Shown here piece after piece: positions 1 to 64,000 of a DNA stretch of 64,000 nucleotides. Numbering within the stretch: position 1 is the first letter of the stretch; each line of letters starts with the position of its first letter. The position numbers and the translations under genes were made by a program. The notes under the pieces are model-generated. The model ran no database searches, had not been told where the DNA came from, and worked only from the letters and a program-made list of their open reading frames with translations. This DNA comes from Chloroflexota bacterium (lineage in GTDB: Bacteria; Chloroflexota; Limnocylindria; Limnocylindrales; CSP1-4), in the NCBI GenBank assembly GCA_016191345.1, contig JACPOU010000004.1, positions 38,932 through 102,931 of the forward strand, in the 5' to 3' direction.

Positions 1-121
1 CGGTCGGCGGGGCCGGCTTCGCGGCGTCCGTCCCCGTGGCAGCGTTCGCCGCGGCCCCGGCGCCCGCACCGCCGCCCGGATCGGCGGCCGTGCCGGCCGC
101 CTTCGCGTCCTTGTCAGCCAC
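1..121 (-). CDS. Partial protein, Ala/Gly-rich N-terminus, last gene of pnt operon (cut by window edge)
   Basis: A GTG start at 121 opens a frame that runs off the left edge of the window. The 40 visible residues begin VADKDAKAAG and are almost entirely Ala, Gly, Pro and Asp, so they look like a low-complexity leader rather than a folded domain. The start lies five bases after the pntB stop on the same strand, which suggests co-transcription with the transhydrogenase genes. Nothing visible identifies a function. Confidence 0.45.
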   Translation of the reverse strand, partial: MADKDAKAAGTAADPGGGAGAGAAANAATGTDAAKPAPPT

Positions 122-126
122 GACCC

Positions 127-1551
127 TTAGAGCGCCTTGACCGCGTTCACCAGGTCGGACAGCCCGGCCTTCGCGTCGGCGAACAGCATTCCGGTCTTCG
201 GGTTGACGTACAGCTCGTTGTCGATCCCGGCGTAGCCGCGGCCCATGGACCGCTTGATGACGATGATGGACTTCGCGTGGTCCACGTCGAGGATCGGCAT
301 GCCTGACACCGGCGAGCCGGGATGGCGCGCCGCCGGGTTCGTGACGTCGTTCGCGCCGACGACGAGGGCGACGTCCGCCCGGTCGAACTCGGGGTTGATC
401 TCCTCCATCTCCTTGAGCTGCGGGTACGGGACGTTCGCCTCGGCGAGGAGGACGTTCATGTGCCCGGGCATCCGGCCGGCGACGGGATGGATCGCGTACT
501 TGACGTCCACGCCGCGCGACTCCAGGAGCTCCGCAAGCTCGCGGACCTGGTGCTGCGCCTGGGCGACCGCGAGGCCGTAGCCCGGCACGACGATCACGGA
601 CTGCGCGTAGGCGAGCTGGATCGCGGCGTCGTCGACGCCCAGCTCGCGCACGGAGCCCCCGGCGCCGCCACCGGTCGCCCCGCTCGTGCCCTCGCCTCCC
701 CCGAACCCGCCGAGCATGATGTTCATGACCGAGCGGTTCATCGCGTCCGCCATGAGCTTCGTGAGGATCGCGCCCGAGGCCCCGACGAGCGCGCCGGCGA
801 TGATCAGGACGGTGTTCCCGAGCACGAACCCGGCCATCGCCACGGCCGTGCCGGTGAAGGAGTTCAGGAGGCTGATGACGACCGGCATGTCCGCGCCGCC
901 GATCGGCAGCGTCATCGTCACGCCGAACACGAGCGCGGCGGCGAGGATGAGGAACATGACGGGGACCGAGACGTTGCCGAGCCACAGGTAGACCGAGCCG
1001 GCGAGGACGATGAGCGCCACGGCCGCGGTGACGAGCTGGCCGCCGGGGATCTTCACCGGCCGCGAGGGCGTGATCTTCAGGCCCATGAGCTTGCCCGACG
1101 CGATGAGCGAGCCGGTGAACGTGATCGAGCCGATGACGATGTCGAGGACGGTCGGGACGGAGATCTCGAGGGGAATCGCTGCCGATGCCGAGCCGAGCGC
1201 CCCGAGCCGCAGGTAGTCGTCGATCGCGATGAGGGCAGCGGCGCCGCCGCCGACCGCGTTGAACAGCGACACCAGCTGCGGCATCGCGGTCATCTTCACG
1301 CCGCGGGCCATGTACAGGCCCAGCCCGCCGCCGATGGCGATGCCGGCGACGATGATGATCCAGCCGGTCGCGCTGAGGCCGTCCACGGCGAGCAGCACGA
1401 GGGTCGCCAGGATCGCAAGGGCCATGCCGCCGGCCGAGACGAGGTTCCCGTTGCGGGCCGTGGCGGGGGAGTTCATCCGCATGAGGCCGAGGACGAACCC
1501 GGCTGCGCCGATCAGCCAGATGATCCGGACGAGGGCTTCGAGGGTGTCCAT
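127..1551 (-). CDS. pntB: NAD(P) transhydrogenase subunit beta
   Basis: Membrane proton channel (dII) plus NADP(H)-binding domain dIII of the proton-translocating transhydrogenase, which couples hydride transfer from NADH to NADP+ to proton entry. The 474 residues match the usual PntB length. Residues 1-270 are a run of hydrophobic helices. The C-terminal third carries the Rossmann-type NADP site (VVPGYGLAVAQAQ, VGANDVTNPAAR, KRSMGRGYAG). A short Gly/Thr-rich linker (GGGEGTSGATGGG) separates dII from dIII. It starts three bases after the pntA2 stop and is therefore the third gene of a pntA1-pntA2-pntB operon. Confidence 0.96.
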   Translation of the reverse strand: MDTLEALVRIIWLIGAAGFVLGLMRMNSPATARNGNLVSAGGMALAILATLVLLAVDGLSATGWIIIVAGIAIGGGLGLYMARGVKMTAMPQLVSLFNAVGGGAAALIAIDDYLRLGALGSASAAIPLEISVPTVLDIVIGSITFTGSLIASGKLMGLKITPSRPVKIPGGQLVTAAVALIVLAGSVYLWLGNVSVPVMFLILAAALVFGVTMTLPIGGADMPVVISLLNSFTGTAVAMAGFVLGNTVLIIAGALVGASGAILTKLMADAMNRSVMNIMLGGFGGGEGTSGATGGGAGGSVRELGVDDAAIQLAYAQSVIVVPGYGLAVAQAQHQVRELAELLESRGVDVKYAIHPVAGRMPGHMNVLLAEANVPYPQLKEMEEINPEFDRADVALVVGANDVTNPAARHPGSPVSGMPILDVDHAKSIIVIKRSMGRGYAGIDNELYVNPKTGMLFADAKAGLSDLVNAVKAL

Positions 1552-1554
1552 CGG

Positions 1555-1875
1555 TCAGGCCGCCTTCTCGGCGTCCGCGACGGGCGCGGCGACCGGCTTC
1601 TTCCGGAACATCTGGAGCATCCGGTCGGTGACGACGTAGCCGCCGACGACGTTCATCGTCGAAAAGGCCACGGCGATGAGGCTCAGGACCTGGCTCAGGA
1701 CGTCCGTCGCGGATGCGGCGATGAACATCGAGCCCACGAGGACGATGCCGTGGATCGAGTTCGCGCCGGACATCAGCGGGGTGTGGAGGGTCGCGGGGAC
1801 CTTGGAGATCACCGCGAAGCCGCAGAGGATCGCCAGGACGAAGACCGTCAGGGCGGCAAGGAGCTCGGGGTTCAC
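1555..1875 (-). CDS. pntAB: NAD(P) transhydrogenase alpha subunit, membrane part
   Basis: A 106-residue protein of four hydrophobic helices corresponding to the C-terminal membrane region of E. coli PntA, encoded separately here as in Rhodospirillum and many actinobacteria. It contains the family motif region LMSGANSIHGIVLVG. The GTG start at 1875 overlaps the pntAA stop by four bases (GTGA), so the two halves of the alpha subunit are translationally coupled. The Ala-rich tail (PVAAPVADAEKAA) is unremarkable. Confidence 0.95.
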   Translation of the reverse strand: MNPELLAALTVFVLAILCGFAVISKVPATLHTPLMSGANSIHGIVLVGSMFIAASATDVLSQVLSLIAVAFSTMNVVGGYVVTDRMLQMFRKKPVAAPVADAEKAA

Positions 1876-3038
1876 GCGGCACCTCCGGACGCCCCGGCGG
1901 ATGCCGGTGCCAGCAGCTTCCTCACGGCCTCGGAGCGGATCTCGCCGCCGTGGGTGATCGTGACCGGGCCGGCGATCTCGTCGGCCGGGTCGAGATTCAG
2001 CGCGCCGTCCTTCACGAGCTGGAGCAGGAGCGCGGACAGGTTCCGGGCGTAGAACGCGGACGAGCCGACGGGCATCGTGGCCGGCAGGTTGTCCGGCGAG
2101 ATGATCGTGACGAGGGTGTCCGTGACGACCGTCTCGCCGGCCCGGGACAGCTCGCAGTTGCCGCCGAGCGCCGACGCGGCCATATCCACGATCACGGAGC
2201 CGGGCTTCATGAGCCCGACCGCGGCGGCCGTGACCAGGACCGGGGGCTTGCGGCCCGGGACCTGGGCGGTCGTGATCACGACGTCCATGCCGCCGATGAC
2301 CTCGTTGAGCTCCGCCTGCTGCGCCTCGCGCTCCTCCGCGGTCAGCTCGCGGGCGTAGCCGCCGGCACCGGTCGCGTCGATCTTCGTCTTGAGGGTCACG
2401 AACCGCGCGCCGAGGGATTCGGCCTGCTCGCGGGTCTCGGGCCGCACGTCGTACGCGGAGACGACGGCGCCGAGGCGCCGGGCCGTGCCGATGGCCTGGA
2501 GCCCGGCGACGCCGATGCCCAGGATCAGGACGTTGGCCGGCTTGGCCGTGCCCGCCGCGGTCGTCAGGAGCGGGAAGTAGCGCCCGAAGGCGTTCGCGGC
2601 GATGAGGATCGCCTTGTAGCCGCCGACATTCGCCTGGGAGGAGAGGGCGTCCATCGTCTGGGCCCGCGACAGGGTCCGCGGGATCGCGTCGAGGCTGATC
2701 GCCGACACTCCCGCGCCCGCGAGGGCCTCCATGAGCTTTGGATCGAGGAGGGGCTGGAGGAGGCCGATGACGGCCTGCCCGCTCCGGAGCCGCACGACCT
2801 CGGCCGCATTCGGTTTCTGGACCCTGACGATCACGTCGGCCTGGCGATAGAGCTCGTCGGCGGAGACGATCGTCGCGCCGGCATCGGCGAAGGCCGAGTC
2901 CGGGATGAGGGCCCCGAGGCCGGCGCCGGCCTCGACGAGGACCTCCAGCCCGGCCGCCGTCAGCTTGCCGAGCGCCTCGGGTACCAGGGCCACGCGCCGC
3001 TCACCGGGCGCGCTCTCCCTGGCGACTCCGATCTTCAT
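1872..3038 (-). CDS. pntAA: NAD(P) transhydrogenase alpha subunit, NAD-binding part
   Basis: Soluble NAD(H)-binding domain dI of transhydrogenase. The ORF track opens at 3845, but homology begins at MKIGVARE. The ATG at 3038 is preceded by AGGTGG, giving 388 residues, the normal length. Visible signatures are the RAQTMDALSSQANVGGYKA loop, the Rossmann fold GIGVAGLQAIGTARRLGA followed by SAYDVRP, and the TTAQVPGRKPPVLV segment near the mobile loop. It is the first gene of the pnt operon. A 200-bp GC-rich gap upstream probably carries the promoter. Confidence 0.95.
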   Translation of the reverse strand: MKIGVARESAPGERRVALVPEALGKLTAAGLEVLVEAGAGLGALIPDSAFADAGATIVSADELYRQADVIVRVQKPNAAEVVRLRSGQAVIGLLQPLLDPKLMEALAGAGVSAISLDAIPRTLSRAQTMDALSSQANVGGYKAILIAANAFGRYFPLLTTAAGTAKPANVLILGIGVAGLQAIGTARRLGAVVSAYDVRPETREQAESLGARFVTLKTKIDATGAGGYARELTAEEREAQQAELNEVIGGMDVVITTAQVPGRKPPVLVTAAAVGLMKPGSVIVDMAASALGGNCELSRAGETVVTDTLVTIISPDNLPATMPVGSSAFYARNLSALLLQLVKDGALNLDPADEIAGPVTITHGGEIRSEAVRKLLAPASAGASGGAA

Positions 3039-3244
3039 GGACACCACCTGCTGGTTTGGGCACGCGGGGTTCGAAATGGGGGCCGCCGGATCGTCGCGGT
3101 GCAGGCCCCTTGCCGCACCGCACGACCTCGATCGGGGCCGCGTGAAGGATACCCGCCCCGCTCGGGAGATGCCGCGCCCGGGCCCCGCCCCAGCCCGGCC
3201 CGGCCCGCGCCCCAGCCCGACCCGGGACCCGCCCGGCCCCGGGC

Positions 3245-3928
3245 TCAGCCGGTGAACACGGGCTCGGGCAGCTTGAGCTCCAGGACGTCGGGCGCCGCGG
3301 CCCGGAAGGCCAGCAACGCCTCGAGGAAGGCGGCCCCCGCGGCGGGCTCGAGGGCCCGGGCCAGGCGCAGGTAGAACGGCTGCTCGTCGCCGATCCGGAG
3401 CGTCGGCACGCCGAAGACCGCGTAGTCGCGCCGGGCCGCGGTCCAGTCGTCGGCGATCCGCTGCCGCGCGGGGAGGAGGGCCGCTTCGTCCGCGAGCGCC
3501 TCGCGGATGCGCCCGCGTGCCGCGCCGGCGGCCTCGGCCGCGCCCTCGAGGACGGCCGGATCGGTGATGTCGCCACGCGTCTCGAACCGGACCGCGTAGA
3601 CGGCGCGCCGGAACCGCCGCGCGACGTCCGCCGGCTCCGTTCGATCGATGACGTCCGTTGCCAGGAAGGCCGCAAGTGGCCGGCGGTCCTGGCGCCCCTG
3701 GTGGTGCACGTAGTCCAGGGGCTGGGTCCAGAGCTGCCACCCGGTCGCGCTGGGATCGCGGTTCACCTGCTCCAGCGCGAACAGCCGATGCCGGACGCGG
3801 ACCGCGTCCGCCGGCAGGTCGTCCAGCCATGCCACGGCCCGCCACGAATAGGGGCAGTGGTAGTCCATGAACAGCTCGACCTCGAGCGGACCCGGGCCGC
3901 CGGGCTGCTGCGCGCGGGCACCCGTCAC
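3245..3928 (-). CDS. DsbA-family (FrnE-like) thioredoxin-fold oxidoreductase
   Basis: A thioredoxin-fold protein of the DsbA/2-hydroxychromene-2-carboxylate isomerase superfamily. The N-terminal strand LEVELFMDYHCPYSW carries the active-site position as CPYS, with the second Cys replaced by Ser. This argues against classical dithiol oxidase activity and for a reductase or transferase-like role. The C-terminal FGVPTLRIGDEQPF holds the conserved cis-Pro. The GTG at 3928 overlaps the stop of the upstream CPBP gene by four bases, which sets the start; the track start at 3997 lies inside that gene. The specific substrate is unknown. Confidence 0.8.
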   Translation of the reverse strand: MTGARAQQPGGPGPLEVELFMDYHCPYSWRAVAWLDDLPADAVRVRHRLFALEQVNRDPSATGWQLWTQPLDYVHHQGRQDRRPLAAFLATDVIDRTEPADVARRFRRAVYAVRFETRGDITDPAVLEGAAEAAGAARGRIREALADEAALLPARQRIADDWTAARRDYAVFGVPTLRIGDEQPFYLRLARALEPAAGAAFLEALLAFRAAAPDVLELKLPEPVFTG

Positions 3929-4647
3929 GCCGGCTTCGCCCCGCTGGCGACGGCGACGATCAGGGTCAGGATGTAGACGTGGCCGAGCGCGCTCCACCAG
4001 ATCGAGCGCGTTCGCCAGTCGAGCCAGCCGAAGACCGCGCCCCCGAGGATCGTCGAGAAGAGCTCCACCTCCGGCTTGCCGAGATGGGCGAAGACGAACG
4101 GCAGCTGGGCCACCACGACCCCCAGCGGCCCGATCCGGCGGAGCAGCGTGAACATCACGAAGCCGCGCATGAGGAACTCGGCCGGGACGAGGTCCAGGAG
4201 GTGGGTCAGGAGGAGGTCGCCGACCGGGGCCCCGGAGATCCCGTAATAGCCGCTGAACTGGGGGTTCGAGCCGACCGCCACGACGATGGGCGTCATCAAC
4301 GCGCTGCCGGCCGTCGCGAGCCCGATGCCCCAGCGCCAGTCCCCGAGCCCCAGGCCGTAGTTCGTGAGGCGATCCCGGAAGGCGAGGACGACGACGAGCG
4401 CCGGCACGAGCCCGAACAGGATCACCCGCTCGAGGGCCTGGTAGCGGAGTGCTGCCGCCGCCCGGCCGATCGCCTGGATCTCCGGCGGGATCGCGGTCCG
4501 CGAGAAGTCGAAGAGGAGCACGAGGGTCACAACCGCGAGGGCCGTGGTGGCCCGGAGTGGCAGGTCCAGGCCCAGGACCCGGACCGTCCGGGCGTCGGCA
4601 GCGTCCGGCTCGTAGGCGGGTCCGGCCGTGAAGCGGGCGAGCGCCAC
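3925..4647 (-). CDS. CPBP family intramembrane metalloprotease (CAAX protease-like)
   Basis: A polytopic membrane protein of 240 residues. The CPBP/Abi signature is in the C-terminal half: PAEFLMRGF corresponds to the EExxxR motif with Ala at the first Glu, followed by PFVFAHLGKPE (FxxxH motif) and a final His in SALGHVYIL. These residues form the predicted intramembrane zinc site. It lies between a membrane protein (7-nt gap upstream) and the DsbA-like gene (4-nt overlap), so the three are probably one operon. Members process prenylated or other membrane proteins; the target here is unknown. Confidence 0.82.
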   Translation of the reverse strand: MALARFTAGPAYEPDAADARTVRVLGLDLPLRATTALAVVTLVLLFDFSRTAIPPEIQAIGRAAAALRYQALERVILFGLVPALVVVLAFRDRLTNYGLGLGDWRWGIGLATAGSALMTPIVVAVGSNPQFSGYYGISGAPVGDLLLTHLLDLVPAEFLMRGFVMFTLLRRIGPLGVVVAQLPFVFAHLGKPEVELFSTILGGAVFGWLDWRTRSIWWSALGHVYILTLIVAVASGAKPA

Positions 4648-4654
4648 GTCCGGG

Positions 4655-5383
4655 TCAGGCCCGAAGCGAGCGGCCGAGGGAGGCGCCGACCGTCCCGCCG
4701 ATCCACGCCCCGACGAACGCGAGGGCGAACGCCAGGATGATGAGGACGCTCGTCGTGACCCCGGCGATGGCCCCCGCCGTGAGCAGGTTCGCGATCGTGG
4801 CCCCGCCGATGAAGCCGCCGATCATGCCCGCGATCGCCCCGATCGTGCCGCCGACCGCCGAGCTCGTGATGCCCGGGTTGTACGACGCGCGGTCGCGCGT
4901 CCGCCAGACGTGGATCGCGCCGGCGGTCGTGAGGATCAGCGAGCCGGCCACGGTGACCCAGAACGCCGGGAGGATGCTCCCGTGGCCGCCGGCCGGGATG
5001 AGCGTCGCCAGGTAGGCCTCGGATTCCGTCTGCGCGATCCGCATGACCAGGAGGTTCGCCGCGCCGAGCGCGAGCGGACCCGCCACCAGCACGCCGAGCC
5101 GGCTTCGCCAGGCGCGGTCGCTCCAGACCAGGAGGAGCGCGACCGTGCCCATCTCCAGCACGAGCCCGGCATCACCGGAGTTCTCGAAGCCGCTGATCTC
5201 GAATGTGCCTTTCCCGGGCAGGGTGGCCCGGATCCACGGCAGCAGGGCCCCGACGGCGAGGAGGACGTACCCGCCGACACCCGCCGCGCGAACCGGCTCG
5301 CGGAGCGCGTCCGGGATGCGGTCGCGCCACGAGGCGGAAGCCCGCGGTGCGGGATCGGGGAAGCGGAGGGAGCGGTGATCCAC
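4655..5383 (-). CDS. Conserved polytopic membrane protein, function unknown
   Basis: A 242-residue protein with about six hydrophobic segments and no recognised catalytic motif. The C-terminal half contains a glycine-rich run of small-residue helices (SAVGGTIGAIAGMIGGFIGG). The start is a GTG with no Shine-Dalgarno but with TAGCGT six bases upstream, the leaderless pattern seen across this window. It is the first gene of a three-gene minus-strand operon with the CPBP protease and the DsbA-like protein. Confidence 0.7.
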   Translation of the reverse strand: MDHRSLRFPDPAPRASASWRDRIPDALREPVRAAGVGGYVLLAVGALLPWIRATLPGKGTFEISGFENSGDAGLVLEMGTVALLLVWSDRAWRSRLGVLVAGPLALGAANLLVMRIAQTESEAYLATLIPAGGHGSILPAFWVTVAGSLILTTAGAIHVWRTRDRASYNPGITSSAVGGTIGAIAGMIGGFIGGATIANLLTAGAIAGVTTSVLIILAFALAFVGAWIGGTVGASLGRSLRA

Positions 5384-5389
5384 GGCGGC

Positions 5390-5395
5390 ACGCTA
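5390..5395 (-). promoter_or_regulatory. Candidate leaderless -10 hexamer TAGCGT
   Basis: On the minus strand TAGCGT lies six bases before the GTG at 5383, and no Shine-Dalgarno sequence is present. It matches the TAnnnT-6/7-start pattern found before many genes here. Confidence 0.5.
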
Positions 5396-5541
5396 CCGCA
5401 TCCGCCGGCCGGGGGTCGTTCCGGCGGCGCCGCGCACCCGTGGTTGCCACGCGGCGGCAATGTCCCTGTACCGGCTCCGGCCCCGGACGTCGGGCGGCTT
5501 CGAGGCGGGGCGGGGGACGATTCCGGCTGGAGGTGCACACG

Positions 5542-5793
5542 ATGCCCGAGCTCACCGAGGCCAGGCGCGATCGCCTGGACGACGACCAGTTCGCCTACAC
5601 CGACAGGTCCGGCGAGCGGAAGCTGCCGATCCACGACGAGTCCCATGTCCGCAACGCGATCGCGCGGTTCAACCAGACGGACTTCGAGGGCGGTGATTCG
5701 AAGGCGACGGTCGCCCGCCGGATCCTCCGGGCCGCGAAGAAGCACGGCATCGAGGTCGGCGAGGACGACGCGGTCCGGAAGGCAGCCGGCTAG
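5542..5793 (+). CDS. Small conserved protein, DUF6582-like
   Basis: An 83-residue charged protein whose core reads QFAYTDRSGERKLPIHDESHVRNAIARFNQ, followed by ARRILRAAKKHGIEV. This resembles the short proteins annotated DUF6582, found alone or fused to phage-prohead-protease-like ORFs. The fold looks helical, with no catalytic motif. The ATG at 5542 is chosen because GGAGGT precedes it at ideal spacing and homology begins there; the ORF track start at 5203 is an upstream extension. Family assignment is from memory of the motif. Confidence 0.75.
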   Translation: MPELTEARRDRLDDDQFAYTDRSGERKLPIHDESHVRNAIARFNQTDFEGGDSKATVARRILRAAKKHGIEVGEDDAVRKAAG

Positions 5794-5840
5794 GTCGTTC
5801 TCGCGGGCGCCGCAGCGGGCTGCCCGCCATTCGATCGCGA

Positions 5841-5899
5841 CTGGCGCGACAGTCCAGTCGGCGAGGATGTCTGCCCTCGGGGCTGGCGCGACAGTCCAC
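5841..5899 (-). repeat. Two copies of a 17-nt dispersed repeat (GGACTGTCGCGCC core)
   Basis: Forward-strand copies CTGGCGCGACAGTCCAG (5841-5857) and CTGGCGCGACAGTCCAC (5883-5899) lie in the 235-bp gap between a plus-strand and a minus-strand gene end. Diverged copies of the same core occur at 52059 and 52101. No gene is seen in the rest of this gap. Confidence 0.6.
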
Positions 5900-6028
5900 G
5901 CGGTGAGCTGCAGTGGTCCTGATCGGTCCGTCTCGCGCTGCCGACTGGCCTGCCAGTCCAGCAGCCGGCGGATCTCGTGTTGCGGACTGGACATGGAGTC
6001 CGGCGGATAGCGAGAGACGTTCCCCCTG

Positions 6029-7492
6029 TCAGGTCCGCGCCGCGCCCCGCTCCCGTTCCAGTGCCGCGAAGCGCGCCGGAATGCCCACCATCCCGCCCGA
6101 CGCCACGAGCCGGACATCGAATCCGGCCGCGTCCATGAGGCTCGCCGCGATCGCGGCGCGGCTGCCGGCCTTGCACGCGACGGTGATCTGCCGGTCGCGC
6201 GGCAGTTCCGCGAGCCGTCCCGGGAGATCGGCCACGAAGATCGTCCGTGCTCCCTCGACGACCCCGTCCGCCGCCCATTCGACCGGCTGCCGGACATCGA
6301 GCAGCTCCGGCATCGACCCCCCGGCCGCCTCCGCGAGCACCGCGTCCATCGAGGTCGTCGGGTAGGCCGAGGTCGGGCGTCCCGCGCCGCGCCAGGCCTC
6401 GAAGCCGCCGCGGAGCACACCCGCCACCCGCCCGTAGCCGATCCGGAGGAGCTGCGTCACGGCCTCGTCCAGCGAGGCCGCACCCGGCTCCGGCAGCACG
6501 AGGAGGAGCGGCGCGTCGAACGGCACGAGCCAGCCGACGTAGGCCGCGAACGTCTCGTCGAGCTCGATGTTCAGTGAACCCCGGACGTGACCGGCGGCGA
6601 ACGCCTCGCGGCGGCGGACGTCGATGACCCGCGCGCCGCGCTCCGCGGCCGTTGCAAACGCGTCGGGATCGAGCGCCGGTGGTGTCGGGAGGCCGCCCAG
6701 GAGCGGCGGGCCGGCGCGGTTGAGCGGAGCCATCTGCGCGTAGTAGGTCGGGAAGCGGCCGAGACCGGCGAGCAGCGCTTCGGCGAACGCGCCGCTGTCG
6801 ACGGCGCGGAGGACCGGGTTCACGAACCGCTCCGCGCCGATCGTCGAGGCACCGCCGGCGGCCGGCGGGCCGGCGCTGCAGAAGCTCCCGGCGCCGTGCG
6901 TGGGCAGGATCCGGACGCCGGGCGGCAGGGCGCCGAGGCGGCGGAGGGTCGACTCCTGGAGCGCCGTCAGCTCGGCGGTCCGCTCCGGGCCGAGGAGGTC
7001 GGTCCGGCCGGCGGTGCCGATCAGCAGCGAGCCGCCGGTGAAGATGGCCTCCGGCGGCGCTTCAACCTGCCCGCCGGGAGCGTCGGGATCGCCGCGCGCC
7101 CCATCGCGATCGCCGCGCCCCCCATCGGCATTTCGGACCGCCCAGGCCAGGTGCTCGGGCGTGTGGCCGGGCGTCGCCATCGCCGTCAGCCGAAGCCCGC
7201 CGACGTCGACGGTCGTGCCCTCGTCAGCCCCGAGGTGCGGAAACGCGTAGCCGCCGCTGGCCGGCGCGACGATCCGGGCCTTCGTCGCGGCCCGGGCCTC
7301 GAGCGCGCCCGAGAGGTAGTCGTTGTGGACATGCGTCTCGAGGACGTGGGTGACCCGCCAGCCGCGCCGCTCCGCGACCTCGAGGAATCGCCACGCGTCA
7401 CGCTGCGGATCGATGAGGGCGGCCTCGCCGTCGCTCGCGATCAGGTAGGACGCGTCGCCGAGGCCCGCGGTCTGGAACAGCTCGATCTCCAT
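6029..7492 (-). CDS. Metallo-beta-lactamase fold hydrolase fused to two rhodanese domains (persulfide dioxygenase-like)
   Basis: Residues about 1-230 are an MBL-fold domain related to ETHE1 persulfide dioxygenases. Residues about 265-480 hold two rhodanese domains, of which only the last has a catalytic Cys loop (ACKAGSR). The first reads VLPEPGAAS at the loop and is probably inactive. The MBL motif is HVHNDYLSG, with Tyr in place of the last His of HxHxDH. The usual GD of the later metal motif is GGSLLIG, so the bridging Asp seems absent, as in a sizeable high-GC subfamily. A likely role is sulfane-sulfur handling. The track start ATG is preceded by GGGCGAGG. Confidence 0.8.
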   Translation of the reverse strand: MEIELFQTAGLGDASYLIASDGEAALIDPQRDAWRFLEVAERRGWRVTHVLETHVHNDYLSGALEARAATKARIVAPASGGYAFPHLGADEGTTVDVGGLRLTAMATPGHTPEHLAWAVRNADGGRGDRDGARGDPDAPGGQVEAPPEAIFTGGSLLIGTAGRTDLLGPERTAELTALQESTLRRLGALPPGVRILPTHGAGSFCSAGPPAAGGASTIGAERFVNPVLRAVDSGAFAEALLAGLGRFPTYYAQMAPLNRAGPPLLGGLPTPPALDPDAFATAAERGARVIDVRRREAFAAGHVRGSLNIELDETFAAYVGWLVPFDAPLLLVLPEPGAASLDEAVTQLLRIGYGRVAGVLRGGFEAWRGAGRPTSAYPTTSMDAVLAEAAGGSMPELLDVRQPVEWAADGVVEGARTIFVADLPGRLAELPRDRQITVACKAGSRAAIAASLMDAAGFDVRLVASGGMVGIPARFAALERERGAART

Positions 7493-7519
7493 GCCTCGCC
7501 CATCGTCGCACGTGTCCGA

Positions 7520-7561
7520 TTCGCGAGGGCTCGAACCATGTTCGCGAGGGCTCGTACCATG
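7520..7561. repeat. Tandem 21-bp repeat in divergent promoter region
   Basis: TTCGCGAGGGCTCGAACCATG at 7520-7540 is repeated with one change at 7541-7561. It sits between the divergent MBL/rhodanese gene and the F420 oxidoreductase gene. A 21-bp period is two helical turns, as expected for an iterated operator. Each unit also ends in an ATG. Confidence 0.55.
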
Positions 7562-7623
7562 GCGACGCGGCGCCCGGACGCGACGAGCCGGCCCGCGCCA
7601 CGCTGAGACGAGGCCCCGACCCC

Positions 7624-8613
7624 ATGGCGAAGATCGGCTACGCGGCGATGCTGGAGCAGTTCCACCCGACGGACCTGCTCGACTGGTGCGCCCAGGCCGA
7701 GGCCGCCGGGTTCGAGGCCGGGTTCATGGTCTCCGAGCACTTCCACCCGTGGACCCCGGCCCAGGGCAATGCCGCCTTCGCGTGGTCGTTCATGGGCGCG
7801 CTCGGGACGCGGACGTCGCTGCCGTTCGGGACCGCGGTGACGTGCCCGGGCTTCCGCTACCACCCGGCGGTCATCGCCCACGCCGCGGCGACGCTGGGGG
7901 CGATGTTCCCGGGCCGCTTCTACCTGGGCCTCGGCGCGGGCGAGGCGCTCAACGAGCACGTGGTGGGCGGGGTCTGGCCCGAGATCGGCGTCCGGAGCGC
8001 GATGCTCTTCGAGTCGATCGAGATCATCAACAAGCTGTTCAGCGGCCAGGTCGTCAAGCACCGCGGCGAGCATTTCACGCTCGAGAGCGCCAAGCTCTAC
8101 ACGCGCCCGGAGCAACCCGTGCCGATCTACGTCGCGACCGCGGGCCCGGTCAACGCGAAGAAGACCGGCAGGTTCGCGGACGGGATCATCACCGTGGGCG
8201 CGGCCGACGAGAAGATCGGGCTGCTCTGGGCGAAGTACGAGGAAGGCGCCCGCGAGGCCGGCAAGGATCCGTCACGGTCGCCGAAGCTCCTCCAGATCCA
8301 CGTCTCGTGGGCGCGCACGGACCAGGCGGCCATGGACCAGGCCGTCGCCGAGTGGCCGAACGGCGGGATGCCGTTCCCGAAGCAGGACATCAGGAACCCC
8401 GAGGACTTCGCGGCCATGGCGAAGCTCGTGGGCCCGGACGACTTCAGGAACCGGGTCCTGATGACCTCCGACCTCGCCGCCCACACCGCCCACATCCAGC
8501 ACTACCTGGACATGGGCTTCGACGAGGTCCACCTCCACAACGTCGGCCGCAACCAGGCGGAGTTCATCGAGGTTTTCGGCCGGGAGGTCCTGCCGGCGCT
8601 CAAGCTGGGGTAG
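7624..8613 (+). CDS. LLM-class F420-dependent oxidoreductase (FGD-like, TIGR03557 type)
   Basis: A 329-residue TIM-barrel flavin/F420 enzyme of the luciferase-like superfamily. Motifs typical of the group related to F420-dependent glucose-6-phosphate dehydrogenase are visible: MVSEHFHPWTPAQG near residue 40, TCPGFRYHPAVIAHAAATL around 75-95, and RFYLGLGAGEALNEHV around 105. Substrate loops differ among members, so the sugar phosphate substrate is not assured. Monocistronic, ATG start, weak purine-rich upstream sequence. It implies that the organism makes coenzyme F420. Confidence 0.85.
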   Translation: MAKIGYAAMLEQFHPTDLLDWCAQAEAAGFEAGFMVSEHFHPWTPAQGNAAFAWSFMGALGTRTSLPFGTAVTCPGFRYHPAVIAHAAATLGAMFPGRFYLGLGAGEALNEHVVGGVWPEIGVRSAMLFESIEIINKLFSGQVVKHRGEHFTLESAKLYTRPEQPVPIYVATAGPVNAKKTGRFADGIITVGAADEKIGLLWAKYEEGAREAGKDPSRSPKLLQIHVSWARTDQAAMDQAVAEWPNGGMPFPKQDIRNPEDFAAMAKLVGPDDFRNRVLMTSDLAAHTAHIQHYLDMGFDEVHLHNVGRNQAEFIEVFGREVLPALKLG

Positions 8614-8624
8614 GAGCGCGGCGG

Positions 8625-8690
8625 GACGCTCTCGGCGCGGGCCCCTCTCGGCGCGGGCCCCTCTCGCCGCGCGCCCCTCTCACCCGGGGC
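8625..8690. repeat. Four-unit 16-bp minisatellite downstream of the F420 oxidoreductase
   Basis: Units of the type GCCCCTCTCGGCGCGG run from 8625 with increasing divergence, starting just after the stop codon at 8613. No terminator-like hairpin with a T-run is obvious. Confidence 0.65.
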
Positions 8691-9050
8691 CCTTCCCGCC
8701 CGCGGGCCGCAGGCGCCTTCCCCGTCAGGAATCGCTGCCCGGCATGTTCGACGGGTCGAGGGGCGGGCGCGGTTCCTCTACGCGGCCGAATTGTCCCGAG
8801 CGCGCGCTCCCGACCAGGCGCGGCCGGGCCGCCGCACCCTCATCGCCGGCGGCGGGGCCGCCATCGATGCCGGGGGCCGATGCCTGACGGGTCGCCGGGC
8901 TCGCGGGGGACTCAACATGCGCCCGGCCGATTCCCGACCGGTGGAAGGTGCCCCGGCGCGTCCACGCGCCCGGCCAATTTCCTGGTGCGTCGCAGCGCCC
9001 GCCGACTCGTCGATGCGCGCGCCCAGGCTCCGTCACGGGACGGCGGACCG
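8691..9050. other. Intergenic region with no supported gene
   Basis: About 360 bp between two convergent genes. Open frames here are GC-driven and continue antisense into the glycosyltransferase gene. I see no conserved motif, RNA gene or clear hairpin terminator. Confidence 0.55.
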
Positions 9051-9746
9051 CTACGACCCCCGCCCGCCTTTGACGATCCGCCGCGCACGCCCGGATACCG
9101 CCACGAACTCGCGGAGGTGTCGGAGCGGCTGGATGTGGCTGCGCTCGTCGCCGTAGATCGTCGAGATCGGGATCCAGCGGATGGGCCAGCCCTCGCGGAG
9201 GCAGACGGCGATCATCTCCACCTCGAAGGCGAAGCCGTCCTCGCCGCTGCCCAGCATCTCGGCCATCAGCCGCCGCCCGATGAGCCGGTAGCCGGACTGG
9301 TTGTCCGGGATCCAGCGGCCGATCGAGGCCGACAGGAGAATCGTGCCGGCCGTGTTCGAGAGCCGCCGGACCAGCGGCATCCGCTCGAAATCGCGCTTGC
9401 CGATGATCAGCTCCGCCGGATGGGCAGCCTCCGCCGCGAGGAACCGCGGCAGCTCCGACGGGTCGTGCTGTCCGTCGCCGTCGAGGGTCACCACGGCCCA
9501 GGCACCGTCCGCGATCGCCCGGGCGAAGCCGGCCCGGAGCGCGGCGCCCTTGCCCTGGTTCGGCCATTGCCGGATGACCGTCGCGCCGGCCGCCGCGGCG
9601 AGCTCGGCGGTGTCGTCGCGCGAGCCGTCGTCGATGACGAGAACGGGCAGCTGGGCGGCGGCGGCCCGGACCACCGCCTCGATCCGCGGACCCTCGTCAT
9701 GGGCGGGGATGAGCGCGAGGATCCGGGGCGCGGCGGTCTCCGTCAC
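9051..9746 (-). CDS. Glycosyltransferase family 2 (polyprenyl-phosphate sugar transferase-like)
   Basis: A 231-residue GT-A glycosyltransferase similar to dolichyl/undecaprenyl-phosphate mannosyl- or glucosyltransferases. The nucleotide-sugar site begins ALIPAHDEGPRIEAV and VIDDGSRDDT. The metal motif is in VVTLDGDGQHDPSELP, and the acceptor-side motif is DNQSGYRLIGRRLM. It has no membrane helices at the C-terminus, unlike GtrB-type enzymes. The GTG start has TAGGAT six bases upstream and no Shine-Dalgarno, consistent with a leaderless transcript. Confidence 0.88.
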   Translation of the reverse strand: MTETAAPRILALIPAHDEGPRIEAVVRAAAAQLPVLVIDDGSRDDTAELAAAAGATVIRQWPNQGKGAALRAGFARAIADGAWAVVTLDGDGQHDPSELPRFLAAEAAHPAELIIGKRDFERMPLVRRLSNTAGTILLSASIGRWIPDNQSGYRLIGRRLMAEMLGSGEDGFAFEVEMIAVCLREGWPIRWIPISTIYGDERSHIQPLRHLREFVAVSGRARRIVKGGRGS

Positions 9747-9752
9747 GGACTG

Positions 9753-9758
9753 ATCCTA
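9753..9758 (-). promoter_or_regulatory. Candidate leaderless -10 hexamer TAGGAT
   Basis: TAGGAT lies six bases before the glycosyltransferase GTG at 9746 on the minus strand, with no ribosome binding site between them. Confidence 0.5.
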
Positions 9759-10129
9759 GCGGGAGGGGGCGAACGGCTCGGCCAGGCCTTCGCGGGCTGG
9801 AACCCGTGTGTTTCCTCCACCTACTAGCCCCAGGAGTGGTGGGAGCGGCGCGGCTCCCCTACCGCGTCGCCGAGCCTCGATTCCGTCCCGACGCGAGCGT
9901 GGCCCGGGATGGATTCGGGCCGGAACCTGGCCCGGGGGCCCGCCGGGAACCCCCACCACTCCCCGGGCGAGTATCCGGCGGATTCGCGCGCCGGAGCGTC
10001 CCCCGGTCGACGCGAGTTGGCGCAACTGGACGATGACGCACGCATCGCCCGGATCGATCGTGCGGGCAGGCGGTGGCCCAGCCGGACGTCATGGCAGGCC
10101 CGCCGATCGCAGCAGAAGGAGGCGATTCG
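9759..10129. other. Intergenic region with inverted repeat, no supported gene
   Basis: GGAGTGGTGGG at 9833-9843 is inverted as CCCACCACTCC at 9952-9962, bracketing about 110 bp of structured GC-rich sequence. No protein-like frame is convincing. The promoter of the secreted protein gene at 10130 should lie at the right end. Confidence 0.45.
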
Positions 10130-10876
10130 ATGACGATGCAGCGGCGGGACGTCGCCAGGCGGCTCATCGGCGCGGGTGTGACCGCGGCTCTGCTCGGAGC
10201 GGTGATCGCCGCTCCGGTCGGCGCAGCCAAGCCGACGACCAGCGGACCGACGATCTCGAACGTGGTCTTCGACGGCAACTGCGGGGTGACGATGACCTAC
10301 TCGGCGAAGGGCGGGAAGCTCGGCGAGGTCGACCTGTACGCCCAGACCCTCGGCTATACCTCCCCGACCGACACGGTCCTTGGCTACGACATCTGGGCCG
10401 GTTCCACCTCGCAGCCGGCGACGATGGTCAACGGCAGCGCGACCGTGGCCTTCCAGCTTGCGCCCGGCGGTCGACTGAAGCAGTTCACCTACTACGGCTG
10501 GCTCTACGGAAAGGCCGTCGGGACGTACAAGCCCGGCACCCTCACGCCGTACTACACCTTCCGGTCGACGTGCGTCATGCCTGACTTCCAGTACACCGTC
10601 AAGTTCCACGACGGCTACACCGAGGGCGCCGCCGGCTTCATCGCGGCCGACCAGCAGCGCGTGAAGTTCGGCCAGCTCATCGCCGAGCCGGCCGCACCGA
10701 CCCGGAACGATTACGTCTTCACCGGCTGGCTGGCCTACGACTACGGCTGGCTGGGGCCGAATCCAACGGTCGCCTGGGACTTCAGCACCGACACGATGCG
10801 GGACTACGACCCGCTCGTCCTGGTCGCCCAGTGGGACCCTGTCTGCCCCAGCCTGCCGTGCGGCACAGGGGGCTGA
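10130..10876 (+). CDS. Secreted protein with InlB B-repeat (Flg_new) domain
   Basis: A 248-residue exported protein. The start at ATG 10130 follows AGAAGGAGG; the longer ORF-track start lacks a site. An N-terminal RR-containing signal peptide (MQRRDVARRLIGAG, hydrophobic core, GAAKP) could be Sec or Tat. The C-terminal ~85 residues match a Listeria-Bacteroides InlB B-repeat: YTVKFHDGY, PAAPTRNDYVFTGW, then WDFSTDTMRDYDPLVLVAQW. Such repeats occur in surface adhesins. The middle region is beta-rich and unassigned. Likely extracellular, perhaps in a cell envelope that lacks an anchor signal. Confidence 0.78.
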   Translation: MTMQRRDVARRLIGAGVTAALLGAVIAAPVGAAKPTTSGPTISNVVFDGNCGVTMTYSAKGGKLGEVDLYAQTLGYTSPTDTVLGYDIWAGSTSQPATMVNGSATVAFQLAPGGRLKQFTYYGWLYGKAVGTYKPGTLTPYYTFRSTCVMPDFQYTVKFHDGYTEGAAGFIAADQQRVKFGQLIAEPAAPTRNDYVFTGWLAYDYGWLGPNPTVAWDFSTDTMRDYDPLVLVAQWDPVCPSLPCGTGG

Positions 10877-10881
10877 CTTCC

Positions 10882-10912
10882 GCGGGTGGCGGCCGTCGCG
10901 GCCGCCACCCGC
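10882..10912 (+). terminator. Hairpin terminator after the InlB-repeat gene
   Basis: A perfect 13-bp stem GCGGGTGGCGGCC/GGCCGCCACCCGC with a 5-nt loop begins six bases after the stop codon. It is followed by ATTTC, so the T-tract is short, as is usual in GC-rich genomes. Confidence 0.75.
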
Positions 10913-10948
10913 ATTTCGGGCTCGGTTGCAGGCTCATGGTCGAAGGGA

Positions 10949-11025
10949 TGGCGCGCCCGGAGGGATTCGAACCCCCGACCCTCTGATCCGAAGTCAGATG
11001 CTCTGATCCACTGAGCTACGGGCGC
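10949..11025 (-). tRNA. tRNA-Arg (anticodon TCG)
   Basis: The minus strand folds as a complete cloverleaf: acceptor GCGCCCG/CGGGCGC, anticodon stem TCTGA/TCAGA with loop CTTCGGA giving anticodon TCG (reads CGA), and T-loop TTCGAAT. The discriminator is G, and the CCA end is encoded (10949-10951). Confidence 0.95.
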
Positions 11026-11157
11026 GCGGAGGCACAGGGTACCAGCCCCTCCCGGCGGCCTTGTCGACAGGCGGCCTTGTCGGCCGCGAGGCCCGCGCGT
11101 ACCGTGACGGGACGCATCCGCCGGCCCCTGTGCCGCGCGGCGAGGGGGAGGACGTCA

Positions 11158-11565
11158 ATGGCGATGGGCAGCGGAACCAAGGCCGATCCCTGGCAGCTGA
11201 CGACGGCGCCGGGCACCTCCACGTACCAGATGTGGCGCGACGAGGGGGCTGACCCGCCGGCCCTCGTCTGCCAGGTCGGCTCGACGCAACTCAGGTACGA
11301 CCGCCGAGCCATCGACGACCTCCACGCGATGCTGAAGGCCCGCGGCGACTGGATGGACCTCGGGGCGGCCGACGAGCAGAAGGACGCCAAGCCCGGCACC
11401 GTCGAGGCCTGGGGGCGCGCCGCGGACAACCCTGTCGGCGGCTGGTACGGGCTCCGGAAGGGCTATCGCGGCCGGTTCGGGATGTACCTTCCGCCGCTTC
11501 TCGAGGCGCTCGGGCTGGCGGAGCTCACGCACGACGCCAAGGGCAACCGCATGCGGGCTCGCTAG
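11158..11565 (+). CDS. Small conserved protein, function unknown
   Basis: A 135-residue soluble protein. Distinctive segments are KADPWQLTTAPGTSTYQMW near the start, LRYDRRAIDDLHAMLKARGDWMDLG in the middle and VGGWYGLRKGYRGRFGMYLPPLLEALG at the end. I recall such sequences as a conserved DUF family across actinobacteria and chloroflexi but cannot assign a function. ATG 11158 is preceded by GGGGGAGG and begins the conserved part; the track start at 11077 overruns toward the tRNA. Monocistronic. Confidence 0.75.
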   Translation: MAMGSGTKADPWQLTTAPGTSTYQMWRDEGADPPALVCQVGSTQLRYDRRAIDDLHAMLKARGDWMDLGAADEQKDAKPGTVEAWGRAADNPVGGWYGLRKGYRGRFGMYLPPLLEALGLAELTHDAKGNRMRAR

Positions 11566-11873
11566 GCCCGCGGAATCGACGATCCGCCAGTCCCCAGCCC
11601 GGGATCCGCTCCGCGTTCCGGCCACTCGGGATCGAGGAACCGCGGCGTCGTGGAGCGGAGCCGAACGAAGGGGCTGGCGCGGAACCTTTTCCGTCATCCA
11701 TGCGTACCATCCAGTGTCCGGCCGGCGGTTGACGCCTGAGCGGGTCCGACCGAGCCTGAAGCCGCAAGCCGCGTCCGGGGAGCTGCCACCCGGGACCGCG
11801 ATGGAGGATCGCGCTGCTGCGCTCGTTCGGCCTCTGGCGCCCCGTCCTCGGTCGCATCCGCACGGACTGGCCC

Positions 11874-14800
11874 GTGGTGGCCGCCGCGTGGGCGCTCCTC
11901 CTGGGCGCGACGACCCTCCTGACCTCCGCCGCGATCTACGGCGACGCCCTGGCGCTGGGCGGACTGCGCGCCGCGATGGCCGATGCCCCCGCCGCGTCCC
12001 GGGCGGTGGTCGTGGAGAGCGCGACCCGCCCCGAGGACGCCGCCGCGATCGACGCCCAGGTTCGCCCCGAGCTCGAGCGGCTCCTCGCGTGGAGCGGCGG
12101 CGAGGTCGCCCGGGTGACCCGCTCCGGCGCCTACGCTGATGCGGCCGTCGCCAGCGGCGACGTGACCCAGCTGACCGAGTTCACGAGCTTCGAGGGCATC
12201 GAGCGCCATGCCACGCTCGCCGACGGCCGCTGGGCGAACCCCGGCGCCACGCCGCAGGAGGCGACGCTCTCCGAGGGGGCGGCGAAGGCGCTGGGTCTCT
12301 CGACCGGGGACAGGATCACGCTCGCCAGCCGGCTCCAGGCGGGCCCGGCGGTCGAGGTCGTCGTCACGGGCATCTGGCGCCCCGATCCCGCTGACGCCTA
12401 CTGGCTCGATCCGGACCTCGAGCTCACCGGATCGGTCCGCCGCGGCTCGTTCACGACCGTCGGACCGTTCGCCATTCCGGACGCCGACTTCGCCGCCCGA
12501 TCATTCGGGGAACGACTGTCGTTCGAATGGCGGGCACTCCCCGATCCGGCCGGCTTCCGCATCGACGACATCGGCACGGTCCGCGTCGCCGCCGAGCAGC
12601 TGGACGAGCGCCTCCAGGCGGTCCTCGGCAGTCAAGCCCAGTTCCGGGTCGTGACCGACCTGTCCGCGATCCTCGCGACGGTGGACCGGGCCGCGCTCGT
12701 CAGCCGGACCGGCGTCCTGCTGCTCGTCGTCCAGTTCGCGGTCCTCGCCGCGTACGCGATCATCCTCGTCGCGGGCATGCTCGCCGACCGCCGCCGGGCG
12801 GAGACCGCGCTCATCCGCTCGCGCGGCGGATCGTCCGGCCATCTCGCCGGGATGGCCCTCCTCGAGGCCATCTTCCTGACGGGCCTCGCGGCGCTCCTGG
12901 CGCCGCCCCTGTCCGTACTGGTGGTTCGGGTCGTCGGCTCGAACGGGCCGCTCGCGTCGTCGGGGATCGTCGATACCGTCGCGATCAGCCGCGACGCGAT
13001 CCTCGTCGACATCATCACGGCCCTCGCCGGCGCCATCGCGCTCGTCCTGCCGATGATCGGCGGCGTCCCGAACCTGGCCGGCGTCCGGGCCGCCATCTCC
13101 CGGCAGGCCGGCCGGACCCTCGCCCAGCGCCTCGGCCTGGACCTCGTGCTCGTCGCCGCCGCCGCGATCGGACTGTGGCAGCTCCGCATCTACGGCGCGC
13201 CGCTGACGCGCAACGCCCGCGGCGTGCTCGGGGTGGACCCGCTCCTTGTCGCGGCGCCCGGGATCGGCCTGCTGGCCGGGGCGGTGATCGCGACCCGCCT
13301 GATCCCGCGCGCTGCCGAGATCGGGCAGCACGTCCTGGAGCGTGACCGCGGCCTCGTCGCCCCGATGGGCGGGCGCGGCCTGGCCCGGCGGCCACTCCGA
13401 TACACGCGGTCGGCCCTGCTCCTCATGCTGGCCGCCGCCCTCGGGACGTTCGCCTCGGCGCACGTCGCGACGTGGACCCGCTCGCAGGTTGACCAGGCCG
13501 CCTACCAGGCCGGCGCGGACGTCCGGATCGAGATCTCGCAGAAGGCGATCCCGGCCCGGGCTGTCGGCGGCGCGCTCCGCGCGATCCCGGGCGTCGAGGC
13601 CGCGATGGCCGTCGACCGGCTGAGCGTGGATTCCGGGCGCGGCGTCCGTGGCGGTCCGCTGCTGGCCGTGGATGCGGCGCTGGCGGGCCGGATCGTGAAC
13701 CGGACCCCGGACGCGGACGGCGCCGCGCTCGGGGACCTCTTCCGGACGCTCGCCGCCTCCCGGCCCGAGACGATTGGGGTCGCGATTCCGACCGGCACCC
13801 GACGCCTGTCACTCGTCCTCGATGCGGCCTTCACGGGCCAGTCCTTCGATCCCGAGAACGTCCCCGGCGATCCCCCCACGTCCACGGGCGTGATCGCCAC
13901 CGCCACGGTGGTTCTGGAGGACGGCGACGGGCGGCTCTACCGGGTCCCCGGATCCGATCGGGCCAACCTGATCGGCGCGGGGCAGCGCCTGGTCCTGGAC
14001 CTCTCGACCACGACCGCCCTCGACGCGCCACTCGCCGAGCCCCTCCGGCTGCGGGCCATCGATCTCGACCTCGCCTCGCGCGTCCAGGCGGCCGTCGGGA
14101 CGCTGGACCTCGTCTCGATCGCCGCCTCCACCTTCGCCACCGGCGACGCCTGGACGGCGCTCGACATCGCGCCGGGCGACCCCGGGTGGTCCTGGTTCGT
14201 GCTCTACGGGCCCTCGCAGCCCTTCCCGTATGCGGCACCCGGCGACCGTCCGTGGCGGATCCGGTTCGGGCAGGGCGACGGCAGCCTCGACCCCATCTTC
14301 GGAGGCAACGGGACGCTTACGACCGTCCGGTTGACGTCCGCTCCGGCACCAGATGCGCCGATCGCGGCCATCGCGAGCCGGGGCTTCCTCGACCTCACCG
14401 GCGGCCGGGTCGGCGATATCGCCGCAGCCACGCTCAACGGCGTACGCCGGGACATCCTCGTCATCGGCGCGCTCGACGCGTTCCCGTCGGTCGACCCGAC
14501 GAAGCCGTTCCTGATCGTCGACGGGCCGACGCTCGCCATCGCCCGGTTCGCGGCCATCGGCGACATCCAGGACCCGGGCGAGTGGTGGCTCAGCGCGAAG
14601 GACCAGGCCGGGGCCGCGACCGCGATCACCGCCGGCGTCGACCCCGGCGCGACGGTGGTCACGACCGAGGGCCGGACGATCGCCCTGGCCACCGACCCCG
14701 TCCCGCTGGGCGTCATCGGCGTGCTGGGCCTCGGATCAGCGGCGGCGATGATCTTCGCCGCGATCGGGTTCGTGGTCTCGGCCACGATCTCGACCCGCGA

Positions 14801-15134
14801 GCGGGTGGGGGAGTTCGCGCTCCTCCGGGCGCTCGGGCTCTCCGGGCGGCAGCTCGCCGTCTGGCTGTCCCTCGAGAACGCGGTCCTGCTCACGATGGGG
14901 CTCGTCGGCGGGGTGGGCCTCGGCCTGCTCCTGGCGTGGCTGGTCCTGCCCTTCTCGACGCTCACGAGCAGCGGAGCGGCCGCCGTGCCCTCGCCCATCG
15001 TCGTCATCCCCTGGGCGACGCTGGCACCGATCGTCATCGTCGCCGGCGGTGTCTTCGTCGCGACCCTGCTCGTCCTGCGCGGCCAGCTCCTCCACGTCCG
15101 GATCGGCGACGTGCTTCGCGGGCGGGACGAGTGA
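11874..15134 (+). CDS. FtsX-like ABC transporter permease (large)
   Basis: A MacB/FtsX-type permease of at least 1086 residues. A signal-anchor helix (AAAWALLLGATTLLTSAA) is followed by a periplasmic domain and two FtsX permease blocks. Helices cluster around residues 265-420 and 955-1080, the last containing RERVGEFALLRALGLSGRQL, the usual FtsX coupling helix. The start is uncertain. In frame upstream, residues LLRSFGLWRPVLGRIRTDWPV look like a genuine cytosolic N-terminus, and a CTG at 11814 has GGAGGA at good spacing, whereas the GTG at 11874 has none. First gene of a four-gene export operon; it ends 1 nt into the next gene. Confidence 0.85.
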   Translation: MVAAAWALLLGATTLLTSAAIYGDALALGGLRAAMADAPAASRAVVVESATRPEDAAAIDAQVRPELERLLAWSGGEVARVTRSGAYADAAVASGDVTQLTEFTSFEGIERHATLADGRWANPGATPQEATLSEGAAKALGLSTGDRITLASRLQAGPAVEVVVTGIWRPDPADAYWLDPDLELTGSVRRGSFTTVGPFAIPDADFAARSFGERLSFEWRALPDPAGFRIDDIGTVRVAAEQLDERLQAVLGSQAQFRVVTDLSAILATVDRAALVSRTGVLLLVVQFAVLAAYAIILVAGMLADRRRAETALIRSRGGSSGHLAGMALLEAIFLTGLAALLAPPLSVLVVRVVGSNGPLASSGIVDTVAISRDAILVDIITALAGAIALVLPMIGGVPNLAGVRAAISRQAGRTLAQRLGLDLVLVAAAAIGLWQLRIYGAPLTRNARGVLGVDPLLVAAPGIGLLAGAVIATRLIPRAAEIGQHVLERDRGLVAPMGGRGLARRPLRYTRSALLLMLAAALGTFASAHVATWTRSQVDQAAYQAGADVRIEISQKAIPARAVGGALRAIPGVEAAMAVDRLSVDSGRGVRGGPLLAVDAALAGRIVNRTPDADGAALGDLFRTLAASRPETIGVAIPTGTRRLSLVLDAAFTGQSFDPENVPGDPPTSTGVIATATVVLEDGDGRLYRVPGSDRANLIGAGQRLVLDLSTTTALDAPLAEPLRLRAIDLDLASRVQAAVGTLDLVSIAASTFATGDAWTALDIAPGDPGWSWFVLYGPSQPFPYAAPGDRPWRIRFGQGDGSLDPIFGGNGTLTTVRLTSAPAPDAPIAAIASRGFLDLTGGRVGDIAAATLNGVRRDILVIGALDAFPSVDPTKPFLIVDGPTLAIARFAAIGDIQDPGEWWLSAKDQAGAATAITAGVDPGATVVTTEGRTIALATDPVPLGVIGVLGLGSAAAMIFAAIGFVVSATISTRERVGEFALLRALGLSGRQLAVWLSLENAVLLTMGLVGGVGLGLLLAWLVLPFSTLTSSGAAAVPSPIVVIPWATLAPIVIVAGGVFVATLLVLRGQLLHVRIGDVLRGRDE

Positions 15135-17890
15135 TGGCCTGGATCGTGACCGCGCTTCGGCGCCTCCGCGGCGAGCGGCTCTCCGCGGCGGGGCTCGCGG
15201 CGCTCGTGGCGGTGACGGCGTTCCTCGCTGCCGGCACCCCGCGCCTCATGGATCGGGTCGCGGACGAGACGCTCCGCACGACGATCCGCGACGCGACGCC
15301 GGCAGCCAGGAACATCCAGTTCCTGAGCGAGGACCGGCTGGACCCCAGTCCGGACGACCCGTTCGTCGGGATCAGCCTCAGGTCAGACGAGGCCCACCGC
15401 CTCCTGCCCAGGCCGATCGCCGACCTCGTCGGCGAGCGCGCGTGGCAGGCGGACACGCCGCGCTTCAGCGTCCCCCAGCTCAACGACCCGGTGACGATGC
15501 GGCTGCGGATCATGCCCGGGGCGATGGAGCGGATGCGCCTCACCGAGGGCCGCTGGCCGACGGCGACGACCCGCCGCGTCGACGACCAGACCTCGCCCGA
15601 CCTCCCGCCGCCCCAGGTCACGAGCTTCGAGGTGGCCATCTCCGACCGCACGGCCGGAGCGATCGGAGCCCGCGTCGGCGACATCCTGGGCCTCGTGCCG
15701 GACAGCAACGACCCGCTCGCCAGGGGGAGCATCGGCGGGTCCATCGCCGCCGAGGTCGTGGGGATCTACCGCCTCAACGATGAGGCCGATCCCTGGTTCC
15801 TCGGCTCCACCGAGCTGATCCGTCCCTCGATCCGGGTGCCGTTCGGCGACCTCCGGATCCTCGACGCGACCGCCCTCCTGGCGCCGGAGGCCTACGCCGC
15901 GTACATGGCCGAGACGCTCCGTGACTTCCTGCCGGTCCGGTACACGTTCCGCGAGTATGTGGATCCCGCGCGCCTCGATTCCAGCCAGGTCGCCGCGCTC
16001 CTGCCGGAGTTCCGGCGGCTGGAGGCGGCCCTGCCCTCGACGCAGGTCACGTTCAACCAGCCGTTCGGCCTGCGGACCGGTCTCCGCGCGGTCCTCGACA
16101 CGTACCTCGGCCACTGGGCGGCGGCTTCGGCGATCCTGGCGGTCGGGGCGACCGGGCCGGCCGCCGTGGCTGCGGCCGCCCTGGGACTCGTGGCCGTCTT
16201 CGCGGCCCAGCGCCGGCGCGCGACGCTCGCGCTGTCGCGCGGCCGCGGAGCGTCGCTCCAGCAGGTCGTCGGTGCGGTCCTGGTCGAGGGCCTGCTCCTG
16301 GCCGGACCGCCGGCGGCCATCGCGATCGCGGCTGCTCTGCTGCTCATCCGGGCAGATCCGGTCCTCCCGAGCGTCATCGCCGGCATCGGGGTCGCCGTCC
16401 TGGCGATCCTGCTGCTCGTGATCGCGACGGTGCCGGCGACGAGCGGGCCGTCGGTCGGGCCGGCGCGCGACTCGTCGATTCCGCGCCGCACGACGGCGCG
16501 CCGCCTCATCCTCGAGGGCTTCGTTATCGCGATCGCCCTCGCCGGCGCGTACCTGCTGCGCGAGCGCGGCCTTCGTGGGACGAGCAGCGCGGGCGAGATC
16601 GCCACCGTGGACCCACTCGTGGCGGCGGTTCCCGCGCTCATCGGTCTCGCCGGGGGTCTCCTCGCCGTCCGCCTGTTCCCGTACCCCCTGCGGTTCCTCG
16701 CCGTCCTCGCCCGGCGGCGGCCCGATCTCGTGCCGATCCTCGCGCTGCGCCACGCGACCCAGGGCATCGGGGCTGCCCCGGTCCTCATCGTCCTCCTCGC
16801 GGCCGCGACGATCGGCGCGTTTTCGTCCGCGGTCCTCGTCCACCTCGATCGCTCCGCCGAGGCCGTCGCGTGGCGCGCCGTCGGGGCGGCCTACCGGATC
16901 GACAGCACGTCGGGGACGCTCCAGTCCGGGTTCGACCCGGCCGCCCTGCCCGACGTCGAGGCCGCGGCGCTCGCCTGGAAGGGCGTCGTCAACGTGGGAC
17001 CGCGGAAGCTCCGGACGGAGTTCATCGCGATCCAGGCGGAAGCCTATGACCGGGTCGTGGCGGGGACGCCGGCGGACTTCGGGATGCCGCTCGACCTCCT
17101 GACGCCCGCCGCGCCGGCCATCCCGCTCGTCGCATCCGCGCAGCTCGCGGGGCGGACGGAGGGCGTGAGCGTCGGTGACGAGTTCCCGGTCACGATCGAG
17201 GGCTACACGTTCCCTGCCCGCGTCGTCGCGATCCGTGGCGACCTGCCGGCGTTCTCGACGACGGGCCAGTACGTCATCGCGTCACGCGACCAGATCCAGG
17301 CGATGTTCCCGCGGGCAGCGCTGGTGCCGACCGGCGTGTTCCTCCGCGCGCCGGCCACGTCCGCCGAGGCGATCGCGACGGCGGTCGCGACGCAGGTCCC
17401 GGTCGGCGCGCGGCTGTTCGACCGCGCGGCGGAGACCGAGAAGCTCCGGACGTCGCCGGTCAGCAAGGCCGTCGCGGCCGGCATCACCGTGGCGGCGCTC
17501 ATCGCCGCGGCCTACGCGGTCCTCGCCGTCGCGGCCGCGCTCGCCCTCTCGGGCACCGCCCGCGCCATCGAGATGGCGCACCTCCGCACCCTCGGGCTCA
17601 CGGATCGGCAGGCCGCCGGGCTCGTCGTCGTGGAGCACGGCCCGACCGTGGCCCTCGCGTTCGCGGGCGGGATCGCGCTGGGGCTGGGCATCTTCGTCAC
17701 CCTCCGGCAGGGCCTCGGGCTGGAGGTCCTGGTGGGCTCGAGCGCTGCCGTGCCGCTGACCGTGGAGCCGGCCCAGCTCGCCATCATCCTCGGCGGCATC
17801 GTGGCCGTCATCGGCCTCGGCCTCCTCCTTGGCGCACTGATGCAGCGCGGTACGGCCCCGGTGGCCGCTCTACGGCGAGGGTTCGAATGA
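15134..17890 (+). CDS. FtsX-like ABC transporter permease
   Basis: A 918-residue second permease of the operon. The ATG at 15134 shares a base with the TGA of the preceding gene (TGATG). The track start at 14186 lies inside that gene. Architecture: N-terminal signal-anchor (LAALVAVTAFLAAGTPRLMD), large extracytoplasmic domain, central helices around residues 325-450, then a second extracytoplasmic domain and a final FtsX block containing EMAHLRTLGLTDRQAAGLVV. Two permeases of this size with two ATPases suggest a heterodimeric exporter of lipoprotein, peptide or cell-wall substrates. The substrate is not deducible. Confidence 0.88.
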   Translation: MAWIVTALRRLRGERLSAAGLAALVAVTAFLAAGTPRLMDRVADETLRTTIRDATPAARNIQFLSEDRLDPSPDDPFVGISLRSDEAHRLLPRPIADLVGERAWQADTPRFSVPQLNDPVTMRLRIMPGAMERMRLTEGRWPTATTRRVDDQTSPDLPPPQVTSFEVAISDRTAGAIGARVGDILGLVPDSNDPLARGSIGGSIAAEVVGIYRLNDEADPWFLGSTELIRPSIRVPFGDLRILDATALLAPEAYAAYMAETLRDFLPVRYTFREYVDPARLDSSQVAALLPEFRRLEAALPSTQVTFNQPFGLRTGLRAVLDTYLGHWAAASAILAVGATGPAAVAAAALGLVAVFAAQRRRATLALSRGRGASLQQVVGAVLVEGLLLAGPPAAIAIAAALLLIRADPVLPSVIAGIGVAVLAILLLVIATVPATSGPSVGPARDSSIPRRTTARRLILEGFVIAIALAGAYLLRERGLRGTSSAGEIATVDPLVAAVPALIGLAGGLLAVRLFPYPLRFLAVLARRRPDLVPILALRHATQGIGAAPVLIVLLAAATIGAFSSAVLVHLDRSAEAVAWRAVGAAYRIDSTSGTLQSGFDPAALPDVEAAALAWKGVVNVGPRKLRTEFIAIQAEAYDRVVAGTPADFGMPLDLLTPAAPAIPLVASAQLAGRTEGVSVGDEFPVTIEGYTFPARVVAIRGDLPAFSTTGQYVIASRDQIQAMFPRAALVPTGVFLRAPATSAEAIATAVATQVPVGARLFDRAAETEKLRTSPVSKAVAAGITVAALIAAAYAVLAVAAALALSGTARAIEMAHLRTLGLTDRQAAGLVVVEHGPTVALAFAGGIALGLGIFVTLRQGLGLEVLVGSSAAVPLTVEPAQLAIILGGIVAVIGLGLLLGALMQRGTAPVAALRRGFE

Positions 17891-18951
17891 CTGATCCCAT
17901 GGGACACGGCACTGGCCCGAACGGCGCCGAGATCGAAGATCTGCGGGCCGGCGCACGGCCCGGGACACGCCCGGTCGGCATGCCCGGGACGACCGCCGTC
18001 ACGAGGCCGGCGGGCAAGGCTCAGCCAGTCGACCCGACCGCCGCCGGCGGTACGGCGCGCCGGCGGTTCGGGGACGGCGCGATCATCGCCTGCGACAACC
18101 TGGTCCGGATCTACAAGATCGCGGATCTCGAGGTCGTCGCGCTCCAGGGGCTGGACCTCCTCGTCGACGCCGGCGAGATCGTCGCGATCGTGGGTGCCTC
18201 GGGGTCGGGCAAGTCGACGCTTCTCAACATCCTCGGCGGGCTGGACACGCCGTCGGCGGGCCGGGCCGTCGTGGACGGCCACGACCTGGGCCAGATGGGC
18301 CGCCGCGAGCGGACCCGCTACCGGCGTCGCGTGGTGGGCGTCGTCTGGCAGCAGACGGCTCGCAACCTCCTCCCGTACCTCACCGCCCTCGAGAACGTGG
18401 AGCTGCCGATGGTCCTCGATGGTGCGAAGGGTCGCCGCCGGCGCGCCCTCGAGCTGCTCGAGCTCGTGGGCCTGGCGCCGCGCGCGAGTCACCGGCCGGA
18501 ACGGCTCTCCGGCGGGGAGCAGCATCGGGTCGCGATCGCGGTGGCCCTCGGCAACCGCCCGGCGGTCCTCCTCGCGGACGAGCCGACAGGCGAGCTGGAC
18601 GGTGCCACCTCGGCCGAGGTCTTCAGCCTGCTCCGGCAGGTGAACGCCAGTCTCGGGACGACGATCGTCGTCGTCACGCACGACGCCCAGGTCGCGGAGC
18701 AGGTCCAGCGGACCATCTCGATCCGCGACGGGCGGACGAGCACGGAGACCTTCCGCCGGACCGAGCAGACCGAGGAGGGCGATCACCGGATCGTCGCCGA
18801 GGAGTTCGCGGTCCTGGACCGCGCCGGTCGCCTCCAGCTGCCGCGCGCCCACGTCGAGGCGCTCGAACTCAGGAACCGCGTCCGCCTCCGCCTCGAGGAC
18901 GACCACGTGGGCGTCTGGCCGGACCAGGGTCGAGAGGAGTCGAAGTCGTGA
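17887..18951 (+). CDS. ABC transporter ATP-binding protein (MacB/LolD type) with N- and C-terminal extensions
   Basis: A 354-residue ATPase. A disordered, Gly/Pro-rich N-terminus of ~60 residues precedes the ABC domain: Walker A GASGSGKST, Q-loop VVWQQTARNL, signature LSGGEQHR, Walker B LLADEPTGELD, H-loop VVTHD. About 65 residues after the ABC core, rich in charged residues (RRTEQTEEGDHRI), have no clear domain. The ATG overlaps the permease stop by four bases (ATGA). It energises the FtsX-like permeases encoded just upstream. Confidence 0.93.
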   Translation: MTDPMGHGTGPNGAEIEDLRAGARPGTRPVGMPGTTAVTRPAGKAQPVDPTAAGGTARRRFGDGAIIACDNLVRIYKIADLEVVALQGLDLLVDAGEIVAIVGASGSGKSTLLNILGGLDTPSAGRAVVDGHDLGQMGRRERTRYRRRVVGVVWQQTARNLLPYLTALENVELPMVLDGAKGRRRRALELLELVGLAPRASHRPERLSGGEQHRVAIAVALGNRPAVLLADEPTGELDGATSAEVFSLLRQVNASLGTTIVVVTHDAQVAEQVQRTISIRDGRTSTETFRRTEQTEEGDHRIVAEEFAVLDRAGRLQLPRAHVEALELRNRVRLRLEDDHVGVWPDQGREESKS

Positions 18952-19697
18952 GCTCCGCCGGGCCGGCCATGCCCGCCCCGTCTGGCCGCGGCGATGGCGC
19001 GCCGGCAGCCGGACCCACGGCCGGATCCGTCGTGGCCGCCATCGACCTCGTCCGCGATTACCCCTCCGGGGACGGCATCGTCCATGCCCTCGGGGGGATC
19101 AACCTCAGCGTGGGCCGGGGCCAGCTCCTCGCCGTCCGCGGCCGCTCCGGGAGCGGCAAGACGACGCTCCTCAACCTCCTCGGCGGCCTGGACCGTCCGA
19201 CCTCGGGGCAGGTCGTGGTCGACGGCCACGAGATCTCCTCGATGCGCGAGGACGACCTCGTGGCGATGCGGCGATCAACGATCGCCTTCATCTTCCAGTC
19301 CTTCGGCCTCGTGCCGATCCTGACCGCGGCCGAGAACGTCGAGGTGCCGCTCCGCCTGGTCCGCGCCGAACCGGCGGCGCGGGACCGTCGGGTCGCCGAG
19401 CTCCTGGAGATCGTGGGCCTCGGCGAGCGAGCGCGGCACCGGCCCCACGAGCTCTCGGGCGGCGAGCAGCAGCGCGTCGCGATCGCGCGGGCGCTCGCGA
19501 ACCAGCCGCGGCTGCTCCTCGCCGACGAGCCGACGGGCCAGCTCGACTCGGAGACGGGCCACCGGATCATGCTCGTGCTCCGATCGGTCGTCCGGGCGGA
19601 GGGCATCACGGCGATCGTGGCGACCCACGACACGATGATGATCGACGTCGCCGACCGCGTCGTGGAGCTCCGGGACGGGCACCTCGCGGAGCACTGA
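18948..19697 (+). CDS. ABC transporter ATP-binding protein (MacB/LolD type)
   Basis: A 249-residue ATPase with Walker A GRSGSGKTT, Q-loop FIFQSFGLVPILT, signature LSGGEQQR, Walker B LLADEPTGQLD and H-loop VATHD. The GTG start overlaps the previous stop by four bases (GTGA), so all four genes of the exporter are translationally coupled. Two different ATPases with two permeases imply an asymmetric complex. The operon ends here; a 136-bp gap separates it from the convergent HD gene. Confidence 0.94.
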   Translation: MSSAGPAMPAPSGRGDGAPAAGPTAGSVVAAIDLVRDYPSGDGIVHALGGINLSVGRGQLLAVRGRSGSGKTTLLNLLGGLDRPTSGQVVVDGHEISSMREDDLVAMRRSTIAFIFQSFGLVPILTAAENVEVPLRLVRAEPAARDRRVAELLEIVGLGERARHRPHELSGGEQQRVAIARALANQPRLLLADEPTGQLDSETGHRIMLVLRSVVRAEGITAIVATHDTMMIDVADRVVELRDGHLAEH

Positions 19698-19833
19698 GGC
19701 CGTCCGGCCAGCCCACCGGCCAAGAGGCTCCTGCAGCCGCCGCATGCATCCGCTTCACACGCTGACTCGTGGCCACGACCCGCTCCGCGTCCCCCCGGGG
19801 CTCGAGGCCGCGGGCATCCACCAGGCGATCGGA

Positions 19834-21399
19834 TTACACCTGGCCCGTCCGGCGATACCGCCGGGCGACGAGCGCGTTGGCCGGGATCCGGGGCACGGCC
19901 CGCGAGAGCGGGACGACTGAGCCGTCGCGGCCCTCGATGGTGAGGAGTCGCGCCGCGGCCTCGTCGGTCGGCCGCGCGTCGACCGTGGCGAGGTCCACCC
20001 TGACGGCGGCGCCTCCGGCTCCCGCGCCGCGGTCCGCCTCCCCGCCGCGGTCCGCCTCCCCGCCGCGGTCCGTCGCCCCGCCGCGGTCCGTCGCCCCGCC
20101 GCGGTCCGTCGCCCCGCCGCGGTCCGTCGCCCCGCCGCGGTCCGTCGCCCCGCCGCGCCCCGCGTCCGTGCCCCGAAGCTCCGCCACCGCGGCGTCGGGG
20201 AAGGCCCCGGATTCGAAGGTCGTCCGAAGCTCCGCCTCGGCTCGCCAGCGCGGTCGCCGCAGCAGGATCCCGCGCCACCCGTCGGCGATCGCGGGCGTGA
20301 CCCGACCGTCGCCGGGCGCCGTGGCCGCCCCGGGCCCGGCGACCGATTCGCCGCGGGCCCAGCGGGCCGCCTGGTGGAGGAGCGCGTACTCGTCGAGGTC
20401 GGCGTACCCGGCGAGCTCATCGACGGGGGAGCGGTCGCCGAAGAGGGCGCGGATCGAGGGCGCGAAGACCTCCCCGAGGTCGAGATCGATCGCCCGGACC
20501 GTCCGGTGGAAGTAGACCTGCTGGTGGAGCAGCAGGCGGGCACCGAGGAACCCCTCGAGCGCCGGCACGCCCGGCTCGTAGATCGTGAGGCCCCGCTCGG
20601 AGACATAGGCGTAGCGCCGGAGCCGCTCGACGTCGAGGCCGACGCGGACGCCGGTGAAGAAGGCGTCCCGCCGGACGTAGTCGAGGTTGTCGACCGTGAA
20701 GACTCCGGACAGGAGCGGCTGGAGGACGCGGACCCAGGCGGGCATCGAGGCGTCGGCGAGGGCCGGCTTCGAGACGAGGAACGAGACCCAGCGCGGATCG
20801 ATCCGCTCGTCGTCCGCCAGCGCGTCCCGTTCGGGCACCGCGCCCGGGGCCCGGCGCAGGCCGCCGATCAGCTGGCCGAGCTCCTGCTCGATGATCCGCT
20901 GGCTGAGGTCCTCATGGGAAAGCGGCTTGCCGGGAACCCGCCGTGGATCCTCGGGCGCCGGGAAGGCGGCCAGGACGTGCTCGTCGAAGAAGTGGGCGAA
21001 CGGCCCGTGGCCCACGTCGTGGAGGAGGCCCGCGACCCGGAGCGTCTCGACGACGAGCCCTTCGGAGGGCCGCCGCTCGCCCGGCGCGATGGCGCCGAGC
21101 GCCGACCGGAGCGAGGGATAGAGGGCTCGCGCCCACAGGCCGGCCTCGTGCATCACGCCCAGGCCGTGGGTGAACCGCGAATGCTCGGCCGTCGGGAAGA
21201 CCCAGCGCGCACTCTGGAGCTGGCTGATCCGCCGGAGGCGCTGGAGCCACGCGGTGTCGAGGAGGTCGTCCTCGGCCACGTCCTCCGGCTCGAGCCCGGC
21301 TGCCGCGGACTCGGCGGCAGCGAGCCGCTTCGTCAGCTCCACGTAGCCGTGGATCGGGTCGCTGATGAGGTTGACCGCGGAGAACGGATGGCTCGCCAC
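19834..21399 (-). CDS. HD-domain phosphohydrolase (dGTPase-like)
   Basis: A 521-residue HD-superfamily enzyme. The N-terminus PFSAVNLISDPIHGYVELT is typical of dGTPase/SAMHD1-like proteins that begin at the DPIHG motif. Metal ligands are visible in HSRFTHGLGVMH and LLHDVGHGPFAHFFDEH. A C-terminal region contains seven 6-residue repeats (GGATDR/GGEADR) before the last ~60 residues. The GTG at 21399 lies five bases after the WYL regulator stop, setting the start; the track start at 21684 is inside that gene. Likely a nucleotide triphosphohydrolase co-transcribed with the WYL regulator. Confidence 0.85.
   Translation of the reverse strand: MASHPFSAVNLISDPIHGYVELTKRLAAAESAAAGLEPEDVAEDDLLDTAWLQRLRRISQLQSARWVFPTAEHSRFTHGLGVMHEAGLWARALYPSLRSALGAIAPGERRPSEGLVVETLRVAGLLHDVGHGPFAHFFDEHVLAAFPAPEDPRRVPGKPLSHEDLSQRIIEQELGQLIGGLRRAPGAVPERDALADDERIDPRWVSFLVSKPALADASMPAWVRVLQPLLSGVFTVDNLDYVRRDAFFTGVRVGLDVERLRRYAYVSERGLTIYEPGVPALEGFLGARLLLHQQVYFHRTVRAIDLDLGEVFAPSIRALFGDRSPVDELAGYADLDEYALLHQAARWARGESVAGPGAATAPGDGRVTPAIADGWRGILLRRPRWRAEAELRTTFESGAFPDAAVAELRGTDAGRGGATDRGGATDRGGATDRGGATDRGGATDRGGEADRGGEADRGAGAGGAAVRVDLATVDARPTDEAAARLLTIEGRDGSVVPLSRAVPRIPANALVARRYRRTGQV
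20030..20155 (-). repeat. Seven in-frame 18-nt repeats in the HD protein
   Basis: Forward units CGGTCCGCCTCCCCGCCG (2 copies) and CGGTCCGTCGCCCCGCCG (5 identical copies) run without interruption. On the coding strand they encode GGEADR and GGATDR. Five perfect copies indicate recent expansion and probable length variation. Confidence 0.95.
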
Positions 21400-21404
21400 G
21401 CCGC

Positions 21405-22409
21405 TCAGCCCGCCCCGTCGCGGGCGAGGGCCCGGCGATGCGTCTCGCGCACGTCGTCGCGGAGCGACTCGGGCCGGATGACTCGCACGTCGTCGCCCCA
21501 CGAGAGGACCCAGAGCCGGATCTCGATCGTCCCGCTGACGGTCGCCCGCCAGTTCAGCGACCCGTCCGGCTGGAGGGCCGCGGCCTGCGTCGGATGCCAG
21601 ACCGTCTCCGCGACCCGCGCGGCCACGGCCGGCACGAACTCGAGCTCGACCTCGGTCGTGGGCTGGTCGGCGATCATGTCCCACGCCTGGCGGAGCATCG
21701 TCTCGACCGTCCCCGGCTCGGGCGGCTCGAACCGGCGCGGCGTGACGATCACCGACCGGATCCGCTCGATCTTGAAGGTCCGCAGCGCGCCCGGGACCTC
21801 GTCGAAGCCGATGAGGTAGAGGGAGTGGGTCTGTGTCGAGGGCTCGATGAGGTACGGCCGGACGACCGCCTCCCGGATCGTCGGCTCGCGGCCCTCGTAG
21901 CGCGCCGGCTCGTACTCGATCTCCACCACGCGGCGGTCCGCCCAGGCCCGCGTCAGCGCGTGGACGTGATCCGTGAAGACGTCGTCGCGCCGGGCCCGCT
22001 GGAGGACGTCGAGCGAGCGTTCGACGTGCTCCGTCAGGGGGGTGGGCAGGCCGGCCGCGAGCTTCTCGAACGCCGAGGCGAGGTCCGGGTCGTACTTGTC
22101 GGCGTAGCGGACCATCAGCCGCGAGGCGAGGAAGACGGCCATCGCCTCCGGTACGGTCAGCTTGAGCGGCGGCAGGAACGCCGTCTCGAGGATGCCCCAG
22201 CGGCCGGCCTCGGCCCAGGTGGGCATGCCCAGCTCGCCCTGGAGGGCGACGAGGTCCCGATACGCCGTTCGTCGCGAGACCCCGAGCCGGCCGGCGATGT
22301 CGTCGACGCGGATCCCCTCGGGGTGGGCCTTCAGGAGGCTCAGGACGCGGAGCAGGCGCGCGCCGCGATCCCGCTTCGCGCTCGATCCGACCTCGTCGAA
22401 GTCCGCCAT
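21405..22409 (-). CDS. WYL-domain transcriptional regulator (DeoR/HTH_11 type)
   Basis: A 334-residue regulator. The N-terminal winged HTH spans roughly residues 10-70 (LLRVLSLLKAHPEGIRVDDIA, VSRRTAYRDLVAL). A helical middle and a WYL domain follow, with RVVEIEYEPARYEG and LYLIGFDEVPGALRTFKIERI, then a WCX C-terminal extension. The ATG at 22409 is preceded by a perfect GGGAGG, so the track start at 22598 is too long. WYL proteins sense nucleic acid or nucleotide ligands. Pairing with an HD nucleotide hydrolase directly downstream is consistent with nucleotide-linked stress control. Confidence 0.9.
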   Translation of the reverse strand: MADFDEVGSSAKRDRGARLLRVLSLLKAHPEGIRVDDIAGRLGVSRRTAYRDLVALQGELGMPTWAEAGRWGILETAFLPPLKLTVPEAMAVFLASRLMVRYADKYDPDLASAFEKLAAGLPTPLTEHVERSLDVLQRARRDDVFTDHVHALTRAWADRRVVEIEYEPARYEGREPTIREAVVRPYLIEPSTQTHSLYLIGFDEVPGALRTFKIERIRSVIVTPRRFEPPEPGTVETMLRQAWDMIADQPTTEVELEFVPAVAARVAETVWHPTQAAALQPDGSLNWRATVSGTIEIRLWVLSWGDDVRVIRPESLRDDVRETHRRALARDGAG

Positions 22410-22566
22410 GTCGCCTCCCGACTGGAGGATAGCGTCCGCCTGCCGACGGGACGCAAGTACGGGGTCCCCCCGGACCCCCGGGTCATCGCCCGGCCACGCC
22501 CTTCGACTGACCATGACCCCACCAGACCACCCGAACCTGGGTGGCTGGGGGACGAGGGGCCATTCG

Positions 22567-22836
22567 ATGGCGACGCGGGGAGCGGGTGACGAGGGCACGA
22601 CGCGGGCGACCTACCGCGCGCTGCTCGTCCGCGGCTTCACGCCCGGCGAGGCCGCGAACCTCACCGCCTACCTGAACGGCCTCGAGGTCGGCACCGGGCG
22701 CGCCTGGCGTCTGGCCGACGTGGACCGCCTCCTCTTCCTGCGCGAGCTATGCCGGACCGGCCGGCTCGGAGCTGATGACGGCCTGGGGCGGGCGTCCACG
22801 GCCGACGCGGTCGCGGGGGTCCCCGGGACTGCCTGA
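22567..22836 (+). CDS. Small helical protein, function unknown
   Basis: An 89-residue protein starting at ATG 22567, with GAGGGG a few bases upstream. The conserved-looking core RALLVRGFTPGEAANLTAYLNGL is followed by WRLADVDRLLFLRELCRTGRLG, two amphipathic helices reminiscent of a small DNA- or protein-binding module. It is divergent from the WYL gene across a 157-bp gap and may be regulated by it. Not recognised as a named family. Confidence 0.6.
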   Translation: MATRGAGDEGTTRATYRALLVRGFTPGEAANLTAYLNGLEVGTGRAWRLADVDRLLFLRELCRTGRLGADDGLGRASTADAVAGVPGTA

Positions 22837-22951
22837 CCCGCTCAATCATTCGCCGGTGCGCGGGTCTCCTCTCGCCCACCGGCTCAGAGCCCGAAGCGGC
22901 GCCCACCTCCTCCGGGCGCCGCTTCGGATTCGCGCCCCGTCTCGTGCTCAG

Positions 22952-23026
22952 CCTCGCGCCACGCGACCCGCCTCGCGCCGACGTGACCCGCCATGTCTCG
23001 TGCCACGCCTCGCGCCACGTGACCCG
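22952..23026. repeat. Degenerate 19-20 nt tandem repeat
   Basis: Units CCTCGCGCCACGCGACCCG, CCTCGCGCCGACGTGACCCG and CCTCGCGCCACGTGACCCG, plus one degenerate unit, run directly into the dispersed 105-nt element that follows. The sequence lies upstream of the truncated SAM hydrolase copy. Confidence 0.75.
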
Positions 23027-23132
23027 CCTCACGGGTCAGTCCCGGGGCAGTCGTGCACGCCACCCACTCGAATTCGTCGGATCCGTCGATGTGCCACGCA
23101 CGAATGTCGCCCAGCTGACCCGCCACCCGGGT
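23027..23132 (-). repeat. 105-nt dispersed intergenic element, copy A
   Basis: The minus strand ACCCGGGTGGCGGGTCAG...CTGACCCGTGAG is homologous, without gaps, to 33758-33862 (about 64% identical by eye over 105 positions). Its ends pair as CGGGTCAG/CTGACCCG. It sits exactly between the minisatellite and the truncated SAM hydrolase gene. Confidence 0.7.
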
Positions 23133-23203
23133 CGAGCGCTCTGGAACCACCGCCCCGCCCCGCGCCTCGCGCCTCGCCTCGCGCCCCGCCTCGCGCCCCG
23201 CCG

Positions 23204-23944
23204 GTCGTGGTCGACCCGGGGGTTGGCACCGCGCGGCGGCCCATCGGCATCCGGACGGCCCGGGGCGACATCCTCATCGGCCCGGACAACGGCGTGCTGA
23301 TGCCGGCAGCGGCGGTCCTGGGCGGCGTCGCCGAGGCCCGGGCCCTCGAGAACCGTGACCTGATGCTGCCCCGGACGTCCTCGACGTTCCACGGCCGCGA
23401 CATCTTCGCGCCCATTGCCGCGCACCTCGCCGTCGGCACGCCGTTCGAATGGATCGGCAGCCCGATCGCGGCCGCGGACCTCGTCCCGCTCGCGTTCCCG
23501 GCCCCGGTGGCCCGCGACGGAGCCCTGGAGACGACGGTCATCTTCATCGACTCGTTCGGCAACATCCGGCTGGCCGGGGTCCCCGCGGACCTCGAGGCGG
23601 CGATTGGACCGCTGACCCCGGGCCGCACCCTCCAGATCGAGTTCGGCGCAGCCGCCGCCACGCCCGTCGGCGAGGCCGCCCCCACGTCCGCCCCCACGTC
23701 CGGCCCCCCGCCGGGCGTCGCACACGGGGCCACGTCCGCCGCCACGCCCGGCGCCACGTCCGCCCCCACGTCCGCCCGTACCGAGGCGATTCCCTGGGCG
23801 CGGACGTTCGGCGAGCGACCCCTCGGGGCGGCGCTCGTCTACGAGAACTCGTTCGGCGGCCTCGCGATTGCCGACAACCAGGGCAACGCCGCCGCCCGCC
23901 TCGGCGTGGAGCCCGAGCGCCCGGTCCGCATCCGCCCGGCTTGA
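23204..23944 (+). pseudogene. 5'-truncated SAM hydroxide adenosyltransferase (DUF62) paralogue
   Basis: From VVVDPGVGTARR onward this is clearly homologous to the intact gene that follows: PDNGVLMP, ENRDLMLP, FHGRDIFAP, IDSFGNIRLAG, ADNQGNAAARLG and an identical RPVRIRPA tail. The first ~68 residues, including the TDFG substrate motif, are missing. They are replaced by repeat-derived Arg/Pro-rich sequence (RLAPRLAPRLAPR). A low-complexity Pro/Thr/Ala insert of ~40 residues interrupts the C-terminal half. The frame stays open, so it may be expressed, but it lacks part of the active site. GTG 23207 is the first possible internal start. Confidence 0.75.
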
Positions 23945-23951
23945 GGTACAG

Positions 23952-24779
23952 ATGACCAGGCCCGTCATCACCTTCGCGACCGACTTCGGCCCGGCGGCGC
24001 CTGCCGTCTGCCGCGGCGTCATGTACCGGATCGCCCCGGACGCCCTGATCATCGACATCAGTCACCAGATCCCCCGCTACTCGATCCGGGAGGGCGCGGG
24101 GACCCTCGTCTTCGCCCTGCCGCACATGCCCGTCGGCGTCCACGTCGCGGTGGTCGATCCGGGCGTCGGCACGGAACGGCGCGGCGTCGCCATCCACGTC
24201 GCCAGGGGCGACACCCTCGTCGGCCCGGACAACGGACTCCTCATGCCGGTCGCGAAGCGCCTCGGCGGCATCCTCGCGGCCCACAGCCTCGAGAACCGGG
24301 ATCTCATGCTTCCCGTCGTCACGAGCAGCTTCCACGGTCGCGACATCTTCGCCCCGATGGCCGCCCACCTCGCGATGGGCACCTCGATCGAGGTCGTCGG
24401 CCCGGCCATCGATCCGGCCTCGCTGGTCCGCCTCGAGGCCCCGCAGGCTGTCGTCATGGAGGGCGCTCTCGAGAGCCAGGTCGTCCACGTCCTGATCTAC
24501 GGCAACGTCACGTTCGCCGGCACGCCCGCGGACCTCGAGGCCGCGATCGGGCCGCTTGAGCCCGGGCGCCGCCTCGTCCTCGAGTTCCCCGCGTTGAAGG
24601 GGGCGCCCGCGGTCCGCGAAGCGACCGTCTGGGAGCGGACATTCGGGCGGGTGGCGGTCGGTGCGTCGCTCCTCATGGAGGATTCCGAGGGCCACCTGTC
24701 GCTCGCCGATAACCAGGGCAACGCAGCGGAGCGGCTGGGCCTGGCCCTCGATCGCCCCGTCCGCATCCGGCCGGCCTGA
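23952..24779 (+). CDS. SAM hydroxide adenosyltransferase (SAM hydrolase, DUF62)
   Basis: A 275-residue enzyme of the fluorinase/chlorinase superfamily expected to convert S-adenosylmethionine and hydroxide to adenosine and methionine. The N-terminal TFATDFG and the Asp-Arg-His catalytic set (VDPGVGTERR, FHGRDIFAP) are present. The C-terminal binding motif normally DxFGN is LIYGNVTFAG here, so the Asp and Phe are absent, whereas the truncated upstream copy keeps IDSFGN. ATG 23952 follows GAGGT. It lies 20 bp before the ECF ATPase gene and is probably co-transcribed, hinting that the transporter handles a related compound. Confidence 0.88.
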   Translation: MTRPVITFATDFGPAAPAVCRGVMYRIAPDALIIDISHQIPRYSIREGAGTLVFALPHMPVGVHVAVVDPGVGTERRGVAIHVARGDTLVGPDNGLLMPVAKRLGGILAAHSLENRDLMLPVVTSSFHGRDIFAPMAAHLAMGTSIEVVGPAIDPASLVRLEAPQAVVMEGALESQVVHVLIYGNVTFAGTPADLEAAIGPLEPGRRLVLEFPALKGAPAVREATVWERTFGRVAVGASLLMEDSEGHLSLADNQGNAAERLGLALDRPVRIRPA

Positions 24780-24799
24780 CGGCAGCCGGGCCGAACCCT

Positions 24800-26524
24800 G
24801 TGGCCGCGCCGCTCGTCGAGATCGAGGATCTGTCCTTCCGCTACCGACAGGCGACCGAACCGGCAATCCGCCATCTCAGCCTCTCGATCGAGCCGGGCGA
24901 GGTGCTCCTCGTGGCGGGACCCTCGGGCTGCGGCAAGAGCACCCTCATCCGCTCGATCAACGGGCTCATCCCGCACGCCTATCCGGGCGAGCTGACCGGC
25001 ACCGTCCGCGTCGCGGGCATCCCCACGAGCGAGCAGCGCCTGCGCGACCTCTCGAAGACGATCGGCACGGTGCTCCAGGACCCGGCCAAGCAGATCGTCG
25101 GGGCGAGCGTCGAGGCGGAGCTCGCCTTCGGCCCGGAGAACTTCGGCATCGAGCGCTCGGAGATCCGGTCGCGGATCGGCCAGGTCGCGGACCGGGCGGG
25201 CATCCGGCAGCTCCTGGGCCGCGAGACCTTCGCCCTTTCCGGCGGGGAGCGCCAGCTCCTGGCGGTCGCCGGCATCCTCATGCTCCAGCCGCGGCTCTAC
25301 GTCGTGGACGAGCCGCTCGCCAACCTCGACCCGGCGACCGCCTCACGGCTCATCGCGATCCTGCGAGCGCTCGCCGACGAGGGCCACGCGGTCGTCATCG
25401 TCGAACACCGCGTCGAGGAGGCCCTCGACCTCCGGCCGGACCGCGTCCTCTACCTCGAGGACGGTGAGTCGCGGTACCTGGGGGGGATCGACGGCTTCCT
25501 CGCGGTTGCCGACCCGGACGCGGTCAAGCTGCCGTTCGATGCGGTCCTCGCCCGCTACCGGGCCGCGCCGGACCTGGCCGAAGCCGCCGCGGCGGCCGGG
25601 ACCGCGGGCCGCATGACCGGCCCCACGGACGCGGGGGAGGGACCCGACGGCGCCGCCGCGACCCCGCCGCGCCTCGCCTATCACGGCGTTCGCGCCGGCT
25701 ACGGCGACCGCGAGATCCTCCACGGCATCGACGCCCGCCTCGGCCCGAAGGAGGTCGTCGCCGTCCTGGGCCCGAACGGCTCCGGCAAGACGACGCTCTT
25801 CCGGACGGCGATGGGCCTCATGCCGGTCACGGCCGGATCCATCGAGGTCGACGGCCGGCCGGCCCGCGATCGGACCGTGGCCCAGCTTGCGGGCACGTTC
25901 GGGTACGTCTTCCAGAGCCCAAGCCAGATGCTCTTCGCCCGGACCGTCCGCGAGGAGCTCCAGTTCGGGCCGCGGAACCTCGGCCGTGACCTCGGACGGC
26001 TGGACAAGATCGTCGCGACGGCCCTCGAGCGGACCTCGCTGGACCAGCTCGAGGGGATCCTGGACCGGCCGCCCCTCACCCTGTCCTTCGGCCAGCAGAA
26101 GCGCCTGGCCCTCGCCATCGCGCTCGCCCTGGAGCCCGCCACTCTCCTCCTCGACGAACCGTCCGCGGGGCAGGATCACCGCACCGCGCGGCGGTTCATG
26201 CGCGAGGTCCTGGCCATTCCGGGCCTCGAATCCATCTATCTCGTGACCCACGATGTAGACCTTGCATTGACGCATGCAGACCGTATCCTGCTCTTCAGGG
26301 ACGGTCAGGTCGTCGCGGACGGCCCGCCCGCCTCCGTCGTCGAGGACGAGGATCGCTGGATCGAGTGCAACCTGCGCCCCACGTCGCTGATGCGGGCCAA
26401 CGCCCGATGGCGCCGCAACGACTCGGGGTTCCTCGACGCTGAGACCCTGGCCGCCCGCATCGCGCTCGACGCCGGCCGCGGCGCGGGCCCGGGAGAAGGA
26501 GGTCGATCCGTCGGCGCTGGCTGA
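24800..26524 (+). CDS. ECF transporter ATPase, fused EcfA1-EcfA2
   Basis: A 574-residue protein with two complete ABC domains that energise an energy-coupling-factor importer. Domain 1 (residues ~1-270): Walker A GPSGCGKST, signature LSGGERQ, Walker B VVDEPLANLDP. Domain 2 (~290-560): Walker A GPNGSGKTT, signature LSFGQQKR (second Gly of LSGGQ replaced), Walker B LLDEPSAGQD. Fused ATPases replace the usual EcfA/EcfA' pair. The GTG start is read 20 bp after the SAM hydrolase stop; the Shine-Dalgarno is weak. Followed by the S component. Confidence 0.92.
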   Translation: MAAPLVEIEDLSFRYRQATEPAIRHLSLSIEPGEVLLVAGPSGCGKSTLIRSINGLIPHAYPGELTGTVRVAGIPTSEQRLRDLSKTIGTVLQDPAKQIVGASVEAELAFGPENFGIERSEIRSRIGQVADRAGIRQLLGRETFALSGGERQLLAVAGILMLQPRLYVVDEPLANLDPATASRLIAILRALADEGHAVVIVEHRVEEALDLRPDRVLYLEDGESRYLGGIDGFLAVADPDAVKLPFDAVLARYRAAPDLAEAAAAAGTAGRMTGPTDAGEGPDGAAATPPRLAYHGVRAGYGDREILHGIDARLGPKEVVAVLGPNGSGKTTLFRTAMGLMPVTAGSIEVDGRPARDRTVAQLAGTFGYVFQSPSQMLFARTVREELQFGPRNLGRDLGRLDKIVATALERTSLDQLEGILDRPPLTLSFGQQKRLALAIALALEPATLLLDEPSAGQDHRTARRFMREVLAIPGLESIYLVTHDVDLALTHADRILLFRDGQVVADGPPASVVEDEDRWIECNLRPTSLMRANARWRRNDSGFLDAETLAARIALDAGRGAGPGEGGRSVGAG

Positions 26525-26562
26525 CCCTGGCTGATCGATTCGGGAATCCAAGGAGGGTTCGG

Positions 26563-27132
26563 ATGTCCACGATGACCATGTCGCGCTCCATGTGGAGCGT
26601 CGACTCGCGGACGATCGTCTATGCGGCGATCGGCGCCGCGCTGTACGCAGTCCTTGGCCTGTTCAGTTTCCTGTTGCCCGGCACCCAGAACGTCACGGTC
26701 CGACCCGCATTCGCGATCGTCACCTTCTTCGGGTTCGGGTTCGGGCCCGTCGCCGGCATCTTCGTCGGTTTCGTCGGCAACGCGATCATCGACCAGCTTC
26801 AGGGCTCGGGATTCCTGACCTACTGGAACTGGAGCCTCGCCAATGGCCTCGCCGGCCTCGTGGCCGGACTCGGCGCCATGTACCTCGGCGGGATGATGCG
26901 TGGCGACATCAGCCGACGAGCTCTCGCAGGCGCCATCGCCGGCGCGGTGGGTACGATCATCGGCTTCCTTTTCGTGTTCTCCGACATGTTCCTCGGCAGC
27001 GGGTCCAGCTTCAACACGATCCTGACGACCGCGTACGTTCCGGTCGTGATCGCGGACGTCATCGCGGCCGTGATCCTGACCCCGGTGCTCGTCTATGCGT
27101 GGGAACCCTTGAAGGCCAGTCTCGGGCGATAG
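26563..27132 (+). CDS. ECF transporter substrate-binding S component
   Basis: A 189-residue protein with six predicted helices, starting after a perfect AAGGAGGG. The N-terminal helix segment (IVYAAIGAALYAVLGLFSFLL) and FFGFGFGPVAGIFVGFVGNAI followed by WNWSLANGLAGLVAG are typical of ECF-S proteins. This includes the small-residue AxxxA-like surface that docks to EcfT. It gives substrate specificity, but the vitamin cannot be named from sequence. Adjacent SAM hydrolase genes suggest a nucleoside-, methionine- or thiamine-like compound. Confidence 0.88.
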   Translation: MSTMTMSRSMWSVDSRTIVYAAIGAALYAVLGLFSFLLPGTQNVTVRPAFAIVTFFGFGFGPVAGIFVGFVGNAIIDQLQGSGFLTYWNWSLANGLAGLVAGLGAMYLGGMMRGDISRRALAGAIAGAVGTIIGFLFVFSDMFLGSGSSFNTILTTAYVPVVIADVIAAVILTPVLVYAWEPLKASLGR

Positions 27133-27149
27133 GCCCGTAGCTCCGCGAC

Positions 27150-27989
27150 GTGAACGTAACGCCGCGGTACCTGGGCCGGGGGTCGTGGCTCTCGCGTCGC
27201 GACCCCCGCGTCCTCGTCCTGGTGATCGTGTTCTTCATCTTCACGGTCGTCCAGGTGTGGGACGGACGAGTGGTTCTCGGTCTCCTGGTGCTCGCGCTGG
27301 CCTACTACCGCTCGGCTGGGATTCCCTTTGCCGCGGTGCGCCGGAACTGGGTCTTCGCGATCTCGTTCGTCACCCTGCTCACGCTCGTGAATTCGGTTCT
27401 CACGGGGCAGCGCGTCAGCGGGGCGGACCTCCACGTGTACTTCCAGGTGCCGATCCTTGGGACGCCCGTTTCGGCCGAATCGCTGGCGTATGCGGCGTCG
27501 CAGTGGATGCGCTTCATCGCCATGGTCGCGATCGGATTCCCGCTCGCGTTCTGCATGGCACCCGCTGACTTCGGGGCTACCTTCGCCCGCCTCGGCATCC
27601 CGGAGAAGTTTGCCGTCGGGCTGGACCTCACGTTCCGATTCATCCCATCCCTGGCCGTCGACTACCAGGAAACGATCGACGCGCAGCGCGTTCGCGGCTA
27701 CGAGCCGACGGCGGGCAACGGGTCCGTGGTGGCCAGGCTGCGCCAGATGATCCCGATCCTCGCCCCGCTCACCATCAGTGCCATCGCGGGTGCCGAGGAC
27801 ACGATCGACGCCATGGACCTTCGGGGATTCGGGACGGGCAGGCGAACCTGGCTGCGCGAGTTGGACTTCGATCGAACGGACCGCCTGCTCGTCGGGTTCT
27901 TCGCCGCCCTTCTCATCGTCATGACGATCGCCGGCTACACCCTCGGCACCTCATCGATCTGGGTGCCCGGCTTCCTCATCCCCGGGTAG
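27150..27989 (+). CDS. ecfT: ECF transporter transmembrane coupling protein EcfT
   Basis: A 279-residue T component. N-terminal helices are followed by the long cytosolic coupling region with the two Arg-containing ATPase docking motifs, AQRVRGYEP and AMDLRGFGTGRR. GTG start 17 nt after the S gene, with a weak ribosome site. It completes a full ECF module (fused A, S, T), so this is a dedicated group-I-type ECF importer rather than one that relies on shared components. It ends almost back-to-back with the convergent deacetylase gene. Confidence 0.93.
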   Translation: MNVTPRYLGRGSWLSRRDPRVLVLVIVFFIFTVVQVWDGRVVLGLLVLALAYYRSAGIPFAAVRRNWVFAISFVTLLTLVNSVLTGQRVSGADLHVYFQVPILGTPVSAESLAYAASQWMRFIAMVAIGFPLAFCMAPADFGATFARLGIPEKFAVGLDLTFRFIPSLAVDYQETIDAQRVRGYEPTAGNGSVVARLRQMIPILAPLTISAIAGAEDTIDAMDLRGFGTGRRTWLRELDFDRTDRLLVGFFAALLIVMTIAGYTLGTSSIWVPGFLIPG

Positions 27990-27991
27990 GT

Positions 27992-29236
27992 TCAGGCGCC
28001 GAGCATCTCCGTCAGCGTCACGGGGGTGAGGCCCCGGCCCTGGAGGCCACTCAGGAGGTCCGGCAGGGCTTCCAGCGTGTTCCAGCCGCCGAGGTGCATG
28101 AGGACGATCGAACCGCCCTGGCTGTTCGCCACCACCTTCGTGACGATATCGCCGGCCGTCGGGCCGCCGTCGGCGGTGGACTTCCAGTCGATCGTGTCGA
28201 CGTCCCACATGACGAGGTCCTGCCAGCCGGCGGCGCCGACGCCGGCGCGCACGGTGTAGGTCCACGCCCCATACGGCGGACGGAACCACGGCCTCGTGTC
28301 CTGCCCGACCAGGTCCCGGATCGCCGTGTCGCTGGACTGGAGCTGGTCGGCCATCTGGGCGGCGGTGAGGGTCGTGAAGTCGGCGTGGTTCCACGAGTGA
28401 TTGCCGAAGTCGAACAGGTCCGGACGCGTGGCCGCGAGCTGGAGAGCCGCCCGGCCCTGATCGGTGGTCGTCCCGGCCTGGCCGGTCGGGAAGAGCGTGG
28501 CGTGAACGCCGTTGTCGATGAGCCACTGGACGATGTCCACGGCCGGGTCGAGCCGCCCGCCCATGTCGAAGGTGAGGGCGATCTTCGTGGTCCCGCGCGG
28601 GCCGTGGCTGATGACCGTGGCCGGGCCGTTGGTGGCGGTCGTCGGGGCCGGCGTGCCGGGCGGCCCGGAGGTCGGCGCGATCGTCGGGATGGGCGTCGGG
28701 GGCCCTGGGCTCGGCGTCGGCGGGTTCGCGTCGTCGACCGTGGTTCCCGGCAGGACGACGAGGACCCAGCCCGGTTCGATGCGGCCGGGGTCGTAGCCAC
28801 TCGACGTCGGGTCGAGATTCGGGTACGTCCCGCGATTCCACCAGGCGAGGCTGCGGGCGGTCGTCGAGAACGTCCGGGCGATCGAGTTGAGGCTGTCGCC
28901 CGCGCGGACGACGTAGCTCGTGAAGGTGGGCAGCGGGGTCGGCGTCGGCCGGGTGAAGGAGGGCAGGGGCGTGGGCGTGGCCTCGGCCGGATCGGTCGGA
29001 AGGGAGCCCGTACCGCCGGGCGCCGTGGGCGACGCCGTGGGCGATGCCGAGGCGCCGCCCGGGAGGAGCCCCGGCAGCAGGACGATCGCCGCGACGAGGG
29101 CCACGGCGACGGCAGCGAGGAGCGCGGCCAGCGCGGGCGACGAGGGCGAGATCCCGGAACGCAGCGCGCCTCCAGGCGGCTGCCGAGCGGCGGGACGGCG
29201 AGGCTCGAAGTCGTTCATCAGGCCACTCAGACGCAT
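27992..29236 (-). CDS. Membrane-anchored LysM polysaccharide deacetylase
   Basis: A 414-residue envelope enzyme. It has an N-terminal transmembrane anchor (LAALLAAVAVALVAAIVLLPG), a Pro/Thr-rich stretch, a LysM domain (YVVRAGDSLNSIARTF ... GWVLVVLPG), a second Pro-rich linker, then a NodB deacetylase domain. Catalytic motifs are LTFDMGG (the second Asp of TFDD is Met), NHSWNHADF (HxxxH zinc ligands), RPPYGAW, and IVLMHLGG near the end. It likely deacetylates peptidoglycan. The start may be ATG 29218 (MNDFEPRR) instead of 29236. Monocistronic. Confidence 0.88.
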   Translation of the reverse strand: MRLSGLMNDFEPRRPAARQPPGGALRSGISPSSPALAALLAAVAVALVAAIVLLPGLLPGGASASPTASPTAPGGTGSLPTDPAEATPTPLPSFTRPTPTPLPTFTSYVVRAGDSLNSIARTFSTTARSLAWWNRGTYPNLDPTSSGYDPGRIEPGWVLVVLPGTTVDDANPPTPSPGPPTPIPTIAPTSGPPGTPAPTTATNGPATVISHGPRGTTKIALTFDMGGRLDPAVDIVQWLIDNGVHATLFPTGQAGTTTDQGRAALQLAATRPDLFDFGNHSWNHADFTTLTAAQMADQLQSSDTAIRDLVGQDTRPWFRPPYGAWTYTVRAGVGAAGWQDLVMWDVDTIDWKSTADGGPTAGDIVTKVVANSQGGSIVLMHLGGWNTLEALPDLLSGLQGRGLTPVTLTEMLGA

Positions 29237-29341
29237 TCTGCGCCAGGCCCGTGACTCCGGCGCGCCGGAGCCCGGTGGGGTCGGCCCGGGGTCCGGGATG
29301 CACGACCCCGGCGACCCCGGCGACCGCCCGCCGCGGCTCGC

Positions 29342-32300
29342 TCAGCCCCCGACGTCGGGCTCGGTGTCGGCGGCGGCGAAGTCGATCGGGGTCGGCACCT
29401 GGAGGGTGAACTCCCCGGCCAGGGCCTGGCCCTCGGCCGCCGTCGCGACGCGGCCGCCACCGCCGCGCTTCGCGACGAAGCAGGCCCGGTCGGCCGCGAG
29501 CAGGATGTCGTCCGGCGTCTCGCCGTCGCTCGGGTAGGTGGCGATCCCGGCCGAGGCGTCGAGCTTGAGGCCCGCGGCGTGGAGCCCCGAACCGGGCCCG
29601 ACGAGCTCGGCGATGGACGCCCGGATCCGCTCGGCGACCGGTCCCGCATGGGTCGAATCCGTGCCCGCCAGGATCACCGCGAACTCGTCGCCGCCATAGC
29701 GGTAGACATCGTCGCTGTCGCGGCTTGCGCCCACGATCGCGGCAGCCATCTGCTTGAGCAGGTCGTTGCCGGCCGGGTGGCCGAACGTATCGTTGACGAG
29801 CTTGAAGCGATCAAGGTCGATCATCAGGAAGCTGAAGGGCTCGCCCCGCGCCACGGCGGCGTCGAGCCGCTCCCGGAAGCTGCCGTGGTTGCGGAGACCG
29901 GTGAGGTCATCGGTCTCGGCTCGCCGGGCCAGCGCGCCGTGGACCTCGGCGTTCTGGAGCGCGATGGACACCTGGGCGGCGAAGAGCTTGACGAGGTCGA
30001 ACTCCTCCTCGGTGAAGGTCCGGCCCTTGCCGACCCGCTCGAGCGTGAGGACGCCGATCGCCCGGTCCCGGCCACGAAGGGGGAGGCAGACGAGGCTGCC
30101 GCGCGAGGGCCCGCCGCCCTTCTGCGCGAAGCGGGAATCGAGGGACTGGTCGGCGACGAGGATCGGCTCGTTGTGCTCCATGACCCAGGCCGCCGGGCCC
30201 TCCTCGCCGGGCGTCCAGGGCTCCAGGTAGGACGCCGCATCGGCTCCCTTGGCCATGACCGGCGTGAGGGTGCCCCGGCCGCCCTCGAGCAGCTCGATCG
30301 CGATGTTGTCCCAGCCGACGAGCTCGCCCAGGCGGTCGGCGACGGCGTCGAGGATCTCGCGGACATCGAGCGTCGTGAGGATCGATTCCGTGATCTGGAG
30401 GAGGTCCCGCTGGCTTCGGACCTGCCGCTCCAGCGCCGCCGACTGCTGGCGCAGCCGCGCGGTTGCGTCCGCATTGGCAATCGCCTGGGCGGCGAAGCTC
30501 GCGTAGATGACGAGGAGCCGGAGGTCGTCCTCCCGGAACTGGTGGAGGCCAAGCTTCGAGAGCACGAGGACGCCCAGGACGTGGTCTTCGTAGAGCATCG
30601 GGGCCAGGAGCATCGACTCGTCGAGATCCGCTTCCGTGCCCGGGATCGTGTTGGCCCGCGGGTCGGCCGCCGCGTCGTGGAGGATCTGGGCGACGCGGTG
30701 CTGGGCCACCCAGCCGGTGATCCCGGAGCCGACCTTGACCCGCAGCTGCTCGGGTGTCTCATCGACGTATTCGCCGACCTGGCCCTGCATCGCCACGGGC
30801 ACGAGGTCCTCGCCAGCGAGCCGGTAGACACGGACGTTGTGGTAGTCGATGAGCTGGCGAAGCTCGGTCGCGATCGAGGTCCCGATCTCCTCGACGCTGG
30901 CGAGGCGGCTCAGGCGCGCGCCGAGCTGCTGGATGGACTGAAGCTGGGCCGCCCAGGTCGCGAGCTGGGCATACGTGCTGGCGGCCCGGAGGGCGACCGA
31001 GGCCTGGCTGGCGAGCGCATCCATCGTGTCGATCTCGCCATCGCTCCAGCGGTGGGGGCGGTCGTGGTAGACGTTGAGGCTGCCGAGCGGCTCGCCATCG
31101 GCGTCGTAGAGCGGAGCCACGCAGACCGTGTCGAAACCCTCCTGGACCACCGCCGCCCGGACGTCGGCGCCGCGCGGATCGTCGCGATAGCCCACGGCGA
31201 ACGCCGGCCGCCCGTGGGCAACGGCCTCGCTGACGAGCGAGCGCTGGGTGGTGGGCCTGAGCGTCGCGAGATAGCCCGCCGAGAGGCCGCGCGACGCGGC
31301 GGCGCGCCGGGTGCCGTCGGCCTCGTACAGGAAGACCGCAGCCCGGTCGCCACCGAACAGGACCATTGCGTGGTCCACGAGGCCGGTCAGGATCTGGTCG
31401 AGGTCCAGGCGGCTGCCGATGTCGCCGGCCACGCGGCGGAGGGCCTCCGCCCGGTGGAGCTGGTGGGCGACCTCCGAGGCGGCCTCCGCGCCCCCGATGA
31501 TCGTGGCCAGCCCGCCCGCGGCGACACCCACGAGCTCCCGGAGCGCGGGGTCCGGCGGGGCCTCCGATGCGGTGACGGCGAGCAGCACGCCCCACGGCTC
31601 GTCGCGACCCGGAATGGCGGCGGCGAGCTCCCGGCCGTGCAGGCCGGCCGCCGAGAGGGAGAGCGCGGGGTTGGCCTCGGCCACGATCCCCGGCCGTTCG
31701 AGCGCGAGACCCAGGACGCCGAGGCTGCGGGGCAGCTCGCCGAGCCGGGCGTCGGGCGGGCCCGAGACGCCGACCGGCACGAGCCGGTCCCCGCGGAGCC
31801 GCCATGCGGACACCTGCCGGAGCGCCGCGCCCTCGCGAATGGCGCGGGTCGCCGTCCCGAGGACAATCTCCGGATCGACGTCATTGCCGATGGTCGAGGC
31901 GGCGATGCGCCCGAGCGATGCGACCACTTCGAGGCCGGCACGCGCCGACGTCGGGGTGGCGGGCTGGGACGCGGGTTCCGCAACGGGTCCGGCCGTCTCG
32001 GCGGCCGTGGACCGGAGGAGCGTGAACCGCTCCCCGGACGGCGCAAGGTCCGCGAAGCCGGAGCGGGAGGCCGACACGTCGGGCTGATGCCCACGACGCT
32101 GCCGGGTCGGGAGGCCTCGACCGAGGGGTTCCGGCTCCGGCCCTTCCGCTGCGTTCGTCAGGAAGCGCTGGAGGTCGTTGAGCCGATAGCGACGGTCGCC
32201 GCGGGGGTTGATGCGGTAGTAGCGGAGCCGACCAGCATCGCTCCATGCGCGGATGGTGTTCGGGTGGACCCCGAGCACCTGGGCCGCCTTCGTGACCGTG

Positions 32301-32347
32301 AGGGTCGCGTCGGCCGGTCGCGAATGGAGCGGAACGATCGTGGACAC
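29342..32347 (-). CDS. Diguanylate cyclase with N-terminal MerR-type HTH and four GAF domains
   Basis: A 1001-residue multidomain sensor. Residues ~15-65 are a MerR/excisionase HTH (LTVTKAAQVLGVHPNTIRAW, RRYRLNDLQRFL). Four GAF domains then follow in series, and a C-terminal GGDEF with DDLTGLRNHGSFRERL and RYGGDEFAVIL. An RxxD inhibitory site (RDSD) sits five residues before GGDEF, so product inhibition by c-di-GMP is expected. The C-terminal ADRACFVAK is near-canonical. The GTG at 32347 (GGGGG upstream) is preferred to the track start. The HTH predicts DNA or protein binding coupled to c-di-GMP synthesis, which is unusual. Confidence 0.9.
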   Translation of the reverse strand: MSTIVPLHSRPADATLTVTKAAQVLGVHPNTIRAWSDAGRLRYYRINPRGDRRYRLNDLQRFLTNAAEGPEPEPLGRGLPTRQRRGHQPDVSASRSGFADLAPSGERFTLLRSTAAETAGPVAEPASQPATPTSARAGLEVVASLGRIAASTIGNDVDPEIVLGTATRAIREGAALRQVSAWRLRGDRLVPVGVSGPPDARLGELPRSLGVLGLALERPGIVAEANPALSLSAAGLHGRELAAAIPGRDEPWGVLLAVTASEAPPDPALRELVGVAAGGLATIIGGAEAASEVAHQLHRAEALRRVAGDIGSRLDLDQILTGLVDHAMVLFGGDRAAVFLYEADGTRRAAASRGLSAGYLATLRPTTQRSLVSEAVAHGRPAFAVGYRDDPRGADVRAAVVQEGFDTVCVAPLYDADGEPLGSLNVYHDRPHRWSDGEIDTMDALASQASVALRAASTYAQLATWAAQLQSIQQLGARLSRLASVEEIGTSIATELRQLIDYHNVRVYRLAGEDLVPVAMQGQVGEYVDETPEQLRVKVGSGITGWVAQHRVAQILHDAAADPRANTIPGTEADLDESMLLAPMLYEDHVLGVLVLSKLGLHQFREDDLRLLVIYASFAAQAIANADATARLRQQSAALERQVRSQRDLLQITESILTTLDVREILDAVADRLGELVGWDNIAIELLEGGRGTLTPVMAKGADAASYLEPWTPGEEGPAAWVMEHNEPILVADQSLDSRFAQKGGGPSRGSLVCLPLRGRDRAIGVLTLERVGKGRTFTEEEFDLVKLFAAQVSIALQNAEVHGALARRAETDDLTGLRNHGSFRERLDAAVARGEPFSFLMIDLDRFKLVNDTFGHPAGNDLLKQMAAAIVGASRDSDDVYRYGGDEFAVILAGTDSTHAGPVAERIRASIAELVGPGSGLHAAGLKLDASAGIATYPSDGETPDDILLAADRACFVAKRGGGGRVATAAEGQALAGEFTLQVPTPIDFAAADTEPDVGG

Positions 32348-32382
32348 CGCGCCCCCGGGAAGATTTGTGAAGTCCTGACCGA

Positions 32383-32410
32383 ACTCTACGAACCCCACAG
32401 ATCTTGCCAA
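32383..32410 (-). promoter_or_regulatory. Candidate sigma-70-type promoter of the GGDEF gene
   Basis: The minus strand shows TTGGCA, a 16-bp spacer and TAGAGT, ending 36 bp before the GTG start at 32347. The region is AT-richer than its surroundings. Confidence 0.45.
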
Positions 32411-32445
32411 TAGGACGAAGGTCCCACCGACGTCAAGGCTAGGCC

Positions 32446-32535
32446 GTCGGCTGCTGCGGCCACCCGCGGCCACGCGCGGCCACGCGCGGCCGCCCGTTGG
32501 CAGCTGCGGTCATCCGTTGGCTGCTGCGGCCAGCC
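32446..32535. repeat. Interleaved 20-bp and 10-bp repeats
   Basis: A 20-bp unit GTYGGCTGCTGCGGCCACCC occurs at 32446, 32496 and 32516. Between the first two lie 10-bp units CGGCCACGCG. The array fills the gap between the GGDEF promoter and the end of the GIDE-like gene. Confidence 0.7.
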
Positions 32536-32541
32536 GCGGGC

Positions 32542-33453
32542 TCAACGGCGGCGCGGCGGCTCCAGCGGCTTCGGTCCGCCCGTGACCCGGACGAAGGCCA
32601 GGGTGAGGGCGATCGTGATCACGGCGATGCCGATGACCGCGAGGAACGCCGGACCGAGGGCGCCGACGAAACCCGGTCCCTGGCCGGCACTGCGCGTATC
32701 CGAGCCGGTGATCGCCGGCGGCGACGGAGATGCCCCGAGGACGTCGCCCGGCACGACGAAGAGGACGAAGGCGGCGATGAGAAGGACCGCGGCGATCGCC
32801 AGGAGTGCGGCCGCGGCCCGTGGACGACCTGTCCTGCCACCCGCGAGCACACGCATCGCCTCGGGACCCTCCAGGGTGGAGACGATGAGCGGCCGGCCGA
32901 GGCCGGGGCCCAGGGCCGGCACCCCGTTCGCGTCCAGCGCTGGGACGCCGAGCGCGGTCGCGTGCTCCACGCTCGAGAGCTGCTCGACGACGACGCGCGC
33001 CGGCAGGGCGTCGTCCAGCTCGTCCGGGGCGCGATCGGCGAGGTCGCCCACGGTGCCGACCGTCTCGCGGGGCACGACGACGAGGCCGTCGGTGAGGTTG
33101 GCGCCGTCGATGGCGATCGAATCGAGGCCCTCGGCGATCTCAAAGGGGACCACCTCGTGGTTGGTCTCGAAGTCGACCCACCGCCCGCCGCGACGGACCT
33201 GGAGGCGCGTCCGGCGGAGCACGAGCGGCCGGTGGTCGAGGTCCTCGAACTCGGCCTCGCTGTCGATGCGGCCGTCGATGCGGACATACGGGGCGTGGCC
33301 GCGGTGCGCAAGCTCAGCCGCCTCGGCCACCGAAACGCGCGGCGCCGCGGCCAGGAGCCGGCCGACGCGATAGCGCGATCCGAACGAGCGGAGGACGGCG
33401 ACGGAGCCGGCGAGCGCGAGCAGCGCGGCGGCGGCCGCCAGGAGTGCATCCAC
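32542..33453 (-). CDS. Membrane protein with GIDE-like domain
   Basis: About 303 residues. An N-terminal helix (VDALLAAAAALLALAGSVAVL) and two C-terminal helices (AAALLAIAAVLLIAAFVLFVV; FLAVIGIAVITIALTLAFV) flank a soluble domain. That domain reads YVRIDGRIDSEAEFEDLDHRP, VLRRTRLQVRRGGRWVDFET and VPFEIAEGLDSIAI. This is the pattern of the GIDE family, first named from mitochondrial E3 ligases but common in prokaryotes without the RING. The track starts at 33555 through RPEGAAA repeats. I prefer GTG 33453, which begins the helix and has GATCAT seven bases upstream. Function unknown. Confidence 0.72.
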   Translation of the reverse strand: MDALLAAAAALLALAGSVAVLRSFGSRYRVGRLLAAAPRVSVAEAAELAHRGHAPYVRIDGRIDSEAEFEDLDHRPLVLRRTRLQVRRGGRWVDFETNHEVVPFEIAEGLDSIAIDGANLTDGLVVVPRETVGTVGDLADRAPDELDDALPARVVVEQLSSVEHATALGVPALDANGVPALGPGLGRPLIVSTLEGPEAMRVLAGGRTGRPRAAAALLAIAAVLLIAAFVLFVVPGDVLGASPSPPAITGSDTRSAGQGPGFVGALGPAFLAVIGIAVITIALTLAFVRVTGGPKPLEPPRRR

Positions 33454-33479
33454 GGGCGGGATGATCGCACGCCGCGCGG

Positions 33480-33542
33480 CGGCGCCCTCCGGCCGCGCGG
33501 CGGCGCCCTCCGGCCGCGCGGCGGCGCCCTCCGGCCGCGCGG
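33480..33542 (-). repeat. Three perfect 21-bp tandem repeats
   Basis: CGGCGCCCTCCGGCCGCGCGG is repeated three times without change, upstream of the preferred start of the GIDE-like gene. If translated from the longer start it would encode RPEGAAA units. Confidence 0.95.
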
Positions 33543-33757
33543 CGGCGCGGGACATGAAAAGGCCCGGAGAAACCTACCCGACACGTGGGCGTTGATGCGA
33601 TCGCCGCCGTTAGTGTCGCTCGGCCCCTCCGGGCTGGTTACCACTCTGCGGGCGCGACCCGGTCGAGTCAACGTCACGTGTCCACCAGAATCCGACCTGA
33701 TTCCGTGGTTATCCACGCGTCGTCCACACGGCGACGCCCGGCACTCGCGGCCCGCGT
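33543..33757. other. Noncoding upstream region, no gene seen
   Basis: About 215 bp between the 21-bp repeats and the dispersed element. It holds a single DnaA-box-like TTATCCACG at 33709 without companions. No protein-like frame or RNA gene is supported. Confidence 0.5.
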
Positions 33758-33862
33758 ACCCGTCTGGCGGGTCAATCCGGACCCAGCCACGCACGCCGGA
33801 CCTTCGATTCCGCCGATTCGGGAGCGGTGGCCCGCACGATTGCGCCGAGATCGACCCGTGAG
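33758..33862 (+). repeat. 105-nt dispersed intergenic element, copy B
   Basis: ACCCGTCTGGCGGGTCAA...TCGACCCGTGAG aligns without gaps to the minus strand of 23027-23132. The strongest conservation is at both ends and in TGGCxxGCACGAxTGC near position 71-86. The end segments CGGGTC and GACCCG can pair. The remaining ~90 bp to the next gene shows nothing. Confidence 0.7.
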
Positions 33863-33953
33863 TCGGGTCACGGGCGGCCGGAGGAGGGCTCCAGCCGCCC
33901 GCGCCAGGTGGGCGCGGGCGCGCGGGGCCGGGCGGGTGTGGGGCGGGCGCGCT

Positions 33954-34526
33954 TCAGCCCGCGAGCTGGCCCGTCGCGGGATCGAGCGCGTTGAGGAGCC
34001 CGCTGTAGCTCGTCAGGACGAGGCGGCCGCCCACCAGCTCCGCCCCGGTCACCACATCCGAGTGGGCGATCCGCCACCCCACCGCGCCGTCGGCCTCGAT
34101 CGCGAACGTTTCCAGCTCACTCTGGACGATGACGTGTCGAAGCCGGGGGGAGGCCAGCACCGCGAGGATCGGCGTCGCTGACCGGTGGGTCCAGCGCAGG
34201 GCGCCGCCCCGTGCCTCCAGCCCGTACGTCTGGAAGCCGTACTTCACGACGAGCAGTCCGGCGGTATCCCAGTGGACCGCGGCCGGCTCGTCGTACAGCG
34301 TGGACGCGAACCTGGCCGTCCACGCCCCGGCGGGGCTCTCGATCCGGAGCTCGGCCCGGCAGCGAGCATCGGGGTCGTCGCCGACGAGCGGCCCGTGATC
34401 CGTCAGCGCGCCGCCGGCCTCGGACAGGGCGAAGACCGCGGCCGCCTGGCCGCTCCCGCCCCAGCGCCATCGGGCGCGAAGCCCTCCGGCGTACGTGATC
34501 GTCGCGTCTCGCGGCTCGGCGCTCAC
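33954..34526 (-). CDS. Beta-rich conserved hypothetical protein
   Basis: A 190-residue protein of predicted beta strands resembling a few blades of a PQQ/quinoprotein-type propeller: VHWDTAGLLVVKYGFQTYGLE, LRHVIVQSELETFAIEADGAVGWRI and GGRLVLTSYSGLLNALDPATGQLAG. This is too short for a whole propeller. No signal peptide. The GTG start overlaps the ybaK stop by four bases (GTGA), so it is co-translated with the tRNA-editing enzyme. Function unknown. Confidence 0.7.
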   Translation of the reverse strand: MSAEPRDATITYAGGLRARWRWGGSGQAAAVFALSEAGGALTDHGPLVGDDPDARCRAELRIESPAGAWTARFASTLYDEPAAVHWDTAGLLVVKYGFQTYGLEARGGALRWTHRSATPILAVLASPRLRHVIVQSELETFAIEADGAVGWRIAHSDVVTGAELVGGRLVLTSYSGLLNALDPATGQLAG

Positions 34527-35053
34527 GGGGCCTCCTGCAGGTCCGCCTGGCGGCGCTCCTCGGTGAACGGGGCGACGTTGGCATCGGCGAGCATCCGGAG
34601 CACGCCCGGCGCGACCGGAAAGACCGCGGTCGGGAGTCCGGCGGCCGCCCAGACGACCGGATATCGACCGAGGTCGGGGTCCATCACCACCTTGACCCGG
34701 CGGTCGAGCCCGATCGGCGGGATGCCGCCGATGACGAAGCCCGTCAGGTCATTCGCCTCTCGCGCGGTCGCGCGCCGGACGTCGGTCCGGCCGAGGACCG
34801 CGGCCAGCCTGGCGACATCGACGCGGTTCGGACCCGAGACGAGGCAGAGGATCGGCTCCAGGTCGTCCGCCTCGCCGGGCACCACGAAGACGAGCGACTT
34901 GACGATCTGGCCGATTTCGGCCCCGACCGCGGCCGCCGCCTCTTCCGCGGTATGGGTCGATTCCTCGAAGACGGTCACCTCGAGGTCCACGCCCTTGCGC
35001 CGGGCGGCCTCGATGACGCGCCGGACGGCGGCGTGGTCGATCGTGGGTGGCAC
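34523..35053 (-). CDS. YbaK/EbsC-type aminoacyl-tRNA deacylase
   Basis: A 176-residue trans-editing protein of the YbaK/ProX family, which hydrolyses misacylated tRNA such as Cys-tRNA(Pro). Family signatures are HTAEEAAAAVGAEIGQIVKSLVF (with the catalytic Lys), LVSGPNRVD and NDLTGFVIGGIPPIG. The start GTG has TAGACT seven bases upstream and no ribosome site, suggesting a leaderless message. It is divergent from the HAD phosphatase gene across 96 bp. Confidence 0.9.
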   Translation of the reverse strand: MPPTIDHAAVRRVIEAARRKGVDLEVTVFEESTHTAEEAAAAVGAEIGQIVKSLVFVVPGEADDLEPILCLVSGPNRVDVARLAAVLGRTDVRRATAREANDLTGFVIGGIPPIGLDRRVKVVMDPDLGRYPVVWAAAGLPTAVFPVAPGVLRMLADANVAPFTEERRQADLQEAP

Positions 35054-35060
35054 GGCGGCG

Positions 35061-35066
35061 AGTCTA
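35061..35066 (-). promoter_or_regulatory. Candidate leaderless -10 hexamer TAGACT
   Basis: TAGACT seven bases before the GTG at 35053 on the minus strand. Confidence 0.5.
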
Positions 35067-35136
35067 GGACATCCGGGCCCGGGAGCGCACCCGGGCCTCG
35101 CGCCGCACCGCGACCCGTTGCCGGCCGCACCTCGGC

Positions 35137-35142
35137 TACGAT
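35137..35142 (+). promoter_or_regulatory. Candidate leaderless -10 hexamer TACGAT
   Basis: TACGAT seven bases before the ATG at 35150. The divergent ybaK gene across the same gap has the same arrangement. Confidence 0.5.
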
Positions 35143-35149
35143 CGCGGCG

Positions 35150-35794
35150 ATGGACGCCGTGGTCTTCGACTGGGATGGGACGCTCGTTGATTCGCTTCCC
35201 GCGATCACCCGCGCGAACGCCGAGGTCATGCGTTCATACGGGATCCCCTTCGATGCGGACGTCTATCGCCAGGCCTACAGCCCCGACTGGCAGTCGATGT
35301 ACGAGCGGCTCGGGATCCCGTCCGCCGAGGTCCACGAAGCCGGCCTGCGCTGGCTCGACGCCTATCGTCGGGACGTCGTCGAGCCGGCGGCCATGCCGGG
35401 CGCGGAGGCAGCGCTCGACCGGCTTGCTGCCGCCGGCCTCCGGTTGGGCCTCGTGACGGCCGGAGAGCGTGAGGTGGTCGAGAACCAGCTGGAGACCACC
35501 GGCCTCGGGCGATTCCTGGCGGTTCGCGTGTGCGGTGGCGACATGCCCGAATCGAAGCCCCACCCGGCGCCGCTCCGGAAGGCGCTCCAGGAACTGGGTA
35601 TCGACGCCGCCCCGGGGCGGACGATCTACGTCGGCGACGCCCTCGACGACATGCGCATGGCGAGGACAGCGGGCGCCCGTGGCGTCGGGATCCTCTCGAT
35701 GATGGGGACGCGCGAGGAGTTGCTCCACGCCGGTGCGTCCGAGGTGGCGGACTCCGTGGCCGCCTGGGTGGACGCGTTCCTGGGGCCGCCGTGA
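35150..35794 (+). CDS. HAD-superfamily phosphatase (phosphoglycolate phosphatase-like)
   Basis: A 214-residue HAD hydrolase with helical cap C1. Motif I FDWDGTLVDS, motif II GLVTAGE, motif III Lys in ESKPHPAPL and motif IV YVGDALDDMRMA are all intact. The track start at 34952 runs antisense through ybaK. ATG 35150 is chosen because the protein begins immediately with motif I and is preceded by TACGAT at leaderless spacing. First gene of a three-gene operon with thiamine pyrophosphokinase and a peroxiredoxin. Confidence 0.9.
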   Translation: MDAVVFDWDGTLVDSLPAITRANAEVMRSYGIPFDADVYRQAYSPDWQSMYERLGIPSAEVHEAGLRWLDAYRRDVVEPAAMPGAEAALDRLAAAGLRLGLVTAGEREVVENQLETTGLGRFLAVRVCGGDMPESKPHPAPLRKALQELGIDAAPGRTIYVGDALDDMRMARTAGARGVGILSMMGTREELLHAGASEVADSVAAWVDAFLGPP

Positions 35795-36477
35795 GCCGCC
35801 GTCACGTTGTCGTCCTCGCGGATGGCGACCCGCCGGCGCGCGACGCGCTCGACGCCGCCTGGCCCGGCTGGAGCGACGGGATCGAGGTCGTCATTGCCGC
35901 GGATGGCGGCGCCCGCCTTGCCGCGACGCTCGGCTTCCGGATCGACCACTGGGTCGGCGACGGGGACTCGCTGGGAGCGGACGGGGTGGCGGCGCTTCGC
36001 GGCGCGGGCATCGAGACGGACCTCGTGGAGGCGGCCAAGGACGAGTCGGACACCGAGCTCGCGCTCGCCGCGGCCGCACGGGTCCCGGGGGTCGGACGGA
36101 TCACGATCCTCGGGGCGCTCGGCGGCCGCCGGGTGGACCACGCGATCGCCAACCTCGGGCTCCTCGCGCTGCCGGTGGCCGACGACCTCGACGTCGCGAT
36201 CGTCGACCCGGGCAGCCGCATCCGCCTCCTGTCGGGCGGTCCCGACGGCGCCGGGTTGTCGCTTGCCGGCCGGCCCGGGGACCTCGTGTCGCTCCTGCCG
36301 ATGGACGACGTGGACGGCGTCACGACCGAGGGCCTTCGCTATCCACTCCGCGACGAGCCGCTCCGGGTCGGCCCGGCCCGGGGCCTGTCAAACGTGCGCG
36401 AGCGGGCGGATGCCGCCGTCCGGATCCAGACGGGACGTCTCCTCGTCGTGGAGGTCCCTGCTACGCTCCAGCGATGA
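35791..36477 (+). CDS. Thiamine pyrophosphokinase
   Basis: A 228-residue thiamine diphosphokinase, making ThDP from thiamine and ATP. The N-terminal domain contains VIAADGGARLA, WVGDGDSLGADG and EAAKDESDTELALA. GALGGRRVDHAIANL marks the active-site domain junction, and the C-terminal beta domain binds thiamine. The GTG start overlaps the HAD stop by four bases (GTGA), and its own stop overlaps the next gene (ATGA). HAD phosphatases often accompany ThDP metabolism, which fits the pairing. Confidence 0.88.
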   Translation: MSRRHVVVLADGDPPARDALDAAWPGWSDGIEVVIAADGGARLAATLGFRIDHWVGDGDSLGADGVAALRGAGIETDLVEAAKDESDTELALAAAARVPGVGRITILGALGGRRVDHAIANLGLLALPVADDLDVAIVDPGSRIRLLSGGPDGAGLSLAGRPGDLVSLLPMDDVDGVTTEGLRYPLRDEPLRVGPARGLSNVRERADAAVRIQTGRLLVVEVPATLQR

Positions 36478-36959
36478 GCGTGCCCAATCCCGGGGAGCTG
36501 GCCCCCGACTTCGCGTTGCCGGACGAGACCGGCGCGTTGCACGCCCTGGCGGACCAGCGCGGCCGCTGGACGGTCATCTACTTCTACCCCGCCGACGATA
36601 CGCCCGGCTGCAGCACGGAGGCGTGCCAGTTCCGCGACGTCGACGCGCAGGTCCGGGACACCGGGGCGGAGGTCTGGGGCATCAGCCCGGATGGTGCGGC
36701 GAGCCACCGGAAGTTCCGCGAGAAATTCGAGCTGCCGTTCACGCTCCTGTCGGACGAGGATCATGCCGTCGCCGAGCGCTACGGGGCATGGACGCTCAAG
36801 ACCAACTACGGCCGCGAATCCATGGGCATCCAGCGCTCCACGTTCCTGGTCGACCCGGACGGCCGGGTTGCGCGCAGCTGGCCCAGGGTCAAGGCGGACG
36901 GCCATGCTGCCGAGGTCCTCGTCGCGCTCGCCGAGGCGCGGACCGAACGCGCCGGATGA
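36474..36959 (+). CDS. bcp: Thioredoxin-dependent peroxiredoxin (Bcp/PrxQ)
   Basis: A 161-residue peroxidase that reduces H2O2 and organic hydroperoxides. The peroxidatic motif is YFYPADDTPGCSTEACQFRD, with the peroxidatic and candidate resolving Cys five residues apart (GCSTEAC), the PrxQ arrangement. The catalytic Arg lies in IQRSTFLVDPDG. ATG overlaps the previous stop (ATGA). A strong hairpin follows 22 bases after its stop, marking the operon end. Confidence 0.94.
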   Translation: MSVPNPGELAPDFALPDETGALHALADQRGRWTVIYFYPADDTPGCSTEACQFRDVDAQVRDTGAEVWGISPDGAASHRKFREKFELPFTLLSDEDHAVAERYGAWTLKTNYGRESMGIQRSTFLVDPDGRVARSWPRVKADGHAAEVLVALAEARTERAG

Positions 36960-36981
36960 CTCGCCGCCAGGGACGTGGCTT

Positions 36982-37017
36982 GAGGCTTCGCTCGTGGGGG
37001 GATACGAGCGAAGCCTC
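36982..37017 (+). terminator. Perfect 14-bp hairpin, probable terminator
   Basis: GAGGCTTCGCTCGT and ACGAGCGAAGCCTC flank an 8-nt loop GGGGGGAT, 22 bp after the bcp stop. There is no T-tract, so termination would be non-canonical, or the stem may act as an mRNA 3' end. Confidence 0.65.
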
Positions 37018-37080
37018 GCCGCGCATTGTAGGTCCGGTCGTGCGCCGCAGACGCGGGTTCGTGGCGCGCCGGGGCGGTCG

Positions 37081-37923
37081 ATGACCGATTCCCCGACCGC
37101 CACCCGCGCCCACCACGCCTGGCGCCCGGAGCGGTTCATGCTCATCGTCGCCCACCCCGACGACGCCGATTTCGGGCCGGCCGCGACCGCGGCGCGCTGG
37201 ATCGGCGAGGGGTCCGCGGGCTGGCTCGTCTGCTGTACCAGCGGCGACCAGGGCGGCGAGGACCCTGACGAGGATCCCCTGGCCCTCGCGGCACTGCGGG
37301 AGCGCGAGCAGCGGGCCGCGGCCGGGATCATCGGCTATGCGGGCGTCACGTTCCTTCACCAGCCGGACGGCGCCCTTGCGAACGACCTCGCCCTCCGCGA
37401 GCAGCTCGTGCGGGAGATCCGGACCTTCCGGCCGGACGCCGTGCTGGCGACGGATCCAGAGACGCTGTTCCATGGCGACGGCGGGGTCAACCACACTGAC
37501 CATCGAGCGGCGGGGATCGCCGCGGTCGATGCGGTCTACCCGGCGGCCAGGAACCCGATGGCCTTCCCCTGGCTCGCCCGCGACGGCCTCGCTGCGCACC
37601 GCGTCCGGCGCATCTACCTCTTCTGGTCGAACGCGCCCACCACATGGGTCGATGTCACGGCGACGATCGGCCGGAAGGTCGACGCGCTGCGCGCCCACGC
37701 CAGCCAGATCCACCATCCGGAGCAGCTCGATGAGCGGATGCGTGCCTGGGCCCGCGAGGAGGGAGCGGCGATCGGCGTCGAGGCCGCCGAGGCGCTTCGC
37801 CTGATCGTCATCGATGCGGACGAGGAAACGGGCCCGGAATCGGAGACGGAGGCCGTCGCGGAGGCGGATGCGGCTGCCGGGCACGAGCACCCGGACCCCG
37901 AGGCGGACAAGCCGATCGCCTGA
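37081..37923 (+). CDS. PIG-L/LmbE family deacetylase
   Basis: A 280-residue zinc-dependent N-acetylglucosamine-type deacetylase. The signature AHPDDADFGPA and the distal HTDHRAAG supply the zinc ligands. CCTSGDQGGEDPDEDP is the usual substrate loop. The family includes MshB, Mca and bacillithiol/lincosamide enzymes, and the substrate here is not resolvable. An acidic tail of ~35 residues (GPESETEAVAEADAAAG) is unusual. ATG 37081 has GGGGCGG upstream. Monocistronic, convergent with the next gene. Confidence 0.88.
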   Translation: MTDSPTATRAHHAWRPERFMLIVAHPDDADFGPAATAARWIGEGSAGWLVCCTSGDQGGEDPDEDPLALAALREREQRAAAGIIGYAGVTFLHQPDGALANDLALREQLVREIRTFRPDAVLATDPETLFHGDGGVNHTDHRAAGIAAVDAVYPAARNPMAFPWLARDGLAAHRVRRIYLFWSNAPTTWVDVTATIGRKVDALRAHASQIHHPEQLDERMRAWAREEGAAIGVEAAEALRLIVIDADEETGPESETEAVAEADAAAGHEHPDPEADKPIA

Positions 37924-37959
37924 CAGCCGGCCACGGCCCGCCGTCGAGCCAGGCGACGG

Positions 37960-38035
37960 CCGGCGAGGGTCCGTCGGCGGCGAGGGTCCCGGCGACGAGA
38001 TCCGTCGGCGGCGAGGGTCAGTCGGCGGCGAGCGG
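37960..38035. repeat. Direct repeats between convergent genes
   Basis: The 18-mer CCGTCGGCGGCGAGGGTC occurs at 37971-37988 and 38002-38019, with a partial third copy after it. The right copy overlaps the stop codon of the next gene. Confidence 0.75.
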
Positions 38036-39262
38036 CGCCGCGAGCACGGAACGGGCCAGGTCCCAGTGCTGCCACAGCAGCCCGAGCTCGGCCGCCCGCG
38101 CCCCGACGAGTTCGCGGAGCGCCTCGGCCTCCAGGTCGCCAGCTGCCGCGATGAAGAGCTCGTCCGCGGCCACGGTGACCTCGCGGTACAGCTCGCCGAT
38201 CTCGTCCTGGGTCGGCCAGGCGCGGATCCGGCGGGGCTCCATGCCGGCAGCTGCGACAGCGGCGGTCAGGTCGCGGTAGTTCGGGACGCGGCCGTCCTCC
38301 CAGCCGTCGATCGCGTCGAAGCGATGACCAGCCGCCGCGAGGGCCCCGGCGATCGCTCGGCACTGCTCGGTCGTGAAGGTGTCCCAGAACGGGTTGCCGA
38401 CCGGGAAGTCGAGGATCCCCCGGTCGATCGCGCGGGCCATGATGCCCTCGGCGAGCGCCGTGATGGCGAGCTGCCATGGCCGGCGCATCGCGTCGTCGGC
38501 GCCGGCCACGATCTCGACCGCATCGAAGAGCGCCCGGTGGTCGCCGCGGAGGATCCTGATGATGACCGGGGCCCGGTCGGACCCGGTGCCGGGGCGGGTG
38601 GTGGTGGCGAGGCCGGCGGCCGGGGCCTCCGCCGCGCGACTCGCGGGGTCGCCCTGTTGGTCATCGGGCGGCTCCGGCGCGGGCTGCGGCTCGAGGACCG
38701 CCGTCGTGGCCGTCGCGACCGACACGCCCGCGGCCAGCATCCGCTGCGCGGCGAGGACGGCCTGGATCCGCAGCGAATCGATCGCCGGATCGCGATCGGC
38801 CGCCGTCGGGATCGCGGCGACAGGGGCCGCCGGGATCGCGGCGACGGGGCCGGCTCCGAACCGGGCTGGGCCCATGTTCGCCCGCAGCGAGGGGCCCGAT
38901 GGAACGATCGTTCGATCTCCGGGCGCCAAGCGTGGCCCTCCACCCGGACCGACGGGCGCCGGCCGAACCATGACCGGGACGCCCGGTCCGGGCTCTGGCG
39001 CAAGGGGCGGCAGGTCCTCCGGCGGCGCGTCGCGATCCATCCGGCGGCGATCCGCGGGACCCCCGCGGGCGGGTTCGTTCGCGGCCGTCACGAAGGCATC
39101 GGAGGAGAGTGTCGCCGCACGGCGCGGCACGGCGCCCCGTTCGACGGTGAGGCGGACCTCGCGTGCCGGGCTGCGACTGCCGAGCACCACGACGATGGCG
39201 GCGCCGCTCGCGATGCCGAGCACGAGGCCGAGTGCCAGGAAGGCGAACTCGCTCGCGGTCAT
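38018..39262 (-). CDS. Membrane-anchored protein of unknown function
   Basis: A 414-residue protein starting at ATG 39262 with GGAGAGA upstream. The track start at 41077 runs antisense through the respiratory operon. It has an N-terminal transmembrane helix (FAFLALGLVLGIASGAAIVVVLG), a ~170-residue Pro/Ala-rich disordered linker, and a folded helical C-terminal domain of ~200 residues (IIRILRGDHRALFDAVEIV, GILDFPVGNPFWDTF, GWEDGRVPNYRDL, LLWQHWDLARS). No catalytic motif is recognised. It is transcribed divergently from the bc operon across a 243-bp gap. Confidence 0.7.
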   Translation of the reverse strand: MTASEFAFLALGLVLGIASGAAIVVVLGSRSPAREVRLTVERGAVPRRAATLSSDAFVTAANEPARGGPADRRRMDRDAPPEDLPPLAPEPGPGVPVMVRPAPVGPGGGPRLAPGDRTIVPSGPSLRANMGPARFGAGPVAAIPAAPVAAIPTAADRDPAIDSLRIQAVLAAQRMLAAGVSVATATTAVLEPQPAPEPPDDQQGDPASRAAEAPAAGLATTTRPGTGSDRAPVIIRILRGDHRALFDAVEIVAGADDAMRRPWQLAITALAEGIMARAIDRGILDFPVGNPFWDTFTTEQCRAIAGALAAAGHRFDAIDGWEDGRVPNYRDLTAAVAAAGMEPRRIRAWPTQDEIGELYREVTVAADELFIAAAGDLEAEALRELVGARAAELGLLWQHWDLARSVLAAPLAAD

Positions 39263-39393
39263 TCTCTCCGTCCTTCCCGGTCGGACACCTCCTCCGACCG
39301 TGGTCCCCTGGGCCCGGAGCGTAGCTGCGACCTGCGCGGGCGTCAACCCGGATTCCGCAGCGCCCTCGCTTCGGCGTGGCTCGCCCGGTGACT

Positions 39394-39423
39394 TTGCAGC
39401 CCCGATCGGGCGGGTGGTAGATT
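39394..39423 (+). promoter_or_regulatory. Candidate promoter of the bc-complex operon
   Basis: TTGCAG, an 18-bp spacer and TAGATT end about 83 bp before the TTG start at 39506. The -35 match is poor and the -10 reasonable. No other AT-rich hexamer pair is evident in the divergent gap. Confidence 0.35.
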
Positions 39424-39505
39424 CCGGGCGCCGGCCAGCGACCCCCGGATTTCCAGAGCGCCCGTCTCCCGATCCCGTACACGACGAGAAAGGCACGACC
39501 GCGTC

Positions 39506-41341
39506 TTGGCCCTCGAGTCCTATCAGGAATTCCTCGTCCAGCCCGTCGACGCCTCGTGGTTGCAGTGCAACATCGAGTGCCAGGAGGCGTGCCCGGTCGG
39601 GACGAACTGCCGCGGCTACCTGAACCTCGCTGCCGAGGGGCGGTTCGAGGAGGGCTACATCCTGTCGCGCGAGCCGAACCCGGTTGCGGCGATGTGCTCG
39701 TACGTCTGTTCCGCACCCTGCGAGCGCGCCTGCCGGCGCGGCGACATCGACCGCCCGCTCGCGATCCGGGCGATGAAGCGCTTCCTCGTCGAGTGGCACG
39801 AGGCCTCCGGCATTCCCGACGTCATGCCCCACATCGAGGCGCGCGCCGAGCGCGTGGCGGTGGTCGGGGCGGGTCCGGCCGGGATCTCGGTGGCCCGCGA
39901 GCTCGCGATGAAGGGCTACGGGGTGGACGTCTTCGACAGCCTGCCCTACGGCGGCGGCACGATGCTCATCGGCGTCCCGGCGTTCCGCCTGCCGCGCGAG
40001 GCGATCGAGATGGACGTTCGCCTCGTGGAGCGCCTCGGTGTTCGCTTCCACTTCAACACGACGATCGGCCGGGAGGTCACGTTCGAGGACCTCCAGCGCG
40101 ACTACGACGCGATCGCGATCACCGCCGGGGCGATGAACGCGGTCGTCCTCGACGTGCCGGGCTCGGATCTCGACGGCGTCCAGTACGGCGTCGACTTCAT
40201 GAAGAAGGCGAATCTCGGCGAGGAGCTGACGGTCGGGCGCGACGTCGTCGTCATCGGCGGCGGCTACACCGCCATGGACTGCTCGCGGACCGCCCTCCGC
40301 CACGGTGCGGAGCGCGTCTCGATCGTCTACCGCCGGACGCGCTCCGAGCTGGTCGTCGACGAGGAGGAGCTGGGCGAGACGGAGCGCGAGGGCGTCCGGA
40401 TGGAGTTTCTCGCCAGTCCGGTCGAGGTCCTCGGCGAGGACGGCCACGTCACGGGCGTCAGGTTCGTCCGCAACCGCCTGGGCGCCCCGGATGCCTCCGG
40501 CCGGCGCTCGCCCGTCCCGATCGAGGGCTCCGAGTTCGTCATCCCGGCCGACGTCGTGATCCCCGCCGTCTCGCAGGCCGCCGACCTCACGTTCCTGCCG
40601 GTCGAGTCCTCGTTCGAGGTCAACCGCGGCCGGGTGAAGGTGGATCCGGCGACCTACGCCACGAACGTCCGGGGCGTGTTCGCCTGCGGCGACTTCGTGA
40701 CCGGTCCCACGACGCTCATCGAGGCCGCCGGCCACGGCAAGAAGGCGGCCTACGCGATCGACCGATACCTCGCCGGCCAGACCGACGTCACGGTCGCGGC
40801 GAACGTCAAGATCACCAGCTCGTGGCGCCACGACATGCCCGAGCTCTACGATGTCCTGCCGCGCCAGCACATCCCGATGGTCCCGCTGATGGAGCGCATG
40901 CCATCGACCGACCCAACGATCAACTTCTCGACCCCGGTGGAACTCGGCTACGACACGACGGGCGCGATCGCCGAGTCGACCCGCTGCCTGATGTGCAACT
41001 ACAACATCTGGTTCGACCCGTTCCGCTGCGTCCTGTGCGGCGCCTGTGCGGATGTCTGCCCCGAGGGCGTCATCCACATGGTCGACATCAACCAGCTGAA
41101 GGCGGAAGGCCTCCTGCCCGAGGTCGAAGAGGCCTATGGCTGGGAGAATGGAGCGGCGATGATCCTCGACGAGGAGCGCTGCATCCGCTGCGCCCTCTGC
41201 GTCAAGCGATGCCCCTTCGACGCCATTACGATGGAGCGGTTCGAGCTCCAGGAGGTCTCGAGCGACGGACGGCTCTACAAGGAGTCGTATCGAGATGCCC
41301 AGCTCGCCGGCACGGCCGGCGTGGCAGGAGGATCCAGGTGA
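39506..41341 (+). CDS. GltD-like FAD/NAD(P) oxidoreductase with N- and C-terminal Fe-S domains
   Basis: A 611-residue electron-transfer flavoprotein. Residues ~20-95 are a Fer4_20-type Fe-S domain (CNIECQEACPVGTNC, CSYVCSAPCERACRRG). A GltD-like core follows, with FAD site VVGAGPAGISVA and NAD(P) site VVIGGGYTAMDCSRTA, plus the FACGDFVTGP closing motif. The C-terminus carries CLMCNYN and two ferredoxin clusters, CVLCGACADVCPEG and CIRCALCVKRCPFDA. It probably transfers electrons from NAD(P)H, or from ferredoxin, toward the quinone/cytochrome complex encoded downstream. The start is TTG with GAGAAAGG upstream. Its stop overlaps the cytochrome b gene by four bases. Confidence 0.9.
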   Translation: MALESYQEFLVQPVDASWLQCNIECQEACPVGTNCRGYLNLAAEGRFEEGYILSREPNPVAAMCSYVCSAPCERACRRGDIDRPLAIRAMKRFLVEWHEASGIPDVMPHIEARAERVAVVGAGPAGISVARELAMKGYGVDVFDSLPYGGGTMLIGVPAFRLPREAIEMDVRLVERLGVRFHFNTTIGREVTFEDLQRDYDAIAITAGAMNAVVLDVPGSDLDGVQYGVDFMKKANLGEELTVGRDVVVIGGGYTAMDCSRTALRHGAERVSIVYRRTRSELVVDEEELGETEREGVRMEFLASPVEVLGEDGHVTGVRFVRNRLGAPDASGRRSPVPIEGSEFVIPADVVIPAVSQAADLTFLPVESSFEVNRGRVKVDPATYATNVRGVFACGDFVTGPTTLIEAAGHGKKAAYAIDRYLAGQTDVTVAANVKITSSWRHDMPELYDVLPRQHIPMVPLMERMPSTDPTINFSTPVELGYDTTGAIAESTRCLMCNYNIWFDPFRCVLCGACADVCPEGVIHMVDINQLKAEGLLPEVEEAYGWENGAAMILDEERCIRCALCVKRCPFDAITMERFELQEVSSDGRLYKESYRDAQLAGTAGVAGGSR

Positions 41342-42066
41342 GTTTCCTCGAGCGGGTGGACCTCTCCATCCGCCGCAGCCCGGTCTGGCGATCGCTGTTC
41401 CGCAACCCGTACCCCAACGACGAGCGGTCGCGCGCCTACGCCGTCATGAACAACGTCTTCCTGCACCTCCACCCGGTGCGGGTCCGGCAGCACGCCGTCA
41501 AGTTCGCCTACACGTTCTGTCTCGGCGGCCTGTCGTTCTTCCTGTTCCTCGTGCTCACCGTGACGGGCGTCTACCTGATGTTCTTCTACGTCCCCTCGGC
41601 GACGCAGGCGTACAGCGACATCCTGAACATCCAGACCCGGGTGACCTTCGGCCTGCTGACCCGGAACATCCACCGCTGGGGCGCCCACCTGATGGTGTTC
41701 TTCGTCTTCCTCCACATGATGCGGGTCTTCTACCACGGGGCCTACAAGCAGCCGCGCGAGTTCAACTGGGTGGTCGGGGTCCTGCTGCTGTTCCTGACCG
41801 TCGGCCTCAGCTTCACCGGCTACCTGCTGCCGTGGGACCAGATCTCCTACTGGGCGATCACGATCGGCTCGAACATGGCGGCCTACCTGCCGCTGATCAA
41901 CACGCCGTTCAAACTGGTCCTCCTCGGCGGCCTCGAGGTCGGCCAGAACACGCTGCTGCGGTTCTACGTGCTCCACATCATGGCCCTGCCCCTCATCACC
42001 GCCGTCTTCATGGCCGTCCACTTCTGGCGGATCCGGAAGGACGGAGGCATCAGCGGCCCGCTATGA
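41338..42066 (+). CDS. Cytochrome b6-type N-terminal subunit of bc complex
   Basis: A 242-residue four-helix cytochrome b. Two bis-His heme b sites are visible: HRWGAHLMVFFVFLH (14 residues apart) and HIMALPLITAVFMAVH (15 apart, as in b6 rather than mitochondrial b). Cys61 in YTFCLGGLSF aligns with the Cys of cytochrome b6 that covalently holds heme c_i, so an extra heme is likely. The Qo motif region GYLLPWDQISYWA is intact. GTG overlaps the oxidoreductase stop (GTGA), with AGGAGG upstream. It ends before a structured 120-bp intercistronic region. Confidence 0.94.
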   Translation: MSFLERVDLSIRRSPVWRSLFRNPYPNDERSRAYAVMNNVFLHLHPVRVRQHAVKFAYTFCLGGLSFFLFLVLTVTGVYLMFFYVPSATQAYSDILNIQTRVTFGLLTRNIHRWGAHLMVFFVFLHMMRVFYHGAYKQPREFNWVVGVLLLFLTVGLSFTGYLLPWDQISYWAITIGSNMAAYLPLINTPFKLVLLGGLEVGQNTLLRFYVLHIMALPLITAVFMAVHFWRIRKDGGISGPL

Positions 42067-42181
42067 CGACCCATCGGTGCGTTGTCACCTCCGTGCGCTC
42101 GCTCACGCACGTTCGAGTGCGCTCGCGAGCGTGCTCGGCTCCGCCTTCCGCTGGGCCCGTCCTGACGGGCCGCATGGGTCG
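42067..42181 (+). promoter_or_regulatory. Structured intercistronic region within the bc operon
   Basis: CGACCCAT (42067-42074) and ATGGGTCG (42174-42181) pair as the outer stem. Inside are a 12-bp palindrome CGCTCGCGAGCG and the hairpin GGCCCGTC/GACGGGCC. It replaces the usual zero spacing between the two cytochrome b halves. A role in mRNA processing or differential expression is possible. Confidence 0.55.
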
Positions 42182-42187
42182 GGACGC

Positions 42188-42811
42188 ATGAGCGACCAGA
42201 AGACGGACGAGACGGTCGAGGGCCGGCTCGTCCTGCCCGTCGACCCGACGCGGCGCACGGAGATCGACAAGCAGCGCGTGCCGATGTCGGCGCGGCCGTA
42301 CCGGCTGCTGGCGATGGTCAAGCAGGACGCCGTGGTCCGGGTCCAGAAGGAACCCGACGACACGGTCATGACCTGGCCGCACCTGCTCTCGATCGAGTTC
42401 CTCGCGGCCGGCGTCATGAGCGTCTTCCTGCTCCTGATGGGCCTGTTCATCAACGCCCCGCTCGAGGAGCTTGCCAACGGCAACGTGACCCCGGCCGTCG
42501 CCAAGGCGCCGTGGTACTTCCTGGGGCTCCAGGAGCTCCTCGCCTACTTCCACCCGGCGGTGGCCGGCGTCCTGGTCCCGACGTTCGCGATCGTGGGCAC
42601 GATGCTCATCCCCTACGTGGACCGCGGTGATCCCACGGCGATCGCGCCATCGCGGCGCAAGACCGCGGTCGTGCTCTTCTCACTCCTCCTGGGCCTCGCC
42701 CTCATGCTGACCTTCCTCGGCATCTTCTTCCGCGGCCCCGGCTACAGCTTCGTCATTCCCTACCTGCCGTTCTTCGAGAACAGCACCAACGGGCTCCACT
42801 TCTCCCTCTGA
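42188..42811 (+). CDS. Cytochrome bc complex subunit IV (C-terminal cytochrome b)
   Basis: A 207-residue homologue of cytochrome b6f subunit IV. A ~65-residue hydrophilic N-terminus (VQKEPDDTVMTWPHLL) precedes three helices. The Qo-site PEWY motif reads APWYFLGLQELL, so the catalytic Glu is replaced by Pro. ATG 42188 begins the conserved part; the track start at 42077 would translate the structured intercistronic region. It pairs with the b6-type subunit to rebuild a full cytochrome b. Confidence 0.9.
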   Translation: MSDQKTDETVEGRLVLPVDPTRRTEIDKQRVPMSARPYRLLAMVKQDAVVRVQKEPDDTVMTWPHLLSIEFLAAGVMSVFLLLMGLFINAPLEELANGNVTPAVAKAPWYFLGLQELLAYFHPAVAGVLVPTFAIVGTMLIPYVDRGDPTAIAPSRRKTAVVLFSLLLGLALMLTFLGIFFRGPGYSFVIPYLPFFENSTNGLHFSL

Positions 42812-42838
42812 GCCAAGACAGCGGATGGGACCAGACCA

Positions 42839-43513
42839 ATGAGCAACTACCACGTTGAACCGATCGACAGGCCGCAGGCCCTCACCTCGGCGGCACTGAA
42901 GAGCCAGCGCCAGCATCCCGTGCAGGGCATCTCGCGACGCCGGCTGCTGCGATTGTCGCTTGGCGGCGGGATCGCCCTCTGGCTCACCGAGATCGCCGGC
43001 GGGACGCTGAACTTCCTGTGGCCGAACCTCGAGGGCGGCTTCGGTGGCATCGTGAAGATCGGAACCCTCGCCGACGTCAAGCTCAAGAACTCCAATCTGC
43101 CCATTGCGGATGGGTTCCCGGCGTACTTCCCCGATGCTCGCGCGTTCATCGTCCTCGTCGACCCATCGCGGCAGCAGTTCGTTCCCGGCACGGACACGGT
43201 CGGCGAAGGCACCGCCCTGAACGTTCGAGCGCTCTACCAGCGCTGCCCGCACCTCGGCTGCAAGCCGAATCCCTGCCTCAAGAACTTCTGGCTGGAGTGT
43301 CCCTGCCATGGCTCCCGCTACGACCGGCTGGGGATCAAGGCGCAGGGCGCTGCCTACGGGCCAGCGCCGCGCAGCATGGACCGCTTCTCCGCGACCGTGG
43401 AGGCGGACGGGACCCTCGTCCTGGACACCTCCAAGATCACGCTCGGCCCGCTGCCCATCGCGATCGGCCAGCCGGGAATCATCCCGCCGAAGAGCCCGAC
43501 GGGCTGCATCTAG
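42839..43513 (+). CDS. Rieske iron-sulfur protein
   Basis: A 224-residue Rieske subunit. A Tat-type signal anchor (ISRRRLLRLSLGGGIALWL) is followed by a 2Fe-2S domain with box 1 CPHLGC and box 2 CPCHGSRYD. The two boxes are separated by a short loop containing another Cys (KPNPCLKNFWLE), and the protein ends in a further Cys (PTGCI). It accepts electrons from quinol at the Qo site and passes them to the cytochrome c protein encoded next. The ATG lies 27 bp after subunit IV. Confidence 0.95.
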   Translation: MSNYHVEPIDRPQALTSAALKSQRQHPVQGISRRRLLRLSLGGGIALWLTEIAGGTLNFLWPNLEGGFGGIVKIGTLADVKLKNSNLPIADGFPAYFPDARAFIVLVDPSRQQFVPGTDTVGEGTALNVRALYQRCPHLGCKPNPCLKNFWLECPCHGSRYDRLGIKAQGAAYGPAPRSMDRFSATVEADGTLVLDTSKITLGPLPIAIGQPGIIPPKSPTGCI

Positions 43514-43549
43514 GCCCGCCGATACCGTGACGACCATTCGAGGAGCCCG

Positions 43550-44602
43550 ATGACCGACAAGTCCGGCCGCGAGCCGGAGCAGCGCCTGCCCGCCCGCCGC
43601 GAGCCGAGCACCCCGGCCCCCGCGGACCGCTTCACGGCCCCGGCGAGCGCCCACCCGCCGGAGCTCAGCCCGGAACGGGCGGCGCGCATCGTCCGCCAGT
43701 CCGCGAGCGCCCGCTGGGTCGGCTTCCTCGTCGTCTGCGTCGTCGTCCTCTTCACCATCGTCTACTACTTCTACGAGGTCGGCGCGCCGCTGGGCCTCTC
43801 CAAGCCGCGCCTCGACGCCCAGGCGGAGCAACAGCAGGTGACCGCGGTCGTCCGCGGCTACAACCTCTACCAGGCCAACTGCGCCCGTTGCCACGGCCCC
43901 AACGGCAAGTGCACCGCGGAGGGCTACATCGCCCCGCCGCTCAACGACCAGTCGAAACTCTTCGCGCACCTCAGCGCGCAGTACCTGAAGAACGTCCTCA
44001 CGGTCGGCGGCCGATACGTCTGCGGCAACGCGAACAGCCTGATGCCCGTCTGGGCGGACACGAACGGCGGGCCCCTGAACTACCGTCAGATCGAGGAGCT
44101 CATCGCCTTCATCCGCGCGCCATCGACCCAGGAGTACGTCATCCGGAACCCGGAGCTGAACGAGCCGGTCCTGGATGCGAACGGCAAGGCCAAGACCTTC
44201 AAGGGCTGGCTGGATCCCGCGTACAAGCCGGATCCCTCGGCGACCCCGGTTCCGGCCTGCTACCTCGGCGACGGCGGCGCCCAGCCGACCCAGGGGCCCA
44301 CGGTCCCGCCGGACACCCAGACCGTCGCCGTCACCGCCGAGGGCATCGCCTTCGACGTGACCCAGCTGACGGTCGACGCGGGCAAGGACTTCGCCATCGA
44401 CTTCATCCAGAAGGACGCTGGCGTCGGCGGCCACAACGTCGAGATCCGGGCCCAGGACGGGACGAGCCTCTTCAAGGGCGCCGTCCTGAACGACCCGGGC
44501 GAGACGACCTATCTCGTGCCGAAGCTGGCCCCCGGCACGTATGTCTTCATCTGCTCCGTCCACCCCATTCCGGCGATGACCGGCACGCTCACCGTCAAGT
44601 AG
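43550..44602 (+). CDS. Membrane-anchored cytochrome c fused to a cupredoxin domain
   Basis: A 350-residue protein. One transmembrane helix (WVGFLVVCVVVLFTIVYYF) follows a Pro-rich cytosolic N-terminus. The monoheme cytochrome c has CARCHG and a probable Met ligand in NSLMPVW. The C-terminal ~100 residues form a blue-copper domain with the ligand set His (GGHNVEI), Cys-His (ICSVHPIPAM) and Met. The fusion would pass electrons from Rieske through heme c to Cu within one chain, toward an oxidase or other acceptor. In the operon it follows Rieske by 36 bp. Confidence 0.93.
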   Translation: MTDKSGREPEQRLPARREPSTPAPADRFTAPASAHPPELSPERAARIVRQSASARWVGFLVVCVVVLFTIVYYFYEVGAPLGLSKPRLDAQAEQQQVTAVVRGYNLYQANCARCHGPNGKCTAEGYIAPPLNDQSKLFAHLSAQYLKNVLTVGGRYVCGNANSLMPVWADTNGGPLNYRQIEELIAFIRAPSTQEYVIRNPELNEPVLDANGKAKTFKGWLDPAYKPDPSATPVPACYLGDGGAQPTQGPTVPPDTQTVAVTAEGIAFDVTQLTVDAGKDFAIDFIQKDAGVGGHNVEIRAQDGTSLFKGAVLNDPGETTYLVPKLAPGTYVFICSVHPIPAMTGTLTVK

Positions 44603-44611
44603 GCAGGGACG

Positions 44612-46078
44612 ATGACGCAGGCACGCAGCGGCGGGACCCGGATCGGGCGCAAACGCGCCCTCATGGGCCTCCTCGATGCCGACGGCTGGAGCTGGGCGGG
44701 CCTCAAGGCGTTCTTCTGGTTCATCGTCCTGATCTTCTTTCTGGCCTACCTGCCGGATCGGGCCTACTACTTCACGGTGAACCGGACGATCGACCTCGGG
44801 CTGCTGGCCTGGTCGCCGGTCAACCTCTGCCCTCCCGCCAACAAGACCCTGCCCTGTCCCGCGCCCGTCGGCGCCGTCATCCCCTGGGAGGCGAGCCCCA
44901 GCGGCCTGAACCTCCCCGCGCCCCGCGTCAATGCCGCCGCGGCGCAGCTCGGCACGCGTCTCGTGCTCGCCGGCGGGACGGACGGCGCGGCCGCCACCAC
45001 GACGACCTACATCGCGAACCTCAAGGACGGCAACTTCGACGCCTGGACCGAGGGGCCAGCCCTGCCGGAGCCCCGGAGCAGCGCGTCGCTCGTCGTCATC
45101 GGGAGCACCGCGTATCTCCTCGGCGGCGCGGACGCGGCTGGCAAGCCGACGGACACGATCTGGTCGATGACCGTCGATTCCGAGACGTCCGCGCTCGGGG
45201 CCTGGACGCCGGTCGAGGGCCTGACCCTCCCGGAGCCACGCACCGGTGCGTCCGCGCTGTCCGTCTCGGACGGGCTCGTCGTCGTCGGCGGGCGGGGTGC
45301 CGACGGAGCCCCGACCGCGACCACCTGGAAGTCGACGCTCGGCCTCAAGGGCGGCAAGCCCACCCTCGGCCAGTTCGAGAAGGGCGCGGATCTCCTCCAG
45401 CCCGTTGCCGACGCCTCGATCACCCAGGTCGGCGACTACCTCTGGGTCCTCGGCGGCTCCGACGCCAACGGACCGGTCGGCGCGATCCAGCGCGGCACGA
45501 TCGCGACCGTGCCCGTCCCGGAGACGCCCGCCCCGAACGCGACACCGGCGCCGCTCGCCCTGCTCCAATGGGCGGTCGCGGATGCCTACAACCTGCCGGC
45601 CGGGCGGACCTCGGCCGCGGGCTTCGGGGCGAACGGCACGCTCTACGTCGTCGGTGGCAACGACGGCACGGGGCCGCGCAGGGAGCTCTACTGGTCCGTC
45701 CCCAACGGCGACGGCACGCTGCCGGGCTGGAAGCACCTCGCCCAGACGGACCTGCCGTCGGGTCTCGAGGGTGCCTCGCCGCTCGTCTTCGGCTCGAGCG
45801 CGTTCATCATCGGCGGCACGACTGCGGACGGGCCGCTCTCGAGCGCCGTCAGGGCGAACCTCGCCCCGCAGGAGCCGTTCTTCCAGGCCGGCCTCGTCGG
45901 GCTCGTGGTGCCCGCGCTCAAGATCGACGGCGAGATCGGCCAGCAGTTGGGCTACCTGAGCGCGGCCGGCCTCGGCACGGTCAACGGCATCATCCTGCTG
46001 CTGATCGGCTGGGCGTACAACCACAAGCCCCAGGTCCGGGCCTGGGTGGATCGCCGCCGGGCTCGCCGCCGGGGCTGA
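44612..46078 (+). CDS. Membrane-anchored six-Kelch-repeat protein of the bc operon
   Basis: A 488-residue protein with an N-terminal helix (LKAFFWFIVLIFFLAYL), a C-terminal helix (GTVNGIILLLIGWAY) and a basic tail. Between them are six Kelch-type repeats, each with a GG doublet (LVLAGGTDG, YLLGGADAAG, VVVGGRGADG, WVLGGSDANG, YVVGGNDG, FIIGGTTADG), enough for a closed propeller facing outside. It begins 9 bp after the cytochrome c-cupredoxin gene, with GCAGGGA upstream. No enzymatic motif is seen. It may be an accessory subunit or docking partner of the bc complex. Confidence 0.85.
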   Translation: MTQARSGGTRIGRKRALMGLLDADGWSWAGLKAFFWFIVLIFFLAYLPDRAYYFTVNRTIDLGLLAWSPVNLCPPANKTLPCPAPVGAVIPWEASPSGLNLPAPRVNAAAAQLGTRLVLAGGTDGAAATTTTYIANLKDGNFDAWTEGPALPEPRSSASLVVIGSTAYLLGGADAAGKPTDTIWSMTVDSETSALGAWTPVEGLTLPEPRTGASALSVSDGLVVVGGRGADGAPTATTWKSTLGLKGGKPTLGQFEKGADLLQPVADASITQVGDYLWVLGGSDANGPVGAIQRGTIATVPVPETPAPNATPAPLALLQWAVADAYNLPAGRTSAAGFGANGTLYVVGGNDGTGPRRELYWSVPNGDGTLPGWKHLAQTDLPSGLEGASPLVFGSSAFIIGGTTADGPLSSAVRANLAPQEPFFQAGLVGLVVPALKIDGEIGQQLGYLSAAGLGTVNGIILLLIGWAYNHKPQVRAWVDRRRARRRG

Positions 46079-46094
46079 TCGACGCGAGCCTCGC

Positions 46095-46487
46095 TCAGCC
46101 GGGGAGGGCGCCCTCGCCCGGGTCCGGGGGGCCCGATCGGACCGGCAGTCCGGCCCGCTCCCAGGCGAGCATCCCACCACCGACGTTCGCCACGTCCGGC
46201 CAGCCGTTGCCGATCAGGAACGCGGTCGCCTGGCCGCTCCTTGCTCCCGAGCGGCAGATCATGAGCAGGGGCCGGTCCTGGGGCAGCTCGCGGTGGCGCT
46301 GGACGAAGGCGGAGAGGGGCATCAGCACGGCGCCCGGAGCGCGGACCTGGGCGAACTCGTCCGGCTCGCGCACGTCCACGAGGAGCGGTGCGGGCGCCGC
46401 GGCTTCGCGGGTCGCGGCGGATCCGGCTTCGAGGCGGTCGTGCGCCGTCGCGACGTCGACGGCGGGGATGCGGTTCGGGTCGATCAC
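46095..46487 (-). CDS. Rhodanese-like sulfurtransferase
   Basis: A single-domain 130-residue rhodanese. The catalytic loop CRSGARSGQAT and VDVREPDEF are intact, with the CH2B-type ending GGGMLAWERAGLPV. Cytosolic, no signal peptide. The GTG start overlaps the DUF309 stop by four bases (GTGA), so it closes a three-gene operon DUF2203-DUF309-rhodanese. Confidence 0.92.
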   Translation of the reverse strand: MIDPNRIPAVDVATAHDRLEAGSAATREAAAPAPLLVDVREPDEFAQVRAPGAVLMPLSAFVQRHRELPQDRPLLMICRSGARSGQATAFLIGNGWPDVANVGGGMLAWERAGLPVRSGPPDPGEGALPG

Positions 46488-46915
46488 GGGACGCGGACCT
46501 CCAGGCGGGGAATCGGGATCGGCTGGACGGGTTCGCCGCGGTCCAGGCGGGCATGTGCGGTGCGGATCAGGCCGAGGAGCGCGGGGACGTCGATGCCCCA
46601 GGCAGGACCGGCCGCGCCGGCGTTCGCGAGCCGGAGCTCGGCGCCGGCGAGGTTCTTCGCCACGCCCGCGGGATTGCCCCGGGCGAGGTGGACGAACGCG
46701 GCCGCGGTCTTGATGAGCCCGGCATGAAGCGCCCGCTCCGCGGGATCCGAGGCCCCCATCCAGGCGGGCTCCAGATGCTCGTGGGCGAGGAAGGCGTCGC
46801 CTCGGTCGTACGCCTCGAGGCCCGCGTCGAACGCTGCTCGCCTCGCCGCCTCCGGGAGCGGCCGGTACGCCTTTCCCCGCCCGTTCTCCTGGATCGTGAC
46901 CGGCCGCGTGGTCAC
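46484..46915 (-). CDS. DUF309 domain protein
   Basis: A 143-residue helical protein of the DUF309 family. The signature is AYDRGDAFLAHEHLEPAWMG, followed by ALHAGLIKTAAAFVHLARGNPAGVAKNL. Function is unknown in the family, though it is frequently found with DUF2203 proteins. The GTG at 46915 overlaps the DUF2203 stop (GTGA). The ORF-track start at 46972 would overlap that gene by 61 bases. Confidence 0.88.
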   Translation of the reverse strand: MTTRPVTIQENGRGKAYRPLPEAARRAAFDAGLEAYDRGDAFLAHEHLEPAWMGASDPAERALHAGLIKTAAAFVHLARGNPAGVAKNLAGAELRLANAGAAGPAWGIDVPALLGLIRTAHARLDRGEPVQPIPIPRLEVRVP

Positions 46916-47322
46916 GTCAGGTCGGCCAGCCGGTGACGCCCCCCGAAGCCCTCGTCCTGCTCGTGCCACCACTCGATCGGTCCCTCTCCCAGGCGCCAGC
47001 AGAGCCAGATCGGGCGGCCGTTCGCGAGCGCCGGGAAGTCGATCAGCCCGGTCTCGATCTCCCGGAGCGTCACGTCGCGTTCCACCAGGCGGGTCACGCC
47101 GGCCTGCATCTGGTCGATGAGGCCCTGCATACGGAGCCGGATCCGGCGCGTCTCCGCGACCGCGGTCGAGCTGGGGGCGGCCAGGTTCTCCTCCTCGGCG
47201 GCCTCGGAAACGGCATCACGCAGGCGGATCAGCTCGGCCCGCTGGTCGCGCAGGTCGAGAAGGATTCGTTCGACATCCGGAACGGCGGCGTTCGCCTCGT
47301 CGATGTCGTAGTAGCGCGTCAT
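46912..47322 (-). CDS. DUF2203 family protein
   Basis: A 136-residue protein. An N-terminal coiled-coil-like helical pair is followed by the family signature LREIETGLIDFPALANGRPIWLCW and IEWWHEQDEGFGGRHRL. Function unknown. ATG 47322 has TAGAAT six bases upstream and no ribosome site (leaderless pattern). It is first in its operon and divergent from the aminotransferase, whose own start is arranged in the same way only 31 bp away. Confidence 0.9.
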   Translation of the reverse strand: MTRYYDIDEANAAVPDVERILLDLRDQRAELIRLRDAVSEAAEEENLAAPSSTAVAETRRIRLRMQGLIDQMQAGVTRLVERDVTLREIETGLIDFPALANGRPIWLCWRLGEGPIEWWHEQDEGFGGRHRLADLT

Positions 47323-47328
47323 GTCCGG

Positions 47329-47334
47329 ATTCTA
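47329..47334 (-). promoter_or_regulatory. Candidate leaderless -10 hexamer TAGAAT
   Basis: TAGAAT six bases before the ATG at 47322 on the minus strand. Confidence 0.55.
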
Positions 47335-47340
47335 GGCACG

Positions 47341-47346
47341 TATGAT
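47341..47346 (+). promoter_or_regulatory. Candidate leaderless -10 hexamer TATGAT
   Basis: TATGAT seven bases before ATG 47354. The ORF-track ATG at 47342 lies inside the hexamer, so 47354 is the better start. Confidence 0.55.
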
Positions 47347-47353
47347 GCCGGGC

Positions 47354-48532
47354 ATGCGAATCGCGGCACGGATGGGCTCCATCGGCACCGAGACGGCGTT
47401 CGAGGCCGCGGCGCGCGCCCGCGCCCTCGAGGCCACCGGGCGCTCGATCATCCACCTCGAGGTCGGCGAACCGGACTTCGACACGCCGGCCAACGTCCGC
47501 GAGGCGGCGAAGCGGGCGCTCGACGAGGGCGCCACGCACTACCCGCCGTACGCCGGCCTGCCGGACCTCCGGGCGGCGATCGCCGAGGACGCGGCGGCGC
47601 GGAAGGGCTTCCCGGTGGACCCGAGCCAGGTCTTCGTGACCATCGGCGGCAAGGGCGTCATGGTCTACGCGATCCTCGCCCTCGTGGACCCGGGCGACGA
47701 GGTCATCGTCCCCGACCCGGGCTACCCGATCTACGATTCGCTGACCCGGTTCGTCGGCGGGACGCCGGTGCCGATCCCGATCCGCCAGGAGGACGACTTC
47801 CGCCTCGACATCGACCGGCTGGCCGGGCTCATCACGCCGAGGACGAAGCTCCTCGTCCTCAACTCCCCGGCGAACCCGACCGGCGGCGTCCTGACACGCG
47901 AGGACAACGAGCGGATCGCCGAGCTGGCGATCCGGCACGACCTCGTCGTCCTCGCTGACGAGATCTACGGCCGGATCCTGTACGACGGCGCGGAGCACGT
48001 CTCGATCGCGAGCCTGCCGGGCATGGCCGAGCGCACGGTCGTCCTCGACGGCTTCTCGAAGACCTTCGCGATGACCGGCTGGCGCCTCGGCTACGCGATC
48101 GTGCCCGACTGGCTCGTCAAGGCCTACGGGACGCTGATCATCAACACCGTCAGCGGGGCGACGACGTTCGCCCAGCGCGGCGCGATCGAGGCGATCCGGG
48201 GGCCGCAGGGACCGATGGACGAGATGGTCGCCGAGTTCCGGGCCCGGCGCGACCTCGTCGTCGACGGCCTGAACGAGATCCCGGGCTTCTCCTGCCTCCG
48301 CCCCAGCGGCGCGTTCTACGTCTTCCCGGACATCTCCGGCACGGGCTTCACCGGCGCCGAGCTCGCCACGCGGCTGCTCCAGGAGACGGGGGTCTGCGTC
48401 CTCGCCGGGACGGCGTTCGGGCACGTCGGGACGCACCACATCCGGATCTCGTACGCGAACTCGCGGGAGAACCTGGCCGAGGCCCTGTCGCGGATCCGCG
48501 GCTTCATCGCCGCGAACCCGAACCGTGGTTGA
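47354..48532 (+). CDS. PLP-dependent aminotransferase class I (aspartate/aromatic type)
   Basis: A 392-residue fold-type I aminotransferase. It shows [25 protein letters not shown], the PLP-Lys motif [16 protein letters not shown] and the carboxylate-binding Arg in HHIRISYA. Subgroup I-gamma aspartate aminotransferases fit best, but specificity is not certain. The start at 47354 rather than the track's 47342 is preferred because of the leaderless promoter. It is translationally coupled (TTGA overlap) to a 2-hydroxyacid dehydrogenase, suggesting amino acid or hydroxypyruvate/glyoxylate metabolism. Confidence 0.9.
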
Positions 48533-49566
48533 GGGCGGGTGCCGTGGCTGACGGCGCGGGCGGCAGTGGATCCGGCGCGGCGCGCCCCCGCGTCTTCGTC
48601 GCGCGGGTCATCCCCGAGGACGGCCTCCGGCCGGTGCTCGAGGCCTGCGAGGCGCGGGTCTGGGAGGACGAGCTGCCGCCGCCCCGCGAGGAGCTCCTCC
48701 GGGCGATCGAGGGCTGCGCGGGGGTCCTGACCCTGCTCACGGACAAGGTCGACGACGAATTCCTCGACCGGGCGGGGCCGGGCCTTCGTGTCGTCTCCAA
48801 CTACGCCGTCGGGTTCGACAACGTCGACGTCGCGGCGTGCACCCGGCGCGGCGTGGCGGTCGGCAACACGCCCGGTGTCCTCACCGACACGACCGCGGAC
48901 CTCGCCTGGGCGCTCCTGATGGCCGCCGCCCGCCGGATCCCGGAGGGTGACCGGTACGTCCGCGGCGGCCGCTGGAAGACATGGGGCCCGATGCTCCTCC
49001 TGGGACCGGATGTCCACGGCGCGACGATCGGGATCGTGGGCTTCGGGCGGATCGGGCAGGCGGTCGCCCGGCGGGCGGCCGGCTTCGGGATGCGGATCCT
49101 GTACCACGACCTGCACCGCCACGATGCGGCCGTGGAGGCCGAGTTCGCGGCGACGTTCCTGCCGCTCGAGGAGCTGCTCGCCCAGGCCGACTTCGTGTCG
49201 CTCCATGTCAACCTGACGCCGGAAACGCGGCACCTCATGAACGCCGAGCGGCTCGGCTGGATGAAGCGGGACGCGGTGCTCGTGAACACGTCGCGCGGCC
49301 CGGTCGTCGACCCGAAGGCGCTGTACGAAGCGCTCCGTGACGGCACGATCTTCGCCGCGGCGCTGGACGTCACGGATCCCGAGCCGATCCCGGCCGACGA
49401 CCCGCTCCTGGGCCTCGACAACTGCCTCGTCGTGCCACACATCGCATCCGCGTCGCGCGCGACCCGCGGCAGGATGGCCTCGATGGCCGCCGCGAACCTC
49501 ATCGCCGGCGTCCGTGGCGAGCGTCTCCCGACCCCGGTCAACCCCGAGGTCTACGGGCGAGGCTGA
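48529..49566 (+). CDS. D-2-hydroxyacid dehydrogenase (glyoxylate/hydroxypyruvate reductase-like)
   Basis: A 345-residue NAD(P)-dependent dehydrogenase with Rossmann GxGxxG in [16 protein letters not shown], substrate loop [11 protein letters not shown], catalytic Arg in [10 protein letters not shown] and the Asp/Glu-His pair ending in VVPHIASAS. Closest in pattern to GyaR glyoxylate reductases. The TTG start overlaps the aminotransferase stop (TTGA); GTG 48544 is an alternative. The pairing suggests a transaminase product reduced by this enzyme. Confidence 0.9.
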
Positions 49567-49769
49567 GCGGTCGGCGAGGTCAGGGTTCCGGCGTCGGCAC
49601 GCCGACCCCGCGATGAGCAGGGGGCGGGACGAGCAATCCACCGGCGAGACGCGCGATCGACCCCTGCATCGCTCGCGCCGGCTCGGCGTCGGGCCCTGCC
49701 CTGTCCAGCTGCGAGTGCATGGCCCCCAGCCTTCGCTACGTCGTTATCGTTTGCCAAGAAGGGAGCTGG

Positions 49770-50522
49770 ATGCGGAACCGCTTCGCAGAATGGGTGGCGC
49801 GCCATGAGGTCGCCTGGGAACTTACGTTTGCCGGGCTTGCCATTGTGTTCGTGGCGCTCGCCTTCGTCCCGGTTACCGTTGGCGCGGCGGACGAGGCCGT
49901 CGTCGAGGCTGCCGAATGGGTGATCACGGCAGTCTTCGCAGCAGAGTTCCTCGCGCGTCTCGGGTCCTCATCTGATCGCAGTCGCTACATCCGCGGCCAC
50001 TGGATCGACTTGGTCGCGCTGGTGCCTCCGGCCCGGTGGCTACGGCCTTTCCGTTTGCTCCGCCTGATTCGTCTCGTTCGTGCGTTCGCCGGCTTCGGCC
50101 GAGCCCTGACCTCGGTTGAGCGACTGGCACGCCACACTGGGCTCGTGTGGCTCCTCGTAGCTTGGGCAGCGGTCGCGATCCTGACCTCGATCGGCCTCTA
50201 CGTCGCCGAGAACGGGACGAACGAGGCGATCACTGATCCGCTTGATGCTCTGTGGTGGGGCATCACGACGATGACGACCGTCGGCTATGGCGACGTCTAC
50301 CCGGTCACCGGTGAGGGGCGCGTCGCGGCGTCGGTCCTGATGATCCTGGGGATCCTTCTGTATTCGTCGATCACCGCCACGATCGCGAGCTTTCTCATGG
50401 GTACGAGATCCGGCCCCTCGCCCGCAGCGCGTATCCGTGAGCTCGCCATCCTCCGTGACGAGGGATTCATCGACGACGAGGCGTTCGCGGCAAAGCGCGA
50501 CGAACTTCTCGCTCAACTCTGA
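49770..50522 (+). CDS. Voltage-gated-type K+ channel with C-terminal SHOCT-like motif
   Basis: A 250-residue six-helix ion channel. S4 carries regularly spaced Arg (RPFRLLRLIRLVRAF). The pore has the filter MTTVGYGDVYP between S5 and S6. The last 30 residues (IRELAILRDEGFIDDEAFAAKRDELL) match the SHOCT oligomerisation motif. ATG 49770 with AAGGGAG upstream is preferred to the track's 49719. Codon use is visibly more relaxed (more A/T third positions) than in neighbours. Together with tRNA-Lys just downstream, this hints at acquisition by transfer. Confidence 0.9.
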   Translation: MRNRFAEWVARHEVAWELTFAGLAIVFVALAFVPVTVGAADEAVVEAAEWVITAVFAAEFLARLGSSSDRSRYIRGHWIDLVALVPPARWLRPFRLLRLIRLVRAFAGFGRALTSVERLARHTGLVWLLVAWAAVAILTSIGLYVAENGTNEAITDPLDALWWGITTMTTVGYGDVYPVTGEGRVAASVLMILGILLYSSITATIASFLMGTRSGPSPAARIRELAILRDEGFIDDEAFAAKRDELLAQL

Positions 50523-50536
50523 GGGAGGCTACGTTA

Positions 50537-50698
50537 TTGAGTTTCCGGATGCGACGGGGCCGTGCGTCGTTGAGCGTCGGTCCGCGAGGCCCTAGGGTTG
50601 GCTTCCGCCTGGGCTGTCTGCTCCCGATACTGCTGGTCGCGGTGGCTCTTGCCCATCTACCCAGTGCCCGGCCGGTGAACCGCGAACCCCCGAACTGA
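50537..50698 (+). CDS. 53-aa basic single-helix membrane protein (not in ORF track)
   Basis: A TTG start at 50537 follows GGGAGG with an 8-nt spacer. The frame gives MSFRMRRGRASLSVGPRGPR, then a hydrophobic helix GCLLPILLVAVALAHL and a short polar tail before TGA. The N-terminal Arg/Ser/Gly pattern (RASLSVGPRGPRVGFRLG) resembles the tiny beta motif of DUF4236-like proteins. It lies 14 bp after the K+ channel stop and is probably co-transcribed. Too short for the supplied track. Function unknown. Confidence 0.55.
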   Translation: MSFRMRRGRASLSVGPRGPRVGFRLGCLLPILLVAVALAHLPSARPVNREPPN

Positions 50699-50717
50699 AC
50701 GTGATACGGTCCCGGCC

Positions 50718-50789
50718 GGGCCCGTAGCTCAGCGGCAGAGCAGGGGACTTTTAATCCTCGTGTCGTGGGTTCGAATCCCACCGGGCCCT
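50718..50789 (+). tRNA. tRNA-Lys (anticodon TTT)
   Basis: Complete cloverleaf: acceptor GGGCCCG/CGGGCCC, anticodon stem GGGGA/TCCTC with loop CTTTTAA (anticodon TTT), T-loop TTCGAAT, discriminator T. CCA is not encoded, unlike tRNA-Arg in this window. Confidence 0.95.
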
Positions 50790-50874
50790 CTGTTGTGACC
50801 TCCGAGCCACGCTTGCGAGGCGTCGTGATCATCGTCGCGGCTCGCTCGCCCGGCTCGTCGCGGCCCGTCCCCCC

Positions 50875-50880
50875 TAGACT
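50875..50880 (+). promoter_or_regulatory. Candidate leaderless -10 hexamer TAGACT
   Basis: TAGACT six bases before GTG 50887, no ribosome site. Confidence 0.5.
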
Positions 50881-50886
50881 GGTGGC

Positions 50887-51912
50887 GTGAAGAAGATCGG
50901 ATTCCTCTCGTTCGGCCACTGGTCGGACTCGCCCTACTCGCAGGTCCGCTCCGGGGCCGACGCGCTCATCCAGTCGATCGAGCTCGCCGAGGCGGTCGAG
51001 GAGCTCGGCGCGGACGGCGCCTACTTCCGGGTCCACCACTTCGCCCAGCAGCTGGCGTCGCCGTTCCCGCTCCTGGCGGCGATCGGCGCCCGGACAAAGC
51101 GCATCGAGATCGGGACCGCGGTCATCGACATGCGCTACGAGAACCCGCTCTACATGGTCGAGGACGCCGGCGCGGCCGACCTCATCGCGGGCGGCCGCCT
51201 CCAGCTCGGGATCAGCCGGGGCTCGCCGGAGCAGGTCATCGACGGCTTCCGGTACTTCGGCTACGCGCCCGTCGAGGGCGACCCATCGGGTGGCGACATG
51301 GCCCGCGAGCACGCGGCCGTCTTCCTCAAGGCCCTGTCCGGCGCGGGCTTCGCCCAGCCGAACCCGTCGCCGATGTTCCCGAACCCGCCCGGGCTCCTCC
51401 GTCCGGAGCCGCACTCGCCGGGGTTGCGCGACCGGATCTGGTGGGGCGCCGGCTCCCGCGCGACCGCGGAGTGGGCCGGGCAGCAGGGCATGAACCTCAT
51501 GTCGTCCACGCTCCTGACCGAGGACGCCGGGGTGCCCTTCCACGAGCTGCAGGCGGAGCAGATCCGCCGGTTCCGCGAGGCGTGGGCTGCGGCGGGCCAC
51601 GAGCGGGAGCCGAGGGTCTCGGTCAGCCGCAGCATCTTCGCCCTCGTCGATGATCGCGATCGCACCTATTTCGGGCGGGCCAACCAGGAATCGGACCAGG
51701 TGGGCTATCTGGATGCGCAGACCAGGGCGATCTTCGGGCGCTCGTACGCCGCGGAGCCGGACGTCCTCGTCCGGGAGCTCGCCAAGGACACCGCCATCGA
51801 GGCCGCGGACACGCTCCTGCTGACGGTCCCGAACCAGCTCGGCGTGGACTACAACGCCCACGCGATCGAGAGCATCCTCAAGTACGTGGCGCCGGGCCTC
51901 GGCTGGCGCTAG
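50887..51912 (+). CDS. LLM-class flavin-dependent oxidoreductase
   Basis: A 341-residue luciferase-like TIM-barrel enzyme with GADGAYFRVHHFAQQLASP near residue 40-60, IEIGTAVIDMRYENPLYMVEDA and GGRLQLGISRGSPEQV. This pattern fits FMN- or F420-dependent oxidoreductases of unknown substrate rather than true luciferases. The C-terminal region VLLTVPNQLGVDYNAHAIESIL is typical. GTG start with leaderless-type hexamer. It follows tRNA-Lys but is separately transcribed. Confidence 0.87.
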   Translation: MKKIGFLSFGHWSDSPYSQVRSGADALIQSIELAEAVEELGADGAYFRVHHFAQQLASPFPLLAAIGARTKRIEIGTAVIDMRYENPLYMVEDAGAADLIAGGRLQLGISRGSPEQVIDGFRYFGYAPVEGDPSGGDMAREHAAVFLKALSGAGFAQPNPSPMFPNPPGLLRPEPHSPGLRDRIWWGAGSRATAEWAGQQGMNLMSSTLLTEDAGVPFHELQAEQIRRFREAWAAAGHEREPRVSVSRSIFALVDDRDRTYFGRANQESDQVGYLDAQTRAIFGRSYAAEPDVLVRELAKDTAIEAADTLLLTVPNQLGVDYNAHAIESILKYVAPGLGWR

Positions 51913-52058
51913 GGAGCGAGCTCGGAGCGGGACGGAGCCCGGCACGCCGTGCCGCTGGACCCGTGGTCCGGTACGGGCCGGGCGATGGGGCGGCGACTGG
52001 ATCCGGAGGCCAGCTCTGAATTCCCGGAGGCGTCGGGCCCTCGCGTTCGGGCAGGCGG

Positions 52059-52117
52059 CTGGACTGCCGGGCCACCCGGAACGGTAGATGACGTCCCCAT
52101 CTGGACTGCCGCGCCGG
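52059..52117 (+). repeat. Two diverged copies of the GGACTG(T/C)CG(C/G)GCC repeat
   Basis: CTGGACTGCCGGGCCAC (52059-52075) and CTGGACTGCCGCGCCGG (52101-52117) are related to the minus-strand repeats at 5841-5899. They sit between convergent genes. The spacing between copies is 42 nt in both places. No gene is seen in the rest of this 230-bp gap. Confidence 0.55.
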
Positions 52118-52146
52118 CGGCCACGCCGACGCCTCGCGCGACCACC

Positions 52147-53277
52147 TCAACGGCCGAAGACCCTGACCTCGGCCGCCTCCAGCTTCGACCACCAGCGGTG
52201 GTACCGGCTGTAGACCTTCGGGTCGCGGGCAAGAAGGAACCCGGTGAGCGCGGCGGCCTCCGACTCGAGCCCGATCCAGTCGGCCTTCGTGAGTGCGCGG
52301 AACGCGCTCGCCTCGATCGCGCCGTCGAGGAGCCGCCACACGCCGGCGACCCGCCCATCGACGAGCAGCGTCGGCAGCGTGTCGCCGTTCTGGTGGATGA
52401 CCCGCCGCCGGTAGTCGGGCGGGATGACTCGGCTCCGGTCCGCGTAGGCGAGCAGGACGCTGTCCCACATCGGCAGGAGGCGCGGCGGCGCCAGCTCGTC
52501 GCCGCCGGGGATGGATGCGCCGGCGATGTCGTACAGCTCGGCGCCGTCCGGTCCTTCCAGCCGCACGATGTCCTCGCCGAGGGCGGCAAGCGCCTCGCGG
52601 ACGACCGGACGCCGGAGGATCGTGAACTGCGCGACGTCGACCACGGATGCCGGCCCGAAGCCCTCGAGGTATCGCCGGACGAGATGCCGGGTGGCCGCCG
52701 CCCGCTCCTCGGCCGGGAGCGTTGACGGTGCGGCCCGGAACCGGGACCTGAGGCTGAACGACCACGGCGGGCCGGCCGGCACGTGATGGAGCGGCGCGAA
52801 GGTCCGGTACGCCCACCACATCCGTGGCTGGGGCGCCCCGAGCCGCTCCGTGATCAGCGCCTCGATCTCCGCCTTCGACCGCGGGGTCCTCGCGAAGTCG
52901 AGGACGTGCAGGAGCAGGCCGTCCGCGTCGGCGATCGCGAGCCCGGTCTCCCGGTAGCGGCCGTCGTGGAGCCGGGATGCCCGGAGGCTCGACACCATGG
53001 CCGCGTGGAATCGTGGGTAGTCCCCGGCCGTGACCGCATGGAGCGTGATCCGGACGAGCGACGACTTCACGATCGACCCGCCGGCGAACGCGGCATCCAG
53101 CTCCATCGGATCGAACCCCGCGAGGCGGTTCCAGAGCGCGATGTAGGGCGACGCCGGTTCCTGGGCCTGGAGCGCGACGACCCGGTGGACGCCCTCCACC
53201 ACGTCCACTGCGCGGCGTTCGAGCAGGAGCTGGCGGTCCAGCGTGGCCCGGTTGAGCTGGCGTTCGGTCAGCGGCAT
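52147..53277 (-). CDS. Winged-helix DNA-binding domain protein (HTH_42/AlkZ-like)
   Basis: A 376-residue protein of the HTH_42 family (PF06224 type), related to the DNA glycosylases YcaQ/AlkZ. The N-terminus MPLTERQLNRATLDRQLLL, the QAQEPASPYIALWNRL segment and GGSIVKSSLVRITLHAVTA are characteristic. The QxQ-like catalytic motif of AlkZ appears as LQAQEP, close but not decisive. ATG 53277 has CAGAAT six bases upstream, consistent with leaderless transcription; the track start is 36 bases longer. Could be DNA repair or regulation. Confidence 0.82.
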   Translation of the reverse strand: MPLTERQLNRATLDRQLLLERRAVDVVEGVHRVVALQAQEPASPYIALWNRLAGFDPMELDAAFAGGSIVKSSLVRITLHAVTAGDYPRFHAAMVSSLRASRLHDGRYRETGLAIADADGLLLHVLDFARTPRSKAEIEALITERLGAPQPRMWWAYRTFAPLHHVPAGPPWSFSLRSRFRAAPSTLPAEERAAATRHLVRRYLEGFGPASVVDVAQFTILRRPVVREALAALGEDIVRLEGPDGAELYDIAGASIPGGDELAPPRLLPMWDSVLLAYADRSRVIPPDYRRRVIHQNGDTLPTLLVDGRVAGVWRLLDGAIEASAFRALTKADWIGLESEAAALTGFLLARDPKVYSRYHRWWSKLEAAEVRVFGR

Positions 53278-53283
53278 CGGGGG

Positions 53284-53289
53284 ATTCTG
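53284..53289 (-). promoter_or_regulatory. Candidate leaderless -10 hexamer CAGAAT
   Basis: CAGAAT six bases before ATG 53277 on the minus strand. Confidence 0.4.
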
Positions 53290-53344
53290 GCCTGCCTGGA
53301 CCGCGGCGCACAAGGCGGTTCGGCAACCGGTTGACTGACTACCC

Positions 53345-53350
53345 TACGAT
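53345..53350 (+). promoter_or_regulatory. Candidate leaderless -10 hexamer TACGAT
   Basis: TACGAT seven bases before ATG 53358. The seven-base spacer CGCGCAG contains no ribosome site. Confidence 0.5.
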
Positions 53351-53357
53351 CGCGCAG

Positions 53358-54716
53358 ATGCCCGATCGCGTCCCTGCCGCCGCGGGCGGCCCAGCCGTGC
53401 CGTCGCCGGAACCCCACGGTGTCGGCGCGCGCCTGACGACCGCGCAGGTCAGCGCCATCAACCGCTTCCCCGACGACAACCCGAACCCGGTCATGCGCAT
53501 CGATGCCGACGGGCACCTCATCTACGCCAACCCGGCGAGCGCGCCGATCCTCAGCACGCTCGGCGTCGCCGTCGGCGACGAGGTGCCGGCCGAAACCCTC
53601 GCCCGCTTCGAGGCCGTCGCGGCGGAGCGGGGCTTCGTCGAGATCGTCGCCGCCAGCCGTACCTACGCGGTGTGGCCCGTCCCGATCCGCGACATGGACT
53701 TCACGAACCTCTACGGCACCGACGTGACCGCCGAGCGGGCGATCGTGAAGTTCCCCGACCAGAACCCCAACCCGGTCTTCCGGATCCACTGGGACGGACG
53801 CCTCGCGTACGCGAACCCGGCGAGCCGGCCACTCATCGCCGGGCTGGGGCTGGCGGTCGGCGTGGTCCTGCCGGACGAGCTCCGCGATCGCCTGCTGGCC
53901 CGGGTCCGGGCGACGGACGGCGACATGGTCGAGGTGGAGAGCGCGCGGCGCACGTATGCGCTCCTGCCGGTCGACGTGCCCGAGTTCGGGTTCATCAACG
54001 TCTACGGGACCGACATCACGGCGGTCAAGGAGCGCGAGCGGCTGGCCCGCGAGAACGAGCGGCTCCTGCTCAACATCCTGCCCGAGCCGATCGCCGCCCG
54101 GCTGCGGGAGGGCGAGCCGCTCATCGCTGACCGTTTCGACGACGTCACGCTCCTCTTCGCCGACATCGTCGGCTTTACCCAGCTCTCGGCGTCGATGTCG
54201 GCGCAGGAACTCGTCGCGGTGCTGAACGACGTCTTCACGGTCTTCGACAACCTGGTGGATCGCTATGGCCTCGAGAAGGTCAAGACGATCGGCGACGCGT
54301 ACATGGTCGTCGGCGGGATGCCGGAGCGATCCGACGATCATGTCGCGCGGGTCGTGAGCATGGCGCTGGACCTCGCCGACTGCGTGGCCGGGATCCCCGC
54401 CGCCGCACGGCTCGGGATCACCTTCCGGATCGGAATCCACTGCGGGCCGGTCGTGGCCGGCGTGATCGGGACGAAGAAGTTCATCTACGACGTCTGGGGC
54501 GACACCGTCAACCTCGCCAGTCGCATGGAGTCCCTCGGGATCCCGGGCCGCGTCCAGGTCACGCCGGCCGTCGCCGAGCGACTGGACGCCACGTTCGAGG
54601 TGGAGGCGCGCGGCCTCATCGACGTCAAGGGCAAGGGTCCGATCCCGACGTATCTCATCGTCGGGCGCGTTGCCGAGGTTCGCGAAATACCTGTGGACAC
54701 GACGATGAACATCTAG
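53358..54716 (+). CDS. PAS-PAS class III adenylate cyclase
   Basis: A 452-residue soluble signalling enzyme. Two duplicated PAS-like sensors begin FPDDNPNPVMRIDADG and FPDQNPNPVFRIHWDG, each ending in YGTDxTA. A short coiled coil (KERERLARENERLLLNILP) links to the cyclase domain. Metal Asp residues are in LLFADIVGFT and the second metal motif, the purine-specifying Lys/Asp pair in VKTIGDAYM and YDVWGDTVNLASRME. This set fits adenylate rather than guanylate cyclase. Start 53358 is preferred over the TTG at 53331 on promoter spacing. Confidence 0.92.
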   Translation: MPDRVPAAAGGPAVPSPEPHGVGARLTTAQVSAINRFPDDNPNPVMRIDADGHLIYANPASAPILSTLGVAVGDEVPAETLARFEAVAAERGFVEIVAASRTYAVWPVPIRDMDFTNLYGTDVTAERAIVKFPDQNPNPVFRIHWDGRLAYANPASRPLIAGLGLAVGVVLPDELRDRLLARVRATDGDMVEVESARRTYALLPVDVPEFGFINVYGTDITAVKERERLARENERLLLNILPEPIAARLREGEPLIADRFDDVTLLFADIVGFTQLSASMSAQELVAVLNDVFTVFDNLVDRYGLEKVKTIGDAYMVVGGMPERSDDHVARVVSMALDLADCVAGIPAAARLGITFRIGIHCGPVVAGVIGTKKFIYDVWGDTVNLASRMESLGIPGRVQVTPAVAERLDATFEVEARGLIDVKGKGPIPTYLIVGRVAEVREIPVDTTMNI

Positions 54717-54737
54717 ACATTGCGGGGCCCCTGGGCT

Positions 54738-54743
54738 GATACT
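54738..54743 (+). promoter_or_regulatory. Candidate leaderless -10 hexamer GATACT
   Basis: GATACT seven bases before ATG 54751, no ribosome site. It would drive the modE-like/modA/modB operon. Confidence 0.4.
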
Positions 54744-54750
54744 CCGCGCC

Positions 54751-55188
54751 ATGGCGAAATCCACCGACAGCGCTGGGCCCCGGATCCGGGTCGGCCAGGC
54801 CGCGGAGATGCTCGGGGTCTCGGTCGAGACACTGCGGCGATGGGAGGCCGAGGGCCGCCTCGCGATGGAGCGATCCGACGGCGGCCAGCGGCTCGTCGCG
54901 ATCGGCGAGGTGGCACGCCTCCTGGCCGAGCGGCGGAAGGCCTCGACCGACCGGCCGATCGTCGCCCAGTCGGCGCGCAACCGGTTCGCGGGAATCGTGA
55001 CCCGGATCGAGCGGGACCGGGTCGCGGCGGTCGTCGAGGTGATCGCGGGCCCCCACCGGCTGGTCAGCCTCATGACGGCAGAGGCGATCGACGACCTCGA
55101 CCTGCGAGTCGGCGACGAGGCGATCTGCATCGTGAAGGCGACGAACGTCATCGTCGAGGTGCCGTCGGGCCGCGAGGCGCGCATTTGA
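54751..55188 (+). CDS. MerR-type HTH plus TOBE molybdate-binding regulator
   Basis: A 145-residue one-component regulator. The N-terminal HTH RVGQAAEMLGVSVETLRRWEAEGRL is MerR/excisionase-like. The C-terminal ~68 residues (NRFAGIVTRIERD ... LDLRVGDEAICIVKATNVIVEV) are a Mop/TOBE domain that binds molybdate or tungstate. It is translationally coupled to modA (TTGA overlap), so it most likely controls the operon in response to oxyanion level, taking the place of ModE. Confidence 0.92.
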   Translation: MAKSTDSAGPRIRVGQAAEMLGVSVETLRRWEAEGRLAMERSDGGQRLVAIGEVARLLAERRKASTDRPIVAQSARNRFAGIVTRIERDRVAAVVEVIAGPHRLVSLMTAEAIDDLDLRVGDEAICIVKATNVIVEVPSGREARI

Positions 55189-55988
55189 TCCGTCGCCTCC
55201 TCCTGGCCGGAGCGGTCCTCGTCGTCGGAGGCTGCCGCCCGGCAACATGGCCCGGTACCGACCTCGCCGCCTCGCCGCCGGCCAGCCTCACGGTCTACGC
55301 CGCCGCGTCCCTCAAGGCACCGCTGGCCGCGGTTCGCGCCGCGTACGAGTCGGCCGTTCCGGGCGTGACGCTCACGATCTCGAGCGGCTCGTCCGCGGCG
55401 CTCCGGACGCAGATCGAGCAGGGTGCCCCGGCCGACGTGTTCCTCTCGGCCGACACGGCCAACGCGCAGCGCCTCGTCGATGCGGGCCTCGCGGCCGGCC
55501 CGGCCGTGCCGTTCGCCGGGAACGAGCTGGCCGTCGTCGTGCCAAAGGACAACCCGGCCGGATTGCGGACTCCAGCCGACCTCGCGAACCCGGGCGTGGC
55601 CATCGTCGCCGCCGGCGACGCCGTCCCGATCACCGCCTACGCGACGCAGCTGATCGAGAACCTCGCCGCGCTGCCCGGCTACCCTGGCGGCTTCGCCGCC
55701 GCGTGCGCCGCGAACATCGTGTCGAAGGAGGAGGACGTCCAGGCGGTCGTGGCGAAGATCGCGCTCGGCGAGGGCGATGCGGCGATCACGTATGCCACCG
55801 ATGTGATCGCCCGGGCGGGCGTCACGAGGGTCGCGATCCCGCCGGCGGCGAACGTACGCGCGGCCTACGCCGGGGTCGTCGTCAAGGCCGCTCCGTCCAG
55901 CGAGGCGGCCACGGCGTTCCTCGCCTGGCTTGCGGGAAGCGACGGGCAGGCGATCCTCGCCGGCTTCGGATTCCTCCCGCCTCCATGA
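55185..55988 (+). CDS. modA: Molybdate ABC transporter substrate-binding lipoprotein
   Basis: A 267-residue periplasmic-type binding protein with lipobox LVVGGC giving a membrane-tethered lipoprotein. Typical ModA segments are VYAAASLKAPLAAVRAAYE, SGSSAALRTQIEQGAPADVFLSAD and GDAAITYATDV. The start is TTG overlapping the regulator stop. It captures molybdate or tungstate for the ModB permease encoded next. Confidence 0.94.
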   Translation: MIRRLLLAGAVLVVGGCRPATWPGTDLAASPPASLTVYAAASLKAPLAAVRAAYESAVPGVTLTISSGSSAALRTQIEQGAPADVFLSADTANAQRLVDAGLAAGPAVPFAGNELAVVVPKDNPAGLRTPADLANPGVAIVAAGDAVPITAYATQLIENLAALPGYPGGFAAACAANIVSKEEDVQAVVAKIALGEGDAAITYATDVIARAGVTRVAIPPAANVRAAYAGVVVKAAPSSEAATAFLAWLAGSDGQAILAGFGFLPPP

Positions 55989-56800
55989 GCGTGGCACGCC
56001 GGTCCGGAGCCCCGGGAACATGGTCGCTCGGCCTCGTCACCGGGCTCCTTCTGCTGTTCCTGGGCCTGCCGGTCGTGGTGATCGTGGCTCGGTCCCTCCT
56101 CGACGGGTCGCTGGCGGCCGCGATCATGACCCGTGTCGTCCTCGATGCGCTCGGGCTCAGCCTCGGGACGACGGCCGTGAGCCTCGTGATCTCCCTCGGG
56201 TTCGGGCTGCCGCTGGCCTACGTCCTCGCCCGCCGGCCGTTCCGCGGCTCCGGGCTCATCGAGATCGTCGTGGACCTCCCGATCGTGCTGCCGCCGGCGG
56301 TGGCCGGCCTTGGCCTGCTCCTCGTCCTCGGCCGCCGCGGGCTCGTCGGGGAGGCCCTGGGGGCGAGCATCCCGTTCACCACCGTCGCCGTCATCCTCGC
56401 TCAGGTCTTCGTCTCGGCCCCGTTCTTCGTCCGGTCCGCGCGGACCGGGATCGCGGGCGTGGACCGCGACCTCGAGGACGCGGCCCGGGTCGACGGCGCG
56501 AGCGAACGCCAGGTCTTCACCTCGATCACGATGCCGCTCGCCCGTGCCGCCCTGGCCGCGGGGCTGGTGATGACATGGGCGCGCGCGCTCGGCGAGTTCG
56601 GGGCGACGATCCTGTTCGCAGGCAACGTCGAGGGCCGGACCCAGACCCTGCCGCTCGTCGTCTACTCGGCGTTCCAGGCTGGCGATCTCGATGCCGCCAT
56701 CGCGGCCGGGGCGATCCTCGTCCTTGCCGCGATCGGCGTGCTCGTCGCGGTCCGGCTCGTCCACTGGGGCCGCGTCCTCGACGCCCGCGGGATCGGCTGA
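55985..56800 (+). CDS. modB: Molybdate ABC transporter permease
   Basis: A 271-residue permease with about five to six helices and the EAA coupling loop EDAARVDGASERQVFTSITMPLARAAL. ATG overlaps the modA stop (ATGA). The ATPase gene modC, which normally follows, is absent. The next gene is a CaCA-type antiporter, so the ATPase must be encoded elsewhere or shared. Confidence 0.94.
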   Translation: MSVARRSGAPGTWSLGLVTGLLLLFLGLPVVVIVARSLLDGSLAAAIMTRVVLDALGLSLGTTAVSLVISLGFGLPLAYVLARRPFRGSGLIEIVVDLPIVLPPAVAGLGLLLVLGRRGLVGEALGASIPFTTVAVILAQVFVSAPFFVRSARTGIAGVDRDLEDAARVDGASERQVFTSITMPLARAALAAGLVMTWARALGEFGATILFAGNVEGRTQTLPLVVYSAFQAGDLDAAIAAGAILVLAAIGVLVAVRLVHWGRVLDARGIG

Positions 56801-56845
56801 CGGATCGCTCCGCCAGGGCACGCGGCTCCGGTACCCATTCGCGCG

Positions 56846-57412
56846 ATGCATCGCCTCCGGATCCTCGGCCGGCGCACCTCGATCGTCCTCGGCATCGGGG
56901 TGCTTGCCGTCGGGGCCTCGGCGATCCTCGTGTCGATCGATGGCGCCCCGGTGGCGGTCTTCCTCGCGACCGCGGTCGCGCTCGCGGTGCTCGCCACGCT
57001 GGTCGGCGAGGGCACGGACCAGGTCAGCGTCCGCCTCTCACCGGCTGCGACCGGCATCCTCCAATCCGGCCTCGGCAACCTGCCCGAGCTCTTCATCGCC
57101 TTCTTCGCGCTGCAGGCCGGCCTCGTCGTCGTCGTCCAGTCGGCGCTCATCGGCTCGATCCTCGCGAACAGCCTGCTCGTGCTCGGGATCGCGCTGACGC
57201 CCGTCCTGGTCCTGCTGTCGATCCTCCTCGGCGGCGCCCCGCTGACCCTCGTGGTGAGCCCGCTCCTGGCCGCCGCCGTGGCGCTCTCCGCGGTCCTCAC
57301 CCTGGTGATCGTCTTCGACGGCGAGAGCAACTGGCTCGAGGGTCTCGCCCTCATCGGCCTCTACATGATCATCGCGGCGTCGGTCTGGTGGGGCCCGGCC
57401 ATCCCCACCTGA
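56846..57412 (+). CDS. Half-size Ca2+/cation:H+ antiporter (CaCA family)
   Basis: A 188-residue membrane protein with about six helices. It has one alpha repeat (SGLGNLPELFIAFFALQAGL ... ALIGSILANSLLVLG) like the alpha-1 repeat of ChaA/VCX1 exchangers. Then, where the second half should be, only the family C-terminus appears (VFDGESNWLEGLALIGLYMIIA). Full-length members are about 350 residues with two alpha repeats. It could function as a homodimer or be an internally deleted remnant. It starts 45 bp after modB. Confidence 0.8.
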   Translation: MHRLRILGRRTSIVLGIGVLAVGASAILVSIDGAPVAVFLATAVALAVLATLVGEGTDQVSVRLSPAATGILQSGLGNLPELFIAFFALQAGLVVVVQSALIGSILANSLLVLGIALTPVLVLLSILLGGAPLTLVVSPLLAAAVALSAVLTLVIVFDGESNWLEGLALIGLYMIIAASVWWGPAIPT

Positions 57413-57527
57413 GCGGGTTCGCAACCGGGGCGCAACCGAACCGGTCCCGGGGTGGCATCGCCGCGGCCACCGTCGACGGCCGAGGATGCAGGCTCACGAG
57501 ACTCCTGCGTCCAGCCCGGAGGGCGAC

Positions 57528-57749
57528 ATGCTCCAGCAACCCGAGAACATCCGACCGGCGATCGTCGTCCGTGACGGCCAGCTCGCCGCCGTGACGTGCG
57601 CGACGTGCGGCTGCCGGCTCCAGAAGGACGCGAGCGAGGGCGTCTGGCGCCACTTCGGCGCCCTCGGCGGCCGCGATGCGCGCAGCCACCGGACGGCCTG
57701 CGTCGATCTCGCCCACGACGCGTCCGGGCGGATCGCCGTCCCGGCCTGA
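57528..57749 (+). CDS. Small putative zinc-ribbon-like protein
   Basis: A 73-residue protein starting at ATG 57528 after GGAGGGCG. The track start at 57486 is 14 residues longer. CATCGC, followed by WRHFGALGGRDARSHRTAC, provides Cys/Cys and His/Cys pairs that could bind one metal. No known family. Possibly a small regulatory or nucleic-acid-binding protein. The 115-bp gap before it contains a short inverted repeat GGTTCG/CGAACC. Confidence 0.6.
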   Translation: MLQQPENIRPAIVVRDGQLAAVTCATCGCRLQKDASEGVWRHFGALGGRDARSHRTACVDLAHDASGRIAVPA

Positions 57750-57802
57750 CCCCGGTCCAGCGCGATCGGGCCGCAGCGCCGATCGCGCGTGCGGCTGACC
57801 GA

Positions 57803-58507
57803 TCAGACCCGGCTCGACGGCTCCACGCGATAGCCCACGCCACGCACCGCGACGATCGACGGCCCGCCGGCCTCGTCCAGCTTCGAGCGGAGGCGCGCCA
57901 GGTGCGGCTTCAGCCACAGGAGGTCCGGATCCTGCTCGCCGGGCCAGCCCGCCCTCGCGAGGCGCAGGTGTGGCACGAGGTCGCCCGCCGCGCGCACGAG
58001 CGACTCGAGGAGGCGGTACTCCGTCGGGGTGAGGACGAGCAGGGTCGCCCCGACACGCGCCTCGTGGCGGGCCGGGTCCAGGGCCAGGCCTTCGAACGTC
58101 GCCGGCCCGCCAAGCTCCGCCGCCTCACCCCGGTCGGCGCGGCGCATGACCGCGGCGATCCGGGCGAGCAGCTCCGCGCGCCCGAACGGCTTCACCAAGT
58201 AGTCGTCCGCCCCGATCCCGAGCGCCTTCACCTTGGCGCCCTCGGAGCTCTCGCCGGAGACGACGATGATCGGCGCGGAGCCCGCGCCCCGGATCTGGCC
58301 GGCGACCGTGAAGCCGTCCGGGCCGGGCATCGCGAGGTCCAGCAGCACGAGGTCCGGATGCTCCTCGCGGAAGCGCCGGACGGCGGTCAGCCCGTCGTAG
58401 GCAGTGATGACCTGGTGCCCCTCGGTGCCGACGAGCGCCGTGATCGCCCCGACCATGGCCGGGTCGTCATCGACGACGAGGATGCGGAGCGGGCGGGATC
58501 CGGGCAC
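57803..58507 (-). CDS. OmpR/PhoB-family response regulator
   Basis: A 234-residue regulator. The receiver domain has the acidic pocket VVDDDPAM, phospho-acceptor Asp in LVLLDLAMPGPDG and Lys in DDYLVKPFGR. The C-terminal winged helix is recognisable by LTPTEYRLLESLVR and VRGVGYRVEP. The GTG start lies nine bases after the histidine kinase stop, making a two-gene two-component operon. Confidence 0.95.
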   Translation of the reverse strand: MPGSRPLRILVVDDDPAMVGAITALVGTEGHQVITAYDGLTAVRRFREEHPDLVLLDLAMPGPDGFTVAGQIRGAGSAPIIVVSGESSEGAKVKALGIGADDYLVKPFGRAELLARIAAVMRRADRGEAAELGGPATFEGLALDPARHEARVGATLLVLTPTEYRLLESLVRAAGDLVPHLRLARAGWPGEQDPDLLWLKPHLARLRSKLDEAGGPSIVAVRGVGYRVEPSSRV

Positions 58508-58516
58508 GGGCTTCTC

Positions 58517-59794
58517 CTAGACGGCGGCGACGGCGGGCAGGGCGATGACGAAGCGGGCGCCGTGGTCGGGGGCGGGCTCGCACCAGAGATGCGCGCCCAT
58601 CGACTCGCCGAGCCGCTTGGCGGCGTACAGGCCGATCCCGGAACCCCGGGCGGTCTGCGTGTCGCGGCGAGCGTACGGCTCGAAGATCCGCTCCCGCCAC
58701 TCCTCGGGGATCCCCGGGCCCTGGTCCTCCACGCCGATGCGGACGGTGCCCTCGGCCATCTTCCAGTCGATCCGGATCCGTGTTCCCGGCGGGGCGTACT
58801 TCACGGCATTCTCGACGAGGTGCTCCAGGATCTGGCGGAGCCGCGGCGGGTCGGCGATCGCATGGAGCCGGACGCCCCCGGCGATGACCAGCTCATGGCG
58901 GGCGAGGATGGGTCCGAGGTCGTGGACGACCTCGCGGATGAGGTCGGCGACGTCCGTCGGCTCCACGGCAGCCGGCTGGTCGGGGACCACCCGCACGGAG
59001 GCGAGGATCGAGTCGACGAGCCGGTCCAGCCGCTCGATCTGCTCCATGGTCCCGTCGTGCCAGCTCGCCCGGCGCTGGCGCCGCTCCTGGTCCCGCGACG
59101 AGCGGCCCTCGAGGGGCGGCTCCTCCGAGAGCAGGTCGGTGTAGGCCCGCACGACGGCCAGCGGCGTCCGCAGCTCGTGCGTCACGAGGGCGATCAGCTC
59201 GGCCCGCGCCTCGTCGATCGCCTTGAGCTCGGCGGCTCGCTGCTCCGCCTCCTGCTGCTGCCGGCCCTTCTCGACGATGCCGGCCAGAAGGTCGGCGATC
59301 GCGCCGAGCTGGGCGACGTCCGCGTCGGTGAACTCGCGTTCGCGCTCGGTCTGGATGTTGAGGACGCCGACCGTCCGGTCGTTCCAGGCGAGCGGCACGG
59401 AGAGCATCGACGTGATGAACCGGCGCTGGTCGATGCCCCGGACCCACAGGAACCGTGGGTCGTCCTCGATGTCGGGGATGACGATCGGCTGACGGGTCGC
59501 GGCGACGCGCCCGGTGACGCCTTCCCCATACGGGACGCGGGCGCGGCCGATCTGGAAGCGATCGAGGCCGTTCGTCGCGGCGAGCGTCAGGTGCGCCCCG
59601 TCGCGATCCACGAGGTACAGCGACGAGACGTCGGCATGGAGCACGTCCCTCGTCTCGTCGACGACGGTCTCGAGGAGTTCGTCCCACGTCTGGGCGGTGG
59701 TCGCGAGGCGGGCAACGCGATGCAGGAACCGGAGCTGGTCGAGCTGCTCGGCTCCCGGGACCTGGGCCCTGTCGGCGTCCACCACGGCGATCAC
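58517..59794 (-). CDS. Soluble GAF-domain sensor histidine kinase
   Basis: A 425-residue kinase. Residues ~10-170 are a GAF domain (LRFLHRVARLATTAQ ... VLNIQTEREREF). HisKA has H-box IALVTHELRTPLAVV with an insertion rich in Arg/Glu after it. HATPase has ENAVKYAPPG, DQGPGIPEEW and GSGIGLYAAKRLG. No membrane helices, so it senses an intracellular signal, as in KdpD/NarL-type GAF kinases. GTG 59794 with TACCTT six bases before it is chosen; the track start at 60088 runs antisense into ppc. Confidence 0.92.
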   Translation of the reverse strand: MIAVVDADRAQVPGAEQLDQLRFLHRVARLATTAQTWDELLETVVDETRDVLHADVSSLYLVDRDGAHLTLAATNGLDRFQIGRARVPYGEGVTGRVAATRQPIVIPDIEDDPRFLWVRGIDQRRFITSMLSVPLAWNDRTVGVLNIQTEREREFTDADVAQLGAIADLLAGIVEKGRQQQEAEQRAAELKAIDEARAELIALVTHELRTPLAVVRAYTDLLSEEPPLEGRSSRDQERRQRRASWHDGTMEQIERLDRLVDSILASVRVVPDQPAAVEPTDVADLIREVVHDLGPILARHELVIAGGVRLHAIADPPRLRQILEHLVENAVKYAPPGTRIRIDWKMAEGTVRIGVEDQGPGIPEEWRERIFEPYARRDTQTARGSGIGLYAAKRLGESMGAHLWCEPAPDHGARFVIALPAVAAV

Positions 59795-59800
59795 GATACA

Positions 59801-59806
59801 AAGGTA
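59801..59806 (-). promoter_or_regulatory. Candidate leaderless -10 hexamer TACCTT
   Basis: TACCTT six bases before the histidine kinase GTG at 59794, on the minus strand in the 95-bp divergent gap with ppc. Confidence 0.4.
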
Positions 59807-59889
59807 CGGTTCGACACGGGCCGGATCGGTTGCGACGAGGTCGAGCGAATGTTGCGGCTCGGGCCCAGCCGACCGGCCGGAGAGGCTGC

Positions 59890-62676
59890 ATGAAGCGTCG
59901 AGACCCGCTCGCCGCCGAGATCGACCGGCTATGGCGCCTGCTCGGCGAGATCGTCGAGGAGCAGTCCGGGGCCGATGTCCGGCGCCTCGTGGACCGGATC
60001 CGGCGGTTCGCGATCCGCGCCCGGGTCGGCGGGGCCGACCTCGATCGCGAGCGATTCGAGCGAGCCCTCGACGGGCTGGACGGCGCATCCGCGGAACTCG
60101 TCATCCGGGCCTTCCTCGTCCACTTCCGACTGGCCAACCTGGCCGAGGAGCGCCAGCGCGTCCGGGTCCTCCAGCAGCGCGGGCGGGCCGGGTCCGGCAT
60201 GGCCCGGGACGACACCCTGGCCGGCGTGGTCCGCACGTTGCGCGGACGCGGCCTGTTCCCGGACCCCGTCGCGGGGACGGCGGCGGCGATCCGCGGTCTC
60301 CGGATCCACCCGGTCCTGACGGCGCACCCGACCGAGGCGCGCCGCCGGACGGCGCTGATGGCCCTGGCTCGTGTCGCCCGGCTCCTCGAGCAGCACGACG
60401 ATCCGCGACTGACGCCCGTCGCCGCTGCCGCGCTGGACGACCGACTCCGCGAGGAGCTTTCGATCCTCTGGCGGACCGCCGAGGTCAGATCCGGCAGCCC
60501 GAGCCCGCTCGACGAGGTCCGGACGGCGATGACCTTCTTCGACGCCACGCTGTATTCGCTCGTGCCGGCCGTGCAGCGGGCGCTCCAGCGTGCGACCGGC
60601 CTCGCGCCATCGGACGTCCCGGCGGTGCTCCGGTGGGGAAGCTGGATCGGCGGCGATCGCGACGGCCACCCGGGCGTCACGGCCGAGATCACCGAGCAGG
60701 CCGCCCGGATCCAGGCCGATCACGTCCTCCGCGGCCACGAGGCCGTCGCGACACGGCTCATGCAGACGGTCGCGGCCATCGTGCCCGCTGACGCGCTGGA
60801 CCGCGCGATGACAGCCCGGCTCTTCGACGACGCGGAGACCCTCCCGGCGCTCGACGCGACGCTCCGCCGCCGCTTCCCGGATGAACCCTACCGGCGCCGC
60901 TTCGGGGCGATCGCGGAGCGGCTCCGCCGGACGCGCCATCACGTCGTGGGCGACCCGGGACCCACGACCGGCCGCTACGCCGCGGCCGAGGAGCTGCTCA
61001 TCGAACTCGACGAGATCCAGCGCTCGCTCCGAGCCGCGGCGCTCGCGCGCGTGGCTGACGGTACGGTCCAGGACTTCCGGTGGCAGGTGGAGACGTTCGG
61101 GTTCCACCTCGCCGAGCTGGACGTCCGCCAGCACGCGGAGATCCATCGGGCCGCCGTGGCGGCGCTCCGCTCCGGCGCGGACCCCGCGGTGGAGATCGGG
61201 CCGGGCGTCGCGCTGGCTGAGGTCCTCGACACGTACCGGGCCATCGAGCGGGTGCGAGGCAGGTTCGGGCCGGCCGCCGCCGGCCGCGTCATCGTCAGCT
61301 TCACGGAGCGCCCGTCGGATGCGACCGATGTCCTCGAGCTGGCCGCGGCGGCGATGCCGGGCGGTGTCGCCGACATCGACGTCGTGCCGCTCTTCGAATC
61401 GGCCGCCTCGCTGCAGGACGCCGGGGCCGTGCTCGCGGCGATCCTCGCGGTGCCTGCCTACCGCGAGCACCTGCAGGGCCGGGGGGACCGGCAGGAGGTC
61501 ATGCTCGGGTACTCCGATTCGAACAAGGAGTCGGGATTCCTCGCCGCGAACTGGCTCCTCTACCGCGCCCAGGCCAGGCTCGCGGCGGTCGCCGACGCGC
61601 ACGGCGTCGAGCTGACCCTCTTCCACGGCCGCGGCGGGACGGTCGGCCGGGGTGGCGGGCGCATCGACCGGGCGATCCTCGGCCAGCCGCCGGGCACCGT
61701 CCGGGGCCGGCTGCGCCTGACCGAGCAGGGCGAGGTCGTCGCCGCGCGCTACGGCAACGCAGCGATCGCCCTCCGACACCTCGAGCTGCTCGTCGGGGCG
61801 GTCATGGCCGCCGATGCCGCGGCGGCGCCGGCGCCGGAGGGCGCCGAGGCCCTCCTGGACGCCCTGGCGGACGTGTCCGCAACCGCATATCGCTCGCTCG
61901 TCTACGACGATGCCGGGTTCGCGGCGTTCTTCCGGCGGGCCACGCCCATCGACGTCCTGACCGGGATGCGCCTCGGATCGCGGCCCGCGGCGAGGTCGCG
62001 TGCCGGCGCCGGGGCTGCCGCGGCCGCGGCGCGCGGGGGGTCGGAGGGCTCCGGCACCGCGCCAGGGGCGTCGCCCGCAGCGGCGCCAGCGGCGTCGCCC
62101 GCAGCGGCGCCAGCGGCGTCGCCAGGGGCGTCGCCTGCGCCGTCGATCGAGCAGCTCCGGGCGATCCCGTGGGGCTTTGCCTGGGCACAGGCGCGGATCG
62201 AGCTGCCCGGCTGGTACGGGCTGGGCTCGGCGGTCGCAGCCGGGCGCGCGTCGCAGCCCGCGCAGGTGGACGCGCTCCGCGACCTCTACCGGACGTGGCC
62301 GTTTCTCGCCGCCGTCATCGACCATGCGGCCCTGGCGCTGGCGCGTTCCGACCTCGGCGTGGCGCGTCGGTACGCGAGCCTGGCGACCGGGCCGGGCGAC
62401 GATGCCCGCTGGGCGACCATCGAGGCGGAGCACGAGCGGAGCGTGGCTGCGGTCCTGTCGATCACAGGCCGGGGCAGCCTCCTCGAGGCGTCCCCCGCCA
62501 TCGCCCGCACGATCGAGCTCCGGAATCCCGATGTCGACACGCTCTCCGAGCTCCAGGTCTCGACCCTGGCCCAGCTGCGATCGCTGCCGTTCGACGAGCC
62601 GCGCCGGCCCGCTCTCGAGCGCCTCGTCCGCCTCACCGTCAGCGGAATCGCGGCGGGCCTGCAGGTGACCGGCTAG
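59890..62676 (+). CDS. ppc: Phosphoenolpyruvate carboxylase
   Basis: A 928-residue anaplerotic enzyme making oxaloacetate from PEP and bicarbonate. Catalytic motifs are intact: VLTAHPTEARRRT, GSWIGGDRDGHPGVT, VMLGYSDSNKESGF and LFHGRGGTVGRGGG. ATG 59890 follows GGAGAGG. Two oddities are present. A ~50-residue Ala/Pro/Ser-rich insert lies after MRLGSRPA (residues ~700-752), where PEPCs usually have a short loop. The C-terminus is LQVTG instead of the near-invariant RNTG, losing the Asn that binds inhibitory aspartate in E. coli PEPC. Divergent from the histidine kinase. Confidence 0.95.
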   Translation: MKRRDPLAAEIDRLWRLLGEIVEEQSGADVRRLVDRIRRFAIRARVGGADLDRERFERALDGLDGASAELVIRAFLVHFRLANLAEERQRVRVLQQRGRAGSGMARDDTLAGVVRTLRGRGLFPDPVAGTAAAIRGLRIHPVLTAHPTEARRRTALMALARVARLLEQHDDPRLTPVAAAALDDRLREELSILWRTAEVRSGSPSPLDEVRTAMTFFDATLYSLVPAVQRALQRATGLAPSDVPAVLRWGSWIGGDRDGHPGVTAEITEQAARIQADHVLRGHEAVATRLMQTVAAIVPADALDRAMTARLFDDAETLPALDATLRRRFPDEPYRRRFGAIAERLRRTRHHVVGDPGPTTGRYAAAEELLIELDEIQRSLRAAALARVADGTVQDFRWQVETFGFHLAELDVRQHAEIHRAAVAALRSGADPAVEIGPGVALAEVLDTYRAIERVRGRFGPAAAGRVIVSFTERPSDATDVLELAAAAMPGGVADIDVVPLFESAASLQDAGAVLAAILAVPAYREHLQGRGDRQEVMLGYSDSNKESGFLAANWLLYRAQARLAAVADAHGVELTLFHGRGGTVGRGGGRIDRAILGQPPGTVRGRLRLTEQGEVVAARYGNAAIALRHLELLVGAVMAADAAAAPAPEGAEALLDALADVSATAYRSLVYDDAGFAAFFRRATPIDVLTGMRLGSRPAARSRAGAGAAAAAARGGSEGSGTAPGASPAAAPAASPAAAPAASPGASPAPSIEQLRAIPWGFAWAQARIELPGWYGLGSAVAAGRASQPAQVDALRDLYRTWPFLAAVIDHAALALARSDLGVARRYASLATGPGDDARWATIEAEHERSVAAVLSITGRGSLLEASPAIARTIELRNPDVDTLSELQVSTLAQLRSLPFDEPRRPALERLVRLTVSGIAAGLQVTG
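62060..62150 (+). repeat. In-frame repeats coding the Ala/Pro/Ser insert of PEP carboxylase
   Basis: A 24-nt unit of the type GCGTCGCCCGCAGCGGCGCC is repeated in tandem, with partial copies at both ends. It encodes ASPAAAPA units within an otherwise conserved enzyme. Confidence 0.85.
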
Positions 62677-62707
62677 CAGCCACGGCGATGGTGGAACGGC
62701 GCGGAGG

Positions 62708-63931
62708 CTAGCGCGAGGCTGGCACCGCGCGGAGGCGCGCCTCGAGCGCCCCGGCCAGCCGCCGGTAGTCCGCGGCCTCGTTGTAGTGCTGCGCGGAGAT
62801 CCGGACGCCGAGGGCGGCGGGCAGCGCATCCGGCCGCTCGCGGGCTGCGGGGACGGGCCATGTGACGAGCGGCACCTCGATTCGATCGTCGTCGACGATC
62901 CGGTTCTTCAGCTCGTCGAGCGCGAGGTCGGGCAGGGGCGGGATCGGGAGGCGGATCGTGGCCATCGAGCCGAGCATCGCGTCCGGCGTCCGGGGCTCGA
63001 CGCCGAGCGCGGCAGTCACGGCCCGGCGAGCCTCGACCGCCCGATCATGGTTGGTGCGGCGCACGCTCGGCCAGCCGTCGGGCTGGAGACGCTCCAGCGT
63101 ACGAAGCGCAGCGGGCAGCGCGAGGTATGGCGAGGGGTCGCCGGTGCCGGTCCAGTCGAACTCCTTCCAGAGCTGCGGCCGGCCTGGACGAAGGTCGTTG
63201 AAGCCGTGGCTGATCACGAGGGGGTGGATCCGGTCGCGGCGATCCGCCCGGACGATGAGCATCCCCGAGCCCTTCGGGCCACACAACCACTTGTGGCCGT
63301 TGCCGGTCCAGTACGCCGCGCCGAGCGCCTGGAGGTCGAGGTCGATCATGCCGAGCGCATGGGCGCCGTCGACGAGGGTGTCGATGCCGCGTGCGTCCAG
63401 CTCGCGGACGATGGCCTCGACCGGGAGGATCGTGGCCGTCGGGCTCGTCACGTGGCTGACGAGGGCGAGGCGCGTCCGTTTCGTCGCGGCCGCGAGGATG
63501 GCCGCCAGTGCCTGGGCCGGCGACTCAATCTCGAAGGGCAGCTCCGCGATCACGAGGCGGGCACCCGCACGCCGCGCGGTCACGGCGAGGGCGTTGAGCG
63601 TTGCGTTGTACTCGTGGTTGGTGGCCAGCAGCTCGTCGCCGGGCCGGAGTTCCAGGGAGTGGAGCACGGTCGAGACGCCGGTCGTGGCATTCGGGACGAA
63701 GACGAAGCCCTCGGGATCCGCACCCAGGAACGCGGCGACGGCCTCGCGCGCGGCGTCGAGGCGGGCCTCGAAGGTGCGCCAGAGGAACTGGATCGGGCCG
63801 GCCTCGAGCTCGTCGATGATCGCGCGCTGGGCCTCGAGCACGGGCACCGGGCACGCTCCGAACGAGCCGTGATTGAGGAAGGTGACGGAGGGATCGAGGC
63901 GCCACGGGGAGTCGGGGCCGTACGGTCGCAC
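62708..63931 (-). CDS. Class V aminotransferase (isopenicillin-N epimerase-like)
   Basis: A 407-residue fold-type I PLP enzyme. The start region VTFLNHGSFGACP is typical of the isopenicillin-N epimerase/cysteine desulfurase-like branch. The PLP site includes VPNATTGVSTVLHS, DGAHALGMIDLDL and the Schiff-base Lys in GNGHKWLCGPKGSG. The substrate is unresolved, and epimerase, lyase and desulfurase members look alike. GTG start with TATCCT six bases upstream. Convergent with ppc. Confidence 0.88.
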   Translation of the reverse strand: MRPYGPDSPWRLDPSVTFLNHGSFGACPVPVLEAQRAIIDELEAGPIQFLWRTFEARLDAAREAVAAFLGADPEGFVFVPNATTGVSTVLHSLELRPGDELLATNHEYNATLNALAVTARRAGARLVIAELPFEIESPAQALAAILAAATKRTRLALVSHVTSPTATILPVEAIVRELDARGIDTLVDGAHALGMIDLDLQALGAAYWTGNGHKWLCGPKGSGMLIVRADRRDRIHPLVISHGFNDLRPGRPQLWKEFDWTGTGDPSPYLALPAALRTLERLQPDGWPSVRRTNHDRAVEARRAVTAALGVEPRTPDAMLGSMATIRLPIPPLPDLALDELKNRIVDDDRIEVPLVTWPVPAARERPDALPAALGVRISAQHYNEAADYRRLAGALEARLRAVPASR

Positions 63932-63937
63932 CGGTGG

Positions 63938-63943
63938 AGGATA
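63938..63943 (-). promoter_or_regulatory. Candidate leaderless -10 hexamer TATCCT
   Basis: TATCCT six bases before the GTG at 63931 on the minus strand. Confidence 0.5.
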
Positions 63944-64000
63944 GGGGAGCGGCGCGCAGCCGGATGCGTGCGCTGCTCCCGCGCCGCCGCCCCGCCTGCC

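Follow-up and report, generated by a model that had tools for sequence, protein, structure and literature searches.

A membrane-anchored Kelch propeller, probably a lineage-specific subunit of the b6f-like Rieske/cytochrome b complex of Limnocylindrales

The operon and the protein encoded by its last gene

The window analyzed here, a continuous stretch of 64,000 nucleotides from a Chloroflexota bacterium of the order Limnocylindrales, carries a six-gene operon encoding, in this order, an oxidoreductase, a cytochrome b6-like protein, a subunit IV-like protein, a Rieske protein, a cytochrome c-cupredoxin and a Kelch protein, the gene of which closes the operon (Table 1). The order is kept in relatives. 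The oxidoreductase, 79-94% identical to its counterparts in relatives, matches NfnA and Nfn subunits in the PDB with E-values from 9e-107 to 4e-79, and its stop codon is overlapped by the GTG start of the cytochrome b6-like gene. The product of the latter scores 296.6 bits against the NCBIfam model ExtP (cut-off 290), which refers to selenite/tellurite reduction operons; subunit IV gives a weak match to ExtQ. The ExtP name may be misleading here. Some 120 noncoding bases (42067-42187) separate the cytochrome b6-like and subunit IV genes, a gap that is similar in some relatives and missing from others, and at its quinol site subunit IV has the motif KAPWYFLGLQELL in place of PEWY. In relatives, the cytochrome c-cupredoxin has one CxxCH and a copper-ligand motif.

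Table 1. Genes of the operon and segments of the Kelch protein, in window coordinates
Feature	Position	Strand	Basis
NAD(P)/FAD oxidoreductase with 4Fe-4S clusters (GltD/NfnL-like), operon gene 1	39506..41341	+	Pfam Pyr_redox_2, Fer4_20, Fer4
Four-helix cytochrome b6-like subunit	41338..42066	+	Pfam Cytochrome_B, E 1.4e-47; NCBIfam cytochrome b6
Subunit IV-like C-terminal cytochrome b, ATG start	42188..42811	+	Pfam Cytochrom_B_C, E 7.7e-8
Rieske iron-sulfur protein	42839..43513	+	Pfam Rieske, E 1.8e-7; NCBIfam PetC-like
Membrane-anchored monoheme cytochrome c fused to cupredoxin	43550..44602	+	Pfam Cytochrom_C, Cupredoxin_1
Kelch-propeller subunit gene (probable subunit), ATG start, 488 aa	44612..46078	+	Pfam, AlphaFold2, Foldseek
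Conserved N-terminal interface, helix 1 and LAYLPDRAYYFTV motif, residues 23-66	44678..44809	+	Invariant columns; homologous to sister helix 1
Outer-side stalk with invariant C73 and C82, residues 73-82	44828..44857	+	Invariant in 24/24
Six-bladed Kelch propeller, residues 92-418	44885..45865	+	Pfam; AlphaFold2, pLDDT mostly > 90; Foldseek
Conserved C-terminal stalk (PFFQ.GL.G..VPAL.I.GEIGQQLGYL) and helix 2, residues 419-468	45866..46015	+	Homologous to sister helix 2

A first-pass annotation of this DNA had spoken of a bc operon. The Rieske/cytochrome b assignment stands, but the plain bc type does not: the core resembles that of the NAD(P)-oxidoreductase-containing Rieske/cytochrome b complexes of Kuenenia stuttgartiensis (Kustd1480-1485 and Kuste4569-4574; PMC12954380), so the complex is to be read as b6f-like, with an NAD(P)-oxidoreductase gene, and not as a plain bc1. 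Common to both are a four-helix b6-like cytochrome b, subunit IV, a Rieske protein and an NAD(P) oxidoreductase with iron-sulfur clusters. On the outer face, in contrast, the Kuenenia complexes have hexa- or octaheme cytochromes c where the operon studied here encodes a monoheme cytochrome c-cupredoxin and the Kelch protein. The cytochrome b, subunit IV and Rieske core is also that of cytochrome b6f and bc1, but the open-access literature yielded no Kelch or propeller subunit of these complexes and no Kelch subunit of any Rieske/cytochrome b complex, in line with the earlier statement that Kelch propellers are not known as bc-complex subunits. Extra lineage-specific membrane subunits are a familiar theme in b6f and bc1 complexes; to our knowledge, none of them is a Kelch or other propeller protein.

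The Kelch reading frame begins 9 bases past the stop codon of the cytochrome c-cupredoxin gene and is present as a single copy in its genome. Its product exceeds the curated cut-offs of two Pfam Kelch models (PF24681, 65.8 bits against 50; PF01344, 52.7 against 20.1) and contains six hydrophobic-hydrophobic-Gly-Gly motifs, at residues 121, 171, 226, 281, 348 and 401, as compared to a mean of 0.96 in 10,000 shuffled versions (P = 0.0002). The six repeats had been recognized before, with a spacing given as 55-75 residues; the measured intervals are 50, 55, 55, 67 and 53 residues, hence 50-67. An AlphaFold2 model built from a family alignment of 24 sequences (A1) places a six-bladed propeller, with pLDDT mostly above 90, between helices at residues 26-56 and 441-470, the anchor helices themselves being modeled with low confidence from this alignment. 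The Foldseek matches of the model include six-bladed Kelch domains, with TMt values of about 0.8 (0.84 for 5yy8, 0.80 for KLHL12). The protein thus combines the features of the Kelch superfamily, double-glycine repeats with spaced aromatic residues and a closed propeller fold as predicted, and the first-pass description of a six-bladed Kelch propeller with membrane helices at both ends is borne out by Pfam, the motifs, the model and the structural matches. The tryptophan pattern in the alignment and the model implies that closure would be effected by an N-terminal strand, with W92 giving the outer strand of blade 6. KLHL12, NS1-BP, LZTR1 and the designed protein SAKe6 have the same fold and the same double-glycine repeats; unlike the window protein, which is anchored in the membrane at both ends with a propeller predicted to lie outside, they are either adaptor domains of the cytosol or designed proteins. 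This orientation, already proposed on first inspection, agrees with the model and with the distribution of charge: both ends of the protein are basic (5 and 8 Lys plus Arg residues) and the long middle is not, which would place the N and C termini in the cytoplasm and the propeller outside. It also agrees with the ancestry of the anchors described below.

Conservation within the family is uneven. The major residue of a column reaches a frequency of 0.67-0.84 in the anchors and stalks, most of which are the better conserved parts, against 0.58 in the propeller; it peaks (0.71-0.84) at the interfacial start, in helix 1, in the stalks and at the start of helix 2. The invariant residues of the propeller are fold residues. 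Outside them, the family alignment shows no invariant surface patch of the kind that a specific docking face might show, and the propeller has no conserved histidine, no conserved cysteine and no conserved set of metal-binding or catalytic residues. The invariant cysteines are confined to the stalk, where C73 and C82, judging from their invariance, are likely to form a disulfide.

This pattern bears on the idea that the protein is an outer-face binding protein or enzyme, acting on a sugar or wall polymer or as a copper-radical oxidase or mutarotase, which feeds or senses and is merely co-transcribed with the complex. Bacterial Kelch propellers do include NanM-type mutarotases and galactose oxidases, and weak matches to the NANM and YjhT models were obtained. 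We consider this reading very improbable: conservation in the propeller is among the lowest in the protein, and neither a scan of 84,980 species genomes nor the genomes of the order yielded a full-length copy outside the operon. As to the individual candidates, a NanM/YjhT mutarotase was rejected on scores of 24 bits for YjhT (cut-off 256.35) and 27.5 for NANM (cut-off 45), and a galactose oxidase or copper-radical oxidase on the absence of the His/Tyr/Cys set (the ligands Tyr, Tyr, His and His, and the Cys-Tyr cross-link).

Distribution of the Kelch gene and its linkage to the Rieske/cytochrome b genes

A motif scan of the 84,980 species genomes returned 73 loci, nearly all in Chloroflexota metagenome-assembled genomes, including Candidatus Limnocylindrus and Aquidulcis; one lies in an assembly labeled Thermoflexus and one in an assembly labeled Anaerolinea. 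The family does not extend beyond the order Limnocylindrales. Had homologues been common in genomes without bc genes, this would have spoken against a dedicated role in the complex; the scan gave no such picture, and matches elsewhere in the phylum were set aside as ordinary Kelch proteins, given that they span only the propeller. The best of the non-orthologous matches is a 1178-aa frame with several Kelch stretches in another family of the phylum (G194:C15:35601-37688). A contig-end fragment 62% identical to the window's Kelch gene sits in a bin of the sister family (L201, G172:C57, 3424-3663, minus strand) and is probably a bin contaminant. No relative of the protein was found in viral contigs.

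Wherever the sequence at the 73 loci reaches far enough upstream, the Kelch gene is preceded by the cytochrome c gene (62/62), the Rieske gene (53/53) and the cytochrome b gene (47/47), and in 40 of 41 cases by the oxidoreductase gene. Across 126 Limnocylindrales genomes, mostly metagenome assemblies, Kelch and Rieske genes occur together in 83 and are both missing from 34; four have Kelch only and five Rieske only (Fisher P = 5e-21, a value that ignores phylogeny). All nine mismatches were inspected. The four Kelch-only genomes have contigs cut at the upstream end, and the Rieske-only genomes comprise four in which the contig ends at the cytochrome c gene and one with a stray Rieske gene on a short contig. 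Contig cuts and the stray Rieske aside, the Kelch protein is always encoded with the core Rieske/cytochrome b genes, and the comparison of presence and absence proposed with the first-pass annotation thus comes out in favor of a dedicated association. In L182, L183, L186 and L187, the assembly is broken within the cytochrome c-cupredoxin gene or shortly behind it, immediately ahead of the Kelch gene, so that a presence/absence table would show the latter as missing. At L189, L190, L191, L193, L194, L195 and L196, second Rieske genes (53-73% identical) occur without cytochrome b neighbors.

Limnocylindrales comprises two families, which appear to be those named CSP1-4 and Limnocylindraceae (an assignment based in part on PMC13212565), and the Kelch gene is retained in the genomes of about 1 Mb found in the second family of the order. 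The genomes with neither gene include most or all of one genus (g3; for instance G016, G087, G088, G098, G102 and G104). The oxidase gene COX1 is absent from all six genomes of this genus tested and present in all nine Kelch-bearing genomes tested, which suggests that the genus, in which Rieske and Kelch are missing as well, has lost the aerobic chain.

A propeller-free counterpart in the sister family

The operon is also found in a sister family of the same class (f4), where the slot of the Kelch gene is occupied by a gene for a 193-aa, four-helix protein without a propeller (alignment A2; for example L205:1501-2079, minus strand); in 18 genomes of this family the gap from the Rieske gene to this gene measures 855-1172 bases. 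The N-terminal consensus of the sister protein, LKGVPLFLFVYFxLTYVPNYVYY, compares with LKAFFWFIVLIFFLAYLPDRAYY in the window protein. Profile comparison with hhalign aligns the helix within Kelch residues 23-66 with sister helix 1 (E 1.3e-5). Taken alone, the N-terminal segment matches helix 1 with an E-value of 1.9e-6, and the C-terminal segment matches helix 2 with an E-value of 4.9e-5 and a moderate probability of 67.7, pairing VPALKIDGEIGQQLGYLSAAGLGTVNG with a consensus like LPFLRFSDDVGFLVANGVGGGNF; shuffled and reversed controls fell well below both. When the propeller is omitted, a single alignment runs through helix 1, loop and helix 2 (probability 96.4, E 1.4e-9), and its score of 60.6 is far above the highest values from 200 column shuffles (23.8) and from four other subunits (21.5). 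The two Kelch anchors are homologous, in order, to the first two helices of the sister protein. Most likely they represent one old helical hairpin, split by an insertion.

That the likeness is coincidental, the Kelch protein being an unrelated newcomer that took the place of the four-helix subunit, seems to us highly unlikely. It is true that transmembrane segments are prone to false matches, that the two proteins differ in overall length and fold, and that sister helices 3 and 4 find no counterpart in the Kelch protein, which has only a basic tail beyond helix 2. Yet the two anchors pair with successive sister helices and in the expected order, the shuffled, reversed and other-subunit controls lie far below, and the sister profile, when run blind against 400 genomes from the phylum, retrieved only the sister family itself and the N-termini of seven Kelch reading frames.

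Returning to common descent, an AlphaFold2 model of the sister protein consists of four long helices, with a turn of 4 residues between helices 1 and 2 marking the probable insertion point; where the sister protein has this short loop and two further helices, the Limnocylindrales protein has a propeller. (A Foldseek search of the PDB with the sister subunit returned nothing convincing.) Most likely, then, an existing subunit acquired the propeller within its 4-residue outer hairpin, and the change very probably went in this direction, by insertion and not by loss. The simplest history would have the propeller enter the turn, with loss of helices 3 and 4 or with their gain in the sister lineage. 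In one genome each of two other families of the class (f3 and f5), the operon is present and neither protein was recognized, which leaves the ancestral state resting on one sister family. In a third family (L200), the Kelch slot holds a 163-aa reading frame, which was considered and found to be related to neither the Kelch nor the sister protein.

The outer electron-exit side of the complex

Taken as a whole, the evidence makes it probable that the Kelch protein is a lineage-specific integral subunit of the b6f-like complex, which arose by insertion and may serve as an outer docking platform. The parts of this proposal differ in strength. The protein belongs physically to the complex in all likelihood, considering its unbroken linkage to the operon and the descent of its anchors. 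Conserved anchors and stalks around a variable propeller devoid of a catalytic set are what one would expect if the hairpin sits in the complex and the propeller acts as a scaffold. In this reading, the propeller entered a small membrane subunit of the operon at the short outer turn that joins its first two helices; the old hairpin would still seat the protein in the complex, and the propeller would hang at the outer face on two stalks meeting at one blade.

What the propeller would do there is suggested by its neighbor. The operon cytochrome c has one heme and a cupredoxin in all 63 Limnocylindrales sequences and two hemes without a cupredoxin in all 18 from the sister family; it would appear that, in parallel with the gain of the propeller, the Limnocylindrales protein exchanged a heme domain for a cupredoxin. 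The two changes amount to one coincidence at the level of a lineage, not to repeated events. In addition, the terminal oxidase (L203, G000:C19, 5986-7092 and 2400-3476, minus strand) includes a CoxII and a subunit IV-like protein that each bear an extra C-terminal cupredoxin. A specific link between the propeller and the CoxII cupredoxin was rejected, as CoxII-cupredoxin fusions occur both in Limnocylindrales and in the sister family, which has no propeller. Together, the scaffold-like conservation, the swap in cytochrome c and the cupredoxins of CoxII favor a role in docking or positioning at the outer electron exit. We tentatively propose that the propeller is a non-catalytic platform whose task would be to retain or guide the tethered cytochrome c-cupredoxin domain, the cupredoxin-bearing terminal oxidase, or both.

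As a variant of this role, the propeller might bind chiefly the terminal oxidase and so tether a supercomplex. Accessory subunits act in this way in the III-IV supercomplexes of actinobacteria, in the genomes tested the COX1 gene accompanies the Kelch gene and is missing from the bc-less genus as described above, and the oxidase offers cupredoxins on two of its proteins. Since the oxidase genes lie away from the Kelch operon and CoxII-cupredoxin occurs without a propeller, a tether in this narrower sense strikes us as possible, if doubtful. It is also worth considering that the protein might be an assembly or maturation factor, which helps the complex to take up its heme c, its copper or its Rieske protein and then departs. 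Its gene comes last in the operon, directly after that of the heme- and copper-binding protein and strictly linked to it, and the new cupredoxin domain would need to be loaded with copper. Such a factor is nonetheless unlikely: the propeller lacks conserved metal ligands, with no conserved histidine and with invariant cysteines in the stalk only; the anchors derive from the gene of a subunit that exists without the cupredoxin; and the sister family has CoxII cupredoxins without having the Kelch protein.

If docking is the function of the propeller, the swap of the heme domain for a cupredoxin and the gain of the propeller could be two sides of a new electron-exit module on the outer face, in which the propeller would steer the copper domain between the Rieske protein or heme c and the oxidase. 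This last step is more speculative still; were it true, this would be the first case of a propeller on a subunit of any Rieske/cytochrome b complex. A natural before-and-after pair, the sister family and the Limnocylindrales, is available for direct tests of what the propeller and the cupredoxin do.

Few energy converters are as conserved as the Rieske/cytochrome b complexes. Here, a bulky new subunit would have arisen by domain insertion and become fixed across an order, and it is kept even in the streamlined freshwater genomes of about 1 Mb of Candidatus Limnocylindrus and Aquidulcis. That the Kelch gene is retained with the respiratory complex in genomes this small suggests that its product is a subunit, not described before, of machinery central to energy conservation. 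Such a subunit would show that the outer, electron-exit side of Rieske/cytochrome b complexes can be rebuilt.

Follow-up and report, generated by a model that had tools for sequence, protein, structure and literature searches.

Does the short reading frame between a potassium channel gene and a tRNA-Lys gene in a Chloroflexota bacterium (assembly GCA_016191345.1, contig JACPOU010000004.1) encode a protein and, if so, does that protein have anything to do with the channel? Gene callers readily overlook small membrane proteins that partner transporters, and the product considered here, at 53 residues, does fall under the 60-residue cut-off of ORF callers, as an earlier note on this DNA had pointed out; the interval named in that note, 50523-50789, takes in the tRNA as well. 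All positions refer to the window, the whole stretch of 64,000 nucleotides that was analysed. The reading that we prefer, and that we put forward as possible rather than probable, is that of a real small gene whose product would be a shortened, DUF4236-like single-pass protein, made and acquired together with the channel and possibly acting on it.

The Reading Frame and Its Surroundings

The frame has 53 codons, opens with TTG and reads MSFRMRRGRASLSVGPRGPRVGFRLGCLLPILLVAVALAHLPSARPVNREPPN (Table 1). The stop codon of the channel gene, TGA at 50520-50522, is followed at once by GGGAGG, which stands 8 nt ahead of the TTG, so that the strong Shine-Dalgarno sequence claimed earlier is indeed there, as are the basic head and the one hydrophobic helix. 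The TTG itself lies 14 nt past the channel stop, an arrangement like that of coupled genes; the next in-frame ATG, at 50549, is too distant from GGGAGG. A single-sequence structure model of the peptide contains one helix, at residues 19-39, with moderate confidence (mean pLDDT 66). Downstream, the putative -10 region of tRNA-Lys begins 2 nt past the stop of the ORF. No structured RNA or riboswitch was found in the gap between channel and tRNA, a promoter and terminator scan gave nothing usable, and the RNA fold of the gap is unremarkable (z = +1.65).

Table 1. Features of the locus between the dehydrogenase and tRNA-Lys genes, in window positions
Feature	Position	Strand	Basis or remark
2-Hydroxyacid dehydrogenase; within the genus, conserved to the left of the tRNA-Lys locus	48529..49566	+	Domain search, locus comparison
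Lineage-specific segment, mostly of lower GC, with channel and peptide	49567..~50688	.	GC profile, DNA comparison with relatives
Voltage-gated-type K+ channel, 250 aa, Ion_trans, TTVGYGD filter, SHOCT-like C-terminal stretch	49770..50522	+	Domain search, alignment, structure match
Shine-Dalgarno-like GGGAGG	50523..50528	+	Abuts channel stop codon
53-aa ORF	50537..50698	+	Basic DUF4236-like head (residues 1-24), predicted membrane helix (~25-41), short tail
Putative tRNA-Lys promoter -10 region, cgtgaTACGGT	50700..50710	+	Position similar in several relatives
tRNA-Lys (TTT)	50718..50790	+	tRNA prediction

The Channel and the Segment That Carries It

The upstream gene matches Ion_trans at 3.8e-20 and Ion_trans_2 at 6e-15, and its likely start is the ATG at 49770, behind AGGGAG, rather than 49719. 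The closest solved structures are KvAP-type channels (PDB 6uwm and 1orq), which have the six-helix core and the TTVGYGD filter in common with it; unlike them, the window channel carries a short SHOCT-like tail (2.5e-4 and 21.1 bits, under the 27-bit cut-off), and ion-channel proteins with SHOCT tails have been described (PMC3581485). Codon statistics of the kind that the earlier note had called for, with the 64-kb window as reference, agree with its description of the channel as atypical: third-position GC is 0.76 and CAI 0.48, against ~0.88-0.98 and 0.64-0.87 in most of the clear window genes, and the codon use is clearly foreign. The distribution of the channel is patchy, with any match at 1e-10 in 36 of 107 family genomes and a best match of 59%, to a single member of the genus.

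Members of the genus mostly retain the gene order aminotransferase, dehydrogenase, tRNA-Lys; the stretch that separates the last two varies from 23 bases to 3.6 kb and holds differing genes (L094-L111). When positions 49401-50800 of the window are compared with the DNA of relatives, matches are confined to the dehydrogenase, ending near its stop codon, and to a right-hand part that starts at ~50671-50718, mostly at 50689 or later, and runs to the end of the tRNA. The GC content drops from ~49700 to ~50690. Since the DNA of the interval differs in every relative examined, channel and peptide sit on one swapped segment of ~1.1 kb, and the suggestion that the two form an acquired unit beside the tRNA holds up to this extent. 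The same cannot be said of integration mediated by the tRNA. A tRNA-integrated mobile island is not supported: the check for attachment-site duplication revealed no second copy of the tRNA-Lys 3′ end within the window and no integrase was found in the segment, which lies 5′ of the tRNA and contains the channel and the peptide ORF only. As nothing points to attachment at the tRNA, its proximity may be incidental. Further along the window, 52147-53313 and 53331-54716 encode an AlkZ-like DNA glycosylase and a PAS-adenylate/guanylate cyclase, both ordinary.

Chance Expectation and Codon Use

One alternative is that the frame arose by chance in the non-coding, GC-rich DNA that separates the channel from the tRNA promoter. 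Its length is ordinary for such DNA, in that a forward ORF of at least 50 codons occurs in 9.5% of model sequences with the length and composition of the gap (P ~0.10). The strength of its helix is unusual: in the model sequences, a helix with a Kyte-Doolittle mean of at least 2.2 in such an ORF has P ~1e-4, and helix and Shine-Dalgarno sequence together appeared in none of 20,000. Among the 106 window ORFs of 45-75 aa, a helix of this strength is found in one, which is the peptide ORF itself, and none of 966 shadow ORFs of the same size range (from the window and related loci, with the peptide ORF left out) has a matching helix. All of these figures are optimistic, because the ORF and helix cut-offs were picked once the ORF had been seen.

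Codon use, by comparison with the window, gives no argument for coding, since the frame of the peptide ORF is no better by codon composition than the next one; its third-position GC (0.70) and CAI (0.38) are lower than those of the channel, and its codon use departs from that of host genes. This indistinct frame is what a chance ORF would present, as are the lack of a homologue and the position of the final codons, which fall within the stretch upstream of the tRNA that is common to relatives. The rarity of the helix with its start signal argues the other way, as does the ordered match to DUF4236-helix proteins described below, and on balance we regard a chance origin as unlikely.

Homologues and the Resemblance to DUF4236

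Searches of ~500 genomes of the phylum (family and class included), of GTDB representatives, of IMG/VR and of phages and plasmids yielded no homologue of the peptide, and none was found adjoining any of ~100 relatives of the window channel; all matches were at noise level, mostly within longer frames of other genes. The searches of phage and plasmid proteins are weak ones, in which the BLAST low-complexity filter may mask such heads and in which the DUF4236 consensus also matched nothing. The degenerate pattern GxRGxR..RxGC had no match in viral contigs, and a shorter form of it was found in the window alone among 177 genomes. Conservation near K+ channel genes, the pattern to be expected had the earlier note been right on this point, was thus not seen, and one of the findings that it had listed as speaking against its reading, the lack of conservation, is what the searches returned. 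The peptide was thus found in this one genome only, with no orthologue.

Pfam, NCBIfam and PHROGs do not recognise the peptide; in Pfam there was no match at E <= 10, and the gathering threshold of DUF4236 (PF14020), 27 bits, is not reached. One of the noise-level matches, from a genome within the same class, is a DUF4236 protein with RLGCLLP and a helix after the domain. Aligned with it, the peptide keeps the order: KRG-ASLSAGRRGARVTF pairs with RRGRASLSVGPRGPRVGF and, past a gap of 20 residues, RLGCLLPAALVIVAL with RLGCLLPILLVAVAL. The ordered match to the DUF4236-RLGCLLP protein of genome G127 scores 94, against maxima of 77.5 in 2000 architecture-keeping shuffles (which preserve the compositions of head, helix and tail) and 71.5 among 1327 shadow ORFs. 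The core of the peptide, ASLSVGPRGPRVGF, compared with the DUF4236 pattern [SG]-x-S-x-G-x-R-G, scores 10.7 bits to the DUF4236 profile. By the E-value of that profile the score falls short of significance; it was equalled by none of 1327 ORFs and by one of 5000 shuffles, all of these shuffle figures being uncorrected for the choice of family, which was taken up after the resemblance had been noticed. The N-terminus, MSFRMRR, fits the DUF4236 start M-x-[FLWI]-R-[FLI] with M replacing F/L/I, a fit that beats 98.1% of head shuffles and that 4 of 1329 ORFs attain equally well; this favours the TTG as the start. In the reverse direction, a search with the DUF4236-RLGCLLP protein recovered the window ORF with an E-value of 0.001, close to noise, and GCLLP or GC helices like that of the peptide occur in other DUF4236 proteins too.

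The DUF4236 membrane-helix proteins of three genomes (G127, L210/L252; G129, L253; G140, L259, 82 aa) have in common with the peptide the M-x-[FLW]-R start and, after an S-x-S-x-G-x-R-G core that its own core resembles, (R)xGCLLP with a single hydrophobic helix. The peptide differs from DUF4236 in missing ~14 residues before and ~20 after the core, including the C-terminal PGTG motif, which is absent from its 53 residues, and in scoring under the Pfam cut-off. Its resemblance to a shortened form of DUF4236 with a membrane helix is a good lead to its descent, not proof of it.

The same resemblance leaves room for a decayed remnant, in which the channel was once followed by a full DUF4236 gene that internal deletions then reduced to 53 functionless codons. 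The alignment requires two deletions, of ~14 and ~20 residues, which take away PGTG, near-invariant at the end of the domain, and the poor codon fit and the occurrence in one genome only agree with decay. Both deletions, however, would be in frame, and the Shine-Dalgarno sequence, start, frame and helix are intact, so that we give decay a low likelihood.

DUF4236 Genes Beside Ion Channels

Four Chloroflexota genomes place a DUF4236 gene near a channel. In G129, a channel-like gene (Ion_trans_2 just under the cut-off) is followed by a DUF4236-RRLGCLLP gene whose start codon shares one base with the stop codon before it (TAGTG), so that this gene, like the window peptide, stands directly behind a channel-like gene. 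The DUF4236 gene of G191 lies ~100 nt downstream of a channel on the same strand; in G263 a channel, one small Excalibur-like ORF and the DUF4236 gene follow one another on the same strand, and in G225 the channel is ~1 kb away on the opposite strand. Channels are thus near 4 of 35 Chloroflexota DUF4236 loci and near none of 40 control stretches of the same genomes (Fisher 0.043), or none of 143 when 103 further, shorter loci are pooled as controls (Fisher 0.0013), both values coming from the loci on which the excess was discovered. Given how few loci are involved, the link between DUF4236 and channels is a lead and not a result. The channels concerned are distant from the window channel, and ~100 relatives of the latter have no DUF4236 neighbour. 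The idea of a channel-associated small protein, as first proposed, therefore lacks direct conservation and gains indirect support, since the peptide resembles DUF4236 and DUF4236 genes are found near channels more often than controls are.

A Possible Partner of the Channel

To judge from gene layout, the peptide is probably translated together with the channel gene, and it may be a partner or modulator of the channel. In the mechanism that we propose, the ORF would be translated from the channel mRNA by way of the Shine-Dalgarno sequence at the channel stop codon (coupled translation), and the product would be a single-pass protein with its arginine-rich head inside the cell, following the positive-inside rule, and its helix across the membrane. 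Its ancestor would be a DUF4236-GCLLP-helix protein, shortened in such a way that the head retains MSFRMRR at the start and ASLSVGPRGPRVGF as the core and passes straight into RLGCLLP and the helix, and it would have come with the channel on the 1.1-kb segment that separates dehydrogenase and tRNA-Lys. Its most likely role would be next to the channel, as a membrane neighbour that affects assembly, stability or gating.

We know of no small partner encoded alongside KvAP. The analogy on which the model draws is the supposed role of KdpF for KdpABC. KdpF, a 30-aa peptide co-transcribed with kdpABC (PMC3618439), is a precedent for peptides encoded with K+ transporters and, like the window peptide, is a short single-helix peptide; it belongs to a different transporter and has no known sequence relation to the window peptide, whose pairing with a channel is one of gene layout.

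A real small membrane protein might also have a function unrelated to the channel, as a free-standing regulatory or small toxic peptide travelling along. Many small membrane proteins consist of a single helix and a basic head, and the peptide is absent beside the channel's relatives. Against this stand the start so close behind the channel stop, as in coupled genes, the DUF4236 resemblance with its channel neighbourhood, and an RNA fold without the unusual structure that a type I toxin system might show; we think such an independent function improbable.

Returning to the partner reading, if the peptide is real, it would tie the uncharacterised DUF4236 to ion channels in a testable two-gene unit. 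A wider claim, less likely still than any of the alternatives above, is that DUF4236 proteins, together with the shortened window form, are anchored in the membrane as partners of six-helix ion channels in prokaryotes. Were it true, DUF4236, which is widespread, without known function and given one passing mention in the literature searched, would represent a class of bacterial channel auxiliary subunits.

Further Observations

Small ORFs behind channel relatives, considered as possible kin of the peptide, proved unrelated; one example is an 88-aa ORF with two predicted helices and a good Shine-Dalgarno sequence, 110 nt past the stop of another channel relative (L068). The window channel (49770-50519) matches the uncharacterised phage family phrog_7872 at 1e-36, so relatives of the channel occur in phages. 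A PF14020 search of the window's own genome found, in place of the peptide ORF, one genuine DUF4236 gene at another location, close to the end of a contig (G000:C57:24818-24961, L215). Same-strand DUF4236 genes downstream of ion channels can be seen at L253:672-2257, L214:1168-2651 and L218:1471-3020, in three Chloroflexota genomes, and two of these three channels have altered selectivity filters, TSMGDGG and TSLGYGS.
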